From: Acidobacteria bacterium Mor1
GTDB taxonomy: Bacteria > Acidobacteriota > Polarisedimenticolia > Polarisedimenticolales > Polarisedimenticolaceae
Direction of reading: 5' to 3'
Assembly: GCA_001664505.1 (NCBI GenBank)
Contig: CP011806.1
Coordinates: 5,146,831-5,201,670, forward strand
Length of the DNA: 54,840 nt
Both the position numbers and the translations under genes were made by a program. Positions 1-54,840 of the stretch are shown piece by piece. Position 1 is the stretch's first letter. Each line of letters begins with the position of its first letter. The notes beneath the pieces were generated by a model, which did no database searches, was not told the origin of the DNA, and saw nothing but the letters and a program-made list of their open reading frames with translations.

Positions 1-2142
1 ATCTGGATCGAGCGGGAGCCCGAGGCTCCGTCGCTTCCGGAGTCCATCGGTCCCTATTCGCCGAAGCGCCTGCTGGGAGAAGGAGGCATGGGGGCGGTGT
101 TCCTGGCCGAGCAGCAGCGCCCGGTGCGGCGCCCGGTGGCGATCAAGGTGATCAAGCGGGGTATGGACACCGAGCAGGTGATCGCCCGCTTCGACACCGA
201 GCGCCAGGCGCTGGCGCTGATGAACCACCCGAGCATTGCCCGGGTCTACGACGGCGGAGCGACCGAGGACGGCCGCCCCTACTTCGTCATGGAGTACGTC
301 GAGGGCAAGCCGCTACCCCGCCACTGCGACGAGCGGCGCCTCGGGATACGCGAACGGCTGGAACTGTTCGTCCAGCTCTGCGAGGGGATGCAGCACGCGC
401 ACCAGAAGGGAATCATCCACCGGGACATCAAGGGCTCCAACGTGCTGGTGGCCAGCGTCGACGGACGCGCCGTTCCCAAGATCATCGATTTCGGTATCGC
501 CAAGGCGACCGACAGTCACCTGACCGGATCCACGGTGTTCACCGAGCTGGGGCAGATCATCGGAACCCCCGAGTACATGAGTCCCGAGCAGACCCGGCTC
601 GACTCGGCGGACATCGACACCCGCAGCGACATCTACTCGCTGGGCGTGTTGCTCTACGTGCTGGTGGTCGGGGACTACCCCTTCGATGCGGAAGCGCTGC
701 GCCGCAAGGGGCTCGACGAGCTGCTGCGCACCATTCGCGAAGAGGAGCCCCTGCGCCCCAGCGCGAGGCTCGGGGGGCTGGGACCCCGGTCGGGTGAGGT
801 TTCGGAGCATCGGGGAAGCGATTCGCCGACGCTGATGCGGCGCTTGCGGGGCGACCTGGACTGGATCGTGATGAAGGCGATCGAGAAGGACCGTTCCCGG
901 CGCTACGACAGTGCCGCGGCCCTGGCCGATGACGTGCGCCGGTATCTGGCCGACGAGCCGGTGATGGCGCGGCCGCCCAGCGCGTCCTACCGCCTCTCGA
1001 AGCTGATGCGCCGCTATCGGACCGCCTTCGTGGGGGCCGGGCTGGTGTTGGCGGCGCTGGTGCTCGGCGTGATCGGCACCACCGCGGGGTTGCTGCGGGC
1101 GCTCGACGCCGAGGCTGCGGCGGAACGGGAGGCCAGGGCTTCGAGGGAGGTGGCCAACTTCCTGATGGACGTGATGGGCAACGCCGACTTCGCCGACCCC
1201 GCCCGGCGGGAGGCGGCCCGGGCGATCCTGGAGAGCGGGGCCGAGCAGGTCTACTCGAAGGTCGAGGTCGAGCCGCAGCTACGCAGCCGCTTCATGGGGG
1301 TGATGGGGCGGCTCTACCGCAACATGGGCTTCCCCGATCAGGCGCGGCCGCTCCTGGAAAAGGCGGTGGAGATCAATCTCGACTCGCCGGACAGCCGCAA
1401 CTTCGACACCTTCTGGGCCTTCAACCTGCTGGGGACCCTCGAGGCGACCGAGCGCAACCACGAGCGAGCCATCGAGCTGTTCGAGCAGTCGCTTCAGATC
1501 GCCGAGGATGTGGTCGAGCCGGACAACCCCAACCTTGCGGCGATCATGAAGAACCTGGGGGATCAGTACGCCGCGGTGGACCGGTTCGAGGAGGCCCGGG
1601 CGATGCACCTCGAGGGCATCGAGCTACGGGAGCGTCTCGAGGATCCGCGCCTCTACGCCAGCGTCAGCGGGCTGGCCAACGTATTCAAGCGGGAAGGGGA
1701 GCATGGCCGCTCGGTGGAGCTGTATCGCCGATCCCTGGACCTGCGGCTGGAGCAGTTCGATCCCGACGCCCGGCAGGTTGTGTTGGGGCATCTGCAGCTG
1801 GCCGAAGCCTTGCGCCGGGCGGATCTGCCGGGGGATGCGCTCGAGCACTTCGAGGAAGCGCTCTCGATCATGGAGCGCACCTACGCCAACCCCCGGCACA
1901 ACCACATCCGCAACGCGGCCTTCGGGGTGGCGGCGTGCCTATCGTCCGAAGGACGTGACCTCGCCCGGGCCGACGCCCACTTCGAGCGGGCCGTGGCGCT
2001 GGACGAGCACAACTACGGGGAGAACCATCGCTACGTCGCGGCGACCCTGGAAGCCTACGCCGATCATCTCGAGGGCACCGGCCGCGGCGACCGGGCTGCT
2101 GCCGTCAGGGAACGCGTCGAGGCGATCCGCCAGGACGGGTGA
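1..2142 (+). CDS. Serine/threonine protein kinase with transmembrane segment and C-terminal TPR domain (5' end outside window)
   Basis: Transmembrane receptor-type Ser/Thr kinase; 713 residues are visible. The frame is open to base 1, so the first ATG inside the window (88) is not the start: it lies within the glycine-rich loop GEGGMG (visible residues 26-31). Other kinase motifs follow in order: ATP-binding Lys in VAIKVIK (about 48), catalytic HRDIKGSN (about 140), DFG in DFGIAKA (about 163), and GTPEYMSPEQ at the activation-segment end (about 188). A hydrophobic segment at about 340-363 separates the cytoplasmic kinase from a presumably periplasmic TPR region (about 430-700) with repeated AIELFEQSL-like helices. 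This architecture is common in Acidobacteriota, Planctomycetota and Myxococcota. Substrate and signal are unknown. An ECF sigma gene lies 2 kb downstream; kinases of this type often sit near such sigma genes, but a functional link is inference. Confidence 0.93.
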   Translation: MWIEREPEAPSLPESIGPYSPKRLLGEGGMGAVFLAEQQRPVRRPVAIKVIKRGMDTEQVIARFDTERQALALMNHPSIARVYDGGATEDGRPYFVMEYVEGKPLPRHCDERRLGIRERLELFVQLCEGMQHAHQKGIIHRDIKGSNVLVASVDGRAVPKIIDFGIAKATDSHLTGSTVFTELGQIIGTPEYMSPEQTRLDSADIDTRSDIYSLGVLLYVLVVGDYPFDAEALRRKGLDELLRTIREEEPLRPSARLGGLGPRSGEVSEHRGSDSPTLMRRLRGDLDWIVMKAIEKDRSRRYDSAAALADDVRRYLADEPVMARPPSASYRLSKLMRRYRTAFVGAGLVLAALVLGVIGTTAGLLRALDAEAAAEREARASREVANFLMDVMGNADFADPARREAARAILESGAEQVYSKVEVEPQLRSRFMGVMGRLYRNMGFPDQARPLLEKAVEINLDSPDSRNFDTFWAFNLLGTLEATERNHERAIELFEQSLQIAEDVVEPDNPNLAAIMKNLGDQYAAVDRFEEARAMHLEGIELRERLEDPRLYASVSGLANVFKREGEHGRSVELYRRSLDLRLEQFDPDARQVVLGHLQLAEALRRADLPGDALEHFEEALSIMERTYANPRHNHIRNAAFGVAACLSSEGRDLARADAHFERAVALDEHNYGENHRYVAATLEAYADHLEGTGRGDRAAAVRERVEAIRQDG

Positions 2143-2157
2143 GCCCTCGAGGGGGCT
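2142..2157. terminator. Short GC stem between convergent genes
   Basis: Arms AGCCC and GGGCT around a CTCGAG core lie directly after the kinase stop and before the end of the convergent propeller gene. Only five base pairs are certain and there is no T-tract, so this is a weak terminator candidate. Confidence 0.25.
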
Positions 2158-2171
2158 TCAGTGCGTCAGGC

Positions 2172-3971
2172 TCAGGGGCAGCGGGTCGTATCTCGCGCAG
2201 CCCGGCAGGTGCCGCTGCCGATAGGCCTCTCCGCACCGCTACCGTCGAGGCCGTAGGAGCCCTCGGCACCGACCGTCAACGGGACGACCAGGTAGTAGCG
2301 ATCGCCGGCGCCGGAGATGACCTCCTCGGTGTTGTCGAGCCCGTTGTCGACGCAGGTCAGCGGTGAGTGGCTGGAGAAGGAGCCCAGGACCCCCTCGAAG
2401 ACACCGTAGTCGGGCATCGAGGCGGAGCAGCTGGGGTTCCAGCTCAGGATCAGGTTGCCCGGGGTCGGTGCCTTGTCCAGGGTCAAGGACGGCGCGGCAA
2501 CGTGACCGGGGCCGGGGAAGGCGGGAGCGACCCGGAAGCTGGAGTAGAAACTGTCGTTGGATCCGTTGGTCGTCGCGGTAACGACACCCGGGCCGGGGTC
2601 GAGGTCCACGGTGCTGTTGAACGTTCCGATGACCCGGGCGTTCCCCTGGGCATCCAGCGCGATGCCATTGCCCTCGACGGTTCCGCTTCCGCTGCTGCGG
2701 GTGTAGACGTACGCGTTCCGGTAATTGCCGTTGTTGTCGTAGCTGGCGACCAGCGCAGAAGTCCCGAACACCGTGATCGAGGCGTCGCCGGCGCTGGGGT
2801 CGAAGTCAAGAGTGCCGCCGAAGCGGCCGGTGACGTGAGGGCCGCCGGTGGCATCCACCGCGATGCCGTCCCCTCGCACCGGGTTGCCGTTGCCGAGGTT
2901 GAAGGCGAAGCGCAGGTCGCCTGAGCTGTCATAGCTCGCCAGGAAGAGGTCTGAGTTGCTCCCGGCGTCCAGCAAGAGAGTGCCGGGGCCCGGATCGAAG
3001 TCCGGCTCGTCGTCGAATCGGCCGGTGATGAAGGCGTTACCCGCGGCGTCGACATCGACACTTTCTCCCAGGTCTCCGCCGGTGTCGCCGATGCTCAGGG
3101 CGTAGCGCAGATTGTTGGAGGCGTCGTAGCTCGCCAGGAAAATGTCGTCGGCACCGGCGTGGGGGATGTTCTGAACCAGCGGGCCGGGATCCATGTCGAC
3201 TTCCGAGCTGATCTCTCCTGTTACGTAGCGGTTTCCAGCGGCATCCACCGCGATGCCCAGAGCGCGATCGCCGAACTGGCCACCGACTCCGAACGCATCG
3301 AGGAACCCTCCGGCGGCGGAATACTTGGCGACGAAGATGTCGGAGTTGCCGTTGGACTCCAGGATGAACTCGCCTGCGGTCGGGTCGAAGTCGGTTTCGC
3401 CGACGAACTGCCCTGCGACGTGGCACTGCCCGAGGTTGTCCATGGTTACCGCATTGGCCAGTTCTGCGGTGACCGACGTAACACCCATGTTGACGGCAAA
3501 GCGATAGTCGCCGTTGGCGTCATACCCGGCGACGAAGATGCGCCCGTCGACAGGGCTTCGAATCTCCTCGCCCGGTCCGGGATCGAAATCGGTCGTGCCG
3601 CTCATCCCGCCGCTGAGGCAGATATTGCCGTTGCTGTCCACGGCGATCCCGCGATGAAGCAGGGTGGCGGAGGTGGTCAGCATGAACGCGTAACGCAGTG
3701 CGCCCGCCTCGGTATAGCTGGCGACGTAGGAGGCATTGGTCGATCCGGCGTCGAGCTCGAATACGCCGGGGCCGGGGTCGAAATCGACGGTTTGCCGGAA
3801 GGTCCCGGTCAGGTAGACGTTTCCGTTGGAGTCGACGGCGATGGCCCGGCCGTCATCGGCCTGGTTGCCGCCCAGCCCGAAACCGGTCTGGGCCGAGGCG
3901 ATGGTGCCGCAGAACAGGGCAAGTGCGATCGAGAGGGCTACCGAAGCGCGGTTCAGTCGGTTCTCTTGCAT
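2172..3971 (-). CDS. Secreted seven-repeat SBBP-type beta-propeller protein with C-terminal fibronectin-like module
   Basis: Exported 599-residue protein with a signal peptide (about 1-27, ending in ASAQ). Residues about 35-480 hold seven copies of a roughly 57-residue repeat. Each has an IAVDSNGN-like strand followed by TG.F...DFDPGPG and then ASYD..G..R.A, the pattern of SBBP propeller repeats. Seven copies would form one complete propeller. The acidic DFDPGPG loops suggest calcium binding (inference). A C-terminal module of about 100 residues (LILSWNPSC ... YYLVVPL ... GSYGLDGSG) resembles the C-terminus of the protein at 18772-21966. The start is supported by AGGAGG upstream of the ATG at 3971. 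Enzymatic activity is not expected; adhesion or surface display is a guess. Confidence 0.85.
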   Translation of the reverse strand: MQENRLNRASVALSIALALFCGTIASAQTGFGLGGNQADDGRAIAVDSNGNVYLTGTFRQTVDFDPGPGVFELDAGSTNASYVASYTEAGALRYAFMLTTSATLLHRGIAVDSNGNICLSGGMSGTTDFDPGPGEEIRSPVDGRIFVAGYDANGDYRFAVNMGVTSVTAELANAVTMDNLGQCHVAGQFVGETDFDPTAGEFILESNGNSDIFVAKYSAAGGFLDAFGVGGQFGDRALGIAVDAAGNRYVTGEISSEVDMDPGPLVQNIPHAGADDIFLASYDASNNLRYALSIGDTGGDLGESVDVDAAGNAFITGRFDDEPDFDPGPGTLLLDAGSNSDLFLASYDSSGDLRFAFNLGNGNPVRGDGIAVDATGGPHVTGRFGGTLDFDPSAGDASITVFGTSALVASYDNNGNYRNAYVYTRSSGSGTVEGNGIALDAQGNARVIGTFNSTVDLDPGPGVVTATTNGSNDSFYSSFRVAPAFPGPGHVAAPSLTLDKAPTPGNLILSWNPSCSASMPDYGVFEGVLGSFSSHSPLTCVDNGLDNTEEVISGAGDRYYLVVPLTVGAEGSYGLDGSGAERPIGSGTCRAARDTTRCP

Positions 3972-4060
3972 GGTGGGCCATCCTCCTGATCGGAGTATAC
4001 GGTCAACTCATGCCTTGGGTTGGGGGCTCGGGTTCGCGAAGGTTCACCCATGCCCGCGAG

Positions 4061-4615
4061 CTAGCGGCTCAGCTCCCGCATCAGCCAGGCCCGGGCCAGT
4101 TTCCAGTCCCCGTCGACGGTGCGCGGGGCCACCTCGAGCAGCTCGGCGGTCTCGGGGACGGTCAGTCCCAGGAAGTAGCGGTACTTGACCACCTCGGCAG
4201 GGCGGGCATGGACCTCGGCCAGGCGGTCCAGCGCCTCGTCGAGGGCGATCAGGTCGACGGACTGTTCGTCGGTAGCCATGCCCGGGTCGAGACTGACCCG
4301 TTCGCCCCCCTCGATCCGTTTCTGCGCCGCCTTCTGCCGAGCCCGGTCGACCAGGATCTGGCGCATGGCCCGGGCAGCGGCGCCGAAGAAGTGCCGCCGG
4401 TTCTCCCAGTCCGAGCGGCCTCCGCAGAGCTTGAGGTAGGCCTCGTTGACCAGGGCGGTGGTCTGCAGGGTATGTCCCTTGCGTTCACCGGCCATCCGGG
4501 CCCGGGCCATCACCCGCAGCTCTTCGAAGACCAGCCGAAAGAGCCGGTCGGTGGCGCCGTCGGCGCCTGAACGAACCTGCTCCAGCACTGCGGTCATGGT
4601 CTGGGGGTCGGCCAT
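4061..4615 (-). CDS. ECF-type RNA polymerase sigma factor (sigma-70 family, kinase-associated type)
   Basis: 184 residues with sigma region 2 (about 15-85: LFRLVFEELRVMARARM ... RRHFFGAAARAMRQILVDRAR) and region 4 helix-turn-helix (about 125-180: VVKYRYFLGLTVPETAELLEV ... VDGDWKLARAWL). Its sequence matches the acidobacterial and planctomycete ECF group commonly encoded beside TPR-containing Ser/Thr kinases, consistent with the kinase at 1-2142. No anti-sigma gene is adjacent. No convincing ribosome-binding site is seen: a TATGTT hexamer lies 6 bases before the ATG and an AGGT is adjacent, so a leaderless transcript is possible. It could also be co-transcribed with the small gene at 4656-4901, which ends 40 bases upstream. 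Confidence 0.9.
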   Translation of the reverse strand: MADPQTMTAVLEQVRSGADGATDRLFRLVFEELRVMARARMAGERKGHTLQTTALVNEAYLKLCGGRSDWENRRHFFGAAARAMRQILVDRARQKAAQKRIEGGERVSLDPGMATDEQSVDLIALDEALDRLAEVHARPAEVVKYRYFLGLTVPETAELLEVAPRTVDGDWKLARAWLMRELSR

Positions 4616-4655
4616 GACCTGAACATACAGCCTCCGGGCAGGCGGGGAAAGCCGG

Positions 4656-4901
4656 CTAGCGGTGGGCTGCCTGATTGATCGGCATCTCCAGCGGGTCCTG
4701 GCAGGTGATGTCCGGCCCGCTGAGGATGTGGGTCTCGAGGGTCGCGACGTTGCCCTCGCCGCAGTGCTCGATCGCCTGAGCGACCTGGCGCTGCAGGTTC
4801 CAGCGAAGCCCGAACGCCAAGACGGCTCCCAGTGCGGCCACTGCGCCGAGCAAGAGCACGGCGCGCATTCCGAAACGAGACGATGCGGATCGGTTTTCCA
4901 T
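4656..4901 (-). CDS. Small single-pass membrane protein of unknown function
   Basis: 81 residues with a basic N-terminus, one hydrophobic segment (about 13-32, RAVLLLGAVAALGAVLAFGL) and a polar C-terminal part with two cysteines (HCGEG and ITCQD). No family is recognised. The same-strand ECF sigma gene starts 40 bases downstream, so the two may be co-transcribed; a small membrane protein in that position could in principle act on the sigma factor, but it lacks an anti-sigma zinc motif. The overlapping plus-strand reading frame looks like a shadow. Confidence 0.5.
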   Translation of the reverse strand: MENRSASSRFGMRAVLLLGAVAALGAVLAFGLRWNLQRQVAQAIEHCGEGNVATLETHILSGPDITCQDPLEMPINQAAHR

Positions 4902-5004
4902 GAGCCTCCCGGTCGGTTCGCCGATGCTACGGAGCGGGGGCCGAGGGGGTTCCCTTCGATTTGGAACGATCGACGGGCCCCTCGGCTCCGGCCGGGTCAG
5001 CCTA

Positions 5005-5919
5005 TCAGAGGATCAGCTCTCGGCTCTCGAGGGTCTGGACCTCCTTGACCTCGTCTTCCTCGATGCAGCAGCACTCCTCGGCACTGCTACCGCTGCCGCC
5101 GCGGCCACCGCCGCTGCCGCCACCGTCTCCATCTCCATCTCCGTCGCCACCGTCGCCGTCGTCATCGAGGCACTCGGTGGTGACCCAGATCAGTTCTTCG
5201 GCGTGGAACCATTTGCCCCAGAGCAAGAAGTACTGGCGGCCGTCGGCATCGGTGGCCATCTCGGAATCCGTCGAGCTCCCGTCATAGGGGTCGTGGAATT
5301 GGACGTTGTGCCTACCGTTGTCGCTGGCCTCGGTGTTGACGCCGGTCGGGGTAACCATGTGAGCGGCCTGGTCGACCGGGGGATCTTCGTTGTTGTACTG
5401 CACACCCCCCATGCCGATACCTCCGCCGAGGCTTCCTCCGACGTCATCCATGGCATCGGCGATGCACTGAGGTCCGAAGTTGTGGGGACGGTAGACGTTG
5501 GTGGTCACGTTGCCGTCGGTGGTGGTGTCCGGTTCGTCATCGGTCGAGGGTTTGGAGACGTAGTCCTTCACCCGCTTGATGTTGATCGTGTACTTGAAGC
5601 AGGGGCAGGCGTTCCCCAGGAGTTCCTGGAGCTTCTCCACACCGCCGTCGAAGGTGGTGACGTCTTTGAAGTGCTCGATGATGTCCTCCTTGGGCATCTT
5701 CTTGCAGCACTCGTCACCGTCGACCTGGATGTAGATGTCCATGTCGTTGGCGATGTTGGAGAACGTTGCAGCTGCGCAGCCCTCGGCCTGACTGCCGCAC
5801 TGTTCGGAGGTGATGCCTCCGGTTTCATGGGTGTGGGAGTACTCGGGCGGATCGTCCTGGGCGGCGGCGCCGCCCACGGTCAGGGTCAAGGTGATCAGCA
5901 GCCAGAATGCGAGTCTCAT
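5005..5919 (-). CDS. Exported cysteine-rich protein with Asp/Gly-rich linker and CCC-containing C-terminus, unknown function
   Basis: 304 residues from the ATG at 5919, chosen because GAGGAGGAG precedes it and a signal peptide follows (MRLAFWLLITLTLTVGGAAA). In-frame ATGs further upstream have no ribosome-binding site. The mature protein is acidic and cysteine-rich: CGSQAEGC near the N-terminus, DECCKKM, ACPCFKY, and CCC near the C-terminus. Before the last 30 residues lies a low-complexity run of Asp and Gly (about 253-275). The C-terminal tail EDEVKEVQTLESRELIL follows the CCC motif. No known family is recognised. Paired cysteines in an exported protein suggest disulfides or metal binding (inference). 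Confidence 0.75.
   Translation of the reverse strand: MRLAFWLLITLTLTVGGAAAQDDPPEYSHTHETGGITSEQCGSQAEGCAAATFSNIANDMDIYIQVDGDECCKKMPKEDIIEHFKDVTTFDGGVEKLQELLGNACPCFKYTINIKRVKDYVSKPSTDDEPDTTTDGNVTTNVYRPHNFGPQCIADAMDDVGGSLGGGIGMGGVQYNNEDPPVDQAAHMVTPTGVNTEASDNGRHNVQFHDPYDGSSTDSEMATDADGRQYFLLWGKWFHAEELIWVTTECLDDDGDGGDGDGDGDGGGSGGGRGGSGSSAEECCCIEEDEVKEVQTLESRELIL
5090..5168. repeat. Low-complexity Gly/Asp-coding DNA
   Basis: Degenerate GCC/ACC/GTC/ATC triplet repetition that encodes, on the minus strand, the Asp/Gly/Ser linker of the exported protein at 5005-5919. It is a coding low-complexity tract and not an independent repeat element. Confidence 0.6.
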
Positions 5920-5938
5920 CGGTCTCCTCCTCATTAGC

Positions 5939-5953
5939 GGGGCGATGCGCCCC
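5939..5953. other. Hairpin in the 5' leader of the gene at 5005-5919
   Basis: Perfect six-pair arms GGGGCG and CGCCCC around ATG lie 20-34 bases upstream of the start codon at 5919, next to its GAGGAGGAG ribosome-binding site. It could affect message stability or translation. The divergent intergenic region 5920-6117 otherwise shows nothing that I can assign. Confidence 0.3.
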
Positions 5954-6117
5954 GGAGTGAGGAGTCCGTAAGAGGCCGAATTGCCCCCACCTATCGTCCG
6001 GCTCCCGGAGACTTTTGCCGGCGATTGCGCGATGTCGGTCGGACTCACGCATGTCTCCACACGCGGTTCAAGCAACGTCGATGGCCGGCGGATCGAGATC
6101 GCGTCGAGGAGTCGTCG

Positions 6118-6810
6118 ATGTACCTACAAAACCTAAAACAGATCGTTGTCTTGATTCTCGGGCTCACCTTCTTCGCCGGCGCCTTCGCCGCTGACGAGGA
6201 CCCGGGCAAGCGGACGAAACCCAACGCCCCGGTGACCGGTTGGTACGTGGCCGCAGGGCTTTCCAGCGTGGATATCGGCGGCGACATGAACGGGCGCGCT
6301 CTGGTCTCGGGCGGCGGATCGGCGGAGATCCTACCGTCGTGGTCCGCGGCCCAGGGGCTGCAGCTGGCGCTCGGGTATCAGGTTCCCTACGGAGACATGG
6401 AGCTTTCCCACGAACGGGCGGATCTCGACGGGCAGTGGGAGGGCATCCCGACGGAAGGGGAGTTCGAGGCCTGGAATCTCGATACCCGGCTCCGGTTCGC
6501 GAACCAATACCGGGTCAAGCCGTTCCTGCTGCTCGGGCTCGATTTCAACACCATCACGGTGCGCAACGGGTCGACCGACGGCTTCCGCCTGGCCGACGCC
6601 GAGTTCCGCTCCGGCCTGGATTTTCGCCTCGGGGGCGGCGCCTATCTACCCGTGGGGAACCGTTTCGGCGTTAGCATGCAGGGTGTCTACCGCTTCGGCG
6701 ACATCAATCGGGTCGAGGGGATCGCTTCCGGGAACCTCGATGACGAACTGGACGGTGCCGGATTTACCTACACTGCCCAGCTGCGGATCATCTTCGGTAA
6801 GCGGAAATAG
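6118..6810 (+). CDS. Outer-membrane beta-barrel protein
   Basis: 230 residues from the ATG at 6118, preceded by CGAGGAG; a longer in-frame ATG at 6025 has no ribosome-binding site and would bury the signal peptide. The signal peptide is MYLQNLKQIVVLILGLTFFAGAFA. The mature part has alternating strands typical of small outer-membrane barrels (WYVAAGLSSVDIGG, LQLALGYQVPYG, VKPFLLLGLDFNTI, FRLGGGAYLPVG) and a last strand rich in alternating hydrophobic residues (FTYTAQLRIIFGKRK). It resembles OmpW/outer-membrane beta-barrel-domain proteins by pattern. No substrate is inferable. The cyclophilin-like gene 62 bases downstream is on the same strand, and barrel-chaperone cofunction is conceivable. 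Confidence 0.75.
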   Translation: MYLQNLKQIVVLILGLTFFAGAFAADEDPGKRTKPNAPVTGWYVAAGLSSVDIGGDMNGRALVSGGGSAEILPSWSAAQGLQLALGYQVPYGDMELSHERADLDGQWEGIPTEGEFEAWNLDTRLRFANQYRVKPFLLLGLDFNTITVRNGSTDGFRLADAEFRSGLDFRLGGGAYLPVGNRFGVSMQGVYRFGDINRVEGIASGNLDDELDGAGFTYTAQLRIIFGKRK

Positions 6811-6872
6811 CGTTGCGTGAGTTCCCGGCGCGTTGCGCATGTATGGGTGAGAACCGAAACCGGAGGTGCCCG

Positions 6873-7961
6873 ATGTTTGAAGAGACCCGATCGAACCAAT
6901 CCGCGCGAATCTTGCCGCTATTCGCCGCCTTGCTGCTGGCCGCGATGGCCGGCGCGATCGGAACGGCATCCGCGGACTCGGCCGCCGAGCCCTTCGCCGT
7001 CAGCGTCGAGACCACCCGCGGGACCTTCGAGGTCGAGGTCTACCCCGAGTGGGCGCCCGCCTCGGCGGCCCGCTTCCGCGAGATGGTCGACGCCGGGTAC
7101 CTTGAAGGGAGCCCGTTCCACTGGGTGCTCGAGGGTAGCCAGACCGAGTTCGGCCTGAACCCCGACGCATCCCTCACCCGGGAGTGGACCGAGCGGGCGC
7201 TCGAACAGGACCCTCCGTCGCGCCAGGTAGAAAAGGGTTACCTGCACTTCATGATGGAGCTGGAGGCGGGGCTGTTCCCCAAGCCCGACGGCGCGATCCG
7301 GCCGACCCGGATCGGGATCGAGATGGGCAACGGACCTTTCGCCAACGGAGCCGGCCTCGCCCCCTTCGGCAGGGTGGTGGAGGGCTGGGAGATCGTCGAG
7401 GGGTTCGATGCGGGCCACATGGAGAAGCCGGCCAAGGCCCGCAAGATGATCAAGCAACTGGAGAAGAAGGGGTACAAGTCCATCACCAAGAAGTATCCGG
7501 ACCTGGACCGGATCGAACGGATCGTGGTGCTGGACCGTACCGTCGACATGCCGTCTGCACCGCTGCGGGAGACCCCGGCGGATCTGGCCGACGGCATGGC
7601 GCGGGTGCGGATCTACCGCCCCGGTGAGCAGGACCAGGTGTTCAAGCTGAGCATCGACGGCGTGAAACGGGCGAAGCTGAAGAGCGGCACCTACTTCGAG
7701 GTCGACCTCCCGGCCGGTTCCCACCAGCTGTCCGCCAAGGTGCGCTTCAAGTTCGGCGCCACCGGCCTGTTGGACAAGGCGATGGCGGCCAAACAGTTCT
7801 TCCCGCTGGAGCTCGAGGCGGGCACGGTGACCTACGTCCGCGCTTGGAGCAGCTTCTTCGAGAAGCAGAAGCTGGCCTTCAACCTGGTGGCACCGGAGTT
7901 CGGCGCCGAGGACAGCGCCGGCATGGAGCCGGCGGAGCTGTTGAGCGAGGACGACGAGTAG
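6873..7961 (+). CDS. Exported cyclophilin-type PPIase-like protein (degenerate active site) with DUF2846-like C-terminal domain
   Basis: 362 residues from the ATG at 6873 (GGAGGTG upstream). The signal segment (about 11-35) ends in TASADS. Residues about 42-215 follow the cyclophilin fold: VETTRGTFEVEVYPEWAPAS, FREMVDAGYLEGSPFHWV, and LAPFGRVVEGWEIVEGF, equivalent to the usual FGKVxEGMDVV. The invariant catalytic Arg of the FHRVI motif is Trp here (FHWV), and the GGD and QFF motifs are also missing, so isomerase activity is doubtful. Residues about 235-350 (ARVRIYRPGEQDQVFKLSID ... GTYFEVDLPAGSH ... LEAGTVTYVRA) resemble the DUF2846 lipoprotein-type domain. It may be a periplasmic folding or binding protein. 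Confidence 0.78.
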   Translation: MFEETRSNQSARILPLFAALLLAAMAGAIGTASADSAAEPFAVSVETTRGTFEVEVYPEWAPASAARFREMVDAGYLEGSPFHWVLEGSQTEFGLNPDASLTREWTERALEQDPPSRQVEKGYLHFMMELEAGLFPKPDGAIRPTRIGIEMGNGPFANGAGLAPFGRVVEGWEIVEGFDAGHMEKPAKARKMIKQLEKKGYKSITKKYPDLDRIERIVVLDRTVDMPSAPLRETPADLADGMARVRIYRPGEQDQVFKLSIDGVKRAKLKSGTYFEVDLPAGSHQLSAKVRFKFGATGLLDKAMAAKQFFPLELEAGTVTYVRAWSSFFEKQKLAFNLVAPEFGAEDSAGMEPAELLSEDDE

Positions 7962-7982
7962 GCCGGTCGAGGCCGACCGGCC
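7961..7982. terminator. Bidirectional hairpin terminator
   Basis: Perfect 8-bp arms GGCCGGTC and GACCGGCC with a six-base loop start at the last base of the cyclophilin-like stop codon and lie between convergent genes. There is no T-tract. Confidence 0.6.
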
Positions 7983-8003
7983 CTCTCCCGAAACTGTGGC
8001 GAG

Positions 8004-9032
8004 CTAGTCGCCGAACCTGATCTTGGCAGTGTTCCAGCGGGTCTCGGACATGTCGTCGCCACGCAGCTCGCGCAGGGCGTAGCCGACGAAGGACTGAGCC
8101 ACCCGCTTGCGCCAGTGGAGCACGAAGTCGGTGTTGTCCATCGGCTTGGCCTTGCGGCCCGCCTTCTCGGCAGCCTCCTCGATCACGCCGTCGGTCAGTT
8201 CCTTGCCGACCAGCATCTCGGCGGCTTCGCTCACCACGATCGGCGACGAGGCGACGGCACCCAGCACGATCCGGGCGTCGGCGACGCCGCCACCGGCGTC
8301 GAACTTGACCGCAGCGGCCACGCCCAGCACCGGGAAATCGAAGGAGCCGCGGCGGCGCAGCTTCCAGTAGGTGCTCTTCCAGCCGGTGGCGTCGGGAAGC
8401 TCGACCCGGGTCAACAGTTCGTGCGGACGGCGGGTCAGGTACGAGATGCCGTCGTTGTTGTAGAGCTCTTCGAGAGACAGCTCCCGCGACTCCCGGGCGG
8501 CCAGCAGGTGGACCTTGGCGCCCAGGGCGATCAGCGCCGGGGCGGTGTCGGTGGAGGAGACGGCGAGGCAGCGCTTGCTCGCCGGGGCGACCCAGCAGGT
8601 CTCCCCTTCCTTCTTCATGCAGAAGTTGATCGATTTGCGCCACTCGTAGTTCTGGTCGTAGTAGTTGCAGCGGGTGTCCAGGCAGATGTTGCCTCCGAGG
8701 GTCGCCATGTTGCGCAGGTGGGGGGAGGCGACCTGGACCGCCGCCTGATGCAGTGCACCGTAGTGCTCGCGCACCCGGGGATCCTCGCCGATCTCGGTCA
8801 ACGTCAGGCCCGCGCCCAGGCGCAGGCCGGTGCCGTTCTGCGATTCCCGCAAGGCGGCCACGCCCTTGAGGCCGACCACGGTCTTCGGCGTCTGCTGGCG
8901 CCGTTTCATGTTGGGAAGCAGGTCGGTGCCGCCGGCGACGACCATGGCGTCGGGGCCTTCGGATGCCAGCACCTCGGCGACTTCTTGGGTAGTCGTCGGC
9001 GCCAGGTAGCGGAAACGGGGTAGTCGCATCAT
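8004..9032 (-). CDS. Molybdenum hydroxylase FAD-binding subunit, 4-hydroxybenzoyl-CoA reductase beta-like, with [4Fe-4S] insertion
   Basis: 342 residues. FAD-binding motifs are VVAGGTDLLP (about 31-40) and TLGGNICLD (about 111-119), followed by the CO-dehydrogenase-flavoprotein C-terminal domain. Between them lies a roughly 40-residue insertion with cysteines at 122, 138, 146 and 155 (counting from the first Met). Spacing is 16, 8 and 9 residues, which as I recall is the cluster-ligand pattern of the 4-hydroxybenzoyl-CoA reductase beta subunit and is not found in ordinary xanthine dehydrogenases. It would carry electrons between FAD and the [2Fe-2S] clusters of the partner encoded at 11482-11985. 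ATG at 9032 overlaps the upstream TGA (ATGA), indicating translational coupling. The enzyme is expected in the cytoplasm. The exact substrate is unproven. Confidence 0.9.
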   Translation of the reverse strand: MMRLPRFRYLAPTTTQEVAEVLASEGPDAMVVAGGTDLLPNMKRRQQTPKTVVGLKGVAALRESQNGTGLRLGAGLTLTEIGEDPRVREHYGALHQAAVQVASPHLRNMATLGGNICLDTRCNYYDQNYEWRKSINFCMKKEGETCWVAPASKRCLAVSSTDTAPALIALGAKVHLLAARESRELSLEELYNNDGISYLTRRPHELLTRVELPDATGWKSTYWKLRRRGSFDFPVLGVAAAVKFDAGGGVADARIVLGAVASSPIVVSEAAEMLVGKELTDGVIEEAAEKAGRKAKPMDNTDFVLHWRKRVAQSFVGYALRELRGDDMSETRWNTAKIRFGD

Positions 9033-11485
9033 GACGATTTCACCTCGGCGAGCTTGGCCGCCCGTTTGCGATCGGGGTCGTTGACGGCCCGGCCGTCACC
9101 GCCGTCCCAGGGGGGCGGAACCTCCAGCGGCTCGGGCCACCGGACCTCGGGGAAGGACTCGGGGCCGTAGCGGCCTTCCTCACCCTTGGCCTTGCGATCC
9201 AGCGCTCGCAGGATCTTTTCCGGCGTGATCGGCACCTCGTCGACTCGTACGCCGACGGCGTCGAACACCGCGTTGGCCACCGCGGGCATGATCGGCAGCA
9301 GCGGGCCCTGGCCCACCTCCTTGGCGCCCATCGGGCCGTTGGGATCGGGGTCTTCGACCAGCTCGGTGAACACCTCGGGCATGTCCAGGGCGGTCGGGCT
9401 CTTGTACTCGAGCATCGACGGCTCCTTGTGCACGTAGGCGCCGGAGAGCTTGGACGGGAACTTGCGGTAGACCTGCTCCTCCATCAGCGCCTCGCCCAGG
9501 CCCATGTAGACGCTGCCCTCGACCTGACCCCGGGCGAGGACCGGGTTCAGGGTGCGGCCGATGTCGTGGGCGACCCAGACCTTGGGCACGCTGATCCAGC
9601 CGGTGGTGCGGTCGACGTCGACCTCGACCACGGCGGCGGTGTAGGAGTAGGCCGGGGAGGGGCCGACGCCGCCTCCCTTGAAGCGGGCAGCGGTCCGCGG
9701 CGGGGCGTACGAGCCGGTGCTGCCCAGCGTACCCAACATCGCCTCGGCCCGGTTGACCGCCTTGCGGAACGGCATCCCTTTTTCGGGGTCCTGAGCGTCG
9801 AACACCCTGCGGTTGGCGAAGACCAGCCGTCCCGCGGGGACCTCCAGTTCCTTGGCAACCGCCGTCGCGATCTGTTCACGCATTCGCTCGGCGGCCTGGA
9901 TCGCGGCGTTGCCCATCATCATCGTGACGCGGCTCGAGTAGGAGCCGAGATCCACCGGAGTCATGCCGGTGTCGCCGGTGACGCAGCGTACGTCGAAAGG
10001 CTCGATGCCGAGCACCTCGGCCACGAAGCCGACCAGCACGTCGTCGGAGCCCTGGCCGATCTCGGTGCAGCCGCAGAAGACTGTGACCGAACCGCTGCGG
10101 TCGACCTGGAGCTGCACGCCGGAGTGGGGCATGTCGTTCCAGTAGATCGCCACGCCGGCGCCGCAGAGGTAGGAGCCGCAGGCCAGGCCCAGCCCCTTGC
10201 CGTCGGGCAGGTTGCGGTAGCGCTCATTCCAGCCGGACGCCTTGACCACCCGCTCGATGCATTCGCCCAGGCCGATGCTGCCGATGCGCAGGTAGTTGGC
10301 GGTCAGCGAGTTCGGCTTGGCCAGCATGTTGAGCCGCATCTCGGCGGGATCGAGCTCCAGCTTGTGGGCGATCTTGTCGAGCTGGATCTCCTGGCCGAAG
10401 CGGGGCTGCACCGTGCCGTGGCCGCGCTTGGGGCCGCAGGGCGCCTTGTTGGTGAACACCCGGCAGCCCTGGAACTGATAGCGGGGCAGGTCGTAGGTCA
10501 CCGTCTGCAGGGCGCCGGTGTAGAACAGGCTGGCCACGCCGTAGGAGCCGTAGGCGCCTCCGTCGACCAGGGTCTGCAGTTTGGTCCCGGTGATCTTGCC
10601 CGACTTGGTCACGCCGGTACGGAAGCGCATCAGCACCGGATGGCGCCCGCGGTGGCAGTAGAAGACCTCCTCCCGGGTCAGCGCGATCTTGACCGGCCGG
10701 CCGAGGACCCGGGCGGCCTTGCAGACCACCATCTCGTGGTTGAACACGTCGCTCTTGCCGCCGAAGCCGCCGCCATTGGGCTGGGCCACCACCCGGATGT
10801 GGGCCGGGTCCATTTCCATCACCCGGGCCAGCGCCCGATGGACGTAGTGGGGCGTCTGGGTGCTGGACCACAGGGTCAACTTGCCCTGGGGGTCGACGGC
10901 AGCCAGCGATGCGTGCTGCTCCATCGGCAGGTGGGTGTTGCCCTGAAAGAAGAAGATGTCGTCGAAGACCTCGTCGGCCCCCTCCAATGCACCGTCCACG
11001 TCACCGAAGCGCAGGGAGACCCGCTTGTGAATGTTCCCTTCTTCGCCGTAGTCGTGGATCCGCGGCTCGGGGTTCTCGAGGCTGTCGGTGGGCTCCGCAA
11101 TGACCGGGAGCACCTCGTAATCGACGTCGATCAGATCCAGCGCCTCGAAGGCGGTCAGCTCGTCCTCGGCGATCACCGCGGCCACCGGGTCGCCGGCGAA
11201 GCGCGCGATCTCGGTCAGGCCCTGTTCGTCCTGGCTCACCGGCAGGATGCCGAACTCGATGGGCAGGTCGGTCCAGTCCATCACCAGGTGGACGCCGGGG
11301 TGTGCCTCGGCCTTCGAAGCGTCGACCGACTTGACCCGGGCGTGGGGGTGAGGGGAGCGCAGCAGCTTGCAGTGCAGCATCCGCGGCAGGGAAAGGTCGT
11401 CGGCAAAGTCGGTGCCCGCGGTGACCTTGGAGCGTCCATCGACCCGGCGGCGGGCCTTGCCGATCAGGTTGAAACCGTCGCTCAT
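9029..11485 (-). CDS. Molybdenum hydroxylase molybdopterin-binding catalytic subunit, 4-hydroxybenzoyl-CoA reductase alpha-like
   Basis: 818 residues of the xanthine dehydrogenase large-subunit family. The N-terminal ald/xan dehydrogenase domain starts KARRRVDGRSKVTAG. Molybdopterin-contact motifs include QPNGGGFGGKSD (about 232-243) and GPKRGHGTVQPRFGQE (about 348). The catalytic Glu is in GPMGAKEVGQGP (about 719-730). The protein has no signal peptide, so it is cytoplasmic, unlike periplasmic aldehyde oxidases. Together with the FAD/4Fe-4S and 2Fe-2S subunits it forms a complete three-subunit enzyme. The neighbouring beta subunit argues for a reductase of an aromatic acyl-CoA or a related substrate. 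It overlaps the upstream and downstream genes by ATGA junctions. No maturation or cofactor-insertion gene is present in the window. Confidence 0.92.
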   Translation of the reverse strand: MSDGFNLIGKARRRVDGRSKVTAGTDFADDLSLPRMLHCKLLRSPHPHARVKSVDASKAEAHPGVHLVMDWTDLPIEFGILPVSQDEQGLTEIARFAGDPVAAVIAEDELTAFEALDLIDVDYEVLPVIAEPTDSLENPEPRIHDYGEEGNIHKRVSLRFGDVDGALEGADEVFDDIFFFQGNTHLPMEQHASLAAVDPQGKLTLWSSTQTPHYVHRALARVMEMDPAHIRVVAQPNGGGFGGKSDVFNHEMVVCKAARVLGRPVKIALTREEVFYCHRGRHPVLMRFRTGVTKSGKITGTKLQTLVDGGAYGSYGVASLFYTGALQTVTYDLPRYQFQGCRVFTNKAPCGPKRGHGTVQPRFGQEIQLDKIAHKLELDPAEMRLNMLAKPNSLTANYLRIGSIGLGECIERVVKASGWNERYRNLPDGKGLGLACGSYLCGAGVAIYWNDMPHSGVQLQVDRSGSVTVFCGCTEIGQGSDDVLVGFVAEVLGIEPFDVRCVTGDTGMTPVDLGSYSSRVTMMMGNAAIQAAERMREQIATAVAKELEVPAGRLVFANRRVFDAQDPEKGMPFRKAVNRAEAMLGTLGSTGSYAPPRTAARFKGGGVGPSPAYSYTAAVVEVDVDRTTGWISVPKVWVAHDIGRTLNPVLARGQVEGSVYMGLGEALMEEQVYRKFPSKLSGAYVHKEPSMLEYKSPTALDMPEVFTELVEDPDPNGPMGAKEVGQGPLLPIMPAVANAVFDAVGVRVDEVPITPEKILRALDRKAKGEEGRYGPESFPEVRWPEPLEVPPPWDGGDGRAVNDPDRKRAAKLAEVKSS

Positions 11486-11985
11486 GAGTTCACCTCGGCT
11501 TTCTCGCCGCGGCGCAGTTCCTCGGCGGCCTGCTCCACCGAATCGAAGATCTGCTGATAGCCGGTGCAGCGGCAGAGCACTCCGGCCAGGGATTCGCGAA
11601 TCTCGTCCAGGCTGGGGTCGGGGTTACGCTCCAGCAGCTCCTTGGCGGTCAGGATCATCGCCGGAGTGCAGTAACCGCACTGGGATCCGCCCAGGTCGGC
11701 GAAGGCCGCCTGGAGCGGGTGCAGCTTCGCGTCGCCGACCCCCTCGATGGTCTCGATCTTCCGCTGGCCGCACTCCAGTGCCAGGGTCAGGCAAGAGAGC
11801 ACCGGCTTGCCGTCGACCAGCACCGCGCAAGCGCCGCACTCGCCGAGTTCGCAGCCGTGCTTGGTGCCGCAGAGGTCGAGTTCTTCCCGCAGTACTTCGA
11901 GCAGGGTCTTGTAGCCGTCGAACAGCACGTCGACCGACTCGCCGTTGACGGTGCACTTCAGTCTCTGTTTCTCGCGTTCGTCCAT
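11482..11985 (-). CDS. Molybdenum hydroxylase [2Fe-2S] iron-sulfur subunit, 4-hydroxybenzoyl-CoA reductase gamma-like
   Basis: 167 residues. The N-terminal plant-ferredoxin-type cluster site is CGTKHGCELGECGACAV followed by a Cys in VLSC (about 38-65). The C-terminal helical domain supplies the second cluster site, GSQCGYCTPAM and GVLCRCTGYQ (about 103-145). The protein relays electrons between the molybdenum centre and the flavin subunit. Its start codon shares one base with the TetR stop (TGATG), and its stop overlaps the large-subunit start (ATGA), so all four genes of the operon are translationally linked. Confidence 0.93.
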   Translation of the reverse strand: MDEREKQRLKCTVNGESVDVLFDGYKTLLEVLREELDLCGTKHGCELGECGACAVLVDGKPVLSCLTLALECGQRKIETIEGVGDAKLHPLQAAFADLGGSQCGYCTPAMILTAKELLERNPDPSLDEIRESLAGVLCRCTGYQQIFDSVEQAAEELRRGEKAEVNS

Positions 11986-12653
11986 CAGGACGACCCCCCT
12001 TCGGTCTCGGGCACCGCCGCGCCGCCGGCAGGCGACGGGTCGATGCCCCGAACCACGTAGTCCGCCAGCGACCGGGCCACCGCCGCAATCGAGCGGGGGC
12101 CTTCGGGCCGGTACCAGCGAACGGTCCAGTTGAGTGCGCCCAGCATGGCGCGAGTGACGAGCACCGGATCGCAGTCCAGCAGCTCGCCGCGCTTGAGCCC
12201 CTCGGCAATCAGCTTGCGGATGCCACGCTCGTAGCGATCTCGTTTCTTGATCAGCTTGTCCCGGAGTTCCTGGCCCAACACGTCCAGCTCCAGGTGGGCG
12301 TCGGAGCCTTCCAGTTCGTCGAGGATGACCCGCACGTGGGCGTCGGCGACGGCGCGAAGTTGATCCGGGGCGGCGCCGCCGGATAGCCGCGCCCGCTCCA
12401 GGGCCTCGAGCATGTTGTCCAGGGAGCGATCCTGGCAGAAGAACAGGATCTCTTCCTTGCCCTTGAAGTAGTGGTAGAGGTTGCCGGGGGAGAGATCCGC
12501 CTCGGCGGCGATGTCCCGCATACCGGTGGCGTGGTAGCCCAGCTGGCGGAAGGCCCGGGCGGCGGCTCGCAGGATCTCCAGCCGGCGCACCTCGGCCCGG
12601 CGCTTCAGGCGCTCATCGGCGTCTTTTGAACGGTTGTTCGGTTTTTGAACCAC
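11985..12653 (-). CDS. TetR/AcrR-family transcriptional regulator, first gene of the molybdenum hydroxylase operon
   Basis: 222 residues from a GTG start. The helix-turn-helix spans about 28-72 (ILRAAARAFRQLGYHATGMRD ... LSPGNLYHYFKGKEEILF), the canonical TetR signature with the SPGNLYHYF recognition helix. The C-terminal ligand-binding domain is helical. No ribosome-binding site precedes the GTG. A TTGACA/CATAAT promoter places transcription initiation at or within one or two bases of the GTG, so the message is probably leaderless. An inverted repeat overlapping this point is a candidate operator, so the protein probably represses itself and the downstream enzyme genes until an inducer (possibly the enzyme substrate or an acyl-CoA) binds. 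Inducer identity is inference. Confidence 0.9.
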   Translation of the reverse strand: MVQKPNNRSKDADERLKRRAEVRRLEILRAAARAFRQLGYHATGMRDIAAEADLSPGNLYHYFKGKEEILFFCQDRSLDNMLEALERARLSGGAAPDQLRAVADAHVRVILDELEGSDAHLELDVLGQELRDKLIKKRDRYERGIRKLIAEGLKRGELLDCDPVLVTRAMLGALNWTVRWYRPEGPRSIAAVARSLADYVVRGIDPSPAGGAAVPETEGGSS

Positions 12654-12658
12654 CGTTC
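12628..12658. promoter_or_regulatory. Candidate TetR operator (inverted repeat)
   Basis: GAACGGTTGTTC (12628-12639) and GAACCACCGTTC (12647-12658) are inverted copies with one mismatch, separated by seven bases. The dyad overlaps the transcription start and the first codons of the regulator, just downstream of the -10 element. Confidence 0.62.
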
Positions 12659-12687
12659 GATTATGGCAGAGAGGCCGGCCGTGTCAA
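12653..12687 (-). promoter_or_regulatory. Strong sigma-70-type promoter of the TetR/molybdenum hydroxylase operon
   Basis: On the minus strand TTGACA (12687-12682), a 16-base spacer and CATAAT (12665-12660) match the consensus in 11 of 12 positions. The expected start site, about seven bases downstream, coincides with the GTG start codon at 12653. Confidence 0.72.
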
Positions 12688-12715
12688 TGGAGAAGGGCCC
12701 CTCGCCGTGCGCCGC

Positions 12716-14020
12716 CTACTCCGAATCCAGATCCCGTAGCCGCGGGCAGGGCAGCGGGTCGCCGTCGGTGGCCCAGTCCAGCCGCAACGGTTTCCCCGAG
12801 TCGTCGGTGACCACGTCGACGAAGGCATAGTCCTGCGGGGACCAGAAACGCCGGGGCCCCACCGGGATCATGGTCCATTCGTTGGCGAACAGCGCGCCGT
12901 CACGGGCGGTCACCCGCAGCTCGCTGCCGGGGCGCAACTGGTAGATCCCTTCCCATTGCTGCAGAACGGAAGCGGCGACCGCGGCGCGCTGGATCTTCGG
13001 AAGGTCGGCCGTCGCGACCTCGCCTCCACCTGCGATGCGGTGGACGTCCCGGCGGATGCGGTTGCCCACGCCGGTCTGGAGGTTTCCGGTGAAGACCACG
13101 CTCACATCGCTCTCCTTGTGCCAGTCGGCGAAGGCGCGAAAGCCTCCGGTAACCCCGTTCCAGTCGAGTCCGTTGTCGTCGACGAAGGATTGCTGGGGGC
13201 CCGGGCCCAGGGCTCCCGTACGCACGGCCCGGAGCATCGCGTAGAGATCCCGGGCGGTGCTGTAGACCGAGCCGGCGCCGACCAGGTAGGAGAAGTCCTT
13301 GTGGCCGGCGTTGACGATCGAGCCCTCCGCTCCGATGCGGTAGGCTGAGGCGCGGTTCGGCAGAAGGGTGCGTCCGTCGGTATGGATGCTGTGCTTCATG
13401 CCTGCCGGCGTGAAGACCGCCCGCTGCAGCAAACTGTTGTAATCCTCGCCCGAGGCGAGCTCGAGGACCCGGGCCAGCACCGAGAATCCGCCGGAACTGT
13501 AGGCGTAGCGTTCACCCGGTTCTCCGGTGAGCGGCCTCTGGGCGGCGAAGCGCGCCATGTCCTCGGCGCTGCGAGGTTCGGTCTCCTGGTTCGGCTCGGT
13601 GACCCGGTGCGGGATGCCGGCGCGATGCCGCGCCAGATGCCCGATGGTGATCTCCTTGCCGCGGGGGAAGTCGGGGATCCACTTGGAGAGAGTATCCGCC
13701 AGGGTCAGCTTCTGGGCGCCGATCAGGTCGATCAGGGCGATGACCGTCATCGGCTTGGTCACCGAGGCGACGTTGAAGCGGGTCTCCGGAGTGACCGGGA
13801 CCGAGAGTTCCCGGTCGGCCCAGCCGAAGGATCGCTCGTAGATCACCTGATCGCCCCGGGCGACCAGCAGGTTGCCCGAAAGGTGATCGGCCTCGATGTA
13901 GGGCGCCAGATAGGCGTCGATCGCCGCGGCGACCTTCTTCCCGGGCGCAGCCTCCTCGGCCAGAGCGTTGGCAGCGGTCAGCACGACCGCAATGAGCATG
14001 AACAGATTCCGTCGCAGCAT
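12716..14020 (-). CDS. Exported serine hydrolase of the class C beta-lactamase/penicillin-binding protein family
   Basis: 434 residues from the ATG at 14020, preceded by GGGAGGG; a longer frame to 14071 lacks a ribosome-binding site. The signal peptide is MLRRNLFMLIAVVLTAANALA. The catalytic SxxK is in NVASVTKPM (Ser about 84), and the second motif lies in the YAYSSGG region (about 170), where Tyr-Ser-Ser replaces the usual Tyr-x-Asn. The remainder follows the beta-lactamase-related fold (LARHRAGIPH, AGMKHSIHTDGR, AGSVYSTARDLYAML). Members of this family include D-aminopeptidases, esterases and peptidoglycan hydrolases; the substrate is not predictable. A C-terminal region of about 90 residues (IYQLRPGSELRVT) resembles the accessory domain often found after such hydrolases. 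Confidence 0.85.
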   Translation of the reverse strand: MLRRNLFMLIAVVLTAANALAEEAAPGKKVAAAIDAYLAPYIEADHLSGNLLVARGDQVIYERSFGWADRELSVPVTPETRFNVASVTKPMTVIALIDLIGAQKLTLADTLSKWIPDFPRGKEITIGHLARHRAGIPHRVTEPNQETEPRSAEDMARFAAQRPLTGEPGERYAYSSGGFSVLARVLELASGEDYNSLLQRAVFTPAGMKHSIHTDGRTLLPNRASAYRIGAEGSIVNAGHKDFSYLVGAGSVYSTARDLYAMLRAVRTGALGPGPQQSFVDDNGLDWNGVTGGFRAFADWHKESDVSVVFTGNLQTGVGNRIRRDVHRIAGGGEVATADLPKIQRAAVAASVLQQWEGIYQLRPGSELRVTARDGALFANEWTMIPVGPRRFWSPQDYAFVDVVTDDSGKPLRLDWATDGDPLPCPRLRDLDSE

Positions 14021-14101
14021 GGTCCCTCCCAGCGACAGTGCCCCTGTGTCAGGTACTACGCCTGAGAGCACCGAAAGTAACCCTGGGACGGTAGATTCCC
14101 G

Positions 14102-16048
14102 TCAGCGGGCGCCGGTGCCGCCTCCAGGGTCCGATGGACCGAAGTCCCTGGGAAGCTCCGGGCCCGGCCCGATGGAATCACTCCCGACCGGGTGGTCGGG
14201 ATCACACGCATTGCCCTTGCCGTCGCCGTCGTCGTCCTCCTGGCCGGGATTTGCCAGGCAGACGCAGTTGTCGACAGGGTTGAGCACGCCGTCATTGTCG
14301 GCATCGGGGTCGCATGCGTTGCCGGCTCCGTCCTGATCGGCGTCCTTCTGCAGCGGGTTCGCCTCGTGCAAGCAGTTATCCAGTTCATTGGGAACTCCGT
14401 CCATGTCGCAATCGATGCCCAGTGCGACACAGAGGTCGTCGACGGGGGAGAACGACATGTCCAGCCCCTCGGCGTTGTTCTTGACCAGCAGCGTGTAGTC
14501 GCCGGTCGCCCCGGCGACGTCCTCACCCACGATGCGGAATCCCAGGTTGGCCTGTTCAGACGCTGCGCTGAACAGGGAACGGTGACTGGACTCCAGCGAG
14601 CTCACGTTGGGCGAATCGAAGGCGCCGCCCCGGGCGTAGCGCCCGTCGAGGGGGTTGGCGGCCAGGGCCTCGGTCCATTCCCAGACGTTGCCTCCGGCGT
14701 CCAGCAGCCCGTACGGCGAGCGGGCCTCGGCGGAACCCACGGTGGTCACGTTGCCGTCGAGCCCGTTCCAGTCGGCGCCCAAGGCGTAGTTCGCGACCGC
14801 TCCCGGATTCGATACGTTGCCGTTGTTGTCGGAGCTGGCGATCGAGGGCGCCGTGGACCCGGTGGGGTAGGTGTTGTACCGCAGAGGGTCCGTCGGGTCG
14901 AAGGGGCGATAGTAGGCGGCTTTGTACCACTCATCCTCTGAGGGAAGGGACCACCTGGCCCCCGCGGTGCGTGGCGGGTTCGGTACGGAGAGGTCGTAAG
15001 CTCCCGCTTCCGTGGTGGAGCCGTCCTGAACGCCCAGCGGTCGCCCGTTGTGTAGCCAGTTGGCGAAGCGAGCGGCATCGGCGAACGAGACGAAATTCAC
15101 CGGTTTGTTCCCCATGTTGCCCCTGGATCGGTAGCGCCACTCATCTCCGACGGCGTAGCGCAGGATGCCTCCGCGTGGGTCGCTGCCCATCGCGGAGTTG
15201 AACAATCCGCCGGGATCGGACCGCGTTGCCACCGCGTTCAGGAGTTCCACATACTCGTCATTGGTTACCTCGGTCCGGCCGATGTTGAAAACGTAGCTGA
15301 CCTCGCCGAGGCCGTTGGCGTCCGCCGGGTTGTCCGGCCCGAAGATGGAGATGACCTCCAGGAGTGGTGCGAACGCGGCGGCGCGAAACGCCAGTACGTG
15401 CGGATCCGACACGAGCGAAGTGTCGTTGTTGCCCTGATCCCGCATGGCCTGATGCAGGGCCGCGACGACGCTGGACGCCGACATGCCGGGGGTGGGTTGC
15501 ACGCTCGCCGCGAAGGCGCGGGCGGCGGAGTTCGGCGGTCGAGGCGTATGGATGACGGTGACCAGGGGCGCCTCGGAGGAGTCGTTGGCATCCCCGCTGG
15601 CGGTGCCGTCAAAGCGTAGCTTGGCCGTCATGCCCACATCGTGGAAACGCAGGTCCATGGCCGACCGCAGTTGCCGCAGGCCGATGGGGTCGAAGCAGAC
15701 GTACGCATCACTGCAGAGACCCCCCGTCGAGTTGCGCACCGTGATGAACCGACCGGTGCAGAACGCGCTGAAGTTCTGGCTCGAGCAATCAGGGTTCGAG
15801 TTGATGGCATTGGCCAGGGTTTCGCAGATTTCACAGGAGTTGGCGCCGGCGGGAATCTCAACATCGACACTGCAATAGAACTGCAGATCTGCGGGTGGGC
15901 ACCAGACTTCGGGGTGGAGGTTGACCTGGTTGTCTTCGGAGATTGTTCCCAGGCTGGCGTAGGAGCCCTCGAAATCTCGAACTTGGGCTGTGGTGGTCGA
16001 CAAGCAGATCAGACTCGAGGCAATCAGGAATACGAGGCGGCTGGGCAT
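14102..16048 (-). CDS. Exported SUMF1/formylglycine-generating-enzyme-fold protein with C-terminal thrombospondin type 3 repeats
   Basis: 648 residues from the ATG at 16048 (GAGGAGG upstream), with the signal peptide ending in STTTAQ. The N-terminal part (about 25-200) is cysteine-rich and unassigned ([19 protein letters not shown]). Residues about 245-510 have the sulfatase-modifying-factor fold: [61 protein letters not shown], and NLGFRIVG. The segment after RGGAF lacks the catalytic cysteines of true formylglycine-generating enzymes, so it is probably a binding or structural variant. The C-terminus (about 548-625) carries Asp-rich calcium-binding repeats of the thrombospondin-3 type ([31 protein letters not shown]). 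It lies 65 bases after the metalloprotease gene on the same strand. Confidence 0.85.
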
Positions 16049-16060
16049 GGCGGTCCTCCT

Positions 16061-16088
16061 CGGTCGAGGCCGCAGGCGGGTTCGACCG
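16061..16088. other. Inverted repeat between two secreted-protein genes
   Basis: Seven-pair arms CGGTCGA (16061-16067) and TCGACCG (16082-16088) lie between the metalloprotease stop and the next start on the same strand. It may be a terminator or a processing stem; there is no T-tract. Confidence 0.3.
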
Positions 16089-16113
16089 ATGTTCGGCGCA
16101 CAGGGATGGGGGG

Positions 16114-17703
16114 TCAGCTCTTGAAGAACTGGCCCGACACGGTTCGCGAGCCGCCGCATTGGGTCAGCTCGAGGGAGTAGGTGTAGAGTCCCGTGGCGGC
16201 GAGGGAGCCGTTCCAACAAACATCACGGTTGATGAAGCAGCCTGCGGTTGATCCAGGTATCTGGTCAACTAACTGCCCGCCGAGGCTGTAGATGCGCAGG
16301 GTGTACGCCGACGCGTTCGTGATGCCCCGGACACAGAAGTTGGGCGCGCTGTAACCGGCAGAGGCCGGGTCGGGGATCGGGCCGACGCATGGCGCGCATC
16401 CCCCGTCTTCCGAGCAACGGAACAGCGCAACGGTATCTGCTGTCGTGTTCAAGGTCCGGTGGTTGTCCGCTGCGTCCGGGCCGCTGGCGATGCCCAGAGG
16501 GTCTCCGTTGTGGGTGTCGTTGGGATTGGACCACTCCGGGAGCCGGGTGCACGTCATGCAGCTGGGTTTCACCCCCATGATCGTTCGCCACCCGGCGCCG
16601 GCGTTGACCAGGCCGTGGTTGTAGTCGAAGGGCATGCCGTCGGTGTTGTCGTGAATCCGGTCGTGGCGCGCGCCCATGATGTGGCCGATTTCGTGAGCGA
16701 AGGTGTGATTTGCCGACGAGGATGCGCGTTCGACCGCCGCAAAAGCGCTGGATTCGAATGCGGTCGACACCGTGGCCATGGTGTACGCCGCGCCAAGCGC
16801 GGCCGGTCCCGAGTTCTCCACGATCAGTACCGTGACGTCGGCGGCCAGCTCGTCCCGGCAGACGTGGACGTCGTCCATGAATCCGTCGCTGTCATCGCGC
16901 AGTAGGTCCCGGTCGGTTATTACGTTGCCGGATTCCAGGTAGTTGACCCTGCTCCAGCCGACGAGCCGAAGTCGGTGAAGGATGCCGCTGTTGGCATAGG
17001 TGGCGTTGGAATCGTCGATGGCGGCCTGGATCTCGAGGCCGATGTTGCCGCTGGCCTGTGCGGTGACTTCGGTGTAGACCACAAAAACGTCGATAAGCGA
17101 GCCATCGTCGGCGGCTTCGGTACGAGGTGGCTCCGGATCGAGCGAAGTCTCTGTGCCCAGATCAGCGTGCCGGCGTCGCTCGGGGCGGTCATCGGGAGGC
17201 CACGCCGTAGGGTCGAGTTCATGTACTTCGTGCAGGTCGCCGCCGACAGGGCGGACCTGGAAACTCGAGCCCGGTATCTGAATCGAGCCCACGGTCTGGG
17301 TGCCGGCGACGGTGAAGACCACCTGGCTCCCGGGTTTTCCTTCGATCCCGCCGAACCAGGAAAATTCGGAAGGGCTCCTGCTTTCCATCCGACTCCGCAC
17401 GATCGTCACGTGGACGTCAGGGAAGAGCTCCAGGCTGAGTCTCGACACGTGCTTCAACGCTTGGGGATCGGCGCGGACGCATCGTTTGCGCACATGCGTG
17501 CGGAACGTCTGGGGGCGGTCGACCGCGGCATGGTCGTCGGCCGTGCACGGTGCCCAGAGAGTCAGCTTCGGGTTCTCGCCCCATGGTTTACCGTTTCGAT
17601 CTGCGGCGAGTGGATTTGTGCCGTCGAGTGATTGAAAACCCAACGAGAGAGTCAGGACCAATATCGTGGTGCGTAACGTGTTGAAGTGAGCTTGGTCGTG
17701 CAT
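16114..17703 (-). CDS. Secreted zinc metalloprotease of the M12B/metzincin type
   Basis: 529 residues with an N-terminal signal region ([18 protein letters not shown]). The catalytic zinc site [12 protein letters not shown] (about 336-347) is the extended HExxHxxGxxHD motif, and the Met-turn follows in TIMGVKP (about 375). This places it among reprolysin-like metzincins. Residues 1-190 look like a propeptide and binding region. The C-terminus (about 460-529) ends in a domain of the form [14 protein letters not shown] ... [15 protein letters not shown], similar to FlgD-Ig-like C-terminal modules found on secreted proteins. It likely degrades extracellular proteins. GGAGG precedes the ATG at 17703. 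Confidence 0.87.
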
Positions 17704-17823
17704 GCGTCACCTCCTTGGGCGCATGCTAACCGGATCATGTCATCGGAGGGGGCGGCGTAGGTGGCTTCCTGCGGACGCCGTATCCGTTGCGAGATTGCAA
17801 CGCCCGCCTGCAAAGGGTGGCGG

Positions 17824-18714
17824 CTAGCTGCGATAGACCGGAAGGGGAAAGGTGGTGCGGAAGTCGACGCCCGGTTGCTCCGCCTCGACCAGCAGCTCCC
17901 AGTAGCGCACCGGCTTGCCGCTCAGGCGGGTGACCCACTCGTCACTGTCGGGCAACTCGAAGGAGATCTCGACTTCGGAGCCGTCGTCCCGGCTCTCATA
18001 CGCCTTGGTCACGGCGAAGTGCTCGTAGGAGACGAGCTTGGTGCGCTTCTCGGAGCCATGCTCCACGGTCTCGAAGCGCTCCTCGATGAAGCGCAGCGTC
18101 ACATCGAAACGCCGCAGCTTCGGAGCATCGAGAGCCACATCGAGGGACTGCCCCGGGCGGAAAGGGAACTGGCGGAAGTTCAGACGACTGCGTCCGAAGT
18201 TCATCGCCTGCATCACGCGCTTGACGGTCGTGGCGAGCACCAGCAGCAAGATCAGATCGAACACCGCGGTGATGATGCCGACGAACCAGCCGCCCTGGTC
18301 GCTGATGAAGGCCCACCAGTTGAATGGAGCGAGGAACACGATCATGAACGCCGCCATGCTCGCCGAGTTGAATACGCGCCCCATCGGCCGGTCTTCGATG
18401 CCGTCGGGGTTCCAGGGGTAGTCGTTCATCGAGGGCATGGACCGCCCGCTTTCGTGCAGTCTCGCCTGGCGCCGCTGGTTGGCGACCCCTCGCAGCCCCT
18501 GGATCGCGATCATCCCTCCGGCGAAAGCAAAGGAGAGTCCCGCCATGCCGATGACCCAGAGGGGAGCGTTGGGCCGAACGTAGAGCGGCAGTAGTTCGAA
18601 GCCCATGCCGGCGAAGAAAAGGCCGATCCCGATGAAGGGAATCGAGAACAGCAGCGCGCCCGTTCCGTAGGCGGTGGCCTGGCTGCGGGTGTCGACTTTA
18701 TGGACCTTCTTCAT
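17824..18714 (-). CDS. Integral membrane protein, DUF3592-like
   Basis: 296 residues. Two N-terminal membrane segments (about 18-42 and 52-75) are followed by a cytoplasmic loop with a basic patch (RRQARLHESGRS), then two more segments (about 118-138 and 142-165). A soluble C-terminal region (about 170-296) reads RFIEERFETVEHGSEKRTKL ... YWELLVEAEQPGVDF. The topology and the C-terminal strands resemble DUF3592-type proteins, which have no established function. The gene stands alone: 120 bases separate it from the metalloprotease gene and 57 from the beta-helix gene, all on the minus strand. Confidence 0.6.
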   Translation of the reverse strand: MKKVHKVDTRSQATAYGTGALLFSIPFIGIGLFFAGMGFELLPLYVRPNAPLWVIGMAGLSFAFAGGMIAIQGLRGVANQRRQARLHESGRSMPSMNDYPWNPDGIEDRPMGRVFNSASMAAFMIVFLAPFNWWAFISDQGGWFVGIITAVFDLILLLVLATTVKRVMQAMNFGRSRLNFRQFPFRPGQSLDVALDAPKLRRFDVTLRFIEERFETVEHGSEKRTKLVSYEHFAVTKAYESRDDGSEVEISFELPDSDEWVTRLSGKPVRYWELLVEAEQPGVDFRTTFPLPVYRS

Positions 18715-18729
18715 GTAGTCAAGGTGGGA

Positions 18730-18770
18730 CCCGGGCCCGCAGGGAGCAACCGACCGGCCCGGAGCCCGGG
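18730..18770. terminator. GC-rich stem downstream of the beta-helix gene
   Basis: CCCGGGC (18730-18736) and GCCCGGG (18764-18770) can pair, with further internal GC pairing between them. The stem lies directly after the stop of the gene at 18772-21966. There is no T-tract. Confidence 0.35.
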
Positions 18771-18771
18771 G

Positions 18772-21700
18772 TTACTGGCATTGCGGAATCTCGCGGGGCG
18801 TTCCTGCCGAACTTTCTCCGCCGCTTCCTTCTCCCTCGAGGCAGTCGTTCTGAGCGCGGGAGAGGTAGAAGAATGCCTGCCCCGGGAAGGGTTCCATCAG
18901 ATCCAGGTGGAACAGGACCGGTAGTTGGTCGCCCACGCAGGTGGCGTCGACATTCAGATCGGATGCCGAGCCGGAGCGGTGCAGGTCGTAGCGCAGCGTC
19001 GAGACTTCCGCTCCCGGGTCTGCGGGCGGATCCCACGTCAGGTCGAACTTGCTGATGAACCGGAGGTTCTGAGTCGGACCGGGCTTCGCCCAGATCCGGG
19101 CGTCGTAGATCGCGCAGTCCCCGTCGCAGTAGCCGACTCCGTCGCCGTCGTCATCTCCGCAATAGCCTGCGGTCTCGTGGGCCCCGACGTCGCAACGGAC
19201 GGTTTCGTCGCCGTCCCCGTCGGCGTGCCGGGTGCCGCCCCGCTGTCCCCGGGACAGGAGCTCTCCCGACGGGCCGGCGCAGCCCGCGGGGTTGGCCGCG
19301 TCGATCGCCGGGCTCGCGGGCATGGTCGGCCGGGTCGCGGTGGGGCCGCCGTCGAACTGGAGCGGTTGCAGGGCAGGGTCGGTATCCACCTGATCCGTTC
19401 CGCTCAGGCCGCAATCGTCCCGGTTCTCGATGTTGTATCCGAGGGACTGGACCGGGGCGCCGGGGGTGCAGTTGGTGGCGCCGTCCGCCGCGATGATCGT
19501 ATTGGCCAGCAGGAGGTCACCGCTCGGATGGAGCCCGAGGCTCGCGACCTGGGCGTCGGTGTTGTTGCCGGCCAACGTCACGTTGCGCAGCTCGACGTTC
19601 AGCGCAGCCGCCGGCGCCCCGGCGTAGAGCCCTGCTCCATCGCCGATGGAGGCATTGCCGGAGATCGTGGAGTTCACGATCAGCGTGGATCCACCCTGAG
19701 TGTAGACACCTCCCCCGGTGGAGCCGCTGTTGTTGCCGTAGATGGCGCTGTGGAGCACCCGCACGGCTCCGTTCTCCTGATGGATGCCGCCGCCGGGCCA
19801 GTTCTGCTCGAACTCACTGTCGTTGGCGACGATCCCACTCTCCACGACCGAGACGTCTCCCCGCGAGTAGAAGCCGCCTCCGCCGATGCCTGCCGTGTTT
19901 CCACGGATATCGCAGCGCCGCAGCACGGCGGAGAAGATCCCGGGCTCGATGAACAGCCCGCCTCCGTGGCTTGCGGTGGTGTTGTCGTGCACCAGGCAGT
20001 CGTCGGCTTCGAGAATCGAGCCCGAATGGTAGATCCCTGCGCCGATTCCGAAGTTGGAGGGCCCTCCGTTGTCGCGGATCGACACCCGGGCGAGCTCGAG
20101 GTGCCCCTGGTTGACCAGACCGTTGCGGGTGGCGCCATGGAGCGTGAGGTCGCTCAGCCGGGTCCGCGTTTCGACGCCGGCGAGATCGACGCGTACCACC
20201 GCGTCCTGGTCCGTCGCCTCGATCAAGGTCACATCGATGCCGTCACCGACCAGGCGGGCTCCGGCCAGCTCCAGCGGCCCGTTGCCCGGATCGAGGACGT
20301 AGCTGCCGGCGGGAAGATAGATCACGGTGTCGTTGGCGAGGAACGAGGCCTCTTCGACGGCAGCACGGAGGGTGCAGGTGCCGATTTGCGTTTCGCACAG
20401 GCCGTCTCCGAGGTCGGCGTCCTGTTCGTCGAGAGGGGAGTCGACCTCGAACCCGAAGGGGGAGAGCTCCGCCGAGGGGTCGCTCTCGGTGCCTCCCTCG
20501 GTTGCCGTCACCACGAAGTAGTAGCTGCCCGTCTCGGTCAGCCCTTCAATCAAGGTCTCGAGGCCGGTGCTCGCGACCATCCCTCCGCCCAGGAGCGAGG
20601 CGTAATTCTGCGGGGTGACGCCGGCCTCGGCCGCGTAATAGATGCGGTAGCCGTCCGCCCCGAGCACCTCGCTGTGGCGAATCAGCGCTCGCTCTCCCCG
20701 GAACTCGACGTCGATGAACAGGGGCGGAGGAATCGAGGCGGGCAGCTGGGGTTCGACTCCGTCATGGAAGAAGATCTCGTCGTCGCCCTGTTCGGCCGGT
20801 TTGCCGAACCAGGCGAGATCCCCCTGGTGCACGCTTGGAAACTGCACGCTTGCCGCCGGCGCCGAGCTGATCGTCGTGACCATGCCGGATTCGAGACGGT
20901 AGAAGTACTGACCCAGCGCAGGTCTCCAGGTGAGCTGGCCGTCCTCGATCTCGTACCCGTAGGCCCCGAAGCGCAAGACCCGGTCAGCCGGAATCGGCGT
21001 GGCCCTGGGAGCGCCGAGGATTCGCAACAACCCCAGGCCTTCGCCGACCGACTCCAGCCAGGTGACGTGGCGCCCGTCGGTCTTGGGGTGTTCTTTGCGT
21101 CCTACCTCGTCAAATGAGAGTTGTCGCGGTGTGGCGGAGGCCGCATTGAGGTCGAGGTGAAACACCTGAGGTAGGCCGATGACTTCCTTCAGGTAGAGCA
21201 GATGCCCGTCGCGAAAGAAGATGCTGATCGGATCGATGGCTCCGCTGTCCAGGGTCGTGGTGGTCATGCCGTCGAAATGTTGGAGTTCGAAGGGCAGGCC
21301 GCTGACGCCATCTCCGTTGGGGTCTTTGACCCAGGCCGACTGGCAGTCGTCGGATCGAACCGCCGAGACGCCGTTGATCCGGTCGGAGCCGGAGAGCGAC
21401 AGAGGCGCTCCGGTCAGCGGGTCGATCTGGAAGACATGGTTGAAGGTCATGCCGCCGTCGACCGCCTGCATGATGGCGAACAGGCAGCCGTCGGATATCG
21501 CCATGCCCTCGGGGTTCGTCGGCTTCGGATCCCCCGGGTCGTCAAACTGGTTGGCTGCGACGGTGTCGATCGGCACCGGATTGGATCCGCTGATCCAGAC
21601 CCAGGCGTGGTCCGCACCCCGCCGCCAGGCACCCATCACGGTTCCCGGATCGGGCCCGGCGCCGAAGGCCGATGAGAAGGACATCACCGTGTCGAGGGCG

Positions 21701-21966
21701 GGGTCGTTGGCGTCGAACTCCTGGATCGGGACGGCGGTCGATCCATCGTGGTAGATCACGTCCTCGTCGTCGAGAAACCACAGCATGCGCCCGTCGTGGA
21801 GCATCGGGTGGTTGCCGCCGTAGTTGTCGTCAAGCTGATTGTCGGTGAGTCGCACGGCGCCATGGGCGTGTTGTGCGACGAGGGTGAGCCCGAGGGCCAG
21901 GGATAGGGCCGCCAGCAGAGCGGGAGCGAGGGTGACGAGGAAAGCGAGGGCTCGATTCTGGATCAT
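18772..21966 (-). CDS. Large secreted protein: TolB-like propeller, fibronectin-like domain, CSLREA-type segment and right-handed beta-helix
   Basis: 1064 residues with a signal peptide (about 1-36, ending in AHGA; GGAGG upstream). Residues about 40-400 have propeller-like strands (LHDGRMLWFLDDEDVIYHDG, GRHVTWLESV). A fibronectin III-like unit lies at about 405-500 (GADGYRIYYAAEAG). Next is a CSLREA-type region, GTCTLRAAVEEASFLANDT (about 520), which usually precedes parallel beta-helices. The beta-helix (about 550-900) shows repeated GGGLFIEPG, GGGFYSRG, GGGIHQENGAV and GGGVYTQGGSTLIVNSTIS rungs. The C-terminal module (FDLTWDPPADPG ... FFYLSRAQNDC) resembles that of the protein at 2172-3971. 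Polysaccharide binding or lysis is possible, but no lyase active site is recognisable. Confidence 0.83.
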   Translation of the reverse strand: MIQNRALAFLVTLAPALLAALSLALGLTLVAQHAHGAVRLTDNQLDDNYGGNHPMLHDGRMLWFLDDEDVIYHDGSTAVPIQEFDANDPALDTVMSFSSAFGAGPDPGTVMGAWRRGADHAWVWISGSNPVPIDTVAANQFDDPGDPKPTNPEGMAISDGCLFAIMQAVDGGMTFNHVFQIDPLTGAPLSLSGSDRINGVSAVRSDDCQSAWVKDPNGDGVSGLPFELQHFDGMTTTTLDSGAIDPISIFFRDGHLLYLKEVIGLPQVFHLDLNAASATPRQLSFDEVGRKEHPKTDGRHVTWLESVGEGLGLLRILGAPRATPIPADRVLRFGAYGYEIEDGQLTWRPALGQYFYRLESGMVTTISSAPAASVQFPSVHQGDLAWFGKPAEQGDDEIFFHDGVEPQLPASIPPPLFIDVEFRGERALIRHSEVLGADGYRIYYAAEAGVTPQNYASLLGGGMVASTGLETLIEGLTETGSYYFVVTATEGGTESDPSAELSPFGFEVDSPLDEQDADLGDGLCETQIGTCTLRAAVEEASFLANDTVIYLPAGSYVLDPGNGPLELAGARLVGDGIDVTLIEATDQDAVVRVDLAGVETRTRLSDLTLHGATRNGLVNQGHLELARVSIRDNGGPSNFGIGAGIYHSGSILEADDCLVHDNTTASHGGGLFIEPGIFSAVLRRCDIRGNTAGIGGGGFYSRGDVSVVESGIVANDSEFEQNWPGGGIHQENGAVRVLHSAIYGNNSGSTGGGVYTQGGSTLIVNSTISGNASIGDGAGLYAGAPAAALNVELRNVTLAGNNTDAQVASLGLHPSGDLLLANTIIAADGATNCTPGAPVQSLGYNIENRDDCGLSGTDQVDTDPALQPLQFDGGPTATRPTMPASPAIDAANPAGCAGPSGELLSRGQRGGTRHADGDGDETVRCDVGAHETAGYCGDDDGDGVGYCDGDCAIYDARIWAKPGPTQNLRFISKFDLTWDPPADPGAEVSTLRYDLHRSGSASDLNVDATCVGDQLPVLFHLDLMEPFPGQAFFYLSRAQNDCLEGEGSGGESSAGTPREIPQCQ

Positions 21967-22063
21967 CTGCGGTCCTCCGATGCTGCGGCAGACTGCCGGG
22001 CACCGGATACAGACCGAGATCGCGTGAGAGGTTACGGCGGCGGTTCAGAAAGGCGCCAGGGAC

Positions 22064-22079
22064 GGCGGCCGCAGCCGCC
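22064..22079. terminator. Hairpin downstream of the SnoaL-like gene
   Basis: Arms GGCGGC and GCCGCC with a CGCA loop follow the stop of the minus-strand gene at 22093-22608. Without a T-tract it is a candidate only. Confidence 0.35.
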
Positions 22080-22092
22080 GCCCGTGGTCAGG

Positions 22093-22608
22093 TCAGTGGC
22101 TGTCGCCGGCCGCCGCGGCCTGCATCTTCTTCTGCAGTTCGATGTAGGTGGCGTAGTCGATGAAGTCCCGCTGGTGCACGATCCGATCCGAGGCCACCTC
22201 GTACCAGCTGGTCGCCGGCAGGACGTACTCGAGGTCGGGGCAGGAGTCACTGCCGATCGCCGCGCCCAGCACCTTGCCGTTGAGTTTGCCCACGTAGTCG
22301 TATTCGACGACCACCAGGTTCTCGTGGACCATCCGGCGCTTTTCCTCGATGCGCATCTCGTGGTGGGCGCCGGCCAGCCGGGCCAGCATGCCGTGAAGCG
22401 CCTCGCTGCCGGCGACCTCGTGGCGCTGGTTCACATCCTCGAACACCGCCTCGTCATCGTAGATCGCCAGCATGCCTTCGACCGAGCGGGCGTTGTAGGC
22501 CTCGTAGAGACGGTCGACGGCGCGGTCCGGGGAGCCTGCCAGGGCGGGCAGAGCCATGGCCAGAACGAGGGCCGCTAGCGCCATCTTGTTGATTCGGTTG
22601 AGTTTCAT
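22093..22608 (-). CDS. Exported SnoaL-like/NTF2-fold protein
   Basis: 171 residues with a signal peptide (MNK-type core MALAALVLAMALPALAG; GGAGG eight bases before the ATG). The mature part is a single NTF2-like cone: AVDRLYEAYNARSVEGMLAIY, VFEDVNQRHEVAGSEAL, VVVEYDYVGKLNGKVLG and RIVHQRDFIDYATY, typical of SnoaL/ketosteroid-isomerase-like polyketide or stress-associated proteins. No catalytic residue can be assigned from sequence alone. It is divergent to an MmyB-type regulator, with three AGGTAAT half-sites between them, so it is the most likely regulated target. Confidence 0.8.
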   Translation of the reverse strand: MKLNRINKMALAALVLAMALPALAGSPDRAVDRLYEAYNARSVEGMLAIYDDEAVFEDVNQRHEVAGSEALHGMLARLAGAHHEMRIEEKRRMVHENLVVVEYDYVGKLNGKVLGAAIGSDSCPDLEYVLPATSWYEVASDRIVHQRDFIDYATYIELQKKMQAAAAGDSH

Positions 22609-22679
22609 CGTGATTGCCTCCAGGGTGCCGGCCCCAGCGACGTGCTGTGGGGCGGATTCCGAGGTATGTTGCCCTTGAT

Positions 22680-22710
22680 AGGTAATGTCGGCAATTACCT
22701 CTGAGGTAAT
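22680..22710. promoter_or_regulatory. Candidate operator of the MmyB-type regulator: three AGGTAAT half-sites
   Basis: AGGTAAT occurs at 22680-22686 and 22704-22710 on the plus strand and inverted at 22694-22700, in the divergent intergenic region 22609-22712. The first pair forms a 7-7-7 dyad, and the third copy ends three bases before the regulator's start codon. Confidence 0.65.
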
Positions 22711-22712
22711 CC

Positions 22713-23531
22713 TTGGTGCTACTCGGCAGGCCGTTCGGCGAGCAACTCAAGAGCTGGCGCTCCGCCCGCGGACTCAGCCAGTTGGACCTGGGCCTCCACG
22801 CCCGGGTCTCGGCTCGGCATATCTCCTTTCTCGAGACCGGCAGGGCGCAGCCCAGCCGGGAGATGGTGGTCCGTCTGGCCCGCGCCCTCGACCTGCCTCT
22901 CCGCGAACGGAACACCCTGCTCGAACAGGCGGGCTTCGCTCCGCTCTACGGGGAGCGTCCTCTCGACGATGCGGCCCTCGGCTCGGCGCTCGATGCTCTC
23001 GGTTTTCTGTTGAGGGCTCACGATCCGAACCCCGCGATCGTGCTGGATCGCTACTGGACCGTGTTGCGCTGGAACCGGTCCCACGAGCGACTGGTGGCTG
23101 CGCTTGTGGCGGGGGAGAGCGCTCCCCAGGGGAACGCCCTCGACTGGGTCTTCGAACCGGGGCCGGTGCGCGAGCGGATCGTCAACTGGAGCGAGGTCGC
23201 CGGCGCGGTCTTGACCCGCTTGCGCCGCCAGGTACAGCGGGCCGCCACCGACGAACGTTTGCGGCAGGTCTGGGATCGCGTGCTCGCTGCTCCCGGTGTT
23301 GCCGAACTGGCCGCACGAAACCCCCTTGCCGACCCGCAGATCCTGGTACCGCTGCGGCTACGCATCGGCGGCGAGGAGTACGCGTGGGTCAACACCCTCG
23401 CTGTCTTCGGTGCGGCCGGCGAGGCGACGCTGGAAGACCTGGTCGTCGAGACCTTCTTTCCCGCGGATGAGCCGACCCGCCGTTTCATGAAGCAGCTATC
23501 CGGCGACGGCGAGATCCCGCCGCCCGCCTAG
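22713..23531 (+). CDS. XRE-family transcriptional regulator with MmyB-like ligand-binding domain
   Basis: 272 residues from TTG at 22713; the adjacent in-frame GTG at 22716 is an equally good start. The N-terminal helix-turn-helix is at about 8-65 (LKSWRSARGLSQLDLGLHARVSARHISFLETGRAQPSREMVVRLA). The C-terminal domain (about 105-262) has the MmyB PAS-like pattern (AIVLDRYWTVLRWNRSHERLV ... WVNTLAVFGAAGEATLEDLVVETFFPAD). MmyB-type proteins are reported to bind fatty-acid-like ligands and often control a single adjacent gene. AGGTAAT half-sites overlap the start region, indicating autoregulation and control of the divergent SnoaL-like gene. No ribosome-binding site is visible. Confidence 0.88.
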   Translation: MVLLGRPFGEQLKSWRSARGLSQLDLGLHARVSARHISFLETGRAQPSREMVVRLARALDLPLRERNTLLEQAGFAPLYGERPLDDAALGSALDALGFLLRAHDPNPAIVLDRYWTVLRWNRSHERLVAALVAGESAPQGNALDWVFEPGPVRERIVNWSEVAGAVLTRLRRQVQRAATDERLRQVWDRVLAAPGVAELAARNPLADPQILVPLRLRIGGEEYAWVNTLAVFGAAGEATLEDLVVETFFPADEPTRRFMKQLSGDGEIPPPA

Positions 23532-23556
23532 CCGGCCGGTGCGGGGGCGGCCGGCT
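23530..23556. terminator. Bidirectional hairpin terminator
   Basis: Perfect 9-bp arms AGCCGGCCG (23530-23538) and CGGCCGGCT (23548-23556) with a nine-base loop span the gap between convergent stops. There is no T-tract. Confidence 0.65.
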
Positions 23557-24698
23557 CAGTCGGAAAGTACACCGTACTCAGCGATCTCCTCGGAGGTCAT
23601 CCAGTGAATGCCGTCGGCCGGCGCCGCTTCGAGGGTGAACCAGTAGAACCGGTCGGGGATGCCCACGCTGCGGTAGTAGGCGAGGTACTTGGCGTGCTCC
23701 GGATGGTCCCGGGGAAGATCGGCGCCTTCCTCATCGAGCCCGGCCCAGGAATGGACGCCGAGGCGTGCACCGGTACCGACGGTCCGCCGCACTCCGGCGA
23801 GGAAGAAGTCGGTGCCTCCTGAAGCGACCTCGCCATCGCCGGGAATGTGGGTGTCGTATCCGAGCCGGCGGACCATCGCGGCGGCACGAAGCATCGATTC
23901 GTCGTCCATCGATCCGGGTACCGTCCGCATCACGATGGTCTCGACGGCGGGATGCTCGAGGGCCAGCTCCAGCACCCGCCCCGGGGTCGAGGCGCCGATC
24001 ACCCCGGTCATCTCGGCCAGGGTCCCGTCGACTTCGAAGGTCGCGCCGGCGAGCTCCTCGGCGACCATCTCCAGTAGCTCGGCGCGGGTGACCTTGCCGT
24101 CGGCGTTTCGGTCGAACCGTTCGAACTCCGGCCGGAACGCTTCACGGTGGCGGCGGGGGACATCGCTCAGCGAGAACGTGCCGTCGCCGTCTCCGTCGAA
24201 TTCCTGCAGCAGCGAGAGCAATTCCGCCTCGAACATCGCCTTCGGATCATCGAGATGAGGCGCTTCGAGGACCTCGGCGAGACTGACCTGTCCGTCCCCG
24301 TCGGCATCGAGGCCGGTGATCAGCGGAGCCAGTTCCTCGGGAATCTCCCGCGGACCGAGCCGCTGGTCGTCATTGCGGTCGAGCTCGCCGAACATCTCGG
24401 TCCGCTCAGCCAGCTCCTCTTCGCTCATTCCTCGGAGGTAGCCCTCGAGTTCCGAGCGTTGGAGCGCCCCGTCGGCGTCAGCATCCGCTTCGCCCGCCAG
24501 CAGCAGGATCGCCTCGGCGGCTTCGTGGGGTTGCCACTTGCCGTCCCGGTCGCGATCGAGGAAGCGCCACAGGTCGTCAAGGGTCGTCGGAGCGGAGGAG
24601 GTGGAGCCGGAGCCGGTTGCCGCGGTGGCCGAGAAGAGCAGCAAGAAGAACAAAAACGCCGAGGCCACGCCGGCCAGGCGTGTGGTGGAGCCGTGCAT
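23556..24698 (-). CDS. Exported protein with six EF-hand loops fused to a ClpP-like (COG3904-type) domain
   Basis: 380 residues from the ATG at 24698 (AAGGTG six bases upstream; an in-frame GTG at 24707 is weaker). The signal segment is AGVASAFLFFLLLFSATAATG. Residues about 45-215 hold six 12-residue EF-hand loops: DRDRDGKWQPHE, DADADGALQRSE, DRNDDQRLGPRE, DADGDGQVSLAE, DGDGDGTFSLSD and DRNADGKVTRAE. Residues about 222-380 resemble the periplasmic ClpP/crotonase-fold family COG3904: TGVIGASTPGRVLELALEHP, IVMRTVPGS, LGYDTHIPGDGEVASGGTDFF, GVRRTVGTGARLGVHSW. The usual SxC/serine in the ASSC position reads ASGG, so catalysis is uncertain. Calcium probably regulates or stabilises it (inference). 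Confidence 0.8.
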   Translation of the reverse strand: MHGSTTRLAGVASAFLFFLLLFSATAATGSGSTSSAPTTLDDLWRFLDRDRDGKWQPHEAAEAILLLAGEADADADGALQRSELEGYLRGMSEEELAERTEMFGELDRNDDQRLGPREIPEELAPLITGLDADGDGQVSLAEVLEAPHLDDPKAMFEAELLSLLQEFDGDGDGTFSLSDVPRRHREAFRPEFERFDRNADGKVTRAELLEMVAEELAGATFEVDGTLAEMTGVIGASTPGRVLELALEHPAVETIVMRTVPGSMDDESMLRAAAMVRRLGYDTHIPGDGEVASGGTDFFLAGVRRTVGTGARLGVHSWAGLDEEGADLPRDHPEHAKYLAYYRSVGIPDRFYWFTLEAAPADGIHWMTSEEIAEYGVLSD

Positions 24699-24882
24699 CG
24701 AAATCACCTTTTGGGGAGTCGCGTCCGGCGGTCCGGAGGCGAAGACGTCGCGGTTCGTCGGGCGGTGGCGTCGAATGGCCCCGCGGCTCCGCCGAGCGCT
24801 CGTGGGACGAGGCTACCCCAGTTGAGGTTCCGGCGGCAAGCCCGCCGCTTTCAAGGGTGTAGAGTTTTGGAAGGAGGAATCC

Positions 24883-25677
24883 TTGGCCGAGTCGCGAACC
24901 GCGCGTTTCACCCCCGAGAGCCTGACCCGCAGGCCGGGCGGAGTGATCACCGTCGAGACGACCCTGCGTCACTTCGCGATTCTGACCTATGCGGTGGCGC
25001 CCGAAGCGCTGGCCCGGCATCTGCCCGCGCGGTTCGCGCCGGACACGGTGGTGCTCGAGGAAGGGGAGCGGGCACTCATCTCGGTGGTTCCCTTCTACGA
25101 CCTGGACTTCCGGCTCTCCTGGTTGCCGTATCCGCGTTTTGCCTTCGGCCAGACCAACTACCGCGCCTACATGATCGACCGGGAGACCGGGCAGCGCTGC
25201 GTCTGGTTCTTCGGTACCTGCCTCGGTTCGTGGACGGTGGCGATCCCGCGCTACCTCTGGCGTCTACCCTGGCATGGTGGCCGTTTCAGTTTCGATTGCG
25301 CGTGGTCCGAGGAGCGGCGGCGCTACACTCGCTACGCCCTCGAAACCCGTAGCGAATGGTCGCCGACGAAACTGGAGTTCGAGGACAGCGGGCGACCTCC
25401 GGAGGCGCTGGCAGGGTTTCCCGACCTGGAGACGGCCCTGGTGGTGCTGACCCATCCGTTGACCGGCTACTACGTGAGGCGCGACGGTCGGCTGGGGAGC
25501 TACTCGATCTGGCACGACCGGCTGCAGCTCTCGACCGCTCGTTGCGTCCACGCCCGGGTCCCTTTGCTCGAGAAGCTGGGACTCGTTACCCTTGAACAAC
25601 AGGCGACGCCTCACAGCGTGTTGATTCAGCACGAGACCGATTTCACCATCTACCTGCCGCCCAGGCCGGTCCAGTAG
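24883..25677 (+). CDS. DUF2071/YqjF-family protein
   Basis: 264 residues from TTG at 24883, supported by AAGGAGGAATCC immediately upstream. Hallmarks of the DUF2071 family (related in fold to acetoacetate decarboxylase) are the N-terminal LRHFAILTYAVAPEALARHLP, PFYDLDFRL, QTNYRAYMIDRETGQRCVWF and LPYPRF. The family's function is not established. The gene is followed 23 bases later by a gene on the same strand, so the two are probably co-transcribed. It faces away from the EF-hand gene; the 184-base gap 24699-24882 shows a TAGAGT hexamer at 24860-24865 but no convincing -35 element. Confidence 0.85.
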   Translation: MAESRTARFTPESLTRRPGGVITVETTLRHFAILTYAVAPEALARHLPARFAPDTVVLEEGERALISVVPFYDLDFRLSWLPYPRFAFGQTNYRAYMIDRETGQRCVWFFGTCLGSWTVAIPRYLWRLPWHGGRFSFDCAWSEERRRYTRYALETRSEWSPTKLEFEDSGRPPEALAGFPDLETALVVLTHPLTGYYVRRDGRLGSYSIWHDRLQLSTARCVHARVPLLEKLGLVTLEQQATPHSVLIQHETDFTIYLPPRPVQ

Positions 25678-25700
25678 CGGGCTTGAAGGAGGGAGGAACG

Positions 25701-26168
25701 TTGAAGATCGATCAAATGATCCCGCGGGGATTCTTCAAACGACGCTACGACGTGGTCGCCGGCGGATCTCCGTTGGCGACGTTGCGCACTCATGAATCCC
25801 GCTCCGAGTTCGTCCTGGGTGGAACGACCTACGGAATCCAGCGAGAACCCGGGTGGGGGGACTTCGTTATCTCCTCTGACGAGGGCGAGATCGGCCGGGC
25901 AACGAAGCACTCCGCGCTGACCAGTACATTCACCGTGACCTTCGACGATACGGAGTACACCTTGGTCAGTCCGGGGCTCAAGTCGAGCTTCGAGCTACGC
26001 ACCGGCGAGGCTACCGTGGGCGCCGTCCGGGCGGGAGGCTTCTGGGCCATCCGGGGAGAGGTGGATCTCCCCGACGAACTCTCGACCGCCCGGCAACTGT
26101 TCGTCCTGTGGCTGGTCGCCATCATGTGGGTTCGCGCCGAGGAGACCGCCGCCGTTTCCACGGTCTAG
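25701..26168 (+). CDS. Uncharacterised beta-rich protein, possibly tubby/LURP-like fold
   Basis: 155 residues from TTG at 25701, chosen because GGAGGGAGGAACG precedes it (an in-frame TTG at 25683 lies upstream of that site). The protein is almost entirely strand-forming (RYDVVAGGSPLATLRTHESRSEF, TYGIQREPGW, TFTVTFDDTEYTLVSP, ATVGAVRAGGFWAIRGEVDL) and ends with a hydrophobic segment (RQLFVLWLVAIMWVRAE). The pattern resembles tubby-C/LURP-one-like scramblase-related proteins, but no family is certain. It probably forms a two-gene unit with the DUF2071 gene. Confidence 0.65.
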   Translation: MKIDQMIPRGFFKRRYDVVAGGSPLATLRTHESRSEFVLGGTTYGIQREPGWGDFVISSDEGEIGRATKHSALTSTFTVTFDDTEYTLVSPGLKSSFELRTGEATVGAVRAGGFWAIRGEVDLPDELSTARQLFVLWLVAIMWVRAEETAAVSTV

Positions 26169-26185
26169 CTTCTGGCTCGACCGCT

Positions 26186-28375
26186 TCACAAACGGTCGAA
26201 GCGCGCTGTCGCGCCCCACGCGCCTGCCTCGGCGATGAGCGCCACCACCGGCGACGACGGGTCCGCCGGATCCTCCCTTTCGAACCAGATGCGATTCAGC
26301 TTGCGTCCCGCCACTCCGAAGGTCAGCTCGGTGTAGTGCTCCAGGGGTAACGATCCCAGGAGAGGGTGCTCCAGGTACAGCTCTCCATCCCGTTCGAGTA
26401 CCCGGTAGGCCACGCCGAGCTCGGGACTGAGGTACTGCCCGACGAGCCGTCGGAGCTCGGCCTTCGCCAGGTCCTTGACCTCCATCGGGTAGCCGGGGAT
26501 GTCCCGAGGGTCTCCCGGGTGGATCGATCCCTCGACCAGGTGCACGACGATGCTGCGGCCCGATTGGGGCGTCGACCGCAGCGTCAGCTCCCAGCGCGAC
26601 GGCGGAAAGACGAAGCGTTGCCCGCCCAGGTGTTTCAGCGGCACCGCCGGGACGTGGTCGAGCAGTTTGAGCGACAACACACCCTCTTCGGCGAGCAGGG
26701 TCATCTCCCGGTCGTCGTCGAGCCGGTAGCGTCCGGCGAACGCCTCGGCCACCCCTGGGGCCAGGGGCTCTCCTTCCTCGATGCCGTCACCCCGGATGTG
26801 CTCGTCGGTGATCATGAACGCCCCGGGAGGCCCGAACGAGGCTTTCCGGCCGGTCGCAGGGCCGACCCGGTCGCCCAGCAGCAGGGTGGCGATCTCATCG
26901 GCGAGCTTGCTCACCTCGGCGCCGCCGTAGTTGGCCAGTACCGCAACGGCCAGGCGATCTTCGGGATAGAACTGCAGGACGCTGGCGGAACCGGGCCCGG
27001 AGCCGGCGTGGGACAACCGGGGCACGCCGCGGAGGTCCCCGTGACCCAGCCCGAAGCCGTAGCTGCTGTCGCTTCCGTCGTCGAGTTTCAGCGGGCGGCG
27101 CATGCGTGCCGCGATCGCATCGCGCGCCGGGCCGTCGCTTCCCGAATGGCCGTCGAGCAGCGCGTCGGCAAAGCGCACCAGATCGGCCGCGGTGCCCAGC
27201 ATGCCCGAGGCGCCGAACATTCCGTGGCTGCCGAAGGCACGCTCGTAGCCGGCTTCGATGGGCCGGTACAGCCGCGTGCTCCGCGCCACCAGCTGACCTT
27301 CGCTTGCGGGAATCACCGTGGACTTCATTCCCAGCGGCGTGAACACGTGCTGCTTCATCCAGTCCGGGAATCCCGTGCCCGCCGAGCGTTGGACGATCCA
27401 CGCCATCAACGCGTAGTTGGTGTTGGAGTAGCGATGTTCACTGCCCGGCTCGAACTGGAGGTGTCGCTGGCGCCCGGCGAGAGTCAGCAGCTCCCCGGGG
27501 GTGAGCCGGTCCCCGTAGTCCCAGCCGGTCAGCCCGAGCAAGCCGGTGTAGTCCTGGATGCCGCTCTGGTGGCCGACCAGATGTTCCAGCGTGACCGGTT
27601 TCTCGAGGGACTTCAGCTCGGGCAGCAAGGTGCGGATATCCCGGTCGAGTTCGAGGGTCTTCTGCTGGATCAGGGTGGCCACTGCGTAGGCGGTGAACGG
27701 TTTGGCCACCGAGGCCAGGGGTAGGCGAGTGTCCTCGGTGAGGGGTGCGCCATGTTCCAGGTCGGCGATCCCTCGCGCGCCCTGGTAGACCACCTCGCCG
27801 TCGTGCCAGACGGCGACACTCATCCCAGGGCCGTCGCCGGCAACCGCGCTCACGAGCAGCGAGTCGATCTGTTCCCCGGGCTCGACCGGTGGCCGGGCCC
27901 CACCCGATGTGCCCTCGCCCTGAACCCATCCCTGGGCGGCACCTTGCCGGCCGCGCCCGAGCGCCTCGGGTGGAATGCGGAAGCTGGAGCCGGCCGACCG
28001 GGCGAGCGTCACCTGCTTGATCTCCGTCCCGCGCCGGACCTCCAGCCGCAACGGTTCGGAGCTCGCAACGCGCCCGAGGGCGGCGCGGAAGGTCGCCAGG
28101 TCTCTCACCGGGTTTCCCTGGACTCGTAGGATCAGGTCCCCGTCGGCGATGTCCGTCGCTCCGCCGGGGGCCTCGCCGAAGATCCGCAGCACCGCGAAGC
28201 CCTCCTCCGCTGGGCCGAAGATCACCAGGCGCCCGTCGGGCAGCGGCATCGGGTGCCCTTCGACGGTCTGAGTCTGGGCGCTGCTTGCGGTCGCGGCGAG
28301 AAAGCTCACCGTAAGCACCAGCGCTCGCAGGAGCCTACGGGTCTTGGTCGATCCATGGGGGTGATGTCGCATCAT
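26186..28375 (-). CDS. Exported serine hydrolase: PDZ domain plus class C beta-lactamase-family domain
   Basis: 729 residues from ATG at 28375 (GGGAG upstream). The signal sequence ends near TASSAQT (about 35). A PDZ domain occupies about 45-125 (FAVLRIFGEAPGGATDIADGDLILRVQGNPVRD). The hydrolase domain (about 180-500) carries SVAKP (nucleophile Ser about 222), YSNTNYA (about 314) and a HAG motif (about 455), the three elements of the class C family. Residues about 545-729 form two DUF3471-like beta domains (LAPGVAEAFAGRYRL). It is divergent to a BlaI/BlaR1-type gene pair whose candidate operators cover its promoter, so it is probably inducible and under BlaI control. Cell-wall-derived substrates are plausible but unproven. 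Confidence 0.87.
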   Translation of the reverse strand: MMRHHPHGSTKTRRLLRALVLTVSFLAATASSAQTQTVEGHPMPLPDGRLVIFGPAEEGFAVLRIFGEAPGGATDIADGDLILRVQGNPVRDLATFRAALGRVASSEPLRLEVRRGTEIKQVTLARSAGSSFRIPPEALGRGRQGAAQGWVQGEGTSGGARPPVEPGEQIDSLLVSAVAGDGPGMSVAVWHDGEVVYQGARGIADLEHGAPLTEDTRLPLASVAKPFTAYAVATLIQQKTLELDRDIRTLLPELKSLEKPVTLEHLVGHQSGIQDYTGLLGLTGWDYGDRLTPGELLTLAGRQRHLQFEPGSEHRYSNTNYALMAWIVQRSAGTGFPDWMKQHVFTPLGMKSTVIPASEGQLVARSTRLYRPIEAGYERAFGSHGMFGASGMLGTAADLVRFADALLDGHSGSDGPARDAIAARMRRPLKLDDGSDSSYGFGLGHGDLRGVPRLSHAGSGPGSASVLQFYPEDRLAVAVLANYGGAEVSKLADEIATLLLGDRVGPATGRKASFGPPGAFMITDEHIRGDGIEEGEPLAPGVAEAFAGRYRLDDDREMTLLAEEGVLSLKLLDHVPAVPLKHLGGQRFVFPPSRWELTLRSTPQSGRSIVVHLVEGSIHPGDPRDIPGYPMEVKDLAKAELRRLVGQYLSPELGVAYRVLERDGELYLEHPLLGSLPLEHYTELTFGVAGRKLNRIWFEREDPADPSSPVVALIAEAGAWGATARFDRL

Positions 28376-28389
28376 GCTTCGCTCCCGAG

Positions 28390-28418
28390 TTGGCCGGTGC
28401 CCCGCTCCGTGCCACAAT
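28390..28418 (+). promoter_or_regulatory. Candidate promoter of the BlaI/BlaR1-type operon
   Basis: TTGGCC (28390-28395), a 17-base spacer and CACAAT (28413-28418) give eight of twelve consensus positions. The -10 element lies within operator A. Confidence 0.4.
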
Positions 28419-28427
28419 GAAATGTGG
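28412..28427. promoter_or_regulatory. Candidate BlaI operator A
   Basis: CCACA and TGTGG arms flank six bases, giving a 16-bp dyad over the -10 and start region of the plus-strand promoter. A related CCAC-GTGG pair lies at 28434-28443. Confidence 0.5.
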
Positions 28428-28453
28428 CTGGAGCCACGTGTGGGATTAACCGC

Positions 28454-28471
28454 ATGTGGGAATTCTCACAT
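28454..28471. promoter_or_regulatory. Candidate BlaI operator B
   Basis: ATGTGGGAATTCTCACAT is palindromic at 16 of 18 positions. It shares the TGTGG half-site with operator A and covers the -10 of the minus-strand promoter. Confidence 0.55.
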
Positions 28472-28490
28472 CTGGCCGTGAGGCTGTCAA
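28462..28490 (-). promoter_or_regulatory. Candidate promoter of the PDZ-serine hydrolase gene
   Basis: On the minus strand, a perfect TTGACA (28490-28485) is followed after 17 bases by GAGAAT (28467-28462), four of six to consensus. The -10 falls inside operator B. Confidence 0.45.
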
Positions 28491-28883
28491 ATGCCCCGTG
28501 ATCCCTACGCAGGATTGTCCGCCCGCGAGCGGGAGATGATGGACATCATCCACCGCCTCGGCGAGGCGACCGCCCAGCAGGTGCGTCAGGCGATGAAATC
28601 CCCTCCGACCGACGCCACGGTCCGTTCGACCCTCCGGGTACTCGAGGAAAAGGGGCGGGTCTCGCACCGAACCGACGCCGGCCGTTTCATCTACCGTCCG
28701 CTGGTAAGCCGCAAGAAGGTGCGGGAGGGGGTCGTACAGCACGTGATGCAGACCTTCTTCGACGACTCTCCGGCGGAGCTGATCGCCGCGCTGGTCGATC
28801 GCCGCAGCGCGCGACTGAAGCCGGGTGAGCGGGAACGCATCAAGGAGTTGTTGGCCAGGCTGGAAGAGGGGGAGCGCCGATGA
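28491..28883 (+). CDS. BlaI/MecI/CopY-family transcriptional repressor
   Basis: 130 residues. The winged-helix domain occupies about 8-75 (LSAREREMMDIIHRLGEATAQQVRQAM ... TVRSTLRVLEEKGRVSHR), the BlaI signature. The C-terminal helices (about 85-125) are for dimerisation. It is expected to repress the divergent serine hydrolase gene and its own operon, with relief by proteolysis triggered by the M56 protein encoded next. The stop overlaps that gene's start by ATGA. GTGAGG lies seven bases before the ATG at 28491. Confidence 0.92.
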   Translation: MPRDPYAGLSAREREMMDIIHRLGEATAQQVRQAMKSPPTDATVRSTLRVLEEKGRVSHRTDAGRFIYRPLVSRKKVREGVVQHVMQTFFDDSPAELIAALVDRRSARLKPGERERIKELLARLEEGERR

Positions 28884-29953
28884 TGCCGTTCGCCGAATGG
28901 TCGCTGCGCTTCCCGGCGCTCACCTGGTTGCTCGAGACCGAACTCCGTGTCTCGCTGATCCTGGTGTCGGCTATGGGAATCGGTGCGCTGCTGAGGAGGC
29001 GGTCGGCGCGGGTGCGAAGGATGGTGTGGGTCGTGGCCCTGGCCATGAGTCTGGGATTCACCGTCGCGGGACTGGTCCGGGCGATCGATGGGCTGCTGTT
29101 CGGGCCGCGCTGGGTCACCGGAGGCACGACCAACCTGCAGGCATTGGAGGGAGCCCTGTTCGCGATCTTGCTCCTACCGGCAGCGCTTCTGCTGCTGCGC
29201 CTCTGCATTGCCTGGTTCGGGGTCGAGGGAATGCTTGCCGACAGCGAACCGGTCCGCGCGACCGCCTGGCTGGCCGACCGGCGCCGCATCGCCTCGAGCC
29301 TCGACATGGCGCCGGCGATTCCGATCCGCGTCACGACCCGGCTGACCTCGCCGGTCACCGTGGGGCTCCGGCGGCCGAGGATCCTGATTCCGGCCAACCT
29401 GCTCGACGCCGATGCGCGGTTCCGCGACGCGGTGTTGCGCCACGAACTGGCCCACGTGAAGCGCCGGGATATCGCCGCCCGCTGGTTGGCCGGCGTGACC
29501 TGCGCGCTGCAGTGGTTCCACCCACTCGCCTGGGTCGTGTCCCGCCGTCTGCATCGCGACTGCGAGCTGGCCTGTGACGAGTCGGCTCTGGGCGGCGGGC
29601 TGAGCCGAGCGGTCTACGCCCGGCACCTGTTGGCGTTGGCCGGTGACTTCGGCAGCAACGCCTCTCTCGTGGGGTTCGGCTGTGGCGTTTCGGAACTGCG
29701 GGAGCGGATCGAAGCTCTCGCTGGGCGCCGGGAGTCCCGAACCGTGCCCTTGCCGTTGCTCGGGCTGTTGGGAGCGACGGTCTTCGTTGCGGCACTCGCG
29801 ATCGAGCTGCCCCGTCCACGCTTGATGTTCATCCCCGCAGCCGAGGAGGCCTCAGGCGTCGAGCTTCGGCCCGAAGCCGCGGCGCCGCCTGGCGGGCACC
29901 GGGACGCGGATGTAGATCGACGGCCGGCGGCCGCGACGTGGACGGCGGAGTAG
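28880..29953 (+). CDS. BlaR1-like M56-family membrane metalloprotease lacking a penicillin-binding sensor domain
   Basis: 357 residues. Membrane segments lie at about 20-40, 50-70, 88-112 and 285-308. The zinc protease motif HELAHVKRRD (about 187-196) and the downstream ELACDESAL (about 229-237) are those of the M56 family. Canonical BlaR1/MecR1 receptors are near 590 residues and end with a beta-lactam-binding domain; this protein ends soon after its last membrane segment, with a Pro/Ala/Arg-rich tail. The signal it senses is therefore different or comes from a partner. It probably inactivates the adjacent BlaI-type repressor. Its last 102 bases overlap the convergent small gene at 29852-30088. 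Confidence 0.9.
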   Translation: MMPFAEWSLRFPALTWLLETELRVSLILVSAMGIGALLRRRSARVRRMVWVVALAMSLGFTVAGLVRAIDGLLFGPRWVTGGTTNLQALEGALFAILLLPAALLLLRLCIAWFGVEGMLADSEPVRATAWLADRRRIASSLDMAPAIPIRVTTRLTSPVTVGLRRPRILIPANLLDADARFRDAVLRHELAHVKRRDIAARWLAGVTCALQWFHPLAWVVSRRLHRDCELACDESALGGGLSRAVYARHLLALAGDFGSNASLVGFGCGVSELRERIEALAGRRESRTVPLPLLGLLGATVFVAALAIELPRPRLMFIPAAEEASGVELRPEAAAPPGGHRDADVDRRPAAATWTAE

Positions 29954-30088
29954 GGAGACCCCGCAGGGGCTGCGGAACACCCGCTGCTCGCCGTCTACCG
30001 GCGTGAGCAGCGCCTCGAGGGCCTGATCCAGCGTGACCGACGCCGATTCGGCGACGGGGGTATCGACGAACTGTACGACCGTGTTCAT
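29852..30088 (-). CDS. Small basic protein of unknown function, convergent with and overlapping the M56 gene
   Basis: 78 residues from the ATG at 30088, supported by GGAGGA four bases upstream (a longer ATG at 30106 has none). An acidic N-terminal half (MNTVVQFVDTPVAESASVTL) is followed by an Arg-rich C-terminal half (SLLRRPRRGRRPSIYIRVPV). No family is recognised. It overlaps the last 102 bases of the M56 gene on the other strand, so at least one C-terminus may be annotated too long. The clear ribosome-binding site favours a real gene. Confidence 0.45.
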   Translation of the reverse strand: MNTVVQFVDTPVAESASVTLDQALEALLTPVDGEQRVFRSPCGVSLLRRPRRGRRPSIYIRVPVPARRRRGFGPKLDA

Positions 30089-30162
30089 GGTGTCCTCCGC
30101 GCTCATACATGGATAGACCCCTGAGCTGCCCGAAAGTCACAGTCGGTCGTGATCCGGTCCCG

Positions 30163-30951
30163 TTACCGGTTTCGGCAGTGCCCCCCGGCTTCACGGCGGA
30201 AGCCGCCCGGGCTCCGGCCGGTTCTGCCGCGAAAGAGGCGGCAAAGGTGAGCCTGATCCGAGAATCCGCATTCGCCGGCGATGACCGCGATCGGGAGTTC
30301 CGAACAGGCCAGGAGCTCCGCAGCACGTTCGAGGCGGATCCGGCGCTGAAACTCACCGATGGAACAGCCGTAGGATCGGCGAAAACCACGGGTGAGCTGC
30401 GACCGGGAGATGCCGTACTCCCGGGCCAGGGATCCCAGGCTCACCGGTGCGGCGCTGTCGGCTAGGAGACGCCGGCACAGGCCCCGAGCCCAGCGCGGAG
30501 CCACCAGCCTCCCGGCGCCGGCCAGGCAGCGGTCGAGGATACGCCGTTCCTTCCGATCCAGCTTGAAGCTCGACAGCAGATTGCCCAGCGCCGGAGGGAC
30601 CTGCGGCATCACGCCGTGATGCGCGGGGGAAAGCGCCGCCATCAGGAGCGCAGCCCCGGAGTATGGGGTGACCGGTTCCAGGTGCAGCACCGTGGCGCCT
30701 TCGCGCCCGTAGCGGTTGCGGTGGGGCAGGTAGGCGCCCTTGTAGAGCACCGAACCGGGGCTGCATTCCACGGAACCGGTGGAGGATTGCTCCCGAAAAC
30801 CACCCTGCAACACCACCGTCAGGTTACTTGCGCGATGAGCATGCAGCGGCAGCTCGCATCCCGGAGCGTGGCTTCCCTCGGTGACCCGAAACCGGGAGTC
30901 GGCCCTTTGGCGGGATACCGAGCCAAGTGAGACGTCGCCGTGGACTTCCAT
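30163..30951 (-). CDS. AraC-family transcriptional regulator
   Basis: 262 residues from ATG at 30951; a TTG at 31026 would add 25 residues, and neither has a clear ribosome-binding site. The N-terminal cupin-like sensor domain (about 25-120) contains LPLHAHRASNLTVVLQGGF and GSVLYKGAYLPHRN. The C-terminal AraC DNA-binding domain (about 165-255) has two helix-turn-helices: SLGSLAREYGISRSQLTRGFRRSYG, and the family signature AVIAGECGFSDQAHLCRLFRGRTGRSPGGFRR. It is divergent to the S41-like lipoprotein gene and may control it. The ligand is unknown. Confidence 0.88.
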   Translation of the reverse strand: MEVHGDVSLGSVSRQRADSRFRVTEGSHAPGCELPLHAHRASNLTVVLQGGFREQSSTGSVECSPGSVLYKGAYLPHRNRYGREGATVLHLEPVTPYSGAALLMAALSPAHHGVMPQVPPALGNLLSSFKLDRKERRILDRCLAGAGRLVAPRWARGLCRRLLADSAAPVSLGSLAREYGISRSQLTRGFRRSYGCSIGEFQRRIRLERAAELLACSELPIAVIAGECGFSDQAHLCRLFRGRTGRSPGGFRREAGGHCRNR

Positions 30952-31084
30952 AGCTGAGAGAACGCCCGAGGACGCCGAAAGGGTTGGATATCCGCGAGTG
31001 CCGGCCCCGATGACCCGTCCGTTCAAGACGGGGAGCCGGTAGCCCGGTAGATTCGGCGCGGTTGCGAAAGGAAGGAGACATCCC

Positions 31085-32371
31085 TTGAGAGTGTCCCTGG
31101 GTCGGGTTGCGTGTGCGGGAACCCTGTTGCTGTTGCTCGCCTGCGGTGCTGCCGATCAGCCGGTGCGCGTCGAACTCCCTGCGGAAGCCTGGTTGGAGGA
31201 CCTGGATGCTCTTGCCCGGGAGCTGCCCAGCCGGCATGTCCGGCCGTTCCACCACGTCTCCGAGGAGCAGTGGCGAAAAACGGTCGCCGATCTGGGCCGA
31301 AGAATTCCCGACCTGAGTGAATCCGAGATCGTGGTAGAGCTGACCCGGCTGGTGGCCCTGTTGGGCGACGGCCACACCGAGCTGCTGCCCCACCAGTCGG
31401 GAACCGGATTCCACCGTTTGCCCCTGGTGTTCCGGGAGTTCGCCGACGGAATGCGGGTGATCGCCGTAGCGCCCGGTCAAGAGCGGCTGCTGGGTGCGAC
31501 GGTGCAGAAGATCGGAGGCCGCTCCGTGGAGCAACTGCTGGAGGCCGTTGCGCCGCTGGTCGCCCGGGACAACGACATGGAGTTGCTTCACTCGGGACCC
31601 GAATACCTGGCGACCCCGGAGGTGTTGGCCTACATCGGTGCGGCGGTGAGCCCGGATGAAGTGCCTCTCACGGTGAGCGGGAGCGGCGGTGATACCGAGG
31701 ACCACGTAGTGAGCTCGATCCCCCGTACCGGGCTCGGCGAGGTTCGCTGGATCCGCGGCCGGGAACAGGCGGGTGGAGAGACCCCGCTGATGGCGAAGAA
31801 CCCGGCAAAGGACTACTGGTTCGAACGGGTCGAGGAACACGGGCTGGTGTTCGTCAAGTACAACCGCTGTGACGATCAAGGAGGCGAACCGTCCATTCGC
31901 CGCTTCGCCAAGCTTCTCTCGAAACAGGCCGCCCCCCGGGAGTTCGGCAAGCTGGTCCTCGACCTGCGGCACAACTCCGGAGGGGACAACAAGAAGAGCA
32001 AGCCGCTGGTCGACTTCGCGGTCCGCTGGAAGGAGTCGATGCCGGAGCGCCAGGTATTCATCCTGGTCGGCAGGATGACCTTCTCGGCGGCGATGGACGC
32101 GGTGCTGCAGCTCCGTCGCCGCGCGGCGCCGATCCTGATCGGCGAGAGGCCGCGGGGACGGCCCAACACGGTCGGAGATGTCGAGACGCTCCGGCTACCC
32201 AACTCGGGATTGCGTCTGGACTACTCCACGCGGATCTACGACCGCGCTCCGGATCTCGCTTCCGAGGCCTACCTGCCTCTCGACGTACCGGCACCGTCTA
32301 CCTGGGAGGACTACGTGTCCGGACGCGATCCCTCTCTGGAGGCGGCAATCGCCTACGGGCCGGCCGGCTAG
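31085..32371 (+). CDS. S41-family (tail-specific protease-like) lipoprotein
   Basis: 428 residues from TTG at 31085 (GGAAGGAGA upstream). The N-terminus has a lipobox (LLLLLACGA, Cys about 20), so the mature protein is probably lipid-anchored in the envelope. Residues about 60-120 contain LVALLGDGHTELLP, and the C-terminal half has the S41 fold: LVLDLRHNSGGDN (about 294) and VGRMTFSAAMDAV with the candidate nucleophilic Ser (about 333). The later GERPRGRPNT occupies the place of the usual catalytic Lys segment; no obvious Lys is present, so activity is uncertain. A PDZ-like segment may lie at about 120-170. The AraC-type gene upstream is a candidate regulator. Confidence 0.8.
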   Translation: MRVSLGRVACAGTLLLLLACGAADQPVRVELPAEAWLEDLDALARELPSRHVRPFHHVSEEQWRKTVADLGRRIPDLSESEIVVELTRLVALLGDGHTELLPHQSGTGFHRLPLVFREFADGMRVIAVAPGQERLLGATVQKIGGRSVEQLLEAVAPLVARDNDMELLHSGPEYLATPEVLAYIGAAVSPDEVPLTVSGSGGDTEDHVVSSIPRTGLGEVRWIRGREQAGGETPLMAKNPAKDYWFERVEEHGLVFVKYNRCDDQGGEPSIRRFAKLLSKQAAPREFGKLVLDLRHNSGGDNKKSKPLVDFAVRWKESMPERQVFILVGRMTFSAAMDAVLQLRRRAAPILIGERPRGRPNTVGDVETLRLPNSGLRLDYSTRIYDRAPDLASEAYLPLDVPAPSTWEDYVSGRDPSLEAAIAYGPAG

Positions 32372-32379
32372 GCCGGCCG
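32361..32379. terminator. Bidirectional hairpin terminator
   Basis: Perfect 8-bp arms CGGCCGGC and GCCGGCCG around TAG include the last codons and stop of the S41-like gene and abut the convergent stop at 32381. There is no T-tract. Confidence 0.55.
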
Positions 32380-32380
32380 C

Positions 32381-34261
32381 TCAGCCGTCGCTGTCGCTTC
32401 CGTCTCCCGAGCGCGGAGCTTCACCATCGGCCTTGGAACGTCCCCGCCGTCGACGGCCGCCCCGGGAGCGGCGCCGGCGGGGGCGCTCTCCACTCTCGTC
32501 GCCTTCTCGCCGGGAAGCGGACGCCTTATCCGGCTCCGGCGCAGGAAAACTGGTCTCGTCACTGTCGGGCACCGTGGGGAGAGCGGCAAAGAAGTAGCGG
32601 TCATCCCAGACCGGCGGCAGGTTTTCGGCCTCTTCGGCGGTCGGGCCGCCTCGGCGCCGGCCGCCGCCGCTGCGCCGGGGCTTGGTTCCGCCTCGAGCGC
32701 TCTTGCGGGCGTCGCCGTTCTCCCGGCTGCGTTCGCCGCCGCCGGATCGTCTCCGACGGCCGCCGCCCTCACCGCGACCCTCACCACGGCCCTTGTCCCG
32801 TTCTTGCCCCTTGCCCTCGTCTCGCGCACCGCGCTCGCGATCGCCGCTTCGGCCGCGTCCACGACCCCGGCCGCCACGCCGGCGTCCGCCGCGCCGCCGG
32901 CCACCCTCTTCGACCTGATCAGAGGCTTCCATCTCTTCGGGAGGCGGTGCGTCCTTGGCCCAGTCCTCCCAGGCCTCGAAGGAGCGGGTCAGTTCGCCGC
33001 CCCACATCTCGGCACAGGTCTCGAGGATCCACAGCGCATCGATGAGGCAGCTGCGACGCACCATCGACTTGCGGTTCTGGCGGCGCACACGCTCGGCCGG
33101 TGCCATGCGGTAGAGGGTCATCAGGGTCTGGCGGCAGTATTCCTGGTCACGCCGGGCGACCCGCAGCCGCAGGGCCAGCGGCCGCAGATACTGATCGGCC
33201 AGCTCCCGCACCTTGAGCCCCTTGGGCGGTTCCACGGTGCCGTCTTCACGCCAGCCGAAATGCCGGGCCAGCAGGGGCAGGAGCAGCACGGCGAAGATCG
33301 CGCCGGTCGGCGTCGGTTTGCCGTCGGCCAACCGGTTGTCGATCTCCTCGAGCAGACGGAACAGCATCATCCAGGCTTCGCGGTCGTCCTTGTAGGCCTC
33401 GGCGAACTCCGGGAGGATCACATCGAAGGCGCCGGTCTCCTGCAGCAACTCGAAGGAGCGCCGGGAGGCACCGCCCATGCAGAAGCGGTTGATCTCCTCG
33501 AGGATCCGCGGCGGCGCCGCCTTGGGCAGTTCGTTGATCGTCTGGATCAGCGCGTTGTAGGTCGCCGGCTCGATCTCGAAATCGAGGCGCGCGGCAAACT
33601 TGATCGCCCGCAGGATGCGGATCGGGTCCTCGCAGAAGCGGGTCGCCGGATCGCCGATGGCGCTGACCACCCTGCGTTTGAGGTCCCGCAGCCCGTCGGC
33701 GTGGTCGATCACCGTCTCGTTGTTCAGGTCGTAGAACAACTGGTTGACGGTGAAGTCCCGGCGCAGCGCGTCTTCCGCCGACGAGCCGAACACGTTGTCG
33801 TCCCGGATCAGCAGATCGTCGTCGCTGGCGGCGCCGTTGCCCCCCTCGTCGACCTCGTCGCTGTCCAGGGCGCGGAAGGTGGCGACCTCGATCACCTTGC
33901 GGTTGTGGAAGTAGATGTGGGCCAGGCGGAACCGCCGGCCGATGATCCGGCAGTTGCGGAACAACCGCTTGACCTGTCGCGGCGTCGCCGACGTGCCGAT
34001 GTCGTAGTCCTTGGGGGACCGGTCGAGCAGCAGATCCCGCACACAGCCGCCCACCAGGTAGGCGGTGTGGTCGAAGCGGGTCAAGCGCTTGATGATCTTG
34101 ACGGCGTCGGGATCGAGATCCGCCTCGGGGATCGGCCGGTGGACCACCTCCGGAGCACGCTCGACCCGGACCGAGCGCGCGTCTTTGGCGGCCTTCGGCT
34201 CCGGGGAGGCGGATGCGGCGGATTTTCTAGCGAACAGCTCCCTGATTCTTCTCAGCATCAT
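32381..34261 (-). CDS. pcnB: Poly(A) polymerase/CCA-adding-type nucleotidyltransferase (PcnB family) with long Arg/Gly-rich tail
   Basis: 626 residues. The class II nucleotidyltransferase head has YLVGGCVRDLLL (about 68-79) and the metal-binding KDYDIGTS (about 84-91). The following RIIGRRFRLAHIYFHNRKVIEVATFR and RRDFTVNQLFYD segments are typical of PcnB. The RNA-binding neck continues with DPIRILRAIKFAARLDFEI (about 216). The core ends near residue 440. From about 450 to 626 the protein is low-complexity, rich in Arg and Gly (GGRRRGGRRRGGRGRGRG), and interrupted by one conserved-looking island, LPPVWDDRYFFAALPTVPDS (about 543-562). E. coli PcnB has a short basic tail; this one is about 175 residues. 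Assignment as poly(A) polymerase or CCA enzyme cannot be separated by eye. Two Met codons (34261, 34258) are possible starts. Confidence 0.88.
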   Translation of the reverse strand: MMLRRIRELFARKSAASASPEPKAAKDARSVRVERAPEVVHRPIPEADLDPDAVKIIKRLTRFDHTAYLVGGCVRDLLLDRSPKDYDIGTSATPRQVKRLFRNCRIIGRRFRLAHIYFHNRKVIEVATFRALDSDEVDEGGNGAASDDDLLIRDDNVFGSSAEDALRRDFTVNQLFYDLNNETVIDHADGLRDLKRRVVSAIGDPATRFCEDPIRILRAIKFAARLDFEIEPATYNALIQTINELPKAAPPRILEEINRFCMGGASRRSFELLQETGAFDVILPEFAEAYKDDREAWMMLFRLLEEIDNRLADGKPTPTGAIFAVLLLPLLARHFGWREDGTVEPPKGLKVRELADQYLRPLALRLRVARRDQEYCRQTLMTLYRMAPAERVRRQNRKSMVRRSCLIDALWILETCAEMWGGELTRSFEAWEDWAKDAPPPEEMEASDQVEEGGRRRGGRRRGGRGRGRGRSGDRERGARDEGKGQERDKGRGEGRGEGGGRRRRSGGGERSRENGDARKSARGGTKPRRSGGGRRRGGPTAEEAENLPPVWDDRYFFAALPTVPDSDETSFPAPEPDKASASRREGDESGERPRRRRSRGGRRRRGRSKADGEAPRSGDGSDSDG

Positions 34262-34331
34262 CCATCGTCGGTGCTGCCCTTAGCCCTGTCCGCGACGTTC
34301 GCCGGAAGTCCGTTCCCTGTGCCGCCATAGT

Positions 34332-35897
34332 CTACTCCGGTTTCCTGCGGAATAGACGCCGGAGTGGGTCGATCTCGACGCGTTTCGGCTCGAAGGGCAG
34401 GAAGTACACCAGGGTGGCCTGCCGCTCGTCCAGCGAGATCACCTCCCGGTGCTGCTGCTCGAGTCCGTGAAACACGACATCGACGGGGACCTGGTAAGGC
34501 TGTCCACGTTGGGACAACGTCAGGTCGATCCGCCACTCTCCGCGCGGGGTTTGCAGGGTGCGAAGGACGCTCTCGATCTCGAGAGCCCCTCGGCGTTCGA
34601 ACCAATCTGCGAATGCTCTCTCTAACGACATCCCTGCGCGCTGCTCGAAGACCCCCTGCAACCCCTGTAGAGACAGGGGCGGGCTAATGGGCATCCTGAA
34701 AAGGTCCTGCACGGCACGGAAGAATTTCCGGTCGCCGACGGTCAGACGGATCATGTCCGGAGCGGCGGATCCTTTGCCTCGCAGAACGGGTTCAGGGGTC
34801 TCCTCGTCGGCGCGCGCCAACGGGACGTCGTTACCAGGGGACATCGCGAGGTACGCGGCGCGTAGCCGTCCGATGTCCGTGCCGACCGGTTTCGCCCGGT
34901 CGCGTGCGTAAACCGCGGCTTGCCATGCCGCGAAGGAGCGCATCCAGGGACCATCCCCGGCAATGCGCTGGCCGAACCACTGGCCGGCCAGCAGGTCGGC
35001 GGCGTCCTGGGGGCCGTCGAGGGGGAATCGATCGGACTCGACCACCATGCCCCCGGCCTCGATGCGGCTTTCCAGTCCCGGTAGGAGCACCAGGTTGAAG
35101 CCGTCGAAGGGGTAGGGGGATAGCGAGCCGGCCATCCAGGACATCGGATCGGCGAGGTGGCGGCAGATCTCATCTGCCCGCTCGCCGAGATCAGGGCCCA
35201 CGATCCGGGCCTGCTCCCGCACCACACGGCAGGAGGTCAGCTGCAGATCGGGGCCGGCGACCAGTGCCAGACCGCGGACCGGCTTCCGGGACCGGAAGCG
35301 GAAAGCGCCGTCGGGCGTCTCCGCCACCGGGGCGCCCGGCGCCACGGCGACCCAGCCCTCGGGGACCTTGACCCGGACATCACTCACGGCCCAGGTCGGC
35401 CCCAGGGTGGGGTACCAGTGATCGTCGGGAGAGAGCACCACCCCCTGGTCGCTGACCAGGGGCTTCGATCCCCGCCGAGGGCGGCCGCTCAGGGTCAGCG
35501 AGACCTTGCGGCGGCCGGAAATCGGCGGATCGAGCTGCAGGACGACCTCCTGGCCGGCCTTGCGATGCTCCACGGAACCCTGGGAGGTCCAGGACCGTTC
35601 CACGGTGAGGTTGGGGTCGATGCGGAGGCGTAGTTCCCGCGTTTCGGCCGATTCGACCACCAGGTCGACCTGTTCGCGAATTGAGCCGCGGGCCGGGTCG
35701 AACTCGAAGTCGATCTCGATGGACGCGATACGGGGGTCCATCTCGACGGTCCCGAGGGCGTCGAGCTTGGCCCGTTCAGCCGGAGATTCCCCGGCAACGG
35801 AGGCGAGATCACTCGAGAATGCAGGAGAACTGAGTTGAAGAATCACCCAGAGCCATGCAAGACCCAGTGCGGCGCGGCGGGAGTTGCTGGTCCGCAT
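34332..35897 (-). CDS. Exported M1 aminopeptidase-like protein without catalytic residues
   Basis: 521 residues from the ATG at 35897, where a signal peptide starts (RRAALGLAWLWVILQLSSPAFS). The longer frame upstream is not supported. Residues about 30-200 form the N-terminal beta domain (DFEFDPARGSIREQVDLVVESAET). Residues about 240-460 are M1-like, but the GAMEN substrate motif reads GGMVVES (about 287) and the zinc motif HExxHQWFG reads LLAGQWFGQ (about 302), so both histidines and the Glu are lost. It is probably a binding or scaffold protein. A fibronectin-like tail (IESVLRTLQTPRGEWRIDL ... QPYQVPVDVVF) follows, as in M1 family members with carrier domains. A 142-base divergent region separates it from 36040. 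Confidence 0.7.
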   Translation of the reverse strand: MRTSNSRRAALGLAWLWVILQLSSPAFSSDLASVAGESPAERAKLDALGTVEMDPRIASIEIDFEFDPARGSIREQVDLVVESAETRELRLRIDPNLTVERSWTSQGSVEHRKAGQEVVLQLDPPISGRRKVSLTLSGRPRRGSKPLVSDQGVVLSPDDHWYPTLGPTWAVSDVRVKVPEGWVAVAPGAPVAETPDGAFRFRSRKPVRGLALVAGPDLQLTSCRVVREQARIVGPDLGERADEICRHLADPMSWMAGSLSPYPFDGFNLVLLPGLESRIEAGGMVVESDRFPLDGPQDAADLLAGQWFGQRIAGDGPWMRSFAAWQAAVYARDRAKPVGTDIGRLRAAYLAMSPGNDVPLARADEETPEPVLRGKGSAAPDMIRLTVGDRKFFRAVQDLFRMPISPPLSLQGLQGVFEQRAGMSLERAFADWFERRGALEIESVLRTLQTPRGEWRIDLTLSQRGQPYQVPVDVVFHGLEQQHREVISLDERQATLVYFLPFEPKRVEIDPLRRLFRRKPE

Positions 35898-35960
35898 GTG
35901 GGGAAAATACTCGACGAAAGGGCCCCCGTCCACCGACGGTGCGGGGCGGGGCCGGCCTCC

Positions 35961-35989
35961 TTGCCGCTCTCCGGAGCGTTGGGTATTCT
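35961..35989 (+). promoter_or_regulatory. Candidate sigma-70-type promoter
   Basis: TTGCCG (35961-35966), a 17-base spacer and TATTCT (35984-35989) give eight of twelve consensus positions. The expected start near 35996 lies about five bases before the hairpin at 36001-36020. Confidence 0.5.
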
Positions 35990-36000
35990 GGGCCGGCGTC

Positions 36001-36020
36001 CGCTCCCGGGAACGGGAGCG
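36001..36020. other. 5'-leader hairpin with GNRA loop
   Basis: Perfect 8-bp arms CGCTCCCG and CGGGAGCG close a GGAA tetraloop of the stable GNRA type. The hairpin would sit at the 5' end of the message for the gene at 36040, ten bases before its GGAG ribosome-binding site. A message-stabilising or regulatory role is possible. Confidence 0.45.
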
Positions 36021-36039
36021 AACGTTTACGGAGTGAATA

Positions 36040-36264
36040 ATGACCCCGCACCAGGTTATGACTCTATTGAACTCGCTCAACGTCGGGCAACTGGACACCA
36101 TCGCCGGCAAGCTGGCGGAGGCGCGGTCCGCCTGCGTGGAGTTGGGACAATCGGAGCTCGCCGAGAGGCTGGAAGAGGCCCGGAGCGCGCTGGAAACCGC
36201 CGACATGAGGACCTATCGCAAGCGGGTCGAATCGGTGGTTTCGCGCCTGGGGCACCTTCGCTGA
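36040..36264 (+). CDS. Small all-helical protein of unknown function
   Basis: 74 residues with GGAG seven bases before the ATG. The sequence is two or three amphipathic helices (VMTLLNSLNVGQLDTIAGKL, ELGQSELAERLEEARSALE, YRKRVESVVSRLGHL) with no signal peptide. No family is recognised. It starts the plus-strand series running to 40517, is followed 37 bases later by the DUF4126 gene, and has its own promoter and leader hairpin. Length, codon use and a clear ribosome-binding site support a real gene. Confidence 0.65.
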   Translation: MTPHQVMTLLNSLNVGQLDTIAGKLAEARSACVELGQSELAERLEEARSALETADMRTYRKRVESVVSRLGHLR

Positions 36265-36301
36265 ACCTGCCGCCGGCCGCAGCTCCCCTGGAGGGAGTCT
36301 C

Positions 36302-36889
36302 ATGGAACTGAGCCTCGCACTGATTCCTCAGATAGCCCAGGGGCTGTCCCTGGCGGCGTGCGCCGGGATGCGCGCGTTCCTGCCGGTGCTGGTCGTCGGC
36401 ATCGCCGGGCGCCTGGACTGGATCCCGCTGACCTCGTACTTCGACTGGATGGCGTCGACTCCGGCGCTGACGATCTTCAGCGTGGCGGTGGTTGCCGAGC
36501 TTCTGGCCGACAAGTTTCCGGTGGTCGACAACCTGCTCGACGGGCTTCAGGTGTTCGTCAAGCCGGTGGCCGGCACGGTTTTGATGGCCTCGTCGTTGAC
36601 CGAGTTGCCCCCCGAGGTAACCGCGGTCATGGCGATCGTGATGGGCGGATCGGTGGCCGGGATGGTCCATCTGGGCAAGACCAAGACCCGCCTGATCTCG
36701 ACGGTGGCCACGGCGGGAATCGCCAACCCCTTCGTCTCGGCCGCCGAAGACGGCGTGTCCCTGGTCGGTTCGATCCTGGCGATCGTCTGGCCGATCCTGA
36801 TGTTCGTCGCGCTGCTCTTCGCGGGTAGCGGGTTCATCTACCTCTGGCGGTACAGGCGGGCGCGCCCCGGCGACACGGTCCAGCCGTGA
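36302..36889 (+). CDS. DUF4126-family integral membrane protein
   Basis: 195 residues preceded by GGAGGGAG. The DUF4126 pattern is clear: LIPQIAQGLSLAACAGMRAFLPVL at the N-terminus, then VAELLADKFPVVDNLLD (about 60-77) and a C-terminal hydrophobic region (SLVGSILAIVWPILMFVALLFA). About five membrane segments can be counted. The family is of unknown function. The stop overlaps the GTG of the next gene (GTGA), so the two are translationally coupled. Confidence 0.85.
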   Translation: MELSLALIPQIAQGLSLAACAGMRAFLPVLVVGIAGRLDWIPLTSYFDWMASTPALTIFSVAVVAELLADKFPVVDNLLDGLQVFVKPVAGTVLMASSLTELPPEVTAVMAIVMGGSVAGMVHLGKTKTRLISTVATAGIANPFVSAAEDGVSLVGSILAIVWPILMFVALLFAGSGFIYLWRYRRARPGDTVQP

Positions 36890-37551
36890 CCGGGGGGCAG
36901 CGAGGGGAAACCTCGCCCTGGATCGCCATCGCCGCGGCCCTGGTATTGATCGCCCTGGCCGCGATCCTGGGGTCTCTCTACATCTCGTCGGCCCGCGCGT
37001 CTCCCGTCGATTCGTTTCAGGTCGCGACACCGGATCAGCTCGGCGAGGTGCGGCGGATTCTCGGCCGTGACCGGCTTCCGCAGGGAGCCGAACCGCTGCT
37101 CGGCCCTTCGGAGGCCGAGTCCTGGAGAACGCTGCAGGTCACCTCCAAGGTGTTCGAGCGGGCGGGAGTCGTCGACGACGGCCGGGTGTTGGTGCTGAGC
37201 CGCCTGGGCCACGGCTTCGGCGGGAACATGACTGCCGACGTCCTGGCCCAGACCGGGCTGCGTCCCCAAAACCTCGAATACATCATGACCGACGCGGTTT
37301 CGCTGGACCTCGATCGGAAGTCCTCGGGGTCGATCAAGCCGGTCGAGTTCGGCCATCGAATCGCGGCGGTTCACCCGGGCACGATCGAGTTCGAGGGTCG
37401 CAGATTCCAGGGTGACGTCGCGATGGTGTACACCGCCTGCAAGGATGGGGGCGGGTTTCTTGCCGTGTACCATACCGGCGATTCGCTCGAGGCGGAGTCG
37501 GTCTTCGATCCGGTATTCGAGCTCGCCGCGCCCTGTCTGGCGCGCGGGTGA
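36886..37551 (+). CDS. Single-pass membrane-anchored protein of unknown function
   Basis: 221 residues from a GTG overlapping the DUF4126 stop (GTGA). One N-terminal membrane segment (about 12-33, IAIAAALVLIALAAILGSLYIS) is followed by a mixed alpha/beta domain with LGHGFGGNMTADVLAQ and VAMVYTACKDGGGFLAVYHTG. No family is recognised. The layout, an N-terminal anchor and one soluble domain ending in a Cys-containing C-terminus, resembles the protein encoded next at 37616, which suggests a shared origin or process, but I cannot align them by eye. Confidence 0.65.
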   Translation: MTGGQRGETSPWIAIAAALVLIALAAILGSLYISSARASPVDSFQVATPDQLGEVRRILGRDRLPQGAEPLLGPSEAESWRTLQVTSKVFERAGVVDDGRVLVLSRLGHGFGGNMTADVLAQTGLRPQNLEYIMTDAVSLDLDRKSSGSIKPVEFGHRIAAVHPGTIEFEGRRFQGDVAMVYTACKDGGGFLAVYHTGDSLEAESVFDPVFELAAPCLARG

Positions 37552-37615
37552 TCGTTTGAAACGAACGGTTTGAGTTCAGGGATGCTCCGGCCGTAGCCGG
37601 AAGCGGGGGGATGTC

Positions 37616-38413
37616 ATGGGCGAGAAGAAAGGGATGTCACCCTGGGCCTGGTTGGCGATGGGGTGCGGCTGTTTCGTGCTGGTGGCGGTGCTCGCCGTGG
37701 GTGCCTGCGGTTTCGGCATGGTCAGCATGGTGCGGGATCTGGAAGGCACGATGACCGACCCGGTCAAGCGCGCCGATGCCACCCGGAACCTGATGGGCTA
37801 CGAGTCGCTGCCCGATGGCTACGAGCCCGCCTTCGCCCTGGAATTCCCCTTCATCGGCGACGTGGCCATGTTGGCGGACGTTCCCTTCGAGGAGGACGCG
37901 ACGGTCGACCCGACGCGTCTGTTCGTCTTCTTCCGCCCCGGGTTGGTGTCCCGCCAGGACGACGACATCAAGGCGATCATCGAGGGGCGCTCGGATCCTT
38001 CGCGGCTTCTGGAGGCCTTCGATGTGAAGGTCCGGTCCCGGGAGACCATCGCGGAAGGGGATTTCGAGCTTCAGGACACGACCGTGCGGTACGTTGCCCA
38101 GCGTGGTGAGGCGCGTCACCAGGGGGGCAGCAGCGATGGGATCTACTCGTTGATCTTCGCCGAGTGCGGCGGCAAGCCGGCCATGGCTCTCTGGCTCGAG
38201 CCGGAAGTCTCGGCCGGGGCGCTGGCCGAAGGGGCTGCCGAGGCCGTGGCTGCAGAGGCCGCCGAGGCGGTCGGCGGCGCCGTCGCCGGCGAGGGGGCTT
38301 CCTCGGCTCCGGGCGGATCCGCGGACGGCGGAAAGCCCGACTACAGAGGCACCCCCGCCGACGAGAACGCGATCCGCGATTTTCTGGCCCACTTCCGCCT
38401 CTGCGGGGACTAG
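37616..38413 (+). CDS. Single-pass membrane-anchored protein with Ala/Glu-rich linker, unknown function
   Basis: 265 residues. A Gly/Cys-containing N-terminal membrane segment (about 8-33, WAWLAMGCGCFVLVAVLAVGA) is followed by a soluble domain (VKRADATRNLMGYESLPDGYEPAFALEFPF, LFVFFRPGL). A low-complexity linker rich in Ala, Glu and Gly (about 200-240, with tandem AEAVAAEAAEAV) precedes the C-terminal RDFLAHFRLCGD. No family is recognised. A 13-base palindrome, TCGTTTGAAACGA, lies at 37552-37564 directly after the preceding stop. Confidence 0.65.
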   Translation: MGEKKGMSPWAWLAMGCGCFVLVAVLAVGACGFGMVSMVRDLEGTMTDPVKRADATRNLMGYESLPDGYEPAFALEFPFIGDVAMLADVPFEEDATVDPTRLFVFFRPGLVSRQDDDIKAIIEGRSDPSRLLEAFDVKVRSRETIAEGDFELQDTTVRYVAQRGEARHQGGSSDGIYSLIFAECGGKPAMALWLEPEVSAGALAEGAAEAVAAEAAEAVGGAVAGEGASSAPGGSADGGKPDYRGTPADENAIRDFLAHFRLCGD

Positions 38414-38439
38414 GAGCCCAGAAAGATCGCGTGCCGGCG

Positions 38440-38457
38440 CCCGCCCGAGAGGGCGGG
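38440..38457 (+). terminator. Hairpin terminator candidate
   Basis: Perfect 7-bp arms CCCGCCC and GGGCGGG close a GAGA tetraloop 27 bases after the preceding stop. There is no T-tract. Confidence 0.55.
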
Positions 38458-38506
38458 AATGCAGGCCCTGGTCCGGGGGTTTACAATGTCCTCAGGAGAT
38501 AGGGAC

Positions 38507-39118
38507 ATGAAGCTCCACCGCGCACTACTTCCGGCGATTCTGCTTTCGGCCCTGGTCGGTATCCCCCATGCCGGCGTCGAACTGGTCCTCGAAGATGACA
38601 CCCTGCTCGTCGGAGACACCGTCGAACGCGACGAGGGCTACTACCTGCTGACCCTGGCTTCGGGCGAGGTGGTGACCCTGCCGGTCCCGCTGGTCCGGGA
38701 GGTGCGCCTGTTCGAGGGAGAACTGCGCGACGATGAGAGCACCACGGTCTCGCCGATTCGCGAGCCTGGATTCGTCACCGGAAAGGGAAGTGACGTCGGT
38801 CCCAACGCGGGTCCCGAATCTCTACCCAAGGTGGCCGATCAACTCGAGGTCTTCGGTGAACCGCCTGCGTGGCGGCCGGCGCCCACCGACCCGTTCTGGC
38901 TCCCGGACAGCGACTGGACCCTCGACCCGTCCCAGAACGACTTCAACCCGGTGCGCTGGTATCAGGCTCCGACCGATCCCGAGTGGATTCCCGGCGGCGA
39001 GTTCAACGAGCGCCCCGACGCCCTGAACTCGAGCCGCAGCCGCTGGCGCCGTTTCATCACGAACCCCTACTGGGTGCCGAGCAACGGCTTCAACAACCGC
39101 TTCAGCGTGTTCGACTAG
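38507..39118 (+). CDS. Exported protein with tandem DPxWxP repeats, unknown function
   Basis: 203 residues from ATG at 38507 (AGGAGA upstream); a TACAAT hexamer at 38482-38487 is a possible -10. The signal peptide is MKLHRALLPAILLSALVGIPHAG. A compact beta domain (about 22-70: LEDDTLLVGDTVERDEGYYLLTLASG) is followed by a disordered segment. The C-terminal 80 residues carry three degenerate repeats: PTDPFWLPDSDW, PTDPEWIPGGEF and ITNPYWVPSNGF, each with DP/NP-aromatic-Trp-hydrophobic-Pro. No family is known. The Trp/Pro pattern suggests a ligand- or partner-binding segment (inference). Confidence 0.7.
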   Translation: MKLHRALLPAILLSALVGIPHAGVELVLEDDTLLVGDTVERDEGYYLLTLASGEVVTLPVPLVREVRLFEGELRDDESTTVSPIREPGFVTGKGSDVGPNAGPESLPKVADQLEVFGEPPAWRPAPTDPFWLPDSDWTLDPSQNDFNPVRWYQAPTDPEWIPGGEFNERPDALNSSRSRWRRFITNPYWVPSNGFNNRFSVFD

Positions 39119-39161
39119 GTAGGCTCGACCCCTTCCAGGGCAGGCTCGTCCCCGGGTCGGT

Positions 39162-39167
39162 TATAGT
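39162..39167 (+). promoter_or_regulatory. Possible -10 hexamer of the SIR2-like/pYEATS gene
   Basis: TATAGT lies nine bases before the ATG, with no ribosome-binding site between them and no clear -35 element. A leaderless transcript is possible. Confidence 0.3.
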
Positions 39168-39176
39168 CGCCGCAAC

Positions 39177-40517
39177 ATGGCGATCCGATTGAGTTCCGGA
39201 GAATGGGAGGGCCGCGACGCGGTCCGCGAACTGGCCGACCTCCTGCGCCAAGCCGGAGGCCGGGGCGTTCACGCCCTCGTCGGCGCAGGAATCTCGGTGG
39301 GATGCGCCTCCTTGCCGACCTGGACGGAGCTGATCGAGGAGATCGACCCGCCGATGAAATCCGTCGGCGGGAAGGGCGCCCGGGTGCGGGACCCCCGGGT
39401 GCGGCAGGATCTCCCGTGGCTCGCCCACCTCGCGGAAAAGGCCTACCTGGCCGAGCAGAGAAAGCCGGAGCAGCAGCGGCAACCAAAGCCGGACGTTCGA
39501 GGGCTGCTGCGCCGGCGGTTTCATCTCGATGCTCTCCCGAAGTTGCTCAACGACGTTCTGCCGCGAGTGCTCGAACTGCCGTTCCAGCACATCCTGACGA
39601 CCAACTACGACAACCTGCTCGACCTCGCCCATGCCCGGTACCGTGCGGACCAACCCCACCGGGTGCTTCGTTGGGAGCGCTCGGAGGATCGTTCCCGCTT
39701 CGTCGGCTCCCTGGGACGTGACGACGCGGAACGCTACTACGTGCACCTCCATGGCCGGGCAGAGTGCCCGGAGCACTGCGTTCTGACCGAAGAGGACTAT
39801 CGCGAGCGATACGTCCGCCAGACGACGACATCCAGAAACCTCTACGCGATGTTCGCCACCCAGTCGGTGGTTTTTCTGGGGTTCTCCCTGGAGGACGTCG
39901 AACTCAGGGAGATCCTGCGGGAGGTTCAGACCACGGCTGGTGGAGCCGACACCCGGCACTACGCGATCCTGCCGCGGCCGAAAGAAGGGGAGGCGGGGTT
40001 GACCGCCTACTTCACCGGGAAGTACGGCGTATCACCGATCCTGTATCCCAACGACGACGAGAAGCACGCGGCGCTGCAGCCGCTGCTGGAAGACCTGTGC
40101 GAGCAGGTCCGCACCGACGCCGTCGAGGACGACTGGGCGCACGTGGAGGTGTCGCTCGACCCGAAGGTGCCCTCCGGCCAGCAGGATCCCAACAACGGCC
40201 GCTTCGGCGGCGCAGCGGTGCGCGAAGGGTTTCAGCTGGTCGTCGAGAACGTCATCAACTGGAAAGATACCTGGGCGTCGTTCGACGTGTGCGTGAAAGG
40301 GCCGGCCGGCACGTTTGACGCACCGGTCGCCATCTACCTGCATCCGACGTTTCCCGAGTCGGTCGTCCGCGTGCTGCCCCAGAACGGAGTCGCGCGGTTC
40401 AGTCTCCACGGCTGGGGAGCGTTCACCGTCGGGGCGGTGGTCAAGGAGCCGCGGCTCATGCTCGAGTTGGACCTGGCCAAGGACACCCGCTTCAATCAGG
40501 CTTTCCTCGAGCGCTAG
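39177..40517 (+). CDS. SIR2-like domain protein fused to a C-terminal pYEATS domain
   Basis: 446 residues. The N-terminal domain (about 1-300) has SIR2-family NAD-binding features: ALVGAGISVGCASLPTW (GAGxS near 36-40), ILTTNYDNLLD (about 140), VHLHGRAECPEHCVLTEEDY with the candidate catalytic His (about 192), and VVFLGFSLEDVELREIL (about 233). It belongs to the SIR2-like group found in bacterial effectors more than to protein deacetylases, since no zinc-binding cysteine pairs are seen. Residues about 318-446 fit the prokaryotic YEATS fold: WASFDVCVKGP, IYLHPTFP (about 386), HGWGAFTVGA (about 410) and LELDLA. Such beta-sandwich readers bind modified ligands or sense signals. The combination suggests an NAD-consuming, sensor-coupled protein, possibly for phage defence. 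The gene appears monocistronic. Confidence 0.85.
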   Translation: MAIRLSSGEWEGRDAVRELADLLRQAGGRGVHALVGAGISVGCASLPTWTELIEEIDPPMKSVGGKGARVRDPRVRQDLPWLAHLAEKAYLAEQRKPEQQRQPKPDVRGLLRRRFHLDALPKLLNDVLPRVLELPFQHILTTNYDNLLDLAHARYRADQPHRVLRWERSEDRSRFVGSLGRDDAERYYVHLHGRAECPEHCVLTEEDYRERYVRQTTTSRNLYAMFATQSVVFLGFSLEDVELREILREVQTTAGGADTRHYAILPRPKEGEAGLTAYFTGKYGVSPILYPNDDEKHAALQPLLEDLCEQVRTDAVEDDWAHVEVSLDPKVPSGQQDPNNGRFGGAAVREGFQLVVENVINWKDTWASFDVCVKGPAGTFDAPVAIYLHPTFPESVVRVLPQNGVARFSLHGWGAFTVGAVVKEPRLMLELDLAKDTRFNQAFLER

Positions 40518-40524
40518 TCTGTTC

Positions 40525-41379
40525 CTAATCCGACCCGTACTGGACTTCCATGCGGCGGATGCGTTGGGCGGCGATGGCCATCACGATGGCGCAGAAGATC
40601 AGCAGCCCCGGGATCGTGATCCACGCCGGTGTTCCCTCGGTCAGGATCGCCAGGGCGCCCTGCGAGACCTCGACCGGATACAGGCTCTCCAGGTAGTGGA
40701 TCACGGTCAGCTTCTTGAGCACCGGCGGCAGGAGGAAGCTCAGAGCCTCCCAGCCCCAGAACATCACCGCAGGCACGATCGGGTTGCGGAAGAACAGCCC
40801 GATCAGCAAGAACACGGTGCCGTAGCCGAGGCAGCCCAGGGCCACGATGACCATGTACCAGAAGAGCTGGGTCAACCCCGGTCCGTCGAACAGATGGCGC
40901 TGTAGCTGGTCGACCCCGAAGGCCAGGTTGAGCAGCAGGAAGCTGGCCAGGGTGGTCACGCCGAACAGCACCGTGGAGGTGGTCCACCCGGAGATGAACT
41001 TGCCGGCGACGAGGACGTCGCGGCGGATCGGCACCATGAAGTAATAGTGCAGGCTGCGGTCCAGCATCTCGCCACGGAACAGGTTCATGAAGATCCAGAC
41101 GCAGCCGAGGTACAGGGCGAAGCCGAGGATCATACGGAAGACCACGGCGGCGAACATCATCGTGGCGCCGAATTCCTCCAGGCCCGGCGGCAGGCCGAAG
41201 GCGCTGGAGACCACCACCATCAACCCCAGGATCGCCGGGGTGATGCCGGCCAGGGCGTAGAGCAGGAAGGCCCGGCGGCCCAGCAGGGTCTTGCGAATTT
41301 CCAGGCGCATCACTGCGAGGATCTGATTGATCCAGAGCGGCATGCCGTCCATCGGCCGTTGGGTCGTTGCTTCGCTCAC
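40525..41379 (-). CDS. ABC-2-type transporter permease
   Basis: 284 residues from a GTG overlapping the upstream ATPase stop (GTGA). About six membrane segments ([106 protein letters not shown]) carry the ABC-2 family pattern. The cytoplasmic N-terminus ends in the conserved LGRRAFLL region. It works with the ATPase encoded at 41376-42425 and is the last gene of a four-gene minus-strand operon. The exported substrate is unknown. It ends seven bases from the convergent SIR2-like/pYEATS gene. Confidence 0.85.
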
Positions 41380-42425
41380 GACGTCGACTCCTGTCCCGAT
41401 CCGATCAGGTACTGGTACACGGCGTGGACATCCTCGTCCGCCGGCGTGACCGCCTCGATGGCGATCTCCTCCTCGAGCACGATGTCGTTGAGCTCGAGGT
41501 AGAAGGCCTTGGAGTCGCTGGTCGCCACCAGCAGGCCTTGCCGGTCGTCGTGCATCTTGAGTTCGCGGAGGTGGGGCATGCGGACCAGCCGCATGGCCAG
41601 CGACTCGGGTTTGTCGCAGCGGATCATGATCTGCAGCGGGTGCTTGTCGATCTCGCCGCGGACCGAGCGGATATCCCCCTCGGCGACCACATAGCCTTCG
41701 TTGAGCAGGATGACCTGGTCCGAGATCAGGTCGACCTCGTGAAGGATATGGCTGGAGATGATCACGTGCTTGCCGGCGGCGGCGAGCTCCTTGAACAGGT
41801 CGATGATCTCGGCGCGGCCCATCGGATCGAGGCCGTTGAGCGGCTCGTCGAGGATCAGTACCTGGGGATCGTGGGCAGTGGCCTGGGCCAGCTTGATCCG
41901 CTGCCGCATCCCCTTGCTGTAGCCCGCCATGCGGCGGTCGGCGGCATGGGCGATGTTGGTGCGCTCCAGGGCGTTGTCGGTCCGCCGCTTGGCCTCTTCC
42001 CGGCTCATGCCGTGAACTCGTAGGTACGAGTAGACGAAGTGATAGCCGTTGAGCCCGGGCGGGAAGGAGTCGAACTGGGCGCAGTAGCCCAGGTGCCGGA
42101 ACAGGTTCTGGGGATCCCGTGGAGAGAAGCCCAGCAGTTTGATTTCACCGGCGGTGGGCTCCAGGAGACCGGTCATCAGGTTCATCAAGGTCGATTTGCC
42201 CGAACCGTTGGGGCCGACCAGGCTGGTGATGCCCGGCGGAATCCGCAGGTTGACCCGGTTGACGCCCAGCACTTCGCCGTAGAACTTCGAGACGTTGTCG
42301 AAGCAGAGGCAGCGCTCGTCGGGAACCTGCTCGGCCAGCGGCCCCTCGGGTTCCGCTTCGGTCGCCAGGTCCGCCTGGGGATCGACGTTCTGTTTCAGCG
42401 CCGTGTCCTGTTCGTGGCTACTCAC
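41376..42425 (-). CDS. ABC transporter ATP-binding protein (second of two in the operon)
   Basis: 349 residues. The start is GTG at 42425, which overlaps the upstream permease stop (GTGA); the open frame to 42794 is only a shadow of that permease. After a 35-residue acidic N-terminal extension, the domain has Walker [10 protein letters not shown] (about 72), a Q-loop in [11 protein letters not shown], the signature YSKGMRQ (about 169), Walker [14 protein letters not shown] (about 190) and the H-loop [11 protein letters not shown]-terminal extension (about 250-349) is typical of exporters of the NosF/CcmA-like type. It pairs with the permease at 40525-41379. Confidence 0.9.
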
Positions 42426-43285
42426 CGGATCACCTCGTAGGCCTTGATCTTGCGGACAAGCAGGAAGGTCGAAAGCGCCGTCAACAGGGTCAGCGAGAGC
42501 CAGGCCTGCCAGACCGGGTAGGGGATCGGCGCCTCGACCCCGAACATCGAAGACCAGACGATCTGGACCATGTCCAGGAAGATCAGCATGCGCCCGCCGG
42601 TAATGCCGAAGGCGATGTTGAGGACGGGGGCGAAGAAGAAGCCGAAGAAGAAGGCGCCGAGAAGCACGACCCGGGCCACGGGCTTCATCCGAACGTGAGC
42701 CGAGATCGCCAGGGAGAGCAAGGACAGCACGAGGATCCAGAGCCAGGAGCCGAGGAAGATCGCCGCGCCGGTGCGCAGGTTGTCGCCGAGCCACTCGAAG
42801 CCCATCAGGTAGGCCTGAAGCGCGTAGAGCAAGAGGCCGGGCACCCAGGTGATTGCGGAAAGCAGCAGGAACAGTACCGAAATCTTGCCCCCGATGTACT
42901 CACGCCGGGAGAACGGCCTCGACAGGTAGAGGGGCATGCCGTTGTTGCGCATGTCCACCGAGACGAGTGCCGGGCTGACGAACAGCGTGATCAAGAAGGC
43001 CCCGATCCCCTGCAGGCGCATGAACTGCATCGGGAAGAACATCTCGGTGACCTGAATGATCTGCTCCTTCTGGATCTGGAACGCCTCGAGGAACTTCAGG
43101 TTGTGGGGCAGGTAGATCGCCACGGCGCTGACCAGCGGGTAGACGAAACACAGCACGAAGAAGGCGAGGAACGCCTTCGAGGCGAACACCTGGGCGAAGG
43201 CGTAGCGCGGGAGGACCAGGAAACGCGACCACTCGGGGGTGACGCCCCCCTCGTAGCTGCGATACGTGCGTTCATAGACGGCCAC
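42422..43285 (-). CDS. ABC-2-type transporter permease (first of two in the operon)
   Basis: 287 residues from GTG at 43285, which has GGAGG six bases upstream; the longer frame starting at 43378 would extend into the previous gene. About six membrane segments are visible ([120 protein letters not shown]). The ABC-2 loop reads [19 protein letters not shown]. It overlaps the upstream ATPase by 14 bases and the downstream ATPase by GTGA, so it is translationally linked to both. Confidence 0.85.
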
Positions 43286-44231
43286 TTTTTTCCTCCATCG
43301 CCTTGAGGAAGATGTCCTGCAGCGAGTCGCGCTTGTAGTCGAGGCGCCGGATCTGGATCTTGCGGTCCGAGGCGGCACGGAACAGGTCGCGGATGCGCAC
43401 CCCCTCGGGAAGCACCGTCTTGATGCGCGACGTGCCTTGCAGTGCGAACTGGCAGCCCAGGCCGTCCAGCGCCTCGGCGAAGGCGTCCCGGTTGCCGACG
43501 GTCTCGATCTCGATGAACTTGCGGTTGGCCCGGCGCTCCTCTTCGAGGTTGCATGAGGTGGCGATCCGGCCGTCCTTGAGGATCAGCACCTCCTCGCAGC
43601 AGTCCTCGACGTCCCGCAGCAGGTGGGAGGAGAGGATCAGGTTGACCTTGCCGCTGTCGCGGATCTCCTTGATCAGCTCCAGCATGCGCACCCGGTGCGG
43701 CGGGTCGAGGGCGTTGGTCGGCTCGTCGAGAATCACGAGCTTGGGGCCGTGGGCAATCGCCTGGGCCAGCTTGGCCAGCTGCTTCATGCCCTGGGAGTAG
43801 CTTTCGAGCTTGCGGTAGCGGGCTTCGCCCAGGCCGACGTAGAACAGGGACTCGTGAGCCCGCTCCAGCGCCTGGTCCCTCGGCAGCCCGCTGATCTCGG
43901 CCATCATCCGCACGTAGGTCACGGCGGAGAGGCCGGCGATGAACGAGTCGTTCTCGGGCATGTAGCCGATCTGGGCGCGAATCTGCTTGATGTCGCTGCG
44001 GATATCGTGGCCGAGGACCCGGGCGGTGCCCGCGGTCGGCGTGTAGAAGCCGAGCAGCGTGTGGATCAGCGTGGTCTTGCCGGCGCCGTTGGGCCCCAGC
44101 AGTCCGATCGCCCGTCCACTGATCCTACCGGTCAGGCCGCGTAGGATTTCATGCTTCCCGAACCGTACCTTCAGTCCATCGAGCTCGATCACCGACATAG
44201 GCATCACCCGCAAATGGGCAGAGTTTGTCAT
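43272..44231 (-). CDS. ABC transporter ATP-binding protein (first gene of the double exporter operon)
   Basis: 319 residues; ATG at 44231, with alternative in-frame ATGs at 44204 and 44198, and no start has a strong ribosome-binding site. Motifs are Walker [13 protein letters not shown] (about 45-56), a Q-loop in YMPENDSF, the signature YSQGMKQ (about 153), Walker [14 protein letters not shown] (about 174) and H-loop [11 protein letters not shown]-terminal extension of about 80 residues ([14 protein letters not shown]) follows. It drives the permease at 42422-43285. The pattern ATPase-permease-ATPase-permease indicates either two exporters or one exporter with heteromeric pairs. Confidence 0.9.
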
Positions 44232-44285
44232 ACTCGCCGGTCCTCAGAAAGGCGTAATCGCGGTCGCGTGTTGTAACGGGGAAGT

Positions 44286-44325
44286 CCGGGCCGGGGTTTC
44301 GTCCTTGGGAGAAACCCCGGCCCGG
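44286..44325 (-). terminator. Strong hairpin terminator after the anti-sigma/DUF3352 gene
   Basis: Perfect 15-bp arms CCGGGCCGGGGTTTC and GAAACCCCGGCCCGG with a ten-base loop lie 12 bases past the stop of the minus-strand gene at 44338. This is the longest perfect stem I found in an intergenic region here. There is no T-tract. Confidence 0.7.
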
Positions 44326-44337
44326 TCAGGGGAAGGT

Positions 44338-47040
44338 CTAGTCGTCGCTCTCTTCGGCGGCGGCCGCCGCCCCGATGGCATCCTGCAGATCCATCAGGCT
44401 CGAGAGACTCATCAGGGACATTCCGGAGCTGAACAGGCCGCCTTCGGAGCTGCCTGCCAGCACGATCCGGTCCGGCTCACCGTAGGCGTAGGCCAGGCTG
44501 TGGGCCGAGTCGCGGATCGCCTCGATCACGCCGCTCGACGTCTCGCCGTTGCCGCCCACGTTCTGGAGCTGGCGCAGCAGCGGGCCGGCCATCGAACCGA
44601 GGTCCGAGTAGCCCACTGCCGAGAAGTTGATGCGGCCGTCCTGGGGCAACAGGCTGGTGAAACGGGGGCTGCGCGTCAGCGTCAGTCCGTTGCGCCGGTT
44701 GCTCAGGGTGCGGTCCAGCAGGATCTTCGAAGGAGCGGCCACCATGTAGCCGTCGATGAAGGTGTAGCTGGCCGACAGGCCGGTATCATCGGAGGTCAGG
44801 GTCCAGATGTCCCGGCCGCCGGTGTTCTCGGAGCCGAGGCTGAAGCCCTTGCGGCCCTCTTCGCCCATCATCTCGTTGATGTGGCCGATGGTGGTCTGGA
44901 GCGCGTTCTGCAACCGCACCGGGTCGTAGATCTCCATGACCAGCTTCCACGAGGGCTTGGGCAGCACCGGAGGCTCGAGGGCGATGGCGAACTCGCCGCC
45001 GATCGGGGCCGCGATGTCCTCGCGAAGGTCGATACCGTGCTGCTCACGGAACTCGCGAAGGCCGTCTTCGACCCCTTCGTCGCCGGTCATCGCCATCAGC
45101 TCGTCGAGCACCTGCACCGGCTCCTTCATCACGAAGGCGGCGGCCAGGGTGGCGTCGGGAGCGACGAACTCCAGCGAGCCCATCGGCGCCGGCTCGGCGA
45201 GCCAGGCGGCGATTCCACGGCGCTCCTGCTTGAAGCTGACCGTGGCGCTGCTGGTGGTCAGATCGTCCTGGGTCTCCCGTTCGACGATCAGGTAAGACAG
45301 ATCGGCAAAGCCGCTCTTCTCGATGAAGTCCCGATCATTCTCGGTGTCCGGATCGATCAGGGCGTCGAGGTTCACGCCGACCAGCCACTCGACGCCGTCG
45401 CGATACATGTCGCTCAGGCGCTCGTGGTACTCGCTGCCGACGAAGCCGCTGCCGCCCTTGGTTTGCAGCTGCACGGCCATCTGCTGCATGTACTGGTGGT
45501 TCGGTCCGGCGACGAGCAGGCCGTTGTGGGTCCAGAAGTAGAACTCACCTTCGGCGCCGGGGTTGAGAGCGTCTGCTTCCTGAGGGGGCAGACCCTCGAG
45601 CATCACGATGTTCGGGGCTTCTGCGTCGTTCCTGGCGGCCAGCTCGCGCAGGTCGCCGAAGAGGGTGTCGCGGAAGGAACCGGCGTTTTCGATCTCGGCA
45701 AGCAGGACCGGCTCGCCGGGATTCTGACTGTCGACGTTCATCGGGATCGCCAGGACGATTTCCTCGCCCAGGTGGTCGCCGTACTCACGGATGCGGTCGA
45801 TAGCTTCGCCGAGTTTGGCGTCACCGCCGTTGGGGACCATCTCTTCGGTCCACCATTCACGGAGCACCGGGTTGCTGTTGACCCGGCTCTCGATCTGGTC
45901 GTAGGCCTCACCGAGCGCTTCGCTCAGGTTCGGGATCGCCACGTAGACCACGGTGCCGGCCGGAGCCCGGTCGAGCAGCCGCGTCGAGTAGCGCTGTCCG
46001 GGCATCTGGATCGAAGCGTCGAGTTCCTTGCCCAGCTTGGTCAGTTCGGCCAACACGGCCAGATGTTTCTCGGCGTTGCGGCTCCAGGCGATCTCTTCGG
46101 CCAGGGACACACGGCCCACGTGGTCGTTGGAACCGATCTGGTCGCCGGGGAGCAACACGGCGTCGTCGTTGCTGCGGGTGTCGACGTGGACCTCGCCCTC
46201 GAAGACCGAGACGCGGGATCCCTTGAGGCCGGCGTTCACCGAGAATACGGTGCCCTTGACCTCGACATCGGTGTCGTCGGTGCGCACGTAGAGGGCGCCC
46301 TCGCCCTGATCGGCGGCTTCGACGATCACGCTGCCGCGGGCCAGGTCGATGGTCGAACTGCGACGGTCGCCGCCGAAGCGGTTGCGCCGCTCTTCGACGG
46401 TGAGTTCGGTGCGTTCGCGCATCTCGACGAGAGAGCCGTCTTCCATGCGCAGCACCGCGCCGGAGTTCTTGGCCGTGCGGATGCCGTCGACCTGGGACAG
46501 GTCGATCTGCTGGCCCAGGGCCACCGGCGTCGCGCCGTTGTCGTCCACAGCCAGCAGTTCACCGTCGAGTTGCTCGATGGTGACCAGGCCGCCGGTCTTG
46601 AAGGTGAACACGCCGGGGATCCCGACGTTGAAGCCCACCAGCGTGACCGCCAGCAGCAGGGCTGCAGCGATGCCCCAGCTCCACTCGGAGCCGAAGCTCT
46701 TGCGGGCCGGTTTGGCCGCTGCCGTTACGGCGCGGCGGCCGGCCGAACGGGCCTGCTTCAGCGCCTTGCGGCAGGGGACGCACTCGCGGACATGGTCCTC
46801 GAGCAACATCGCCTTGGCGTCGTTGAGCGCCCCGGCCACGTGGGCCGGAATCAGCGCCTGGTAATCGGAGCAGTCACGGATCGCGGTCTTTTCCTCGCGG
46901 CCCTCACTCTGCTCCTGTTGAATGCGCGCCCACACGCGGTCGCCGACCCGTTCGAGCGCGTCCTCGGACGGAACGCCCTCGCGGATCGTGTCGGACACAC
47001 GGTCCAACAGCGCATCGAAGTCTTTGTTGTCGCGGGTCAT
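44338..47040 (-). CDS. Large anti-sigma factor: zinc-finger, transmembrane segment, FecR domain and DUF3352 region
   Basis: 900 residues. The cytoplasmic N-terminus holds a zinc-finger anti-sigma motif ([14 protein letters not shown], His-x3-Cys-x2-Cys near 82-89) preceded by Cys in [15 protein letters not shown]. One membrane segment follows (about 122-142). A FecR-like domain spans about 155-300 ([49 protein letters not shown]). The remaining region (about 345-860) is DUF3352-like ([61 protein letters not shown]). It probably binds the sigma factor encoded immediately upstream (ATGA overlap) and senses an extracytoplasmic state. A canonical anti-sigma of this type is 150-350 residues. Confidence 0.87.
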
Positions 47041-47612
47041 GATCGGTCTCCCAGAACGGAACCCAGGTCGTCTTTCAGCCTGTTTCTTGTGCGATGGAGG
47101 ATGACGTTGACCGTGCTGCGCGACGTTCCGAGCATCTTGGCAATCTCGTTGTTGCCGTAACCCTCGAAGTAGCGCAGCACGAAGATCTCGGCGGCCTTGG
47201 GGCTGACCTTGGTCAGCGCCTGGCGAACCAGATCTTGCATCTCCCGGTTGGCCTGATCCTGCTGCGGCGAATCGTCTTCGTCACCGGACAACGTGTGGTC
47301 CACGTCTTCCAGCGGCGTCGAACGGGCTGCCTTGCGGGATCGAACGATGTCCACCGCGGCGTTGATCGCGGCGCGGTGGAGATAGTTGCCGGGGCTGTCG
47401 GAAAGCGGGCTGCCCCCTTCGCGACGGGCCAGACGCATGAAGACGGTTTGAAGCACGTCCTCGGCGTCGTCCATGTTGCCCGTCACGCGGTAGGCGGCGT
47501 ACAGGACCCTCTTGTAGTGGTCTCGGTACATTTGCTCCAACCCCGGTGATTCGGCGTGGTTTGAGATCGCGGCGAATTGCAACGTCCTCTCCTTTTGCTC
47601 TCGCTCGACCAT
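47037..47612 (-). CDS. ECF RNA polymerase sigma factor
   Basis: 191 residues. Sigma region 2 (about 25-95: LEQMYRDHYKRVLYAAYRVTGNMDDAEDVLQTVFMRLARR) and region 4 (about 130-185: LTKVSPKAAEIFVLRYFEGYGNNEIAKMLGTSRSTVNVILHRTRNRL) are complete. It is translated just before its putative anti-sigma partner at 44338-47040, with an ATGA overlap, the common arrangement of a co-transcribed sigma/anti-sigma pair. No clear ribosome-binding site precedes ATG 47612, and the internal Met at about 28 is too late, as it would delete conserved residues. The 128-base upstream divergent region shows no certain promoter. Confidence 0.92.
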   Translation of the reverse strand: MVEREQKERTLQFAAISNHAESPGLEQMYRDHYKRVLYAAYRVTGNMDDAEDVLQTVFMRLARREGGSPLSDSPGNYLHRAAINAAVDIVRSRKAARSTPLEDVDHTLSGDEDDSPQQDQANREMQDLVRQALTKVSPKAAEIFVLRYFEGYGNNEIAKMLGTSRSTVNVILHRTRNRLKDDLGSVLGDRS

Positions 47613-47740
47613 TAAGACGTGGCTCCGGGGAATTGCTTAACGCCGGCTCCGGCGAAAGCGGGCGAAAGTCGTGGTTTCCGATCGATTTTCCCACGTTTCA
47701 GCGCAACCCGGGGGCCGGTTTCCCGTAGACTGCGCCCGTC

Positions 47741-48577
47741 ATGGCATCCCGAGACCGGAAAAAGTGGCAGGTGGCGGCGATTCAGCTGCAGTCCACCGCC
47801 GATATCGAGCGCAACGTCAAGGCGGCCGAGCGGCTGGTGCGCAAGGCGGCAGCCGCCGGGGCGGACCTGGTGGCTCTGCCCGAGAACTTCGCCTACCTGC
47901 GCCCCGAAGGGAAGCCGCTGGCCTTCCGGGACGAGCTGGGCGGACCGCTCTACCGCCGGATGTCCGAGCTGGCCGCCGAGTGCGGCTGCTGGTTCCTAGC
48001 CGGGTCCTTTCCCGAGCGCATCCCACGCAGCCGCAAGGTCTACAACACCTCGGTGCTGTTCGATCCGAAGGGCCGCGAGGCCTCGGTCTACCGCAAATTG
48101 CACCTGTTCGATATCGCCATCTCCGGCGGGACCACCTTCAAGGAGTCGGCCACGGTCAAACCGGGGCCGGAGCCGGTGGTCGCCTCGACCCCCCTGGGCA
48201 AGCTGGGGCTCTCCATTTGCTACGACCTGCGCTTTCCCGAGATGTACCGGTATCTGGCCGGCCGCGGCGCCCGGGTTCTGTTCGTTCCCGCGGCGTTTAC
48301 CGCGTACACCGGCAAGGCCCACTGGCTGGCGCTATTGCGGGCCCGGGCCATCGAAAACCTCTGCTGGGTGGTGGCGCCGGCCCAGGACGGACACCACGGC
48401 GAGGGCCGGGAGTCCTTCGGGCACACGGTGGTGTTCGACCCCTGGGGAGAGACCGCCGGGCTCAAGCGGCACGGGGCCGGGATCGTCTCCTGCACCATCG
48501 ATCTCGGCGCGGTGGAGCGTGTCCGCCGGGGTCTGCCGGCCCTGCGGCACCGGCGTCGGGACCTGTTCGAGGGTTGA
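47741..48577 (+). CDS. Carbon-nitrogen hydrolase, Nit1/deaminated-glutathione-amidase type
   Basis: 278 residues of the nitrilase superfamily. The catalytic triad is Glu in ALPENFAYL (about 47), Lys in YRKLHLFDI (about 117) and Cys in SICYDLRFPE (about 161). The segments HLFDIAISGGTTFKES and FPERIPRSRKVYNTSVLF are characteristic of the Nit1/Nit2 branch, which includes enzymes that repair deaminated glutathione or hydrolyse omega-amides. The protein has no signal peptide, so it is cytoplasmic. TAGACT lies nine bases before the ATG and no ribosome-binding site is seen, suggesting a leaderless transcript. A single-gene unit is likely. Confidence 0.88.
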   Translation: MASRDRKKWQVAAIQLQSTADIERNVKAAERLVRKAAAAGADLVALPENFAYLRPEGKPLAFRDELGGPLYRRMSELAAECGCWFLAGSFPERIPRSRKVYNTSVLFDPKGREASVYRKLHLFDIAISGGTTFKESATVKPGPEPVVASTPLGKLGLSICYDLRFPEMYRYLAGRGARVLFVPAAFTAYTGKAHWLALLRARAIENLCWVVAPAQDGHHGEGRESFGHTVVFDPWGETAGLKRHGAGIVSCTIDLGAVERVRRGLPALRHRRRDLFEG

Positions 48578-48605
48578 GCGGGCCGCTCCGGAGCCTTGCG
48601 CCCCT

Positions 48606-48635
48606 TTGACAGCGAATTGGGCGTTTTGTTACCTT
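48606..48635 (+). promoter_or_regulatory. Candidate promoter of the zinc-ribbon gene
   Basis: TTGACA (48606-48611), an 18-base spacer and TACCTT (48630-48635) precede the GTG at 48643 by seven bases, so transcription may start at the start codon. Confidence 0.45.
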
Positions 48636-48642
48636 CCACGCC

Positions 48643-49095
48643 GTGTTTTGTCCCAAGTGCAAATCGGAGTTTCGTGCCGGGTTCGAGCGCTGCGAGAGCT
48701 GCGACGTCGACCTGGTGGCAGACCTGAACGCCGAGGAAGAGGCGCCCAGGGCGGCCGAGGTCCCGGTCAAATCCACCGGCCCCGCCCTGGATTTCTGCGG
48801 CTTCCTCGAACTCGATGAGGCCCGCGGTGCCCGTGAGCAGCTCCGGGAGGCCGGGATCGCAAGCGAGATCCTGATCCGGGATGCGCCCGGCCCCCAGGGG
48901 GACGAGATCGGCGAGGAGTACTGGCTCCGCTGCGCCGCCTCGGACGTGAAGCACGTGCGCAACGTGCTCGGCTTTCACGACGAGGACGACTCGGCCGGCG
49001 AACTCGAGGGCTACTGCTCCAAGTGCGGCTCTCAGATTCCCGACGACGAGCCGCTGTGCGTCTTCTGCGGCACTCCTCGCAAGGCTCCGGCATGA
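48643..49095 (+). CDS. Protein with two zinc ribbons flanking a DUF2007-like domain
   Basis: 150 residues from GTG at 48643, which gives the N-terminus FCPKCKSEF. A first zinc ribbon uses CPKC ... CESC (about 3-22). A middle domain (about 45-105: DFCGFLELDEARGAREQLREAGIASEIL ... YWLRCAASDVKHVRNVLG) resembles DUF2007. A second ribbon is YCSKCGSQIPDDEPLCVFCG (about 125-144). Metal binding by four-cysteine sites is the clear prediction; the role is unknown. Its stop overlaps the HAD gene start (ATGA), so the two are coupled. No ribosome-binding site is visible. Confidence 0.78.
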   Translation: MFCPKCKSEFRAGFERCESCDVDLVADLNAEEEAPRAAEVPVKSTGPALDFCGFLELDEARGAREQLREAGIASEILIRDAPGPQGDEIGEEYWLRCAASDVKHVRNVLGFHDEDDSAGELEGYCSKCGSQIPDDEPLCVFCGTPRKAPA

Positions 49096-49805
49096 GCCGT
49101 TCCACCCTTCCCAGGGTGATCGAGACGGTGCTGTTCGATGCCGGCGGCGTGCTGGTCGACCTGGACTACGCCTACGTGCGCCGTTTGATCGGCCGGCTGC
49201 AAGACCCGCCCGAGGTCGCTGCGCTCTCCCGTTCCGAGGCGAGGGCGCGGCTCGAGATCGAGAAGCGGGTCAAGCAGGGAGGCCGGGTCGGCGAAGCCTG
49301 GCGGGACTACTTCCACTCGATCCTGGGGGAGAACGGCGTCCCGGCCGATGCCCAGGCCGGCATCATCGACACGCTCTGGGAGGCGCACCAGCGCCACGGA
49401 CTGTGGGGCGTGGCCATTCCCGGTTCGGTGGACGTGGTCAAGGAGCTCCGCTCCAAGGGCTACCGGGTCGGCGTGGTTTCCAATGCCGAGGGGCGTGTGG
49501 AGCGCGATCTGGGCAACGCCGGCTACGAGGGGTTGTTCGAGACGGTGGTTGATTCCCATCTGGTCGGGGTGGAGAAGCCGGACAAACGGATCTTCGAGAT
49601 CGCGCTGGAACGGATGGACGGCACCCGCCCCGAGACCACGGTCTTCATCGGTGACGTGCCGTCGGTGGATGTGGCCGGAGCGAAGAATGCCGGCCTCGCG
49701 CCGATCCTGCTCGACCGCCACGATCTCTACGCCGACGTTCAGGCGCCGAGGTTGGCCTCGACCAAGGACCTGCCGCTCCTGCTCGATGAGGCGAGAGGGC
49801 GGTAG
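49092..49805 (+). CDS. HAD-family hydrolase
   Basis: 237 residues from the ATG at 49092, which overlaps the preceding stop (ATGA). Motif I is VLFDAGGVLVDLD with the nucleophilic Asp (about 15), motif II GVVSNAEG (about 131), motif III Lys in VGVEKPDKRIF (about 159), and motif IV FIGDVPSVDVAGA (about 187). A four-helix cap lies between motif I and II (RLIGRLQDPPEV ...), placing it in the HAD subfamily I. Likely a small-molecule phosphatase or dehalogenase-like enzyme; the substrate is unknown. A strong hairpin terminator follows. Confidence 0.88.
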   Translation: MSRSTLPRVIETVLFDAGGVLVDLDYAYVRRLIGRLQDPPEVAALSRSEARARLEIEKRVKQGGRVGEAWRDYFHSILGENGVPADAQAGIIDTLWEAHQRHGLWGVAIPGSVDVVKELRSKGYRVGVVSNAEGRVERDLGNAGYEGLFETVVDSHLVGVEKPDKRIFEIALERMDGTRPETTVFIGDVPSVDVAGAKNAGLAPILLDRHDLYADVQAPRLASTKDLPLLLDEARGR

Positions 49806-49848
49806 CCCTTCCCTTCGACTCGCGTCGCTCGCTCAGGGCGGGATCTTC

Positions 49849-49872
49849 GGAGCCCGGCCTTGGCCGGGCTCC
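49849..49872. terminator. Strong bidirectional hairpin terminator
   Basis: Perfect 11-bp arms GGAGCCCGGCC and GGCCGGGCTCC with a two-base apex lie between convergent genes, followed on the plus strand by short T-rich sequence (AGTTTGCCGTTT). Confidence 0.7.
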
Positions 49873-49884
49873 TCAGTTTGCCGT

Positions 49885-50667
49885 TTAGAACGAGTAGGCG
49901 TAGCCGCCCAGGATCTGGGTGTCCGGGGCGCCGTCTTCGAGGCCGATGCCGATGGCGACACGGACCTGGCCGCGGGGCGCTGCGCGCCAGTTGACGCCAC
50001 CGACGATGCGGATGTCCTCGTCGGCTCCGTTGAAGCGCTCACCCTCGAACTTGGCTTCACCGGTCAGGGTCAGCCGGTCGGAGACCGGGAAGATCACGCC
50101 GCCGGCGAGGAACGGGGCGGTCTCCCCCTCGATCTGAACCCCGCCGACCATGCCGTCCTCGTTGAGCTGCACGCCGGCGTTGGCGGTGACGATGATGTTG
50201 GGCAGGGAGCGGCGCCAGGAGCCGAAGAAGCGGGCGCCGAACGAGTCGAAGCCGAGGCCGGCGGCGTCGTCGCCGGTCGGAATGGTCAGCAGGGCGCCGA
50301 GGGCGAACTCGTCATCGGAGCCCGAGCCCCGCATGTGGTACTTGGCCCATAGGTCAAGGTCGGTAGCGCCGGAGCCGTCCGGGCCCAGGGCGAAATCGGA
50401 GTCGGTGTCGCCGAAACCGACCCGGCCGCCGACCTCGACGTCCTGAAGCGGCTGGAAGGCGACGATTCCGCGGAGCACCATCACGTCGAGGTTGTCCCGG
50501 TCGGCCAGTTCGACCTGGCCTTCCCACCACTGGCTATCGACGATGGTGGCGTCTTCGGCAAAGGACAGGAACAGGCGGTCGTCGGACGAGGATTGGGCCA
50601 GGGCAGCCGGCGCCAGCAGGGCCAGCAGCACGAGGATCAGGGTGATTCGGCGGTTGGCGGAACGCAT
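49885..50667 (-). CDS. Outer-membrane porin-like beta-barrel protein
   Basis: 260 residues from the ATG at 50667 (GGAGAG upstream). The signal peptide is MRSANRRITLILVLLALLAPAALA. The mature chain alternates amphipathic strands with Asp/Gly/Glu turns (LDVMVLRGIVAFQPLQDVEVGGRVGFG, FALGALLTIPTGDDAAGLGFDSFGARFFGSWRR, IIVTANAGVQLNEDG, LTLTGEAKFEGER, QVRVAIGIGLEDGAPDTQILGGYAYSF) and ends in a Phe, a common feature of barrel proteins. A sigma-70-type promoter is visible on the minus strand. Transport specificity is unknown. Confidence 0.82.
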   Translation of the reverse strand: MRSANRRITLILVLLALLAPAALAQSSSDDRLFLSFAEDATIVDSQWWEGQVELADRDNLDVMVLRGIVAFQPLQDVEVGGRVGFGDTDSDFALGPDGSGATDLDLWAKYHMRGSGSDDEFALGALLTIPTGDDAAGLGFDSFGARFFGSWRRSLPNIIVTANAGVQLNEDGMVGGVQIEGETAPFLAGGVIFPVSDRLTLTGEAKFEGERFNGADEDIRIVGGVNWRAAPRGQVRVAIGIGLEDGAPDTQILGGYAYSF

Positions 50668-50758
50668 CAACGATCTCTCCTTCAATCGGTTTTCGGCAGA
50701 AAAGCGGCCGTCGACACTGGGAAACGCCGCAGGCGCCTCCAGGTTGCGGAGGCACGCC

Positions 50759-50787
50759 ATTTTGGAAGGGGTACCGTTAGCTGTCAA
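50759..50787 (-). promoter_or_regulatory. Promoter of the porin-like gene
   Basis: On the minus strand TTGACA (50787-50782), a 17-base spacer and CAAAAT (50764-50759) give ten of twelve consensus positions. The start is expected near 50752, where a short stem (GCCTCC/GGAGGC, 50735-50753) would form the 5' end of the message. Confidence 0.6.
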
Positions 50788-50857
50788 ACCGGTCAGAATT
50801 ACCCCCGGTACATTTCTGCCCTCCCGGAAATGCCGGCTCGGAATACCTGAAACCGGC

Positions 50858-50885
50858 GCAACTTTCCCGAGGGGGCGCTCGTTTG
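50858..50885 (+). promoter_or_regulatory. Candidate ECF-type promoter
   Basis: GCAACTTT (50858-50865) and CGTTTG (50880-50885) are separated as in ECF promoters (AAC to CGT spacing of 17). They precede the sigma gene at 50897 and suggest autoregulation. A TAGTTT hexamer at 50886-50891 is an alternative. Confidence 0.45.
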
Positions 50886-50896
50886 TAGTTTGGCCG

Positions 50897-51406
50897 ATGG
50901 ATATCGACCGATACGAGCAGACGGTGCGAAAGCACAAGGACCGCGTTTTTTCCTACGCGGGCTGGATCCTCCGGGACCGGGAGGAAGCCCGTGACGTGTC
51001 TCAGGAGGTGCTGGTGAAGCTGTGGCACAACCGCAGCAAGGTTCGTGAGGAGGCGGCCAAGTCCTGGCTGCTCAAGACCACGCACCACCTCTGTATCGAT
51101 CGGATTCGCCGCCGCAAGGTGCGGGGTGAGGTCTCGTCGGAGGAACAGGTCATCCCCGAGGTCGACCCCGGTCCCACCCCCGAACGGCTGTTTCGTTCGG
51201 GAGAGACCGGCGACGCCATCGCGTCGGCCCTCGACAAGCTGGCCGCCGCCGACCGTGCCATCGTCCTGTTGCGTGAGGTCCAGGGGCTACCCTATGACGA
51301 GATCGCGGAGACCCTGGCGCTTCCGCTGGGTACCGTGAAGGCCAAGTTGCATCGTGCCCGGGAACGTCTGCGCCGGGACCTGACCGTCGCCGGAGTCGCA
51401 CCATGA
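50897..51406 (+). CDS. ECF RNA polymerase sigma factor
   Basis: 169 residues from the ATG at 50897; the open frame upstream to 50492 is non-coding. Region 2 (about 8-75: TVRKHKDRVFSYAGWILRDREEARDVSQEVLVKLWHNR) and region 4 (about 112-160: LAAADRAIVLLREVQGLPYDEIAETLALPLGTVKAKLHRARERL) are complete. It heads a four-gene operon of sigma factor, anti-sigma factor and two DUF4252 proteins, linked by ATGA overlaps between the first three. No ribosome-binding site is seen. Confidence 0.92.
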   Translation: MDIDRYEQTVRKHKDRVFSYAGWILRDREEARDVSQEVLVKLWHNRSKVREEAAKSWLLKTTHHLCIDRIRRRKVRGEVSSEEQVIPEVDPGPTPERLFRSGETGDAIASALDKLAAADRAIVLLREVQGLPYDEIAETLALPLGTVKAKLHRARERLRRDLTVAGVAP

Positions 51407-51951
51407 GTCAGACCGATTGCCGCTGGTGGCAGCAGGCCATCCAGATCCGTCTCGACGGCGAGATCGATGACGAGCGTTCCCTGGCGTTGGACACCCACCT
51501 CGATGGTTGCGCGGGATGCCGCGCTTACGAAGCCGGGCTGGTCGATGCGCTGGACGCTTTGGGCGACCTGCCGGTGATGGAGCTTCCCGACGAAGATCTC
51601 GAGGCGGTGCTGGACCGCACCGTGCGCGCCGAGCCGCGCCCCTGGTTCCGCTATGCGGCGGTGGCCGCCGGGCTCGTGCTGGTGCTCCTGGCCGGCTGGT
51701 TCTGGATCTCGGCCCCATCGCCCCAGGATTCGCCGGTGATCGCGGATGTCCCTGCGGAACTTCCCGAAGAGATGACCCCGGAAGAAGCGGCCGCCGAGGC
51801 TCGCATGGTGTTGGCGGTTCTGGCCTCGGCGCTGCGCAAGTCCGAGGAGGCGGCGCTGGTCGGCGTCGTCGCCGGCGAGGTCTCGCCGGCTCTGCGCAAG
51901 ATCCCGGTCACGCTTCCGGGCAAGCCCTCCCCAGGTAGGAGCGATTCATGA
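51403..51951 (+). CDS. Zinc-finger anti-sigma factor
   Basis: 182 residues with ATGA overlaps at both ends. The N-terminal anti-sigma zinc finger is THLDGCAGCRAYEAG (His-x3-Cys-x2-Cys, about 31-38), with the upstream Cys in TDCRWWQQAIQIRLDGE. A membrane segment (about 87-104: YAAVAAGLVLVLLAGWFWIS) separates it from a short Pro/Glu-rich periplasmic part. It probably binds the ECF sigma factor encoded just upstream. Confidence 0.88.
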   Translation: MSQTDCRWWQQAIQIRLDGEIDDERSLALDTHLDGCAGCRAYEAGLVDALDALGDLPVMELPDEDLEAVLDRTVRAEPRPWFRYAAVAAGLVLVLLAGWFWISAPSPQDSPVIADVPAELPEEMTPEEAAAEARMVLAVLASALRKSEEAALVGVVAGEVSPALRKIPVTLPGKPSPGRSDS

Positions 51952-52547
51952 AGTTGAGATGCCTGGCAGTCTGCGTGCTGCTGCTCGTCGCTCTCGCGGC
52001 CTTCGATGGGCCCCGAGCCCAGGGCGGGCACTCCCGTGGCTTCGTCGACGGCACCCAGTTCATCGACCTGGTCGGTGAAGACGCGCTGTCGGTCGAAGTC
52101 CGGCTGCCCCGCAGCCTGTTGAGATTGGCCTGTGCCGTCGACGAGGACCTCTGCGAGCTGGTCGACGAGCTCGAGCTGATTCACGCGGTCGTGCTGGACC
52201 TGTCCGAAGTGCGGGAAGCCGAGCGGATGATGGACGATCTGCGCCAACGGATCAGCGCCATCGACAAGCGTCTGCGAGGCAAGGGTTGGGAGCGCATCGC
52301 CATGGTGCGCGAAGGCCGGGAGACCGTGCGGGTTCTGATCCTCAACACCGAGGAAACCGTCGACGGCCTGCTGGTGATGATGGTCGACGACGAGGAGATG
52401 GTGTTCGCCAACCTGGCCGGCACCATCGACCTGCGGCAGCTGGCCGAGACGATGGATCACTTCGATCTCCCCGGTACCGAGAAGTTCGACTGGGAAGAGG
52501 TCGAGCGGGAGCAGCGCAAGCGCCGCAAGGACAAGAAGGGCGAGTGA
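51948..52547 (+). CDS. Exported DUF4252 protein
   Basis: 199 residues with an ATGA overlap to the anti-sigma gene. The signal peptide is MKLRCLAVCVLLLVALAAF. The DUF4252 features are VVLDLSEVREAERMMDDL, GWERIAMVREGRETVRVLILNTEETVDGLLVMMVDDEEMVFANLAGTIDL. Such proteins are commonly encoded after ECF sigma/anti-sigma genes and are probably targets or effectors; no biochemical role is established. The C-terminus is highly charged (EVEREQKERRKDKKGE-like). Confidence 0.83.
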   Translation: MKLRCLAVCVLLLVALAAFDGPRAQGGHSRGFVDGTQFIDLVGEDALSVEVRLPRSLLRLACAVDEDLCELVDELELIHAVVLDLSEVREAERMMDDLRQRISAIDKRLRGKGWERIAMVREGRETVRVLILNTEETVDGLLVMMVDDEEMVFANLAGTIDLRQLAETMDHFDLPGTEKFDWEEVEREQRKRRKDKKGE

Positions 52548-52596
52548 CTTCGCCGACGCATGGGCAAGAGACCTGAGGGGTGATCGGGGGCAACCG

Positions 52597-53322
52597 ATGA
52601 GACGAGGACTGATCGCGATTCTGTTGACGTCGTTCCTGTTGAGCGCCAGCGGCTGCATGTTGCTGCGGGGGCCGGGGGACATCCGCCACGAGGTCCAGTA
52701 CATGACCGGCCTCGATCTGGATCGCCAGTTCGGCATCCAGACCGGGCGCTTCAGCATGTGGATGGCCCGCCGGGTGATGAAGTGGTCCGGCGAGGACGAG
52801 ATCCCGCTGCGAGGCGTGCGTGGAGTCGAGGTCGGGGTCTACGAGGTCGACGGCCCGCGTCGCGGCTACGAGCTGGCCGACACCCGGCCGAGCCTGTGCG
52901 GCGCCGGATTCGATGGCTGGGAGCCGGTAGTGCGGGTCTGTGAAGGGGACGAGCACATGCTGATGTTCGTCCGCCAGAAGAAGGATCAACTTCGCGGCCT
53001 GCTGGTGGTGGTCCAGGACCGGGACGAGGTCGTGATCGTGCGCGCCCGGGGCCGGCTCGACCGCCTGATCCACGACGCCATGCGCATCGCCCGGGAAGAA
53101 AACGACTGGCGCCGCGAACGCCGCGGGGAGATGGCCGAAGCCGAGGAGCGGGACGAGGGCTACGGCGACTCCGAACCGCAGCCCGGCGTGCTGATCGCCT
53201 CCCTCGAGCCCGGCGAACCCGGGGTATCCTGTTCCGACGACCCCCGTTTCGGTGTCGACTGCGCCGATCCGGAGCTTGCTCGCGGCCAGGTGCGCTACAT
53301 GGCGGAACTCTTCGTCCCCTGA
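52597..53322 (+). CDS. DUF4252-like lipoprotein
   Basis: 241 residues with a lipobox (LLSASGC, Cys about 20), so it is likely lipid-anchored. The core pattern (VRGVEVGVYEVDG, GWEPVVRVCEGDEHMLMFVRQ, LRGLLVVVQDRDEVVIVRARGRLDRLI) matches the same DUF4252 layout as the previous gene, and an acidic C-terminal tail follows with DPRFGVDCADPELARGQV. It is the fourth gene of the sigma/anti-sigma operon, 49 bases after the third. Tandem DUF4252 genes suggest paired function. Confidence 0.8.
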   Translation: MRRGLIAILLTSFLLSASGCMLLRGPGDIRHEVQYMTGLDLDRQFGIQTGRFSMWMARRVMKWSGEDEIPLRGVRGVEVGVYEVDGPRRGYELADTRPSLCGAGFDGWEPVVRVCEGDEHMLMFVRQKKDQLRGLLVVVQDRDEVVIVRARGRLDRLIHDAMRIAREENDWRRERRGEMAEAEERDEGYGDSEPQPGVLIASLEPGEPGVSCSDDPRFGVDCADPELARGQVRYMAELFVP

Positions 53323-53346
53323 GCGCCCGCCGCTCGGAGGGATAGC

Positions 53347-53841
53347 GTGAGTAAGAAACGCCAGGGCGGTATCGTGCGCGCGTCGGAGCGTGATCAGCGC
53401 ACCAGGAGCTGGAGCTTCGAGCATCCGCTCGGGACCAATTCCGAGGTCCACGGGCAAATGCTCGGTGACGCCTGCGGCATGGAGCGCATCGGCGTGCACC
53501 TGATGCGCATCCCGCCGGGGAAAGAGAACTTCGTCTTCCACACCCACAACGTCGAGGAGGAGTTCTACTTCATCGTCTCGGGCAGGGGCATCGCCGAGAT
53601 CGGCGACGAGGAGCATGAGATCGGACCGGGGGATTTCCTCGGGTTCGGCACCCCCTCGGTGGGGCATCAGCTCAAGAACCCCTTCGATGAAGACCTCGTC
53701 TATCTCGTCGGCGGTGAGCGGCGCAATGTCGAAGTCGCCGAGTTTCCCAGGCTGAACAAGCGGATCATCCGGGTCGGGCGTGAGGCGCAGGTGGTCGACG
53801 AAAGCCAGCTCTTGCCCTTCTGGAAGGGGGAGGAGGAGTAG
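53347..53841 (+). CDS. Cupin-domain protein
   Basis: 164 residues from GTG at 53347 (GGAGG six bases upstream). The cupin barrel (about 45-130) has the two motifs: metal-binding HTHNVEEEFYFIVSGRG (His about 60 and 62, Glu about 66) and the second motif GDFLGFGTPSVGHQLKNP (His about 111). A cytoplasmic protein; the substrate is unknown. The stop abuts the convergent GNAT stop at 53842; the two stops form a TAGCTA palindrome. Confidence 0.88.
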   Translation: MSKKRQGGIVRASERDQRTRSWSFEHPLGTNSEVHGQMLGDACGMERIGVHLMRIPPGKENFVFHTHNVEEEFYFIVSGRGIAEIGDEEHEIGPGDFLGFGTPSVGHQLKNPFDEDLVYLVGGERRNVEVAEFPRLNKRIIRVGREAQVVDESQLLPFWKGEEE

Positions 53842-54303
53842 CTACGGCTCCCGCACCATGTCGTAGCGATGCAGTCCCTCGCCGCAGCCGTCCGGTGTGA
53901 TCTTCACCACTCGAAAGCCCAGTTTCTCGTAGAACCCGAAGGTGAGCTGGATCGTTTCCAGGTGCTGGGGGACGCCGGGGTACAGCTCGTCCATCCGGTC
54001 GATGCGGACCTGGGTCATGAACCGGCCGATTCCCTGGCCGTGCTTGTCGAGGCGAACCATGCCCCACGCCATTCCCGCCCTGTTCTGCTCAGGATCGTGG
54101 TAGATCCCTGCGCAGGCGACCGGCTCTCCATCGACCTCGAACAGATAGTACGGACCCCGATCAGGGTCGTTCAGCCAGTCGATGAACCCCTGGCGCTCGT
54201 GATCACGGAAGTATTTCGGGTTGTTGCTCTCGAAAATGTCGAGGCAGGTGTCGAGGTCGTCCGGCCGGTATTCGCGGAAGGGAATCGGATGGTGTACCGC
54301 CAT
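53842..54303 (-). CDS. GNAT-family N-acetyltransferase
   Basis: 153 residues from the ATG at 54303; the open frame to 54612 is an artefact. The GNAT fold shows REYRPDDLDTCLDIFESN at the N-terminus, the VACAGIYHDPEQ strand, the acetyl-CoA-binding loop HGQGIGRFMTQV (motif A Q/RxxGxG/A, about 92), and the C-terminal ETIQLTFGFYEKLGFRVVKI. TATAGT lies six bases before the ATG with no ribosome-binding site, suggesting a leaderless transcript. Confidence 0.87.
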   Translation of the reverse strand: MAVHHPIPFREYRPDDLDTCLDIFESNNPKYFRDHERQGFIDWLNDPDRGPYYLFEVDGEPVACAGIYHDPEQNRAGMAWGMVRLDKHGQGIGRFMTQVRIDRMDELYPGVPQHLETIQLTFGFYEKLGFRVVKITPDGCGEGLHRYDMVREP

Positions 54304-54338
54304 GGGGCCACTATACCGTGGGCCGCCACAGCCGGCGT

Positions 54339-54752
54339 CTACGCCGCGTCCTCTCCGTCCGGTCTCGGAAAGAGCGTCTTCAGGGTTTCCGCGTAGGCCC
54401 GGCAGGCGTCGGTGGTGGTGAAGATTCCCACCAACTTCCCCTGGCGGGTCACCATCGCCGAACCCACCTGAGCCTCGGCCATGCGTCGCAGCACGTGAGT
54501 TACCGGGGTGCTCATGTCCACGCAGTAGGTGCGGCGCGAGCAGACCTCTCGCACACGGGTGGGGCCCATCTTCTCGGCGCGGTCCATGTCTCGTTGACTG
54601 AGCATGCCGCAAAGTTCTCCCTCTTCGACCACCGGCAAGTGCCGGATCCTGTGCTCGGTCATCAGCGTCCGGGCGTCGTCCAGGCCGGCGTCGATGTCGA
54701 TGGAGTGAGGGAACGGGGTCATCACGGCCTTGATCGGCGGGATCTGCTTCAT
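54339..54752 (-). CDS. CBS-domain pair protein
   Basis: 137 residues with two CBS motifs: DARTLMTEHRIRHLPVVEEGELCGMLSQRDMDRA (about 26-59) and THVLRRMAEAQVGSAMVTRQGKLVGIFTTTDACRA (about 86-120). Stand-alone CBS pairs bind adenosyl nucleotides and usually act as energy sensors. It is probably co-transcribed with the membrane protein whose C-terminus lies immediately upstream (stop 16 bases before the ATG). Confidence 0.9.
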   Translation of the reverse strand: MKQIPPIKAVMTPFPHSIDIDAGLDDARTLMTEHRIRHLPVVEEGELCGMLSQRDMDRAEKMGPTRVREVCSRRTYCVDMSTPVTHVLRRMAEAQVGSAMVTRQGKLVGIFTTTDACRAYAETLKTLFPRPDGEDAA

Positions 54753-54768
54753 CGGGTACCTCGAGGTG

Positions 54769-54840
54769 TCAGGCGGTCATCCAGCTGTAGAGGGTGAGCA
54801 GCACGACGATCCAGCCGAAGATCACCGCCAGGGTGCCCAG
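54769..54840 (-). CDS. C-terminal fragment of a membrane protein (rest outside window)
   Basis: Only the last 23 residues are visible (hydrophobic core LAVIFGWIVVLLTLYSW), ending with TGA at 54769-54771. It is a membrane segment ending with MTA. The family cannot be identified from this fragment. It lies 16 bases upstream of the CBS gene on the same strand. Confidence 0.45.
   Translation of the reverse strand: MGTLAVIFGWIVVLLTLYSWMTA

Follow-up and report, generated by a model that had tools for sequence, protein, structure and literature searches.

In the window, i.e., the whole stretch of 54,840 nucleotides that was analysed, two genes diverge from a gap of 104 bases (22609-22712). On the plus strand, at 22713-23531, lies a regulator gene that starts with TTG at 22713 or with GTG at 22716. 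The N-terminus of the encoded protein is an XRE helix-turn-helix (HTH_31, 1.8e-12; HTH_3, 7.2e-10), the C-terminus matches MLTR_LBD with 6.8e-28 and 98.3 bits (cut-off 26.3), and the protein is the only MLTR_LBD match of the genome. On the minus strand, at 22093-22608, lies a SnoaL-like gene, the presumed target, which encodes a SnoaL_2 domain (6.2e-14, 52.9 bits, cut-off 27). The N-terminus of the SnoaL-like protein resembles a signal peptide by eye, and the Shine-Dalgarno sequence GGAGG of the gene was read from the sequence at 22617-22621 (minus strand). Directly downstream of the regulator gene, and convergent with it, a gene for an EF-hand-rich protein is found (23556-24707, minus strand).

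The gap contains the heptamer AGGTAAT three times within 31 bases, i.e., the half-sites S1 at 22680-22686 (plus strand), S2 at 22694-22700 (minus strand) and S3 at 22704-22710 (plus strand), and the window has no further copy. A preliminary description of this DNA had reported the three copies, the length of the gap and an inverted pair formed by S1 and S2, with 7-base arms and a 7-base spacer, all of which were confirmed; in a genome scan the pair occurred a single time. It had overlooked that S2 and S3 together make up a perfect palindrome of 17 bp, ATTACCTC-T-GAGGTAAT (22694-22710), whose 8-bp arms flank a single central base and which is the candidate main operator. S2 is common to the palindrome and the outer pair, S3 is the right half of the palindrome, and S1 is an extra copy 7 bases away from it. 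The centres of S2 and S3 are 10 bp apart, and this two-fold symmetric arrangement matches the spacing of about 10 bp that is expected for an MmyB/MltR-like operator. The third copy is indeed close to the regulator start, as had been stated, but the number of bases between them is two (TTG) or five (GTG) and not three, and the repeat does not explain most of the gap, as the 31-base stretch makes up 31 of its 104 bases.

The window alone makes a modest case and is no proof of a site; the proof is carried by the comparative data. When the window was shuffled, a triple cluster of some 7-mer within 31 bases was present in 54 of 200 sequences, and three AGGTAAT copies anywhere in 5 of 100. With arms of 8 bp and a spacer of 0-3 bases, 16 palindromes were listed for the window (some of them nested), versus a mean of 8.86 and a maximum of 17 after shuffling. 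The window has a second triple cluster, of the 7-mer CGACGCC at 8274-8301, which is GC-rich like many of the clusters made by shuffling. In the genome of 5,985,000 bases the palindrome is the sole match at up to two mismatches. Six other genomic places have three mismatches, versus about 20 expected in random sequence of even composition, and a regulon beyond the locus of the window was rejected.

When four aligned regulators served as the query of a scan, at least 586 loci were confirmed, the best 80 of which were used. These best 80 are mostly from Bradyrhizobium and other Alphaproteobacteria, and they also include Betaproteobacteria, Actinomycetota, Acidobacteriota, one Thermomicrobiaceae bin and a few others. 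Together with seven plasmid loci and five loci from a search of 60 genomes they gave 92 rows; one contig is counted twice (L005 and L106), and L002 is the window itself. Among these listed matches, the palindrome was found with at least 12 of 16 positions and at most 300 bp upstream of the regulator match at 80 of the 92 loci. The control windows, of which 21 of 1362 had it, were drawn from the same loci and may contain some true sites. At seven of the other 12 listed loci it lies further upstream with 13-15 of 16 positions, a score that 0 of 50 shuffles reached in each case, which brings the total among the matches listed to 87 of 92. Annotated same-strand genes lie between palindrome and regulator at L114-L117, and open reading frames at L075 and L097; the intervening frame of L099 was judged from its likeness to L097. 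No palindrome was found at five of the 92 listed loci (L072, L073, L076, L079 and L104), of which L073 and L079 offered just 887 and 265 upstream bases, respectively. L079 is the sole Thermomicrobiaceae locus among the matches listed, and no claim is made for its phylum. The region of the recognition helix is almost invariant across 41 homologues, which fits a single shared operator. The claim that the repeat contains the operator of the adjacent MmyB/MltR-type regulator appears right in substance, given the conservation of the palindrome upstream of distant homologues. Judged from these comparisons, the site and its local control by the regulator are well supported, and the regulator very probably binds the palindrome.

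Searches that started from the DNA gave a similar picture. The exact palindrome was present in 12 of 685 genomes, in ten of them beside a regulator gene that is intact or cut by a contig end. Within the phylum it was present in seven of 396 genomes, and in six of the seven, the window's own counted, a homologue of the regulator is no more than 1.5 kb away; the seventh copy (L124) falls within the 3' end of a frame that is CHAT-like by eye. The class to which the Caulobacter of L066 belongs had it in five of 289 genomes, where the regulator was found over most of its length (three), cut by a contig end (one) or as a remnant (one). At the alphaproteobacterial locus L145 (about 1256-1517) the exact palindrome adjoins a C-terminal MLTR_LBD remnant and may be an orphan operator or belong to a decayed gene. 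In two phylum genomes (L122, 1501-2792, and L123) the exact palindrome is about 500 bases before the regulator, and the two are separated by an NTF2/SnoaL-like reading frame at L122. When up to two mismatches were allowed, 14 of 16 homologue genomes or records had a match, versus four for a reversed control pattern. The 16 loci from this search (L126-L141) have a regulator within 1.5 kb in 11 cases and further on at L127, and none was seen at L138-L141. At one of these, L138 (1501-1517; G396, a Bradyrhizobium), a palindrome with one mismatch had no regulator within 1.5 kb in a tblastn search with the window's regulator, and it is a possible distant target.

For the analysis of promoter architecture, near-duplicates among the matches listed were thinned from 80 to 52 loci, and 49 were left after removal of the window's family. 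An in-frame start codon was found 33-37 bases past the palindrome at 45 of these 49 listed loci, while the other 5-base bins (3 to 62) contained 0-5. The motif TAnnnT started at +30 to +32 from the palindrome centre, again at 45 of the 49 listed loci, and other offsets (18-45) had 0 or 1. The layout predicted elsewhere from these spacings is that of a leaderless regulator transcript, the operator having its centre at about -43. Over the 52 listed loci the palindrome is extended by C at -10 (88%) and G at +10 (92%). A second palindrome about 22-25 bp further upstream was rejected as a general feature, as it reached at least 10 of 16 positions at four of the 49 listed loci (offsets -25, -23 and -22). 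At the -35 place of the regulator promoters, TTG was present at three of the 49 listed loci. The seven listed loci with the palindrome before a non-regulator gene, which include two pairs of close relatives, had TTG in six cases and NAnnnT at +31 in five. Two further loci with the palindrome before another gene (L122 and L123) have TTGCGA and GATAGT. The Mycobacterium locus L091, which has a divergent SnoaL gene, showed no NAnnnT at an offset of the +31 type.

Next, the layout within the window's bacterial family was compared. In a search of 60 genomes, one of which is that of the window, regulator matches with E < 1e-80 were found in three only (G000, G003 and G004), and a SnoaL homologue in exactly the same three, adjacent and divergent in each. 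Two further genomes (G048 and G053) have more distant full-length regulators without such a SnoaL match. Of six genomes of the window's family that were searched, three have a full-length regulator, two have weak helix-turn-helix matches only, and one has none. That the SnoaL-like gene is the likely target, as had been proposed, agrees with the co-occurrence of both genes in the same three of 60 genomes and with the uniqueness of the site in the genome. The triple half-site layout with the divergent SnoaL gene is kept in G003 and G004, the regulators of which are 54% and 57% identical, respectively, to that of the window. Three-way identity was 6 of 7 positions for S1 and 15 of 17 for the palindrome, compared with 3 of 7 for the intervening spacer and 6 of 23 for the stretch further upstream; for S1 and the shifted layout, the basis is these three related genomes. 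In the family, 2 to 6 bases separate the end of the palindrome from the regulator start. The sequence GAGG at 22703-22706 (plus strand), within the palindrome, is by its position the probable Shine-Dalgarno sequence of the regulator, and its overlap with the palindrome is repeated at L003 and L004.

Toward the SnoaL gene, the three genomes have TTGCCG, TTGTTA and TTGATT, respectively, followed after 17 bases by CAACAT, GAAACT and GACATT. In the window these are the putative -35 TTGCCG (22689-22694, minus strand) and the putative -10 CAACAT (22666-22671, minus strand), with a predicted transcription start at about 22659. TTG at this -35 place and NAnnnT at the offset known from other loci are present in all three family genomes, and the NAnnnT spans +31 to +36, which is the commonest -10 offset elsewhere. 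This pattern was spotted first and counted afterwards. Two results speak against it: a scan of 22500-22900 with the sigma-70 consensus gave no promoter at threshold, and L091 has no NAnnnT at this offset despite its divergent SnoaL gene. S1 lies inside the 17-base spacer of the putative promoter.

With six of 80 mechanically called neighbouring reading frames, several of which may not be genes, SnoaL_2 was the commonest neighbour family among the matches listed. The six belong to the three family genomes and to L075, L091 and L115 (the last under the curated cut-off). L114 also has a SnoaL_2 neighbour, which was missed by the gene caller, and L122 has one weakly, under the cut-off. Beyond the SnoaL families, every neighbour family had at most three of the 80 in the matches listed; other partners are carboxymuconolactone decarboxylase-like (L117 and L132) and DUF2834 (L130). 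The order at L130 (1501-2410) is a palindrome with one mismatch, a seemingly leaderless DUF2834 gene (ATG at +43), a SnoaL-like gene and the regulator. SnoaL is a recurrent partner, not a general one.

These results suggest the following mechanism. A dimer of the XRE-type regulator with its MltR-like ligand-binding domain would bind 22694-22710, one subunit per half, and the palindrome would be its autoregulatory operator. Binding as a dimer is proposed because of the symmetry and the conservation of the palindrome and because, according to the MltR structure paper, the MltR recognition helices are 34 A apart, i.e., about 10 bp (PMC3406030). From the palindrome centre to the predicted SnoaL start the distance is about 43 bp, and the relatives seem to regulate promoters of their own from such a position. 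Loaded with its ligand, the bound regulator would most likely activate the SnoaL gene from about -43. At the same time the palindrome covers the 5' end of the regulator gene and its probable Shine-Dalgarno sequence, and binding would lower the synthesis of the regulator itself. S1 contains TAATGT, a possible -10 of the regulator, and at a high regulator level S1 may also be occupied, inside the SnoaL promoter spacer, and both promoters may be shut. As a whole, an autoregulatory operator with activation of SnoaL and self-limitation via S1 is the best explanation that the sequence comparisons offer, and it is slightly favoured. For the part that comprises SnoaL activation and self-limitation via S1 and the regulator's own leader, the chances appear about evenly balanced.

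The direction of control is the point at which a tentative alternative has to be weighed. The regulator could be a ligand-released repressor, which, bound at the palindrome and at S1, would keep both SnoaL and its own gene off until an inducer, perhaps a SnoaL substrate, frees it. Repression is favoured because the palindrome edge, together with S1, overlaps the -35 and the spacer of the putative SnoaL promoter, and because another XRE regulator with a divergent gene, MsrR, is a repressor of itself and of the neighbouring genes (PMC7532634). The TTG at the -35 place, seen at six of the seven listed loci with the palindrome before another gene, points in the same direction; against it, this TTG is rare at the listed regulator promoters. 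Activation is favoured because of the fixed spacing between palindrome and promoter and because of the precedent of MmyB, which is termed an activator in PMC3406030. The narrow spacing of the palindrome to the -10 at regulator promoters argues for activation, although overlap with the -35 could also yield it.

The preliminary description had taken the outer pair S1-S2, with its 7-base spacer, as the main dimer site, in which case S3 would be accessory. Its arms of 7 bp are perfect and unique in the genome, and the spacing is retained in the three family genomes. However, the part conserved at distant homologues is the S2-S3 palindrome, which is general, whereas S1 is at this place (at least 6 of 7 positions) in one of the 49 other dereplicated loci among the matches listed, and a centre spacing of 14 bp is unlike the approximately 10 bp reported for the MltR dimer (PMC3406030). 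The outer pair is very unlikely to be the main site. Even lower is the probability of an RNA switch in the regulator leader, in which S2 would pair either with S1, freeing the Shine-Dalgarno sequence in S3, or with S3, hiding it. S2 is complementary to both, and the GAGG in S3 is positioned as a Shine-Dalgarno sequence, but the four stretches that were folded gave structures no better than those of shuffled sequence (z -0.39, 0.59, 0.90 and 0.33), one S1-S2 pair is lost at L004 with no compensating change, and the palindrome is also conserved at loci at which the predicted transcript starts downstream of it. A chance repeat without function, which the triple 7-mer clusters in shuffled sequence would allow, has a negligible probability in view of the conservation and the regulator adjacency in distant genomes.

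A broader proposal is judged equally likely to hold or to fail. A single operator code, CGATTACCTCnGAGGTAAT[GC]G, would be recognised by a near-invariant helix throughout a whole branch of MmyB/MltR-like regulators in Proteobacteria, Actinomycetota and Acidobacteriota, mostly at leaderless autoregulatory promoters with the operator at -43. In the window's family the operator would have moved, so that one half would double as the ribosome-binding site of the regulator, the palindrome would drive SnoaL at the ancestral spacing, and the third half-site would act as a limiter. An XRE regulator with a palindromic autoregulatory operator is of an ordinary kind; in searches of open-licence PMC text by motif string and by topic, the specific code and its placement were not found reported, and no description of the motif was seen among the papers listed. 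In a family that has a crystal structure, the targets of many uncharacterised members could be predicted from a sequence-readable motif whose distance to the promoter is fixed, and the 31-bp stretch offers a defined probe for a ligand search. As a guess, the recurring SnoaL-like partner points to a ligand that is a small hydrophobic molecule or a ring compound.

Among known systems, CI of phage lambda at OR2/PRM is an XRE-fold dimer that binds near -42, activates and autoregulates. Its likeness to the window regulator is an analogy only, as activation is here suggested by the spacing. MltR from Chloroflexus aurantiacus (Caur_2278, 3pxp) has, like the window regulator, a helix-turn-helix followed by MLTR_LBD, and for it a two-fold operator with about 10 bp between the recognition helices was predicted, according to PMC3406030. 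The relationship is only distant (profile match to 3pxp, 2.1e-6). In the MltR crystal a fatty acid was modelled, and its carboxylate is bound by Asn176, Tyr227 and Tyr258 according to the same paper (PMC3406030); the label 'lipid-sensing' of the preliminary description rests on this fatty acid. The profile alignment to 3pxp stops at chain residue 219, before Tyr227 and Tyr258. The accessible text of PMC3406030 gives no operator sequence for any MmyB/MltR-like member. MmyB from Streptomyces coelicolor resembles the proposed system in its suggested pseudo-palindromic B-boxes and in the activation of its targets; its target genes differ from that of the window, and it is about 20% identical to MltR (PMC3406030). 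MsrR from Corynebacterium glutamicum is likewise of the XRE family and has an autoregulatory site that is common to a divergent neighbour, and it differs in being a repressor with a thiol switch, as described in PMC7532634.
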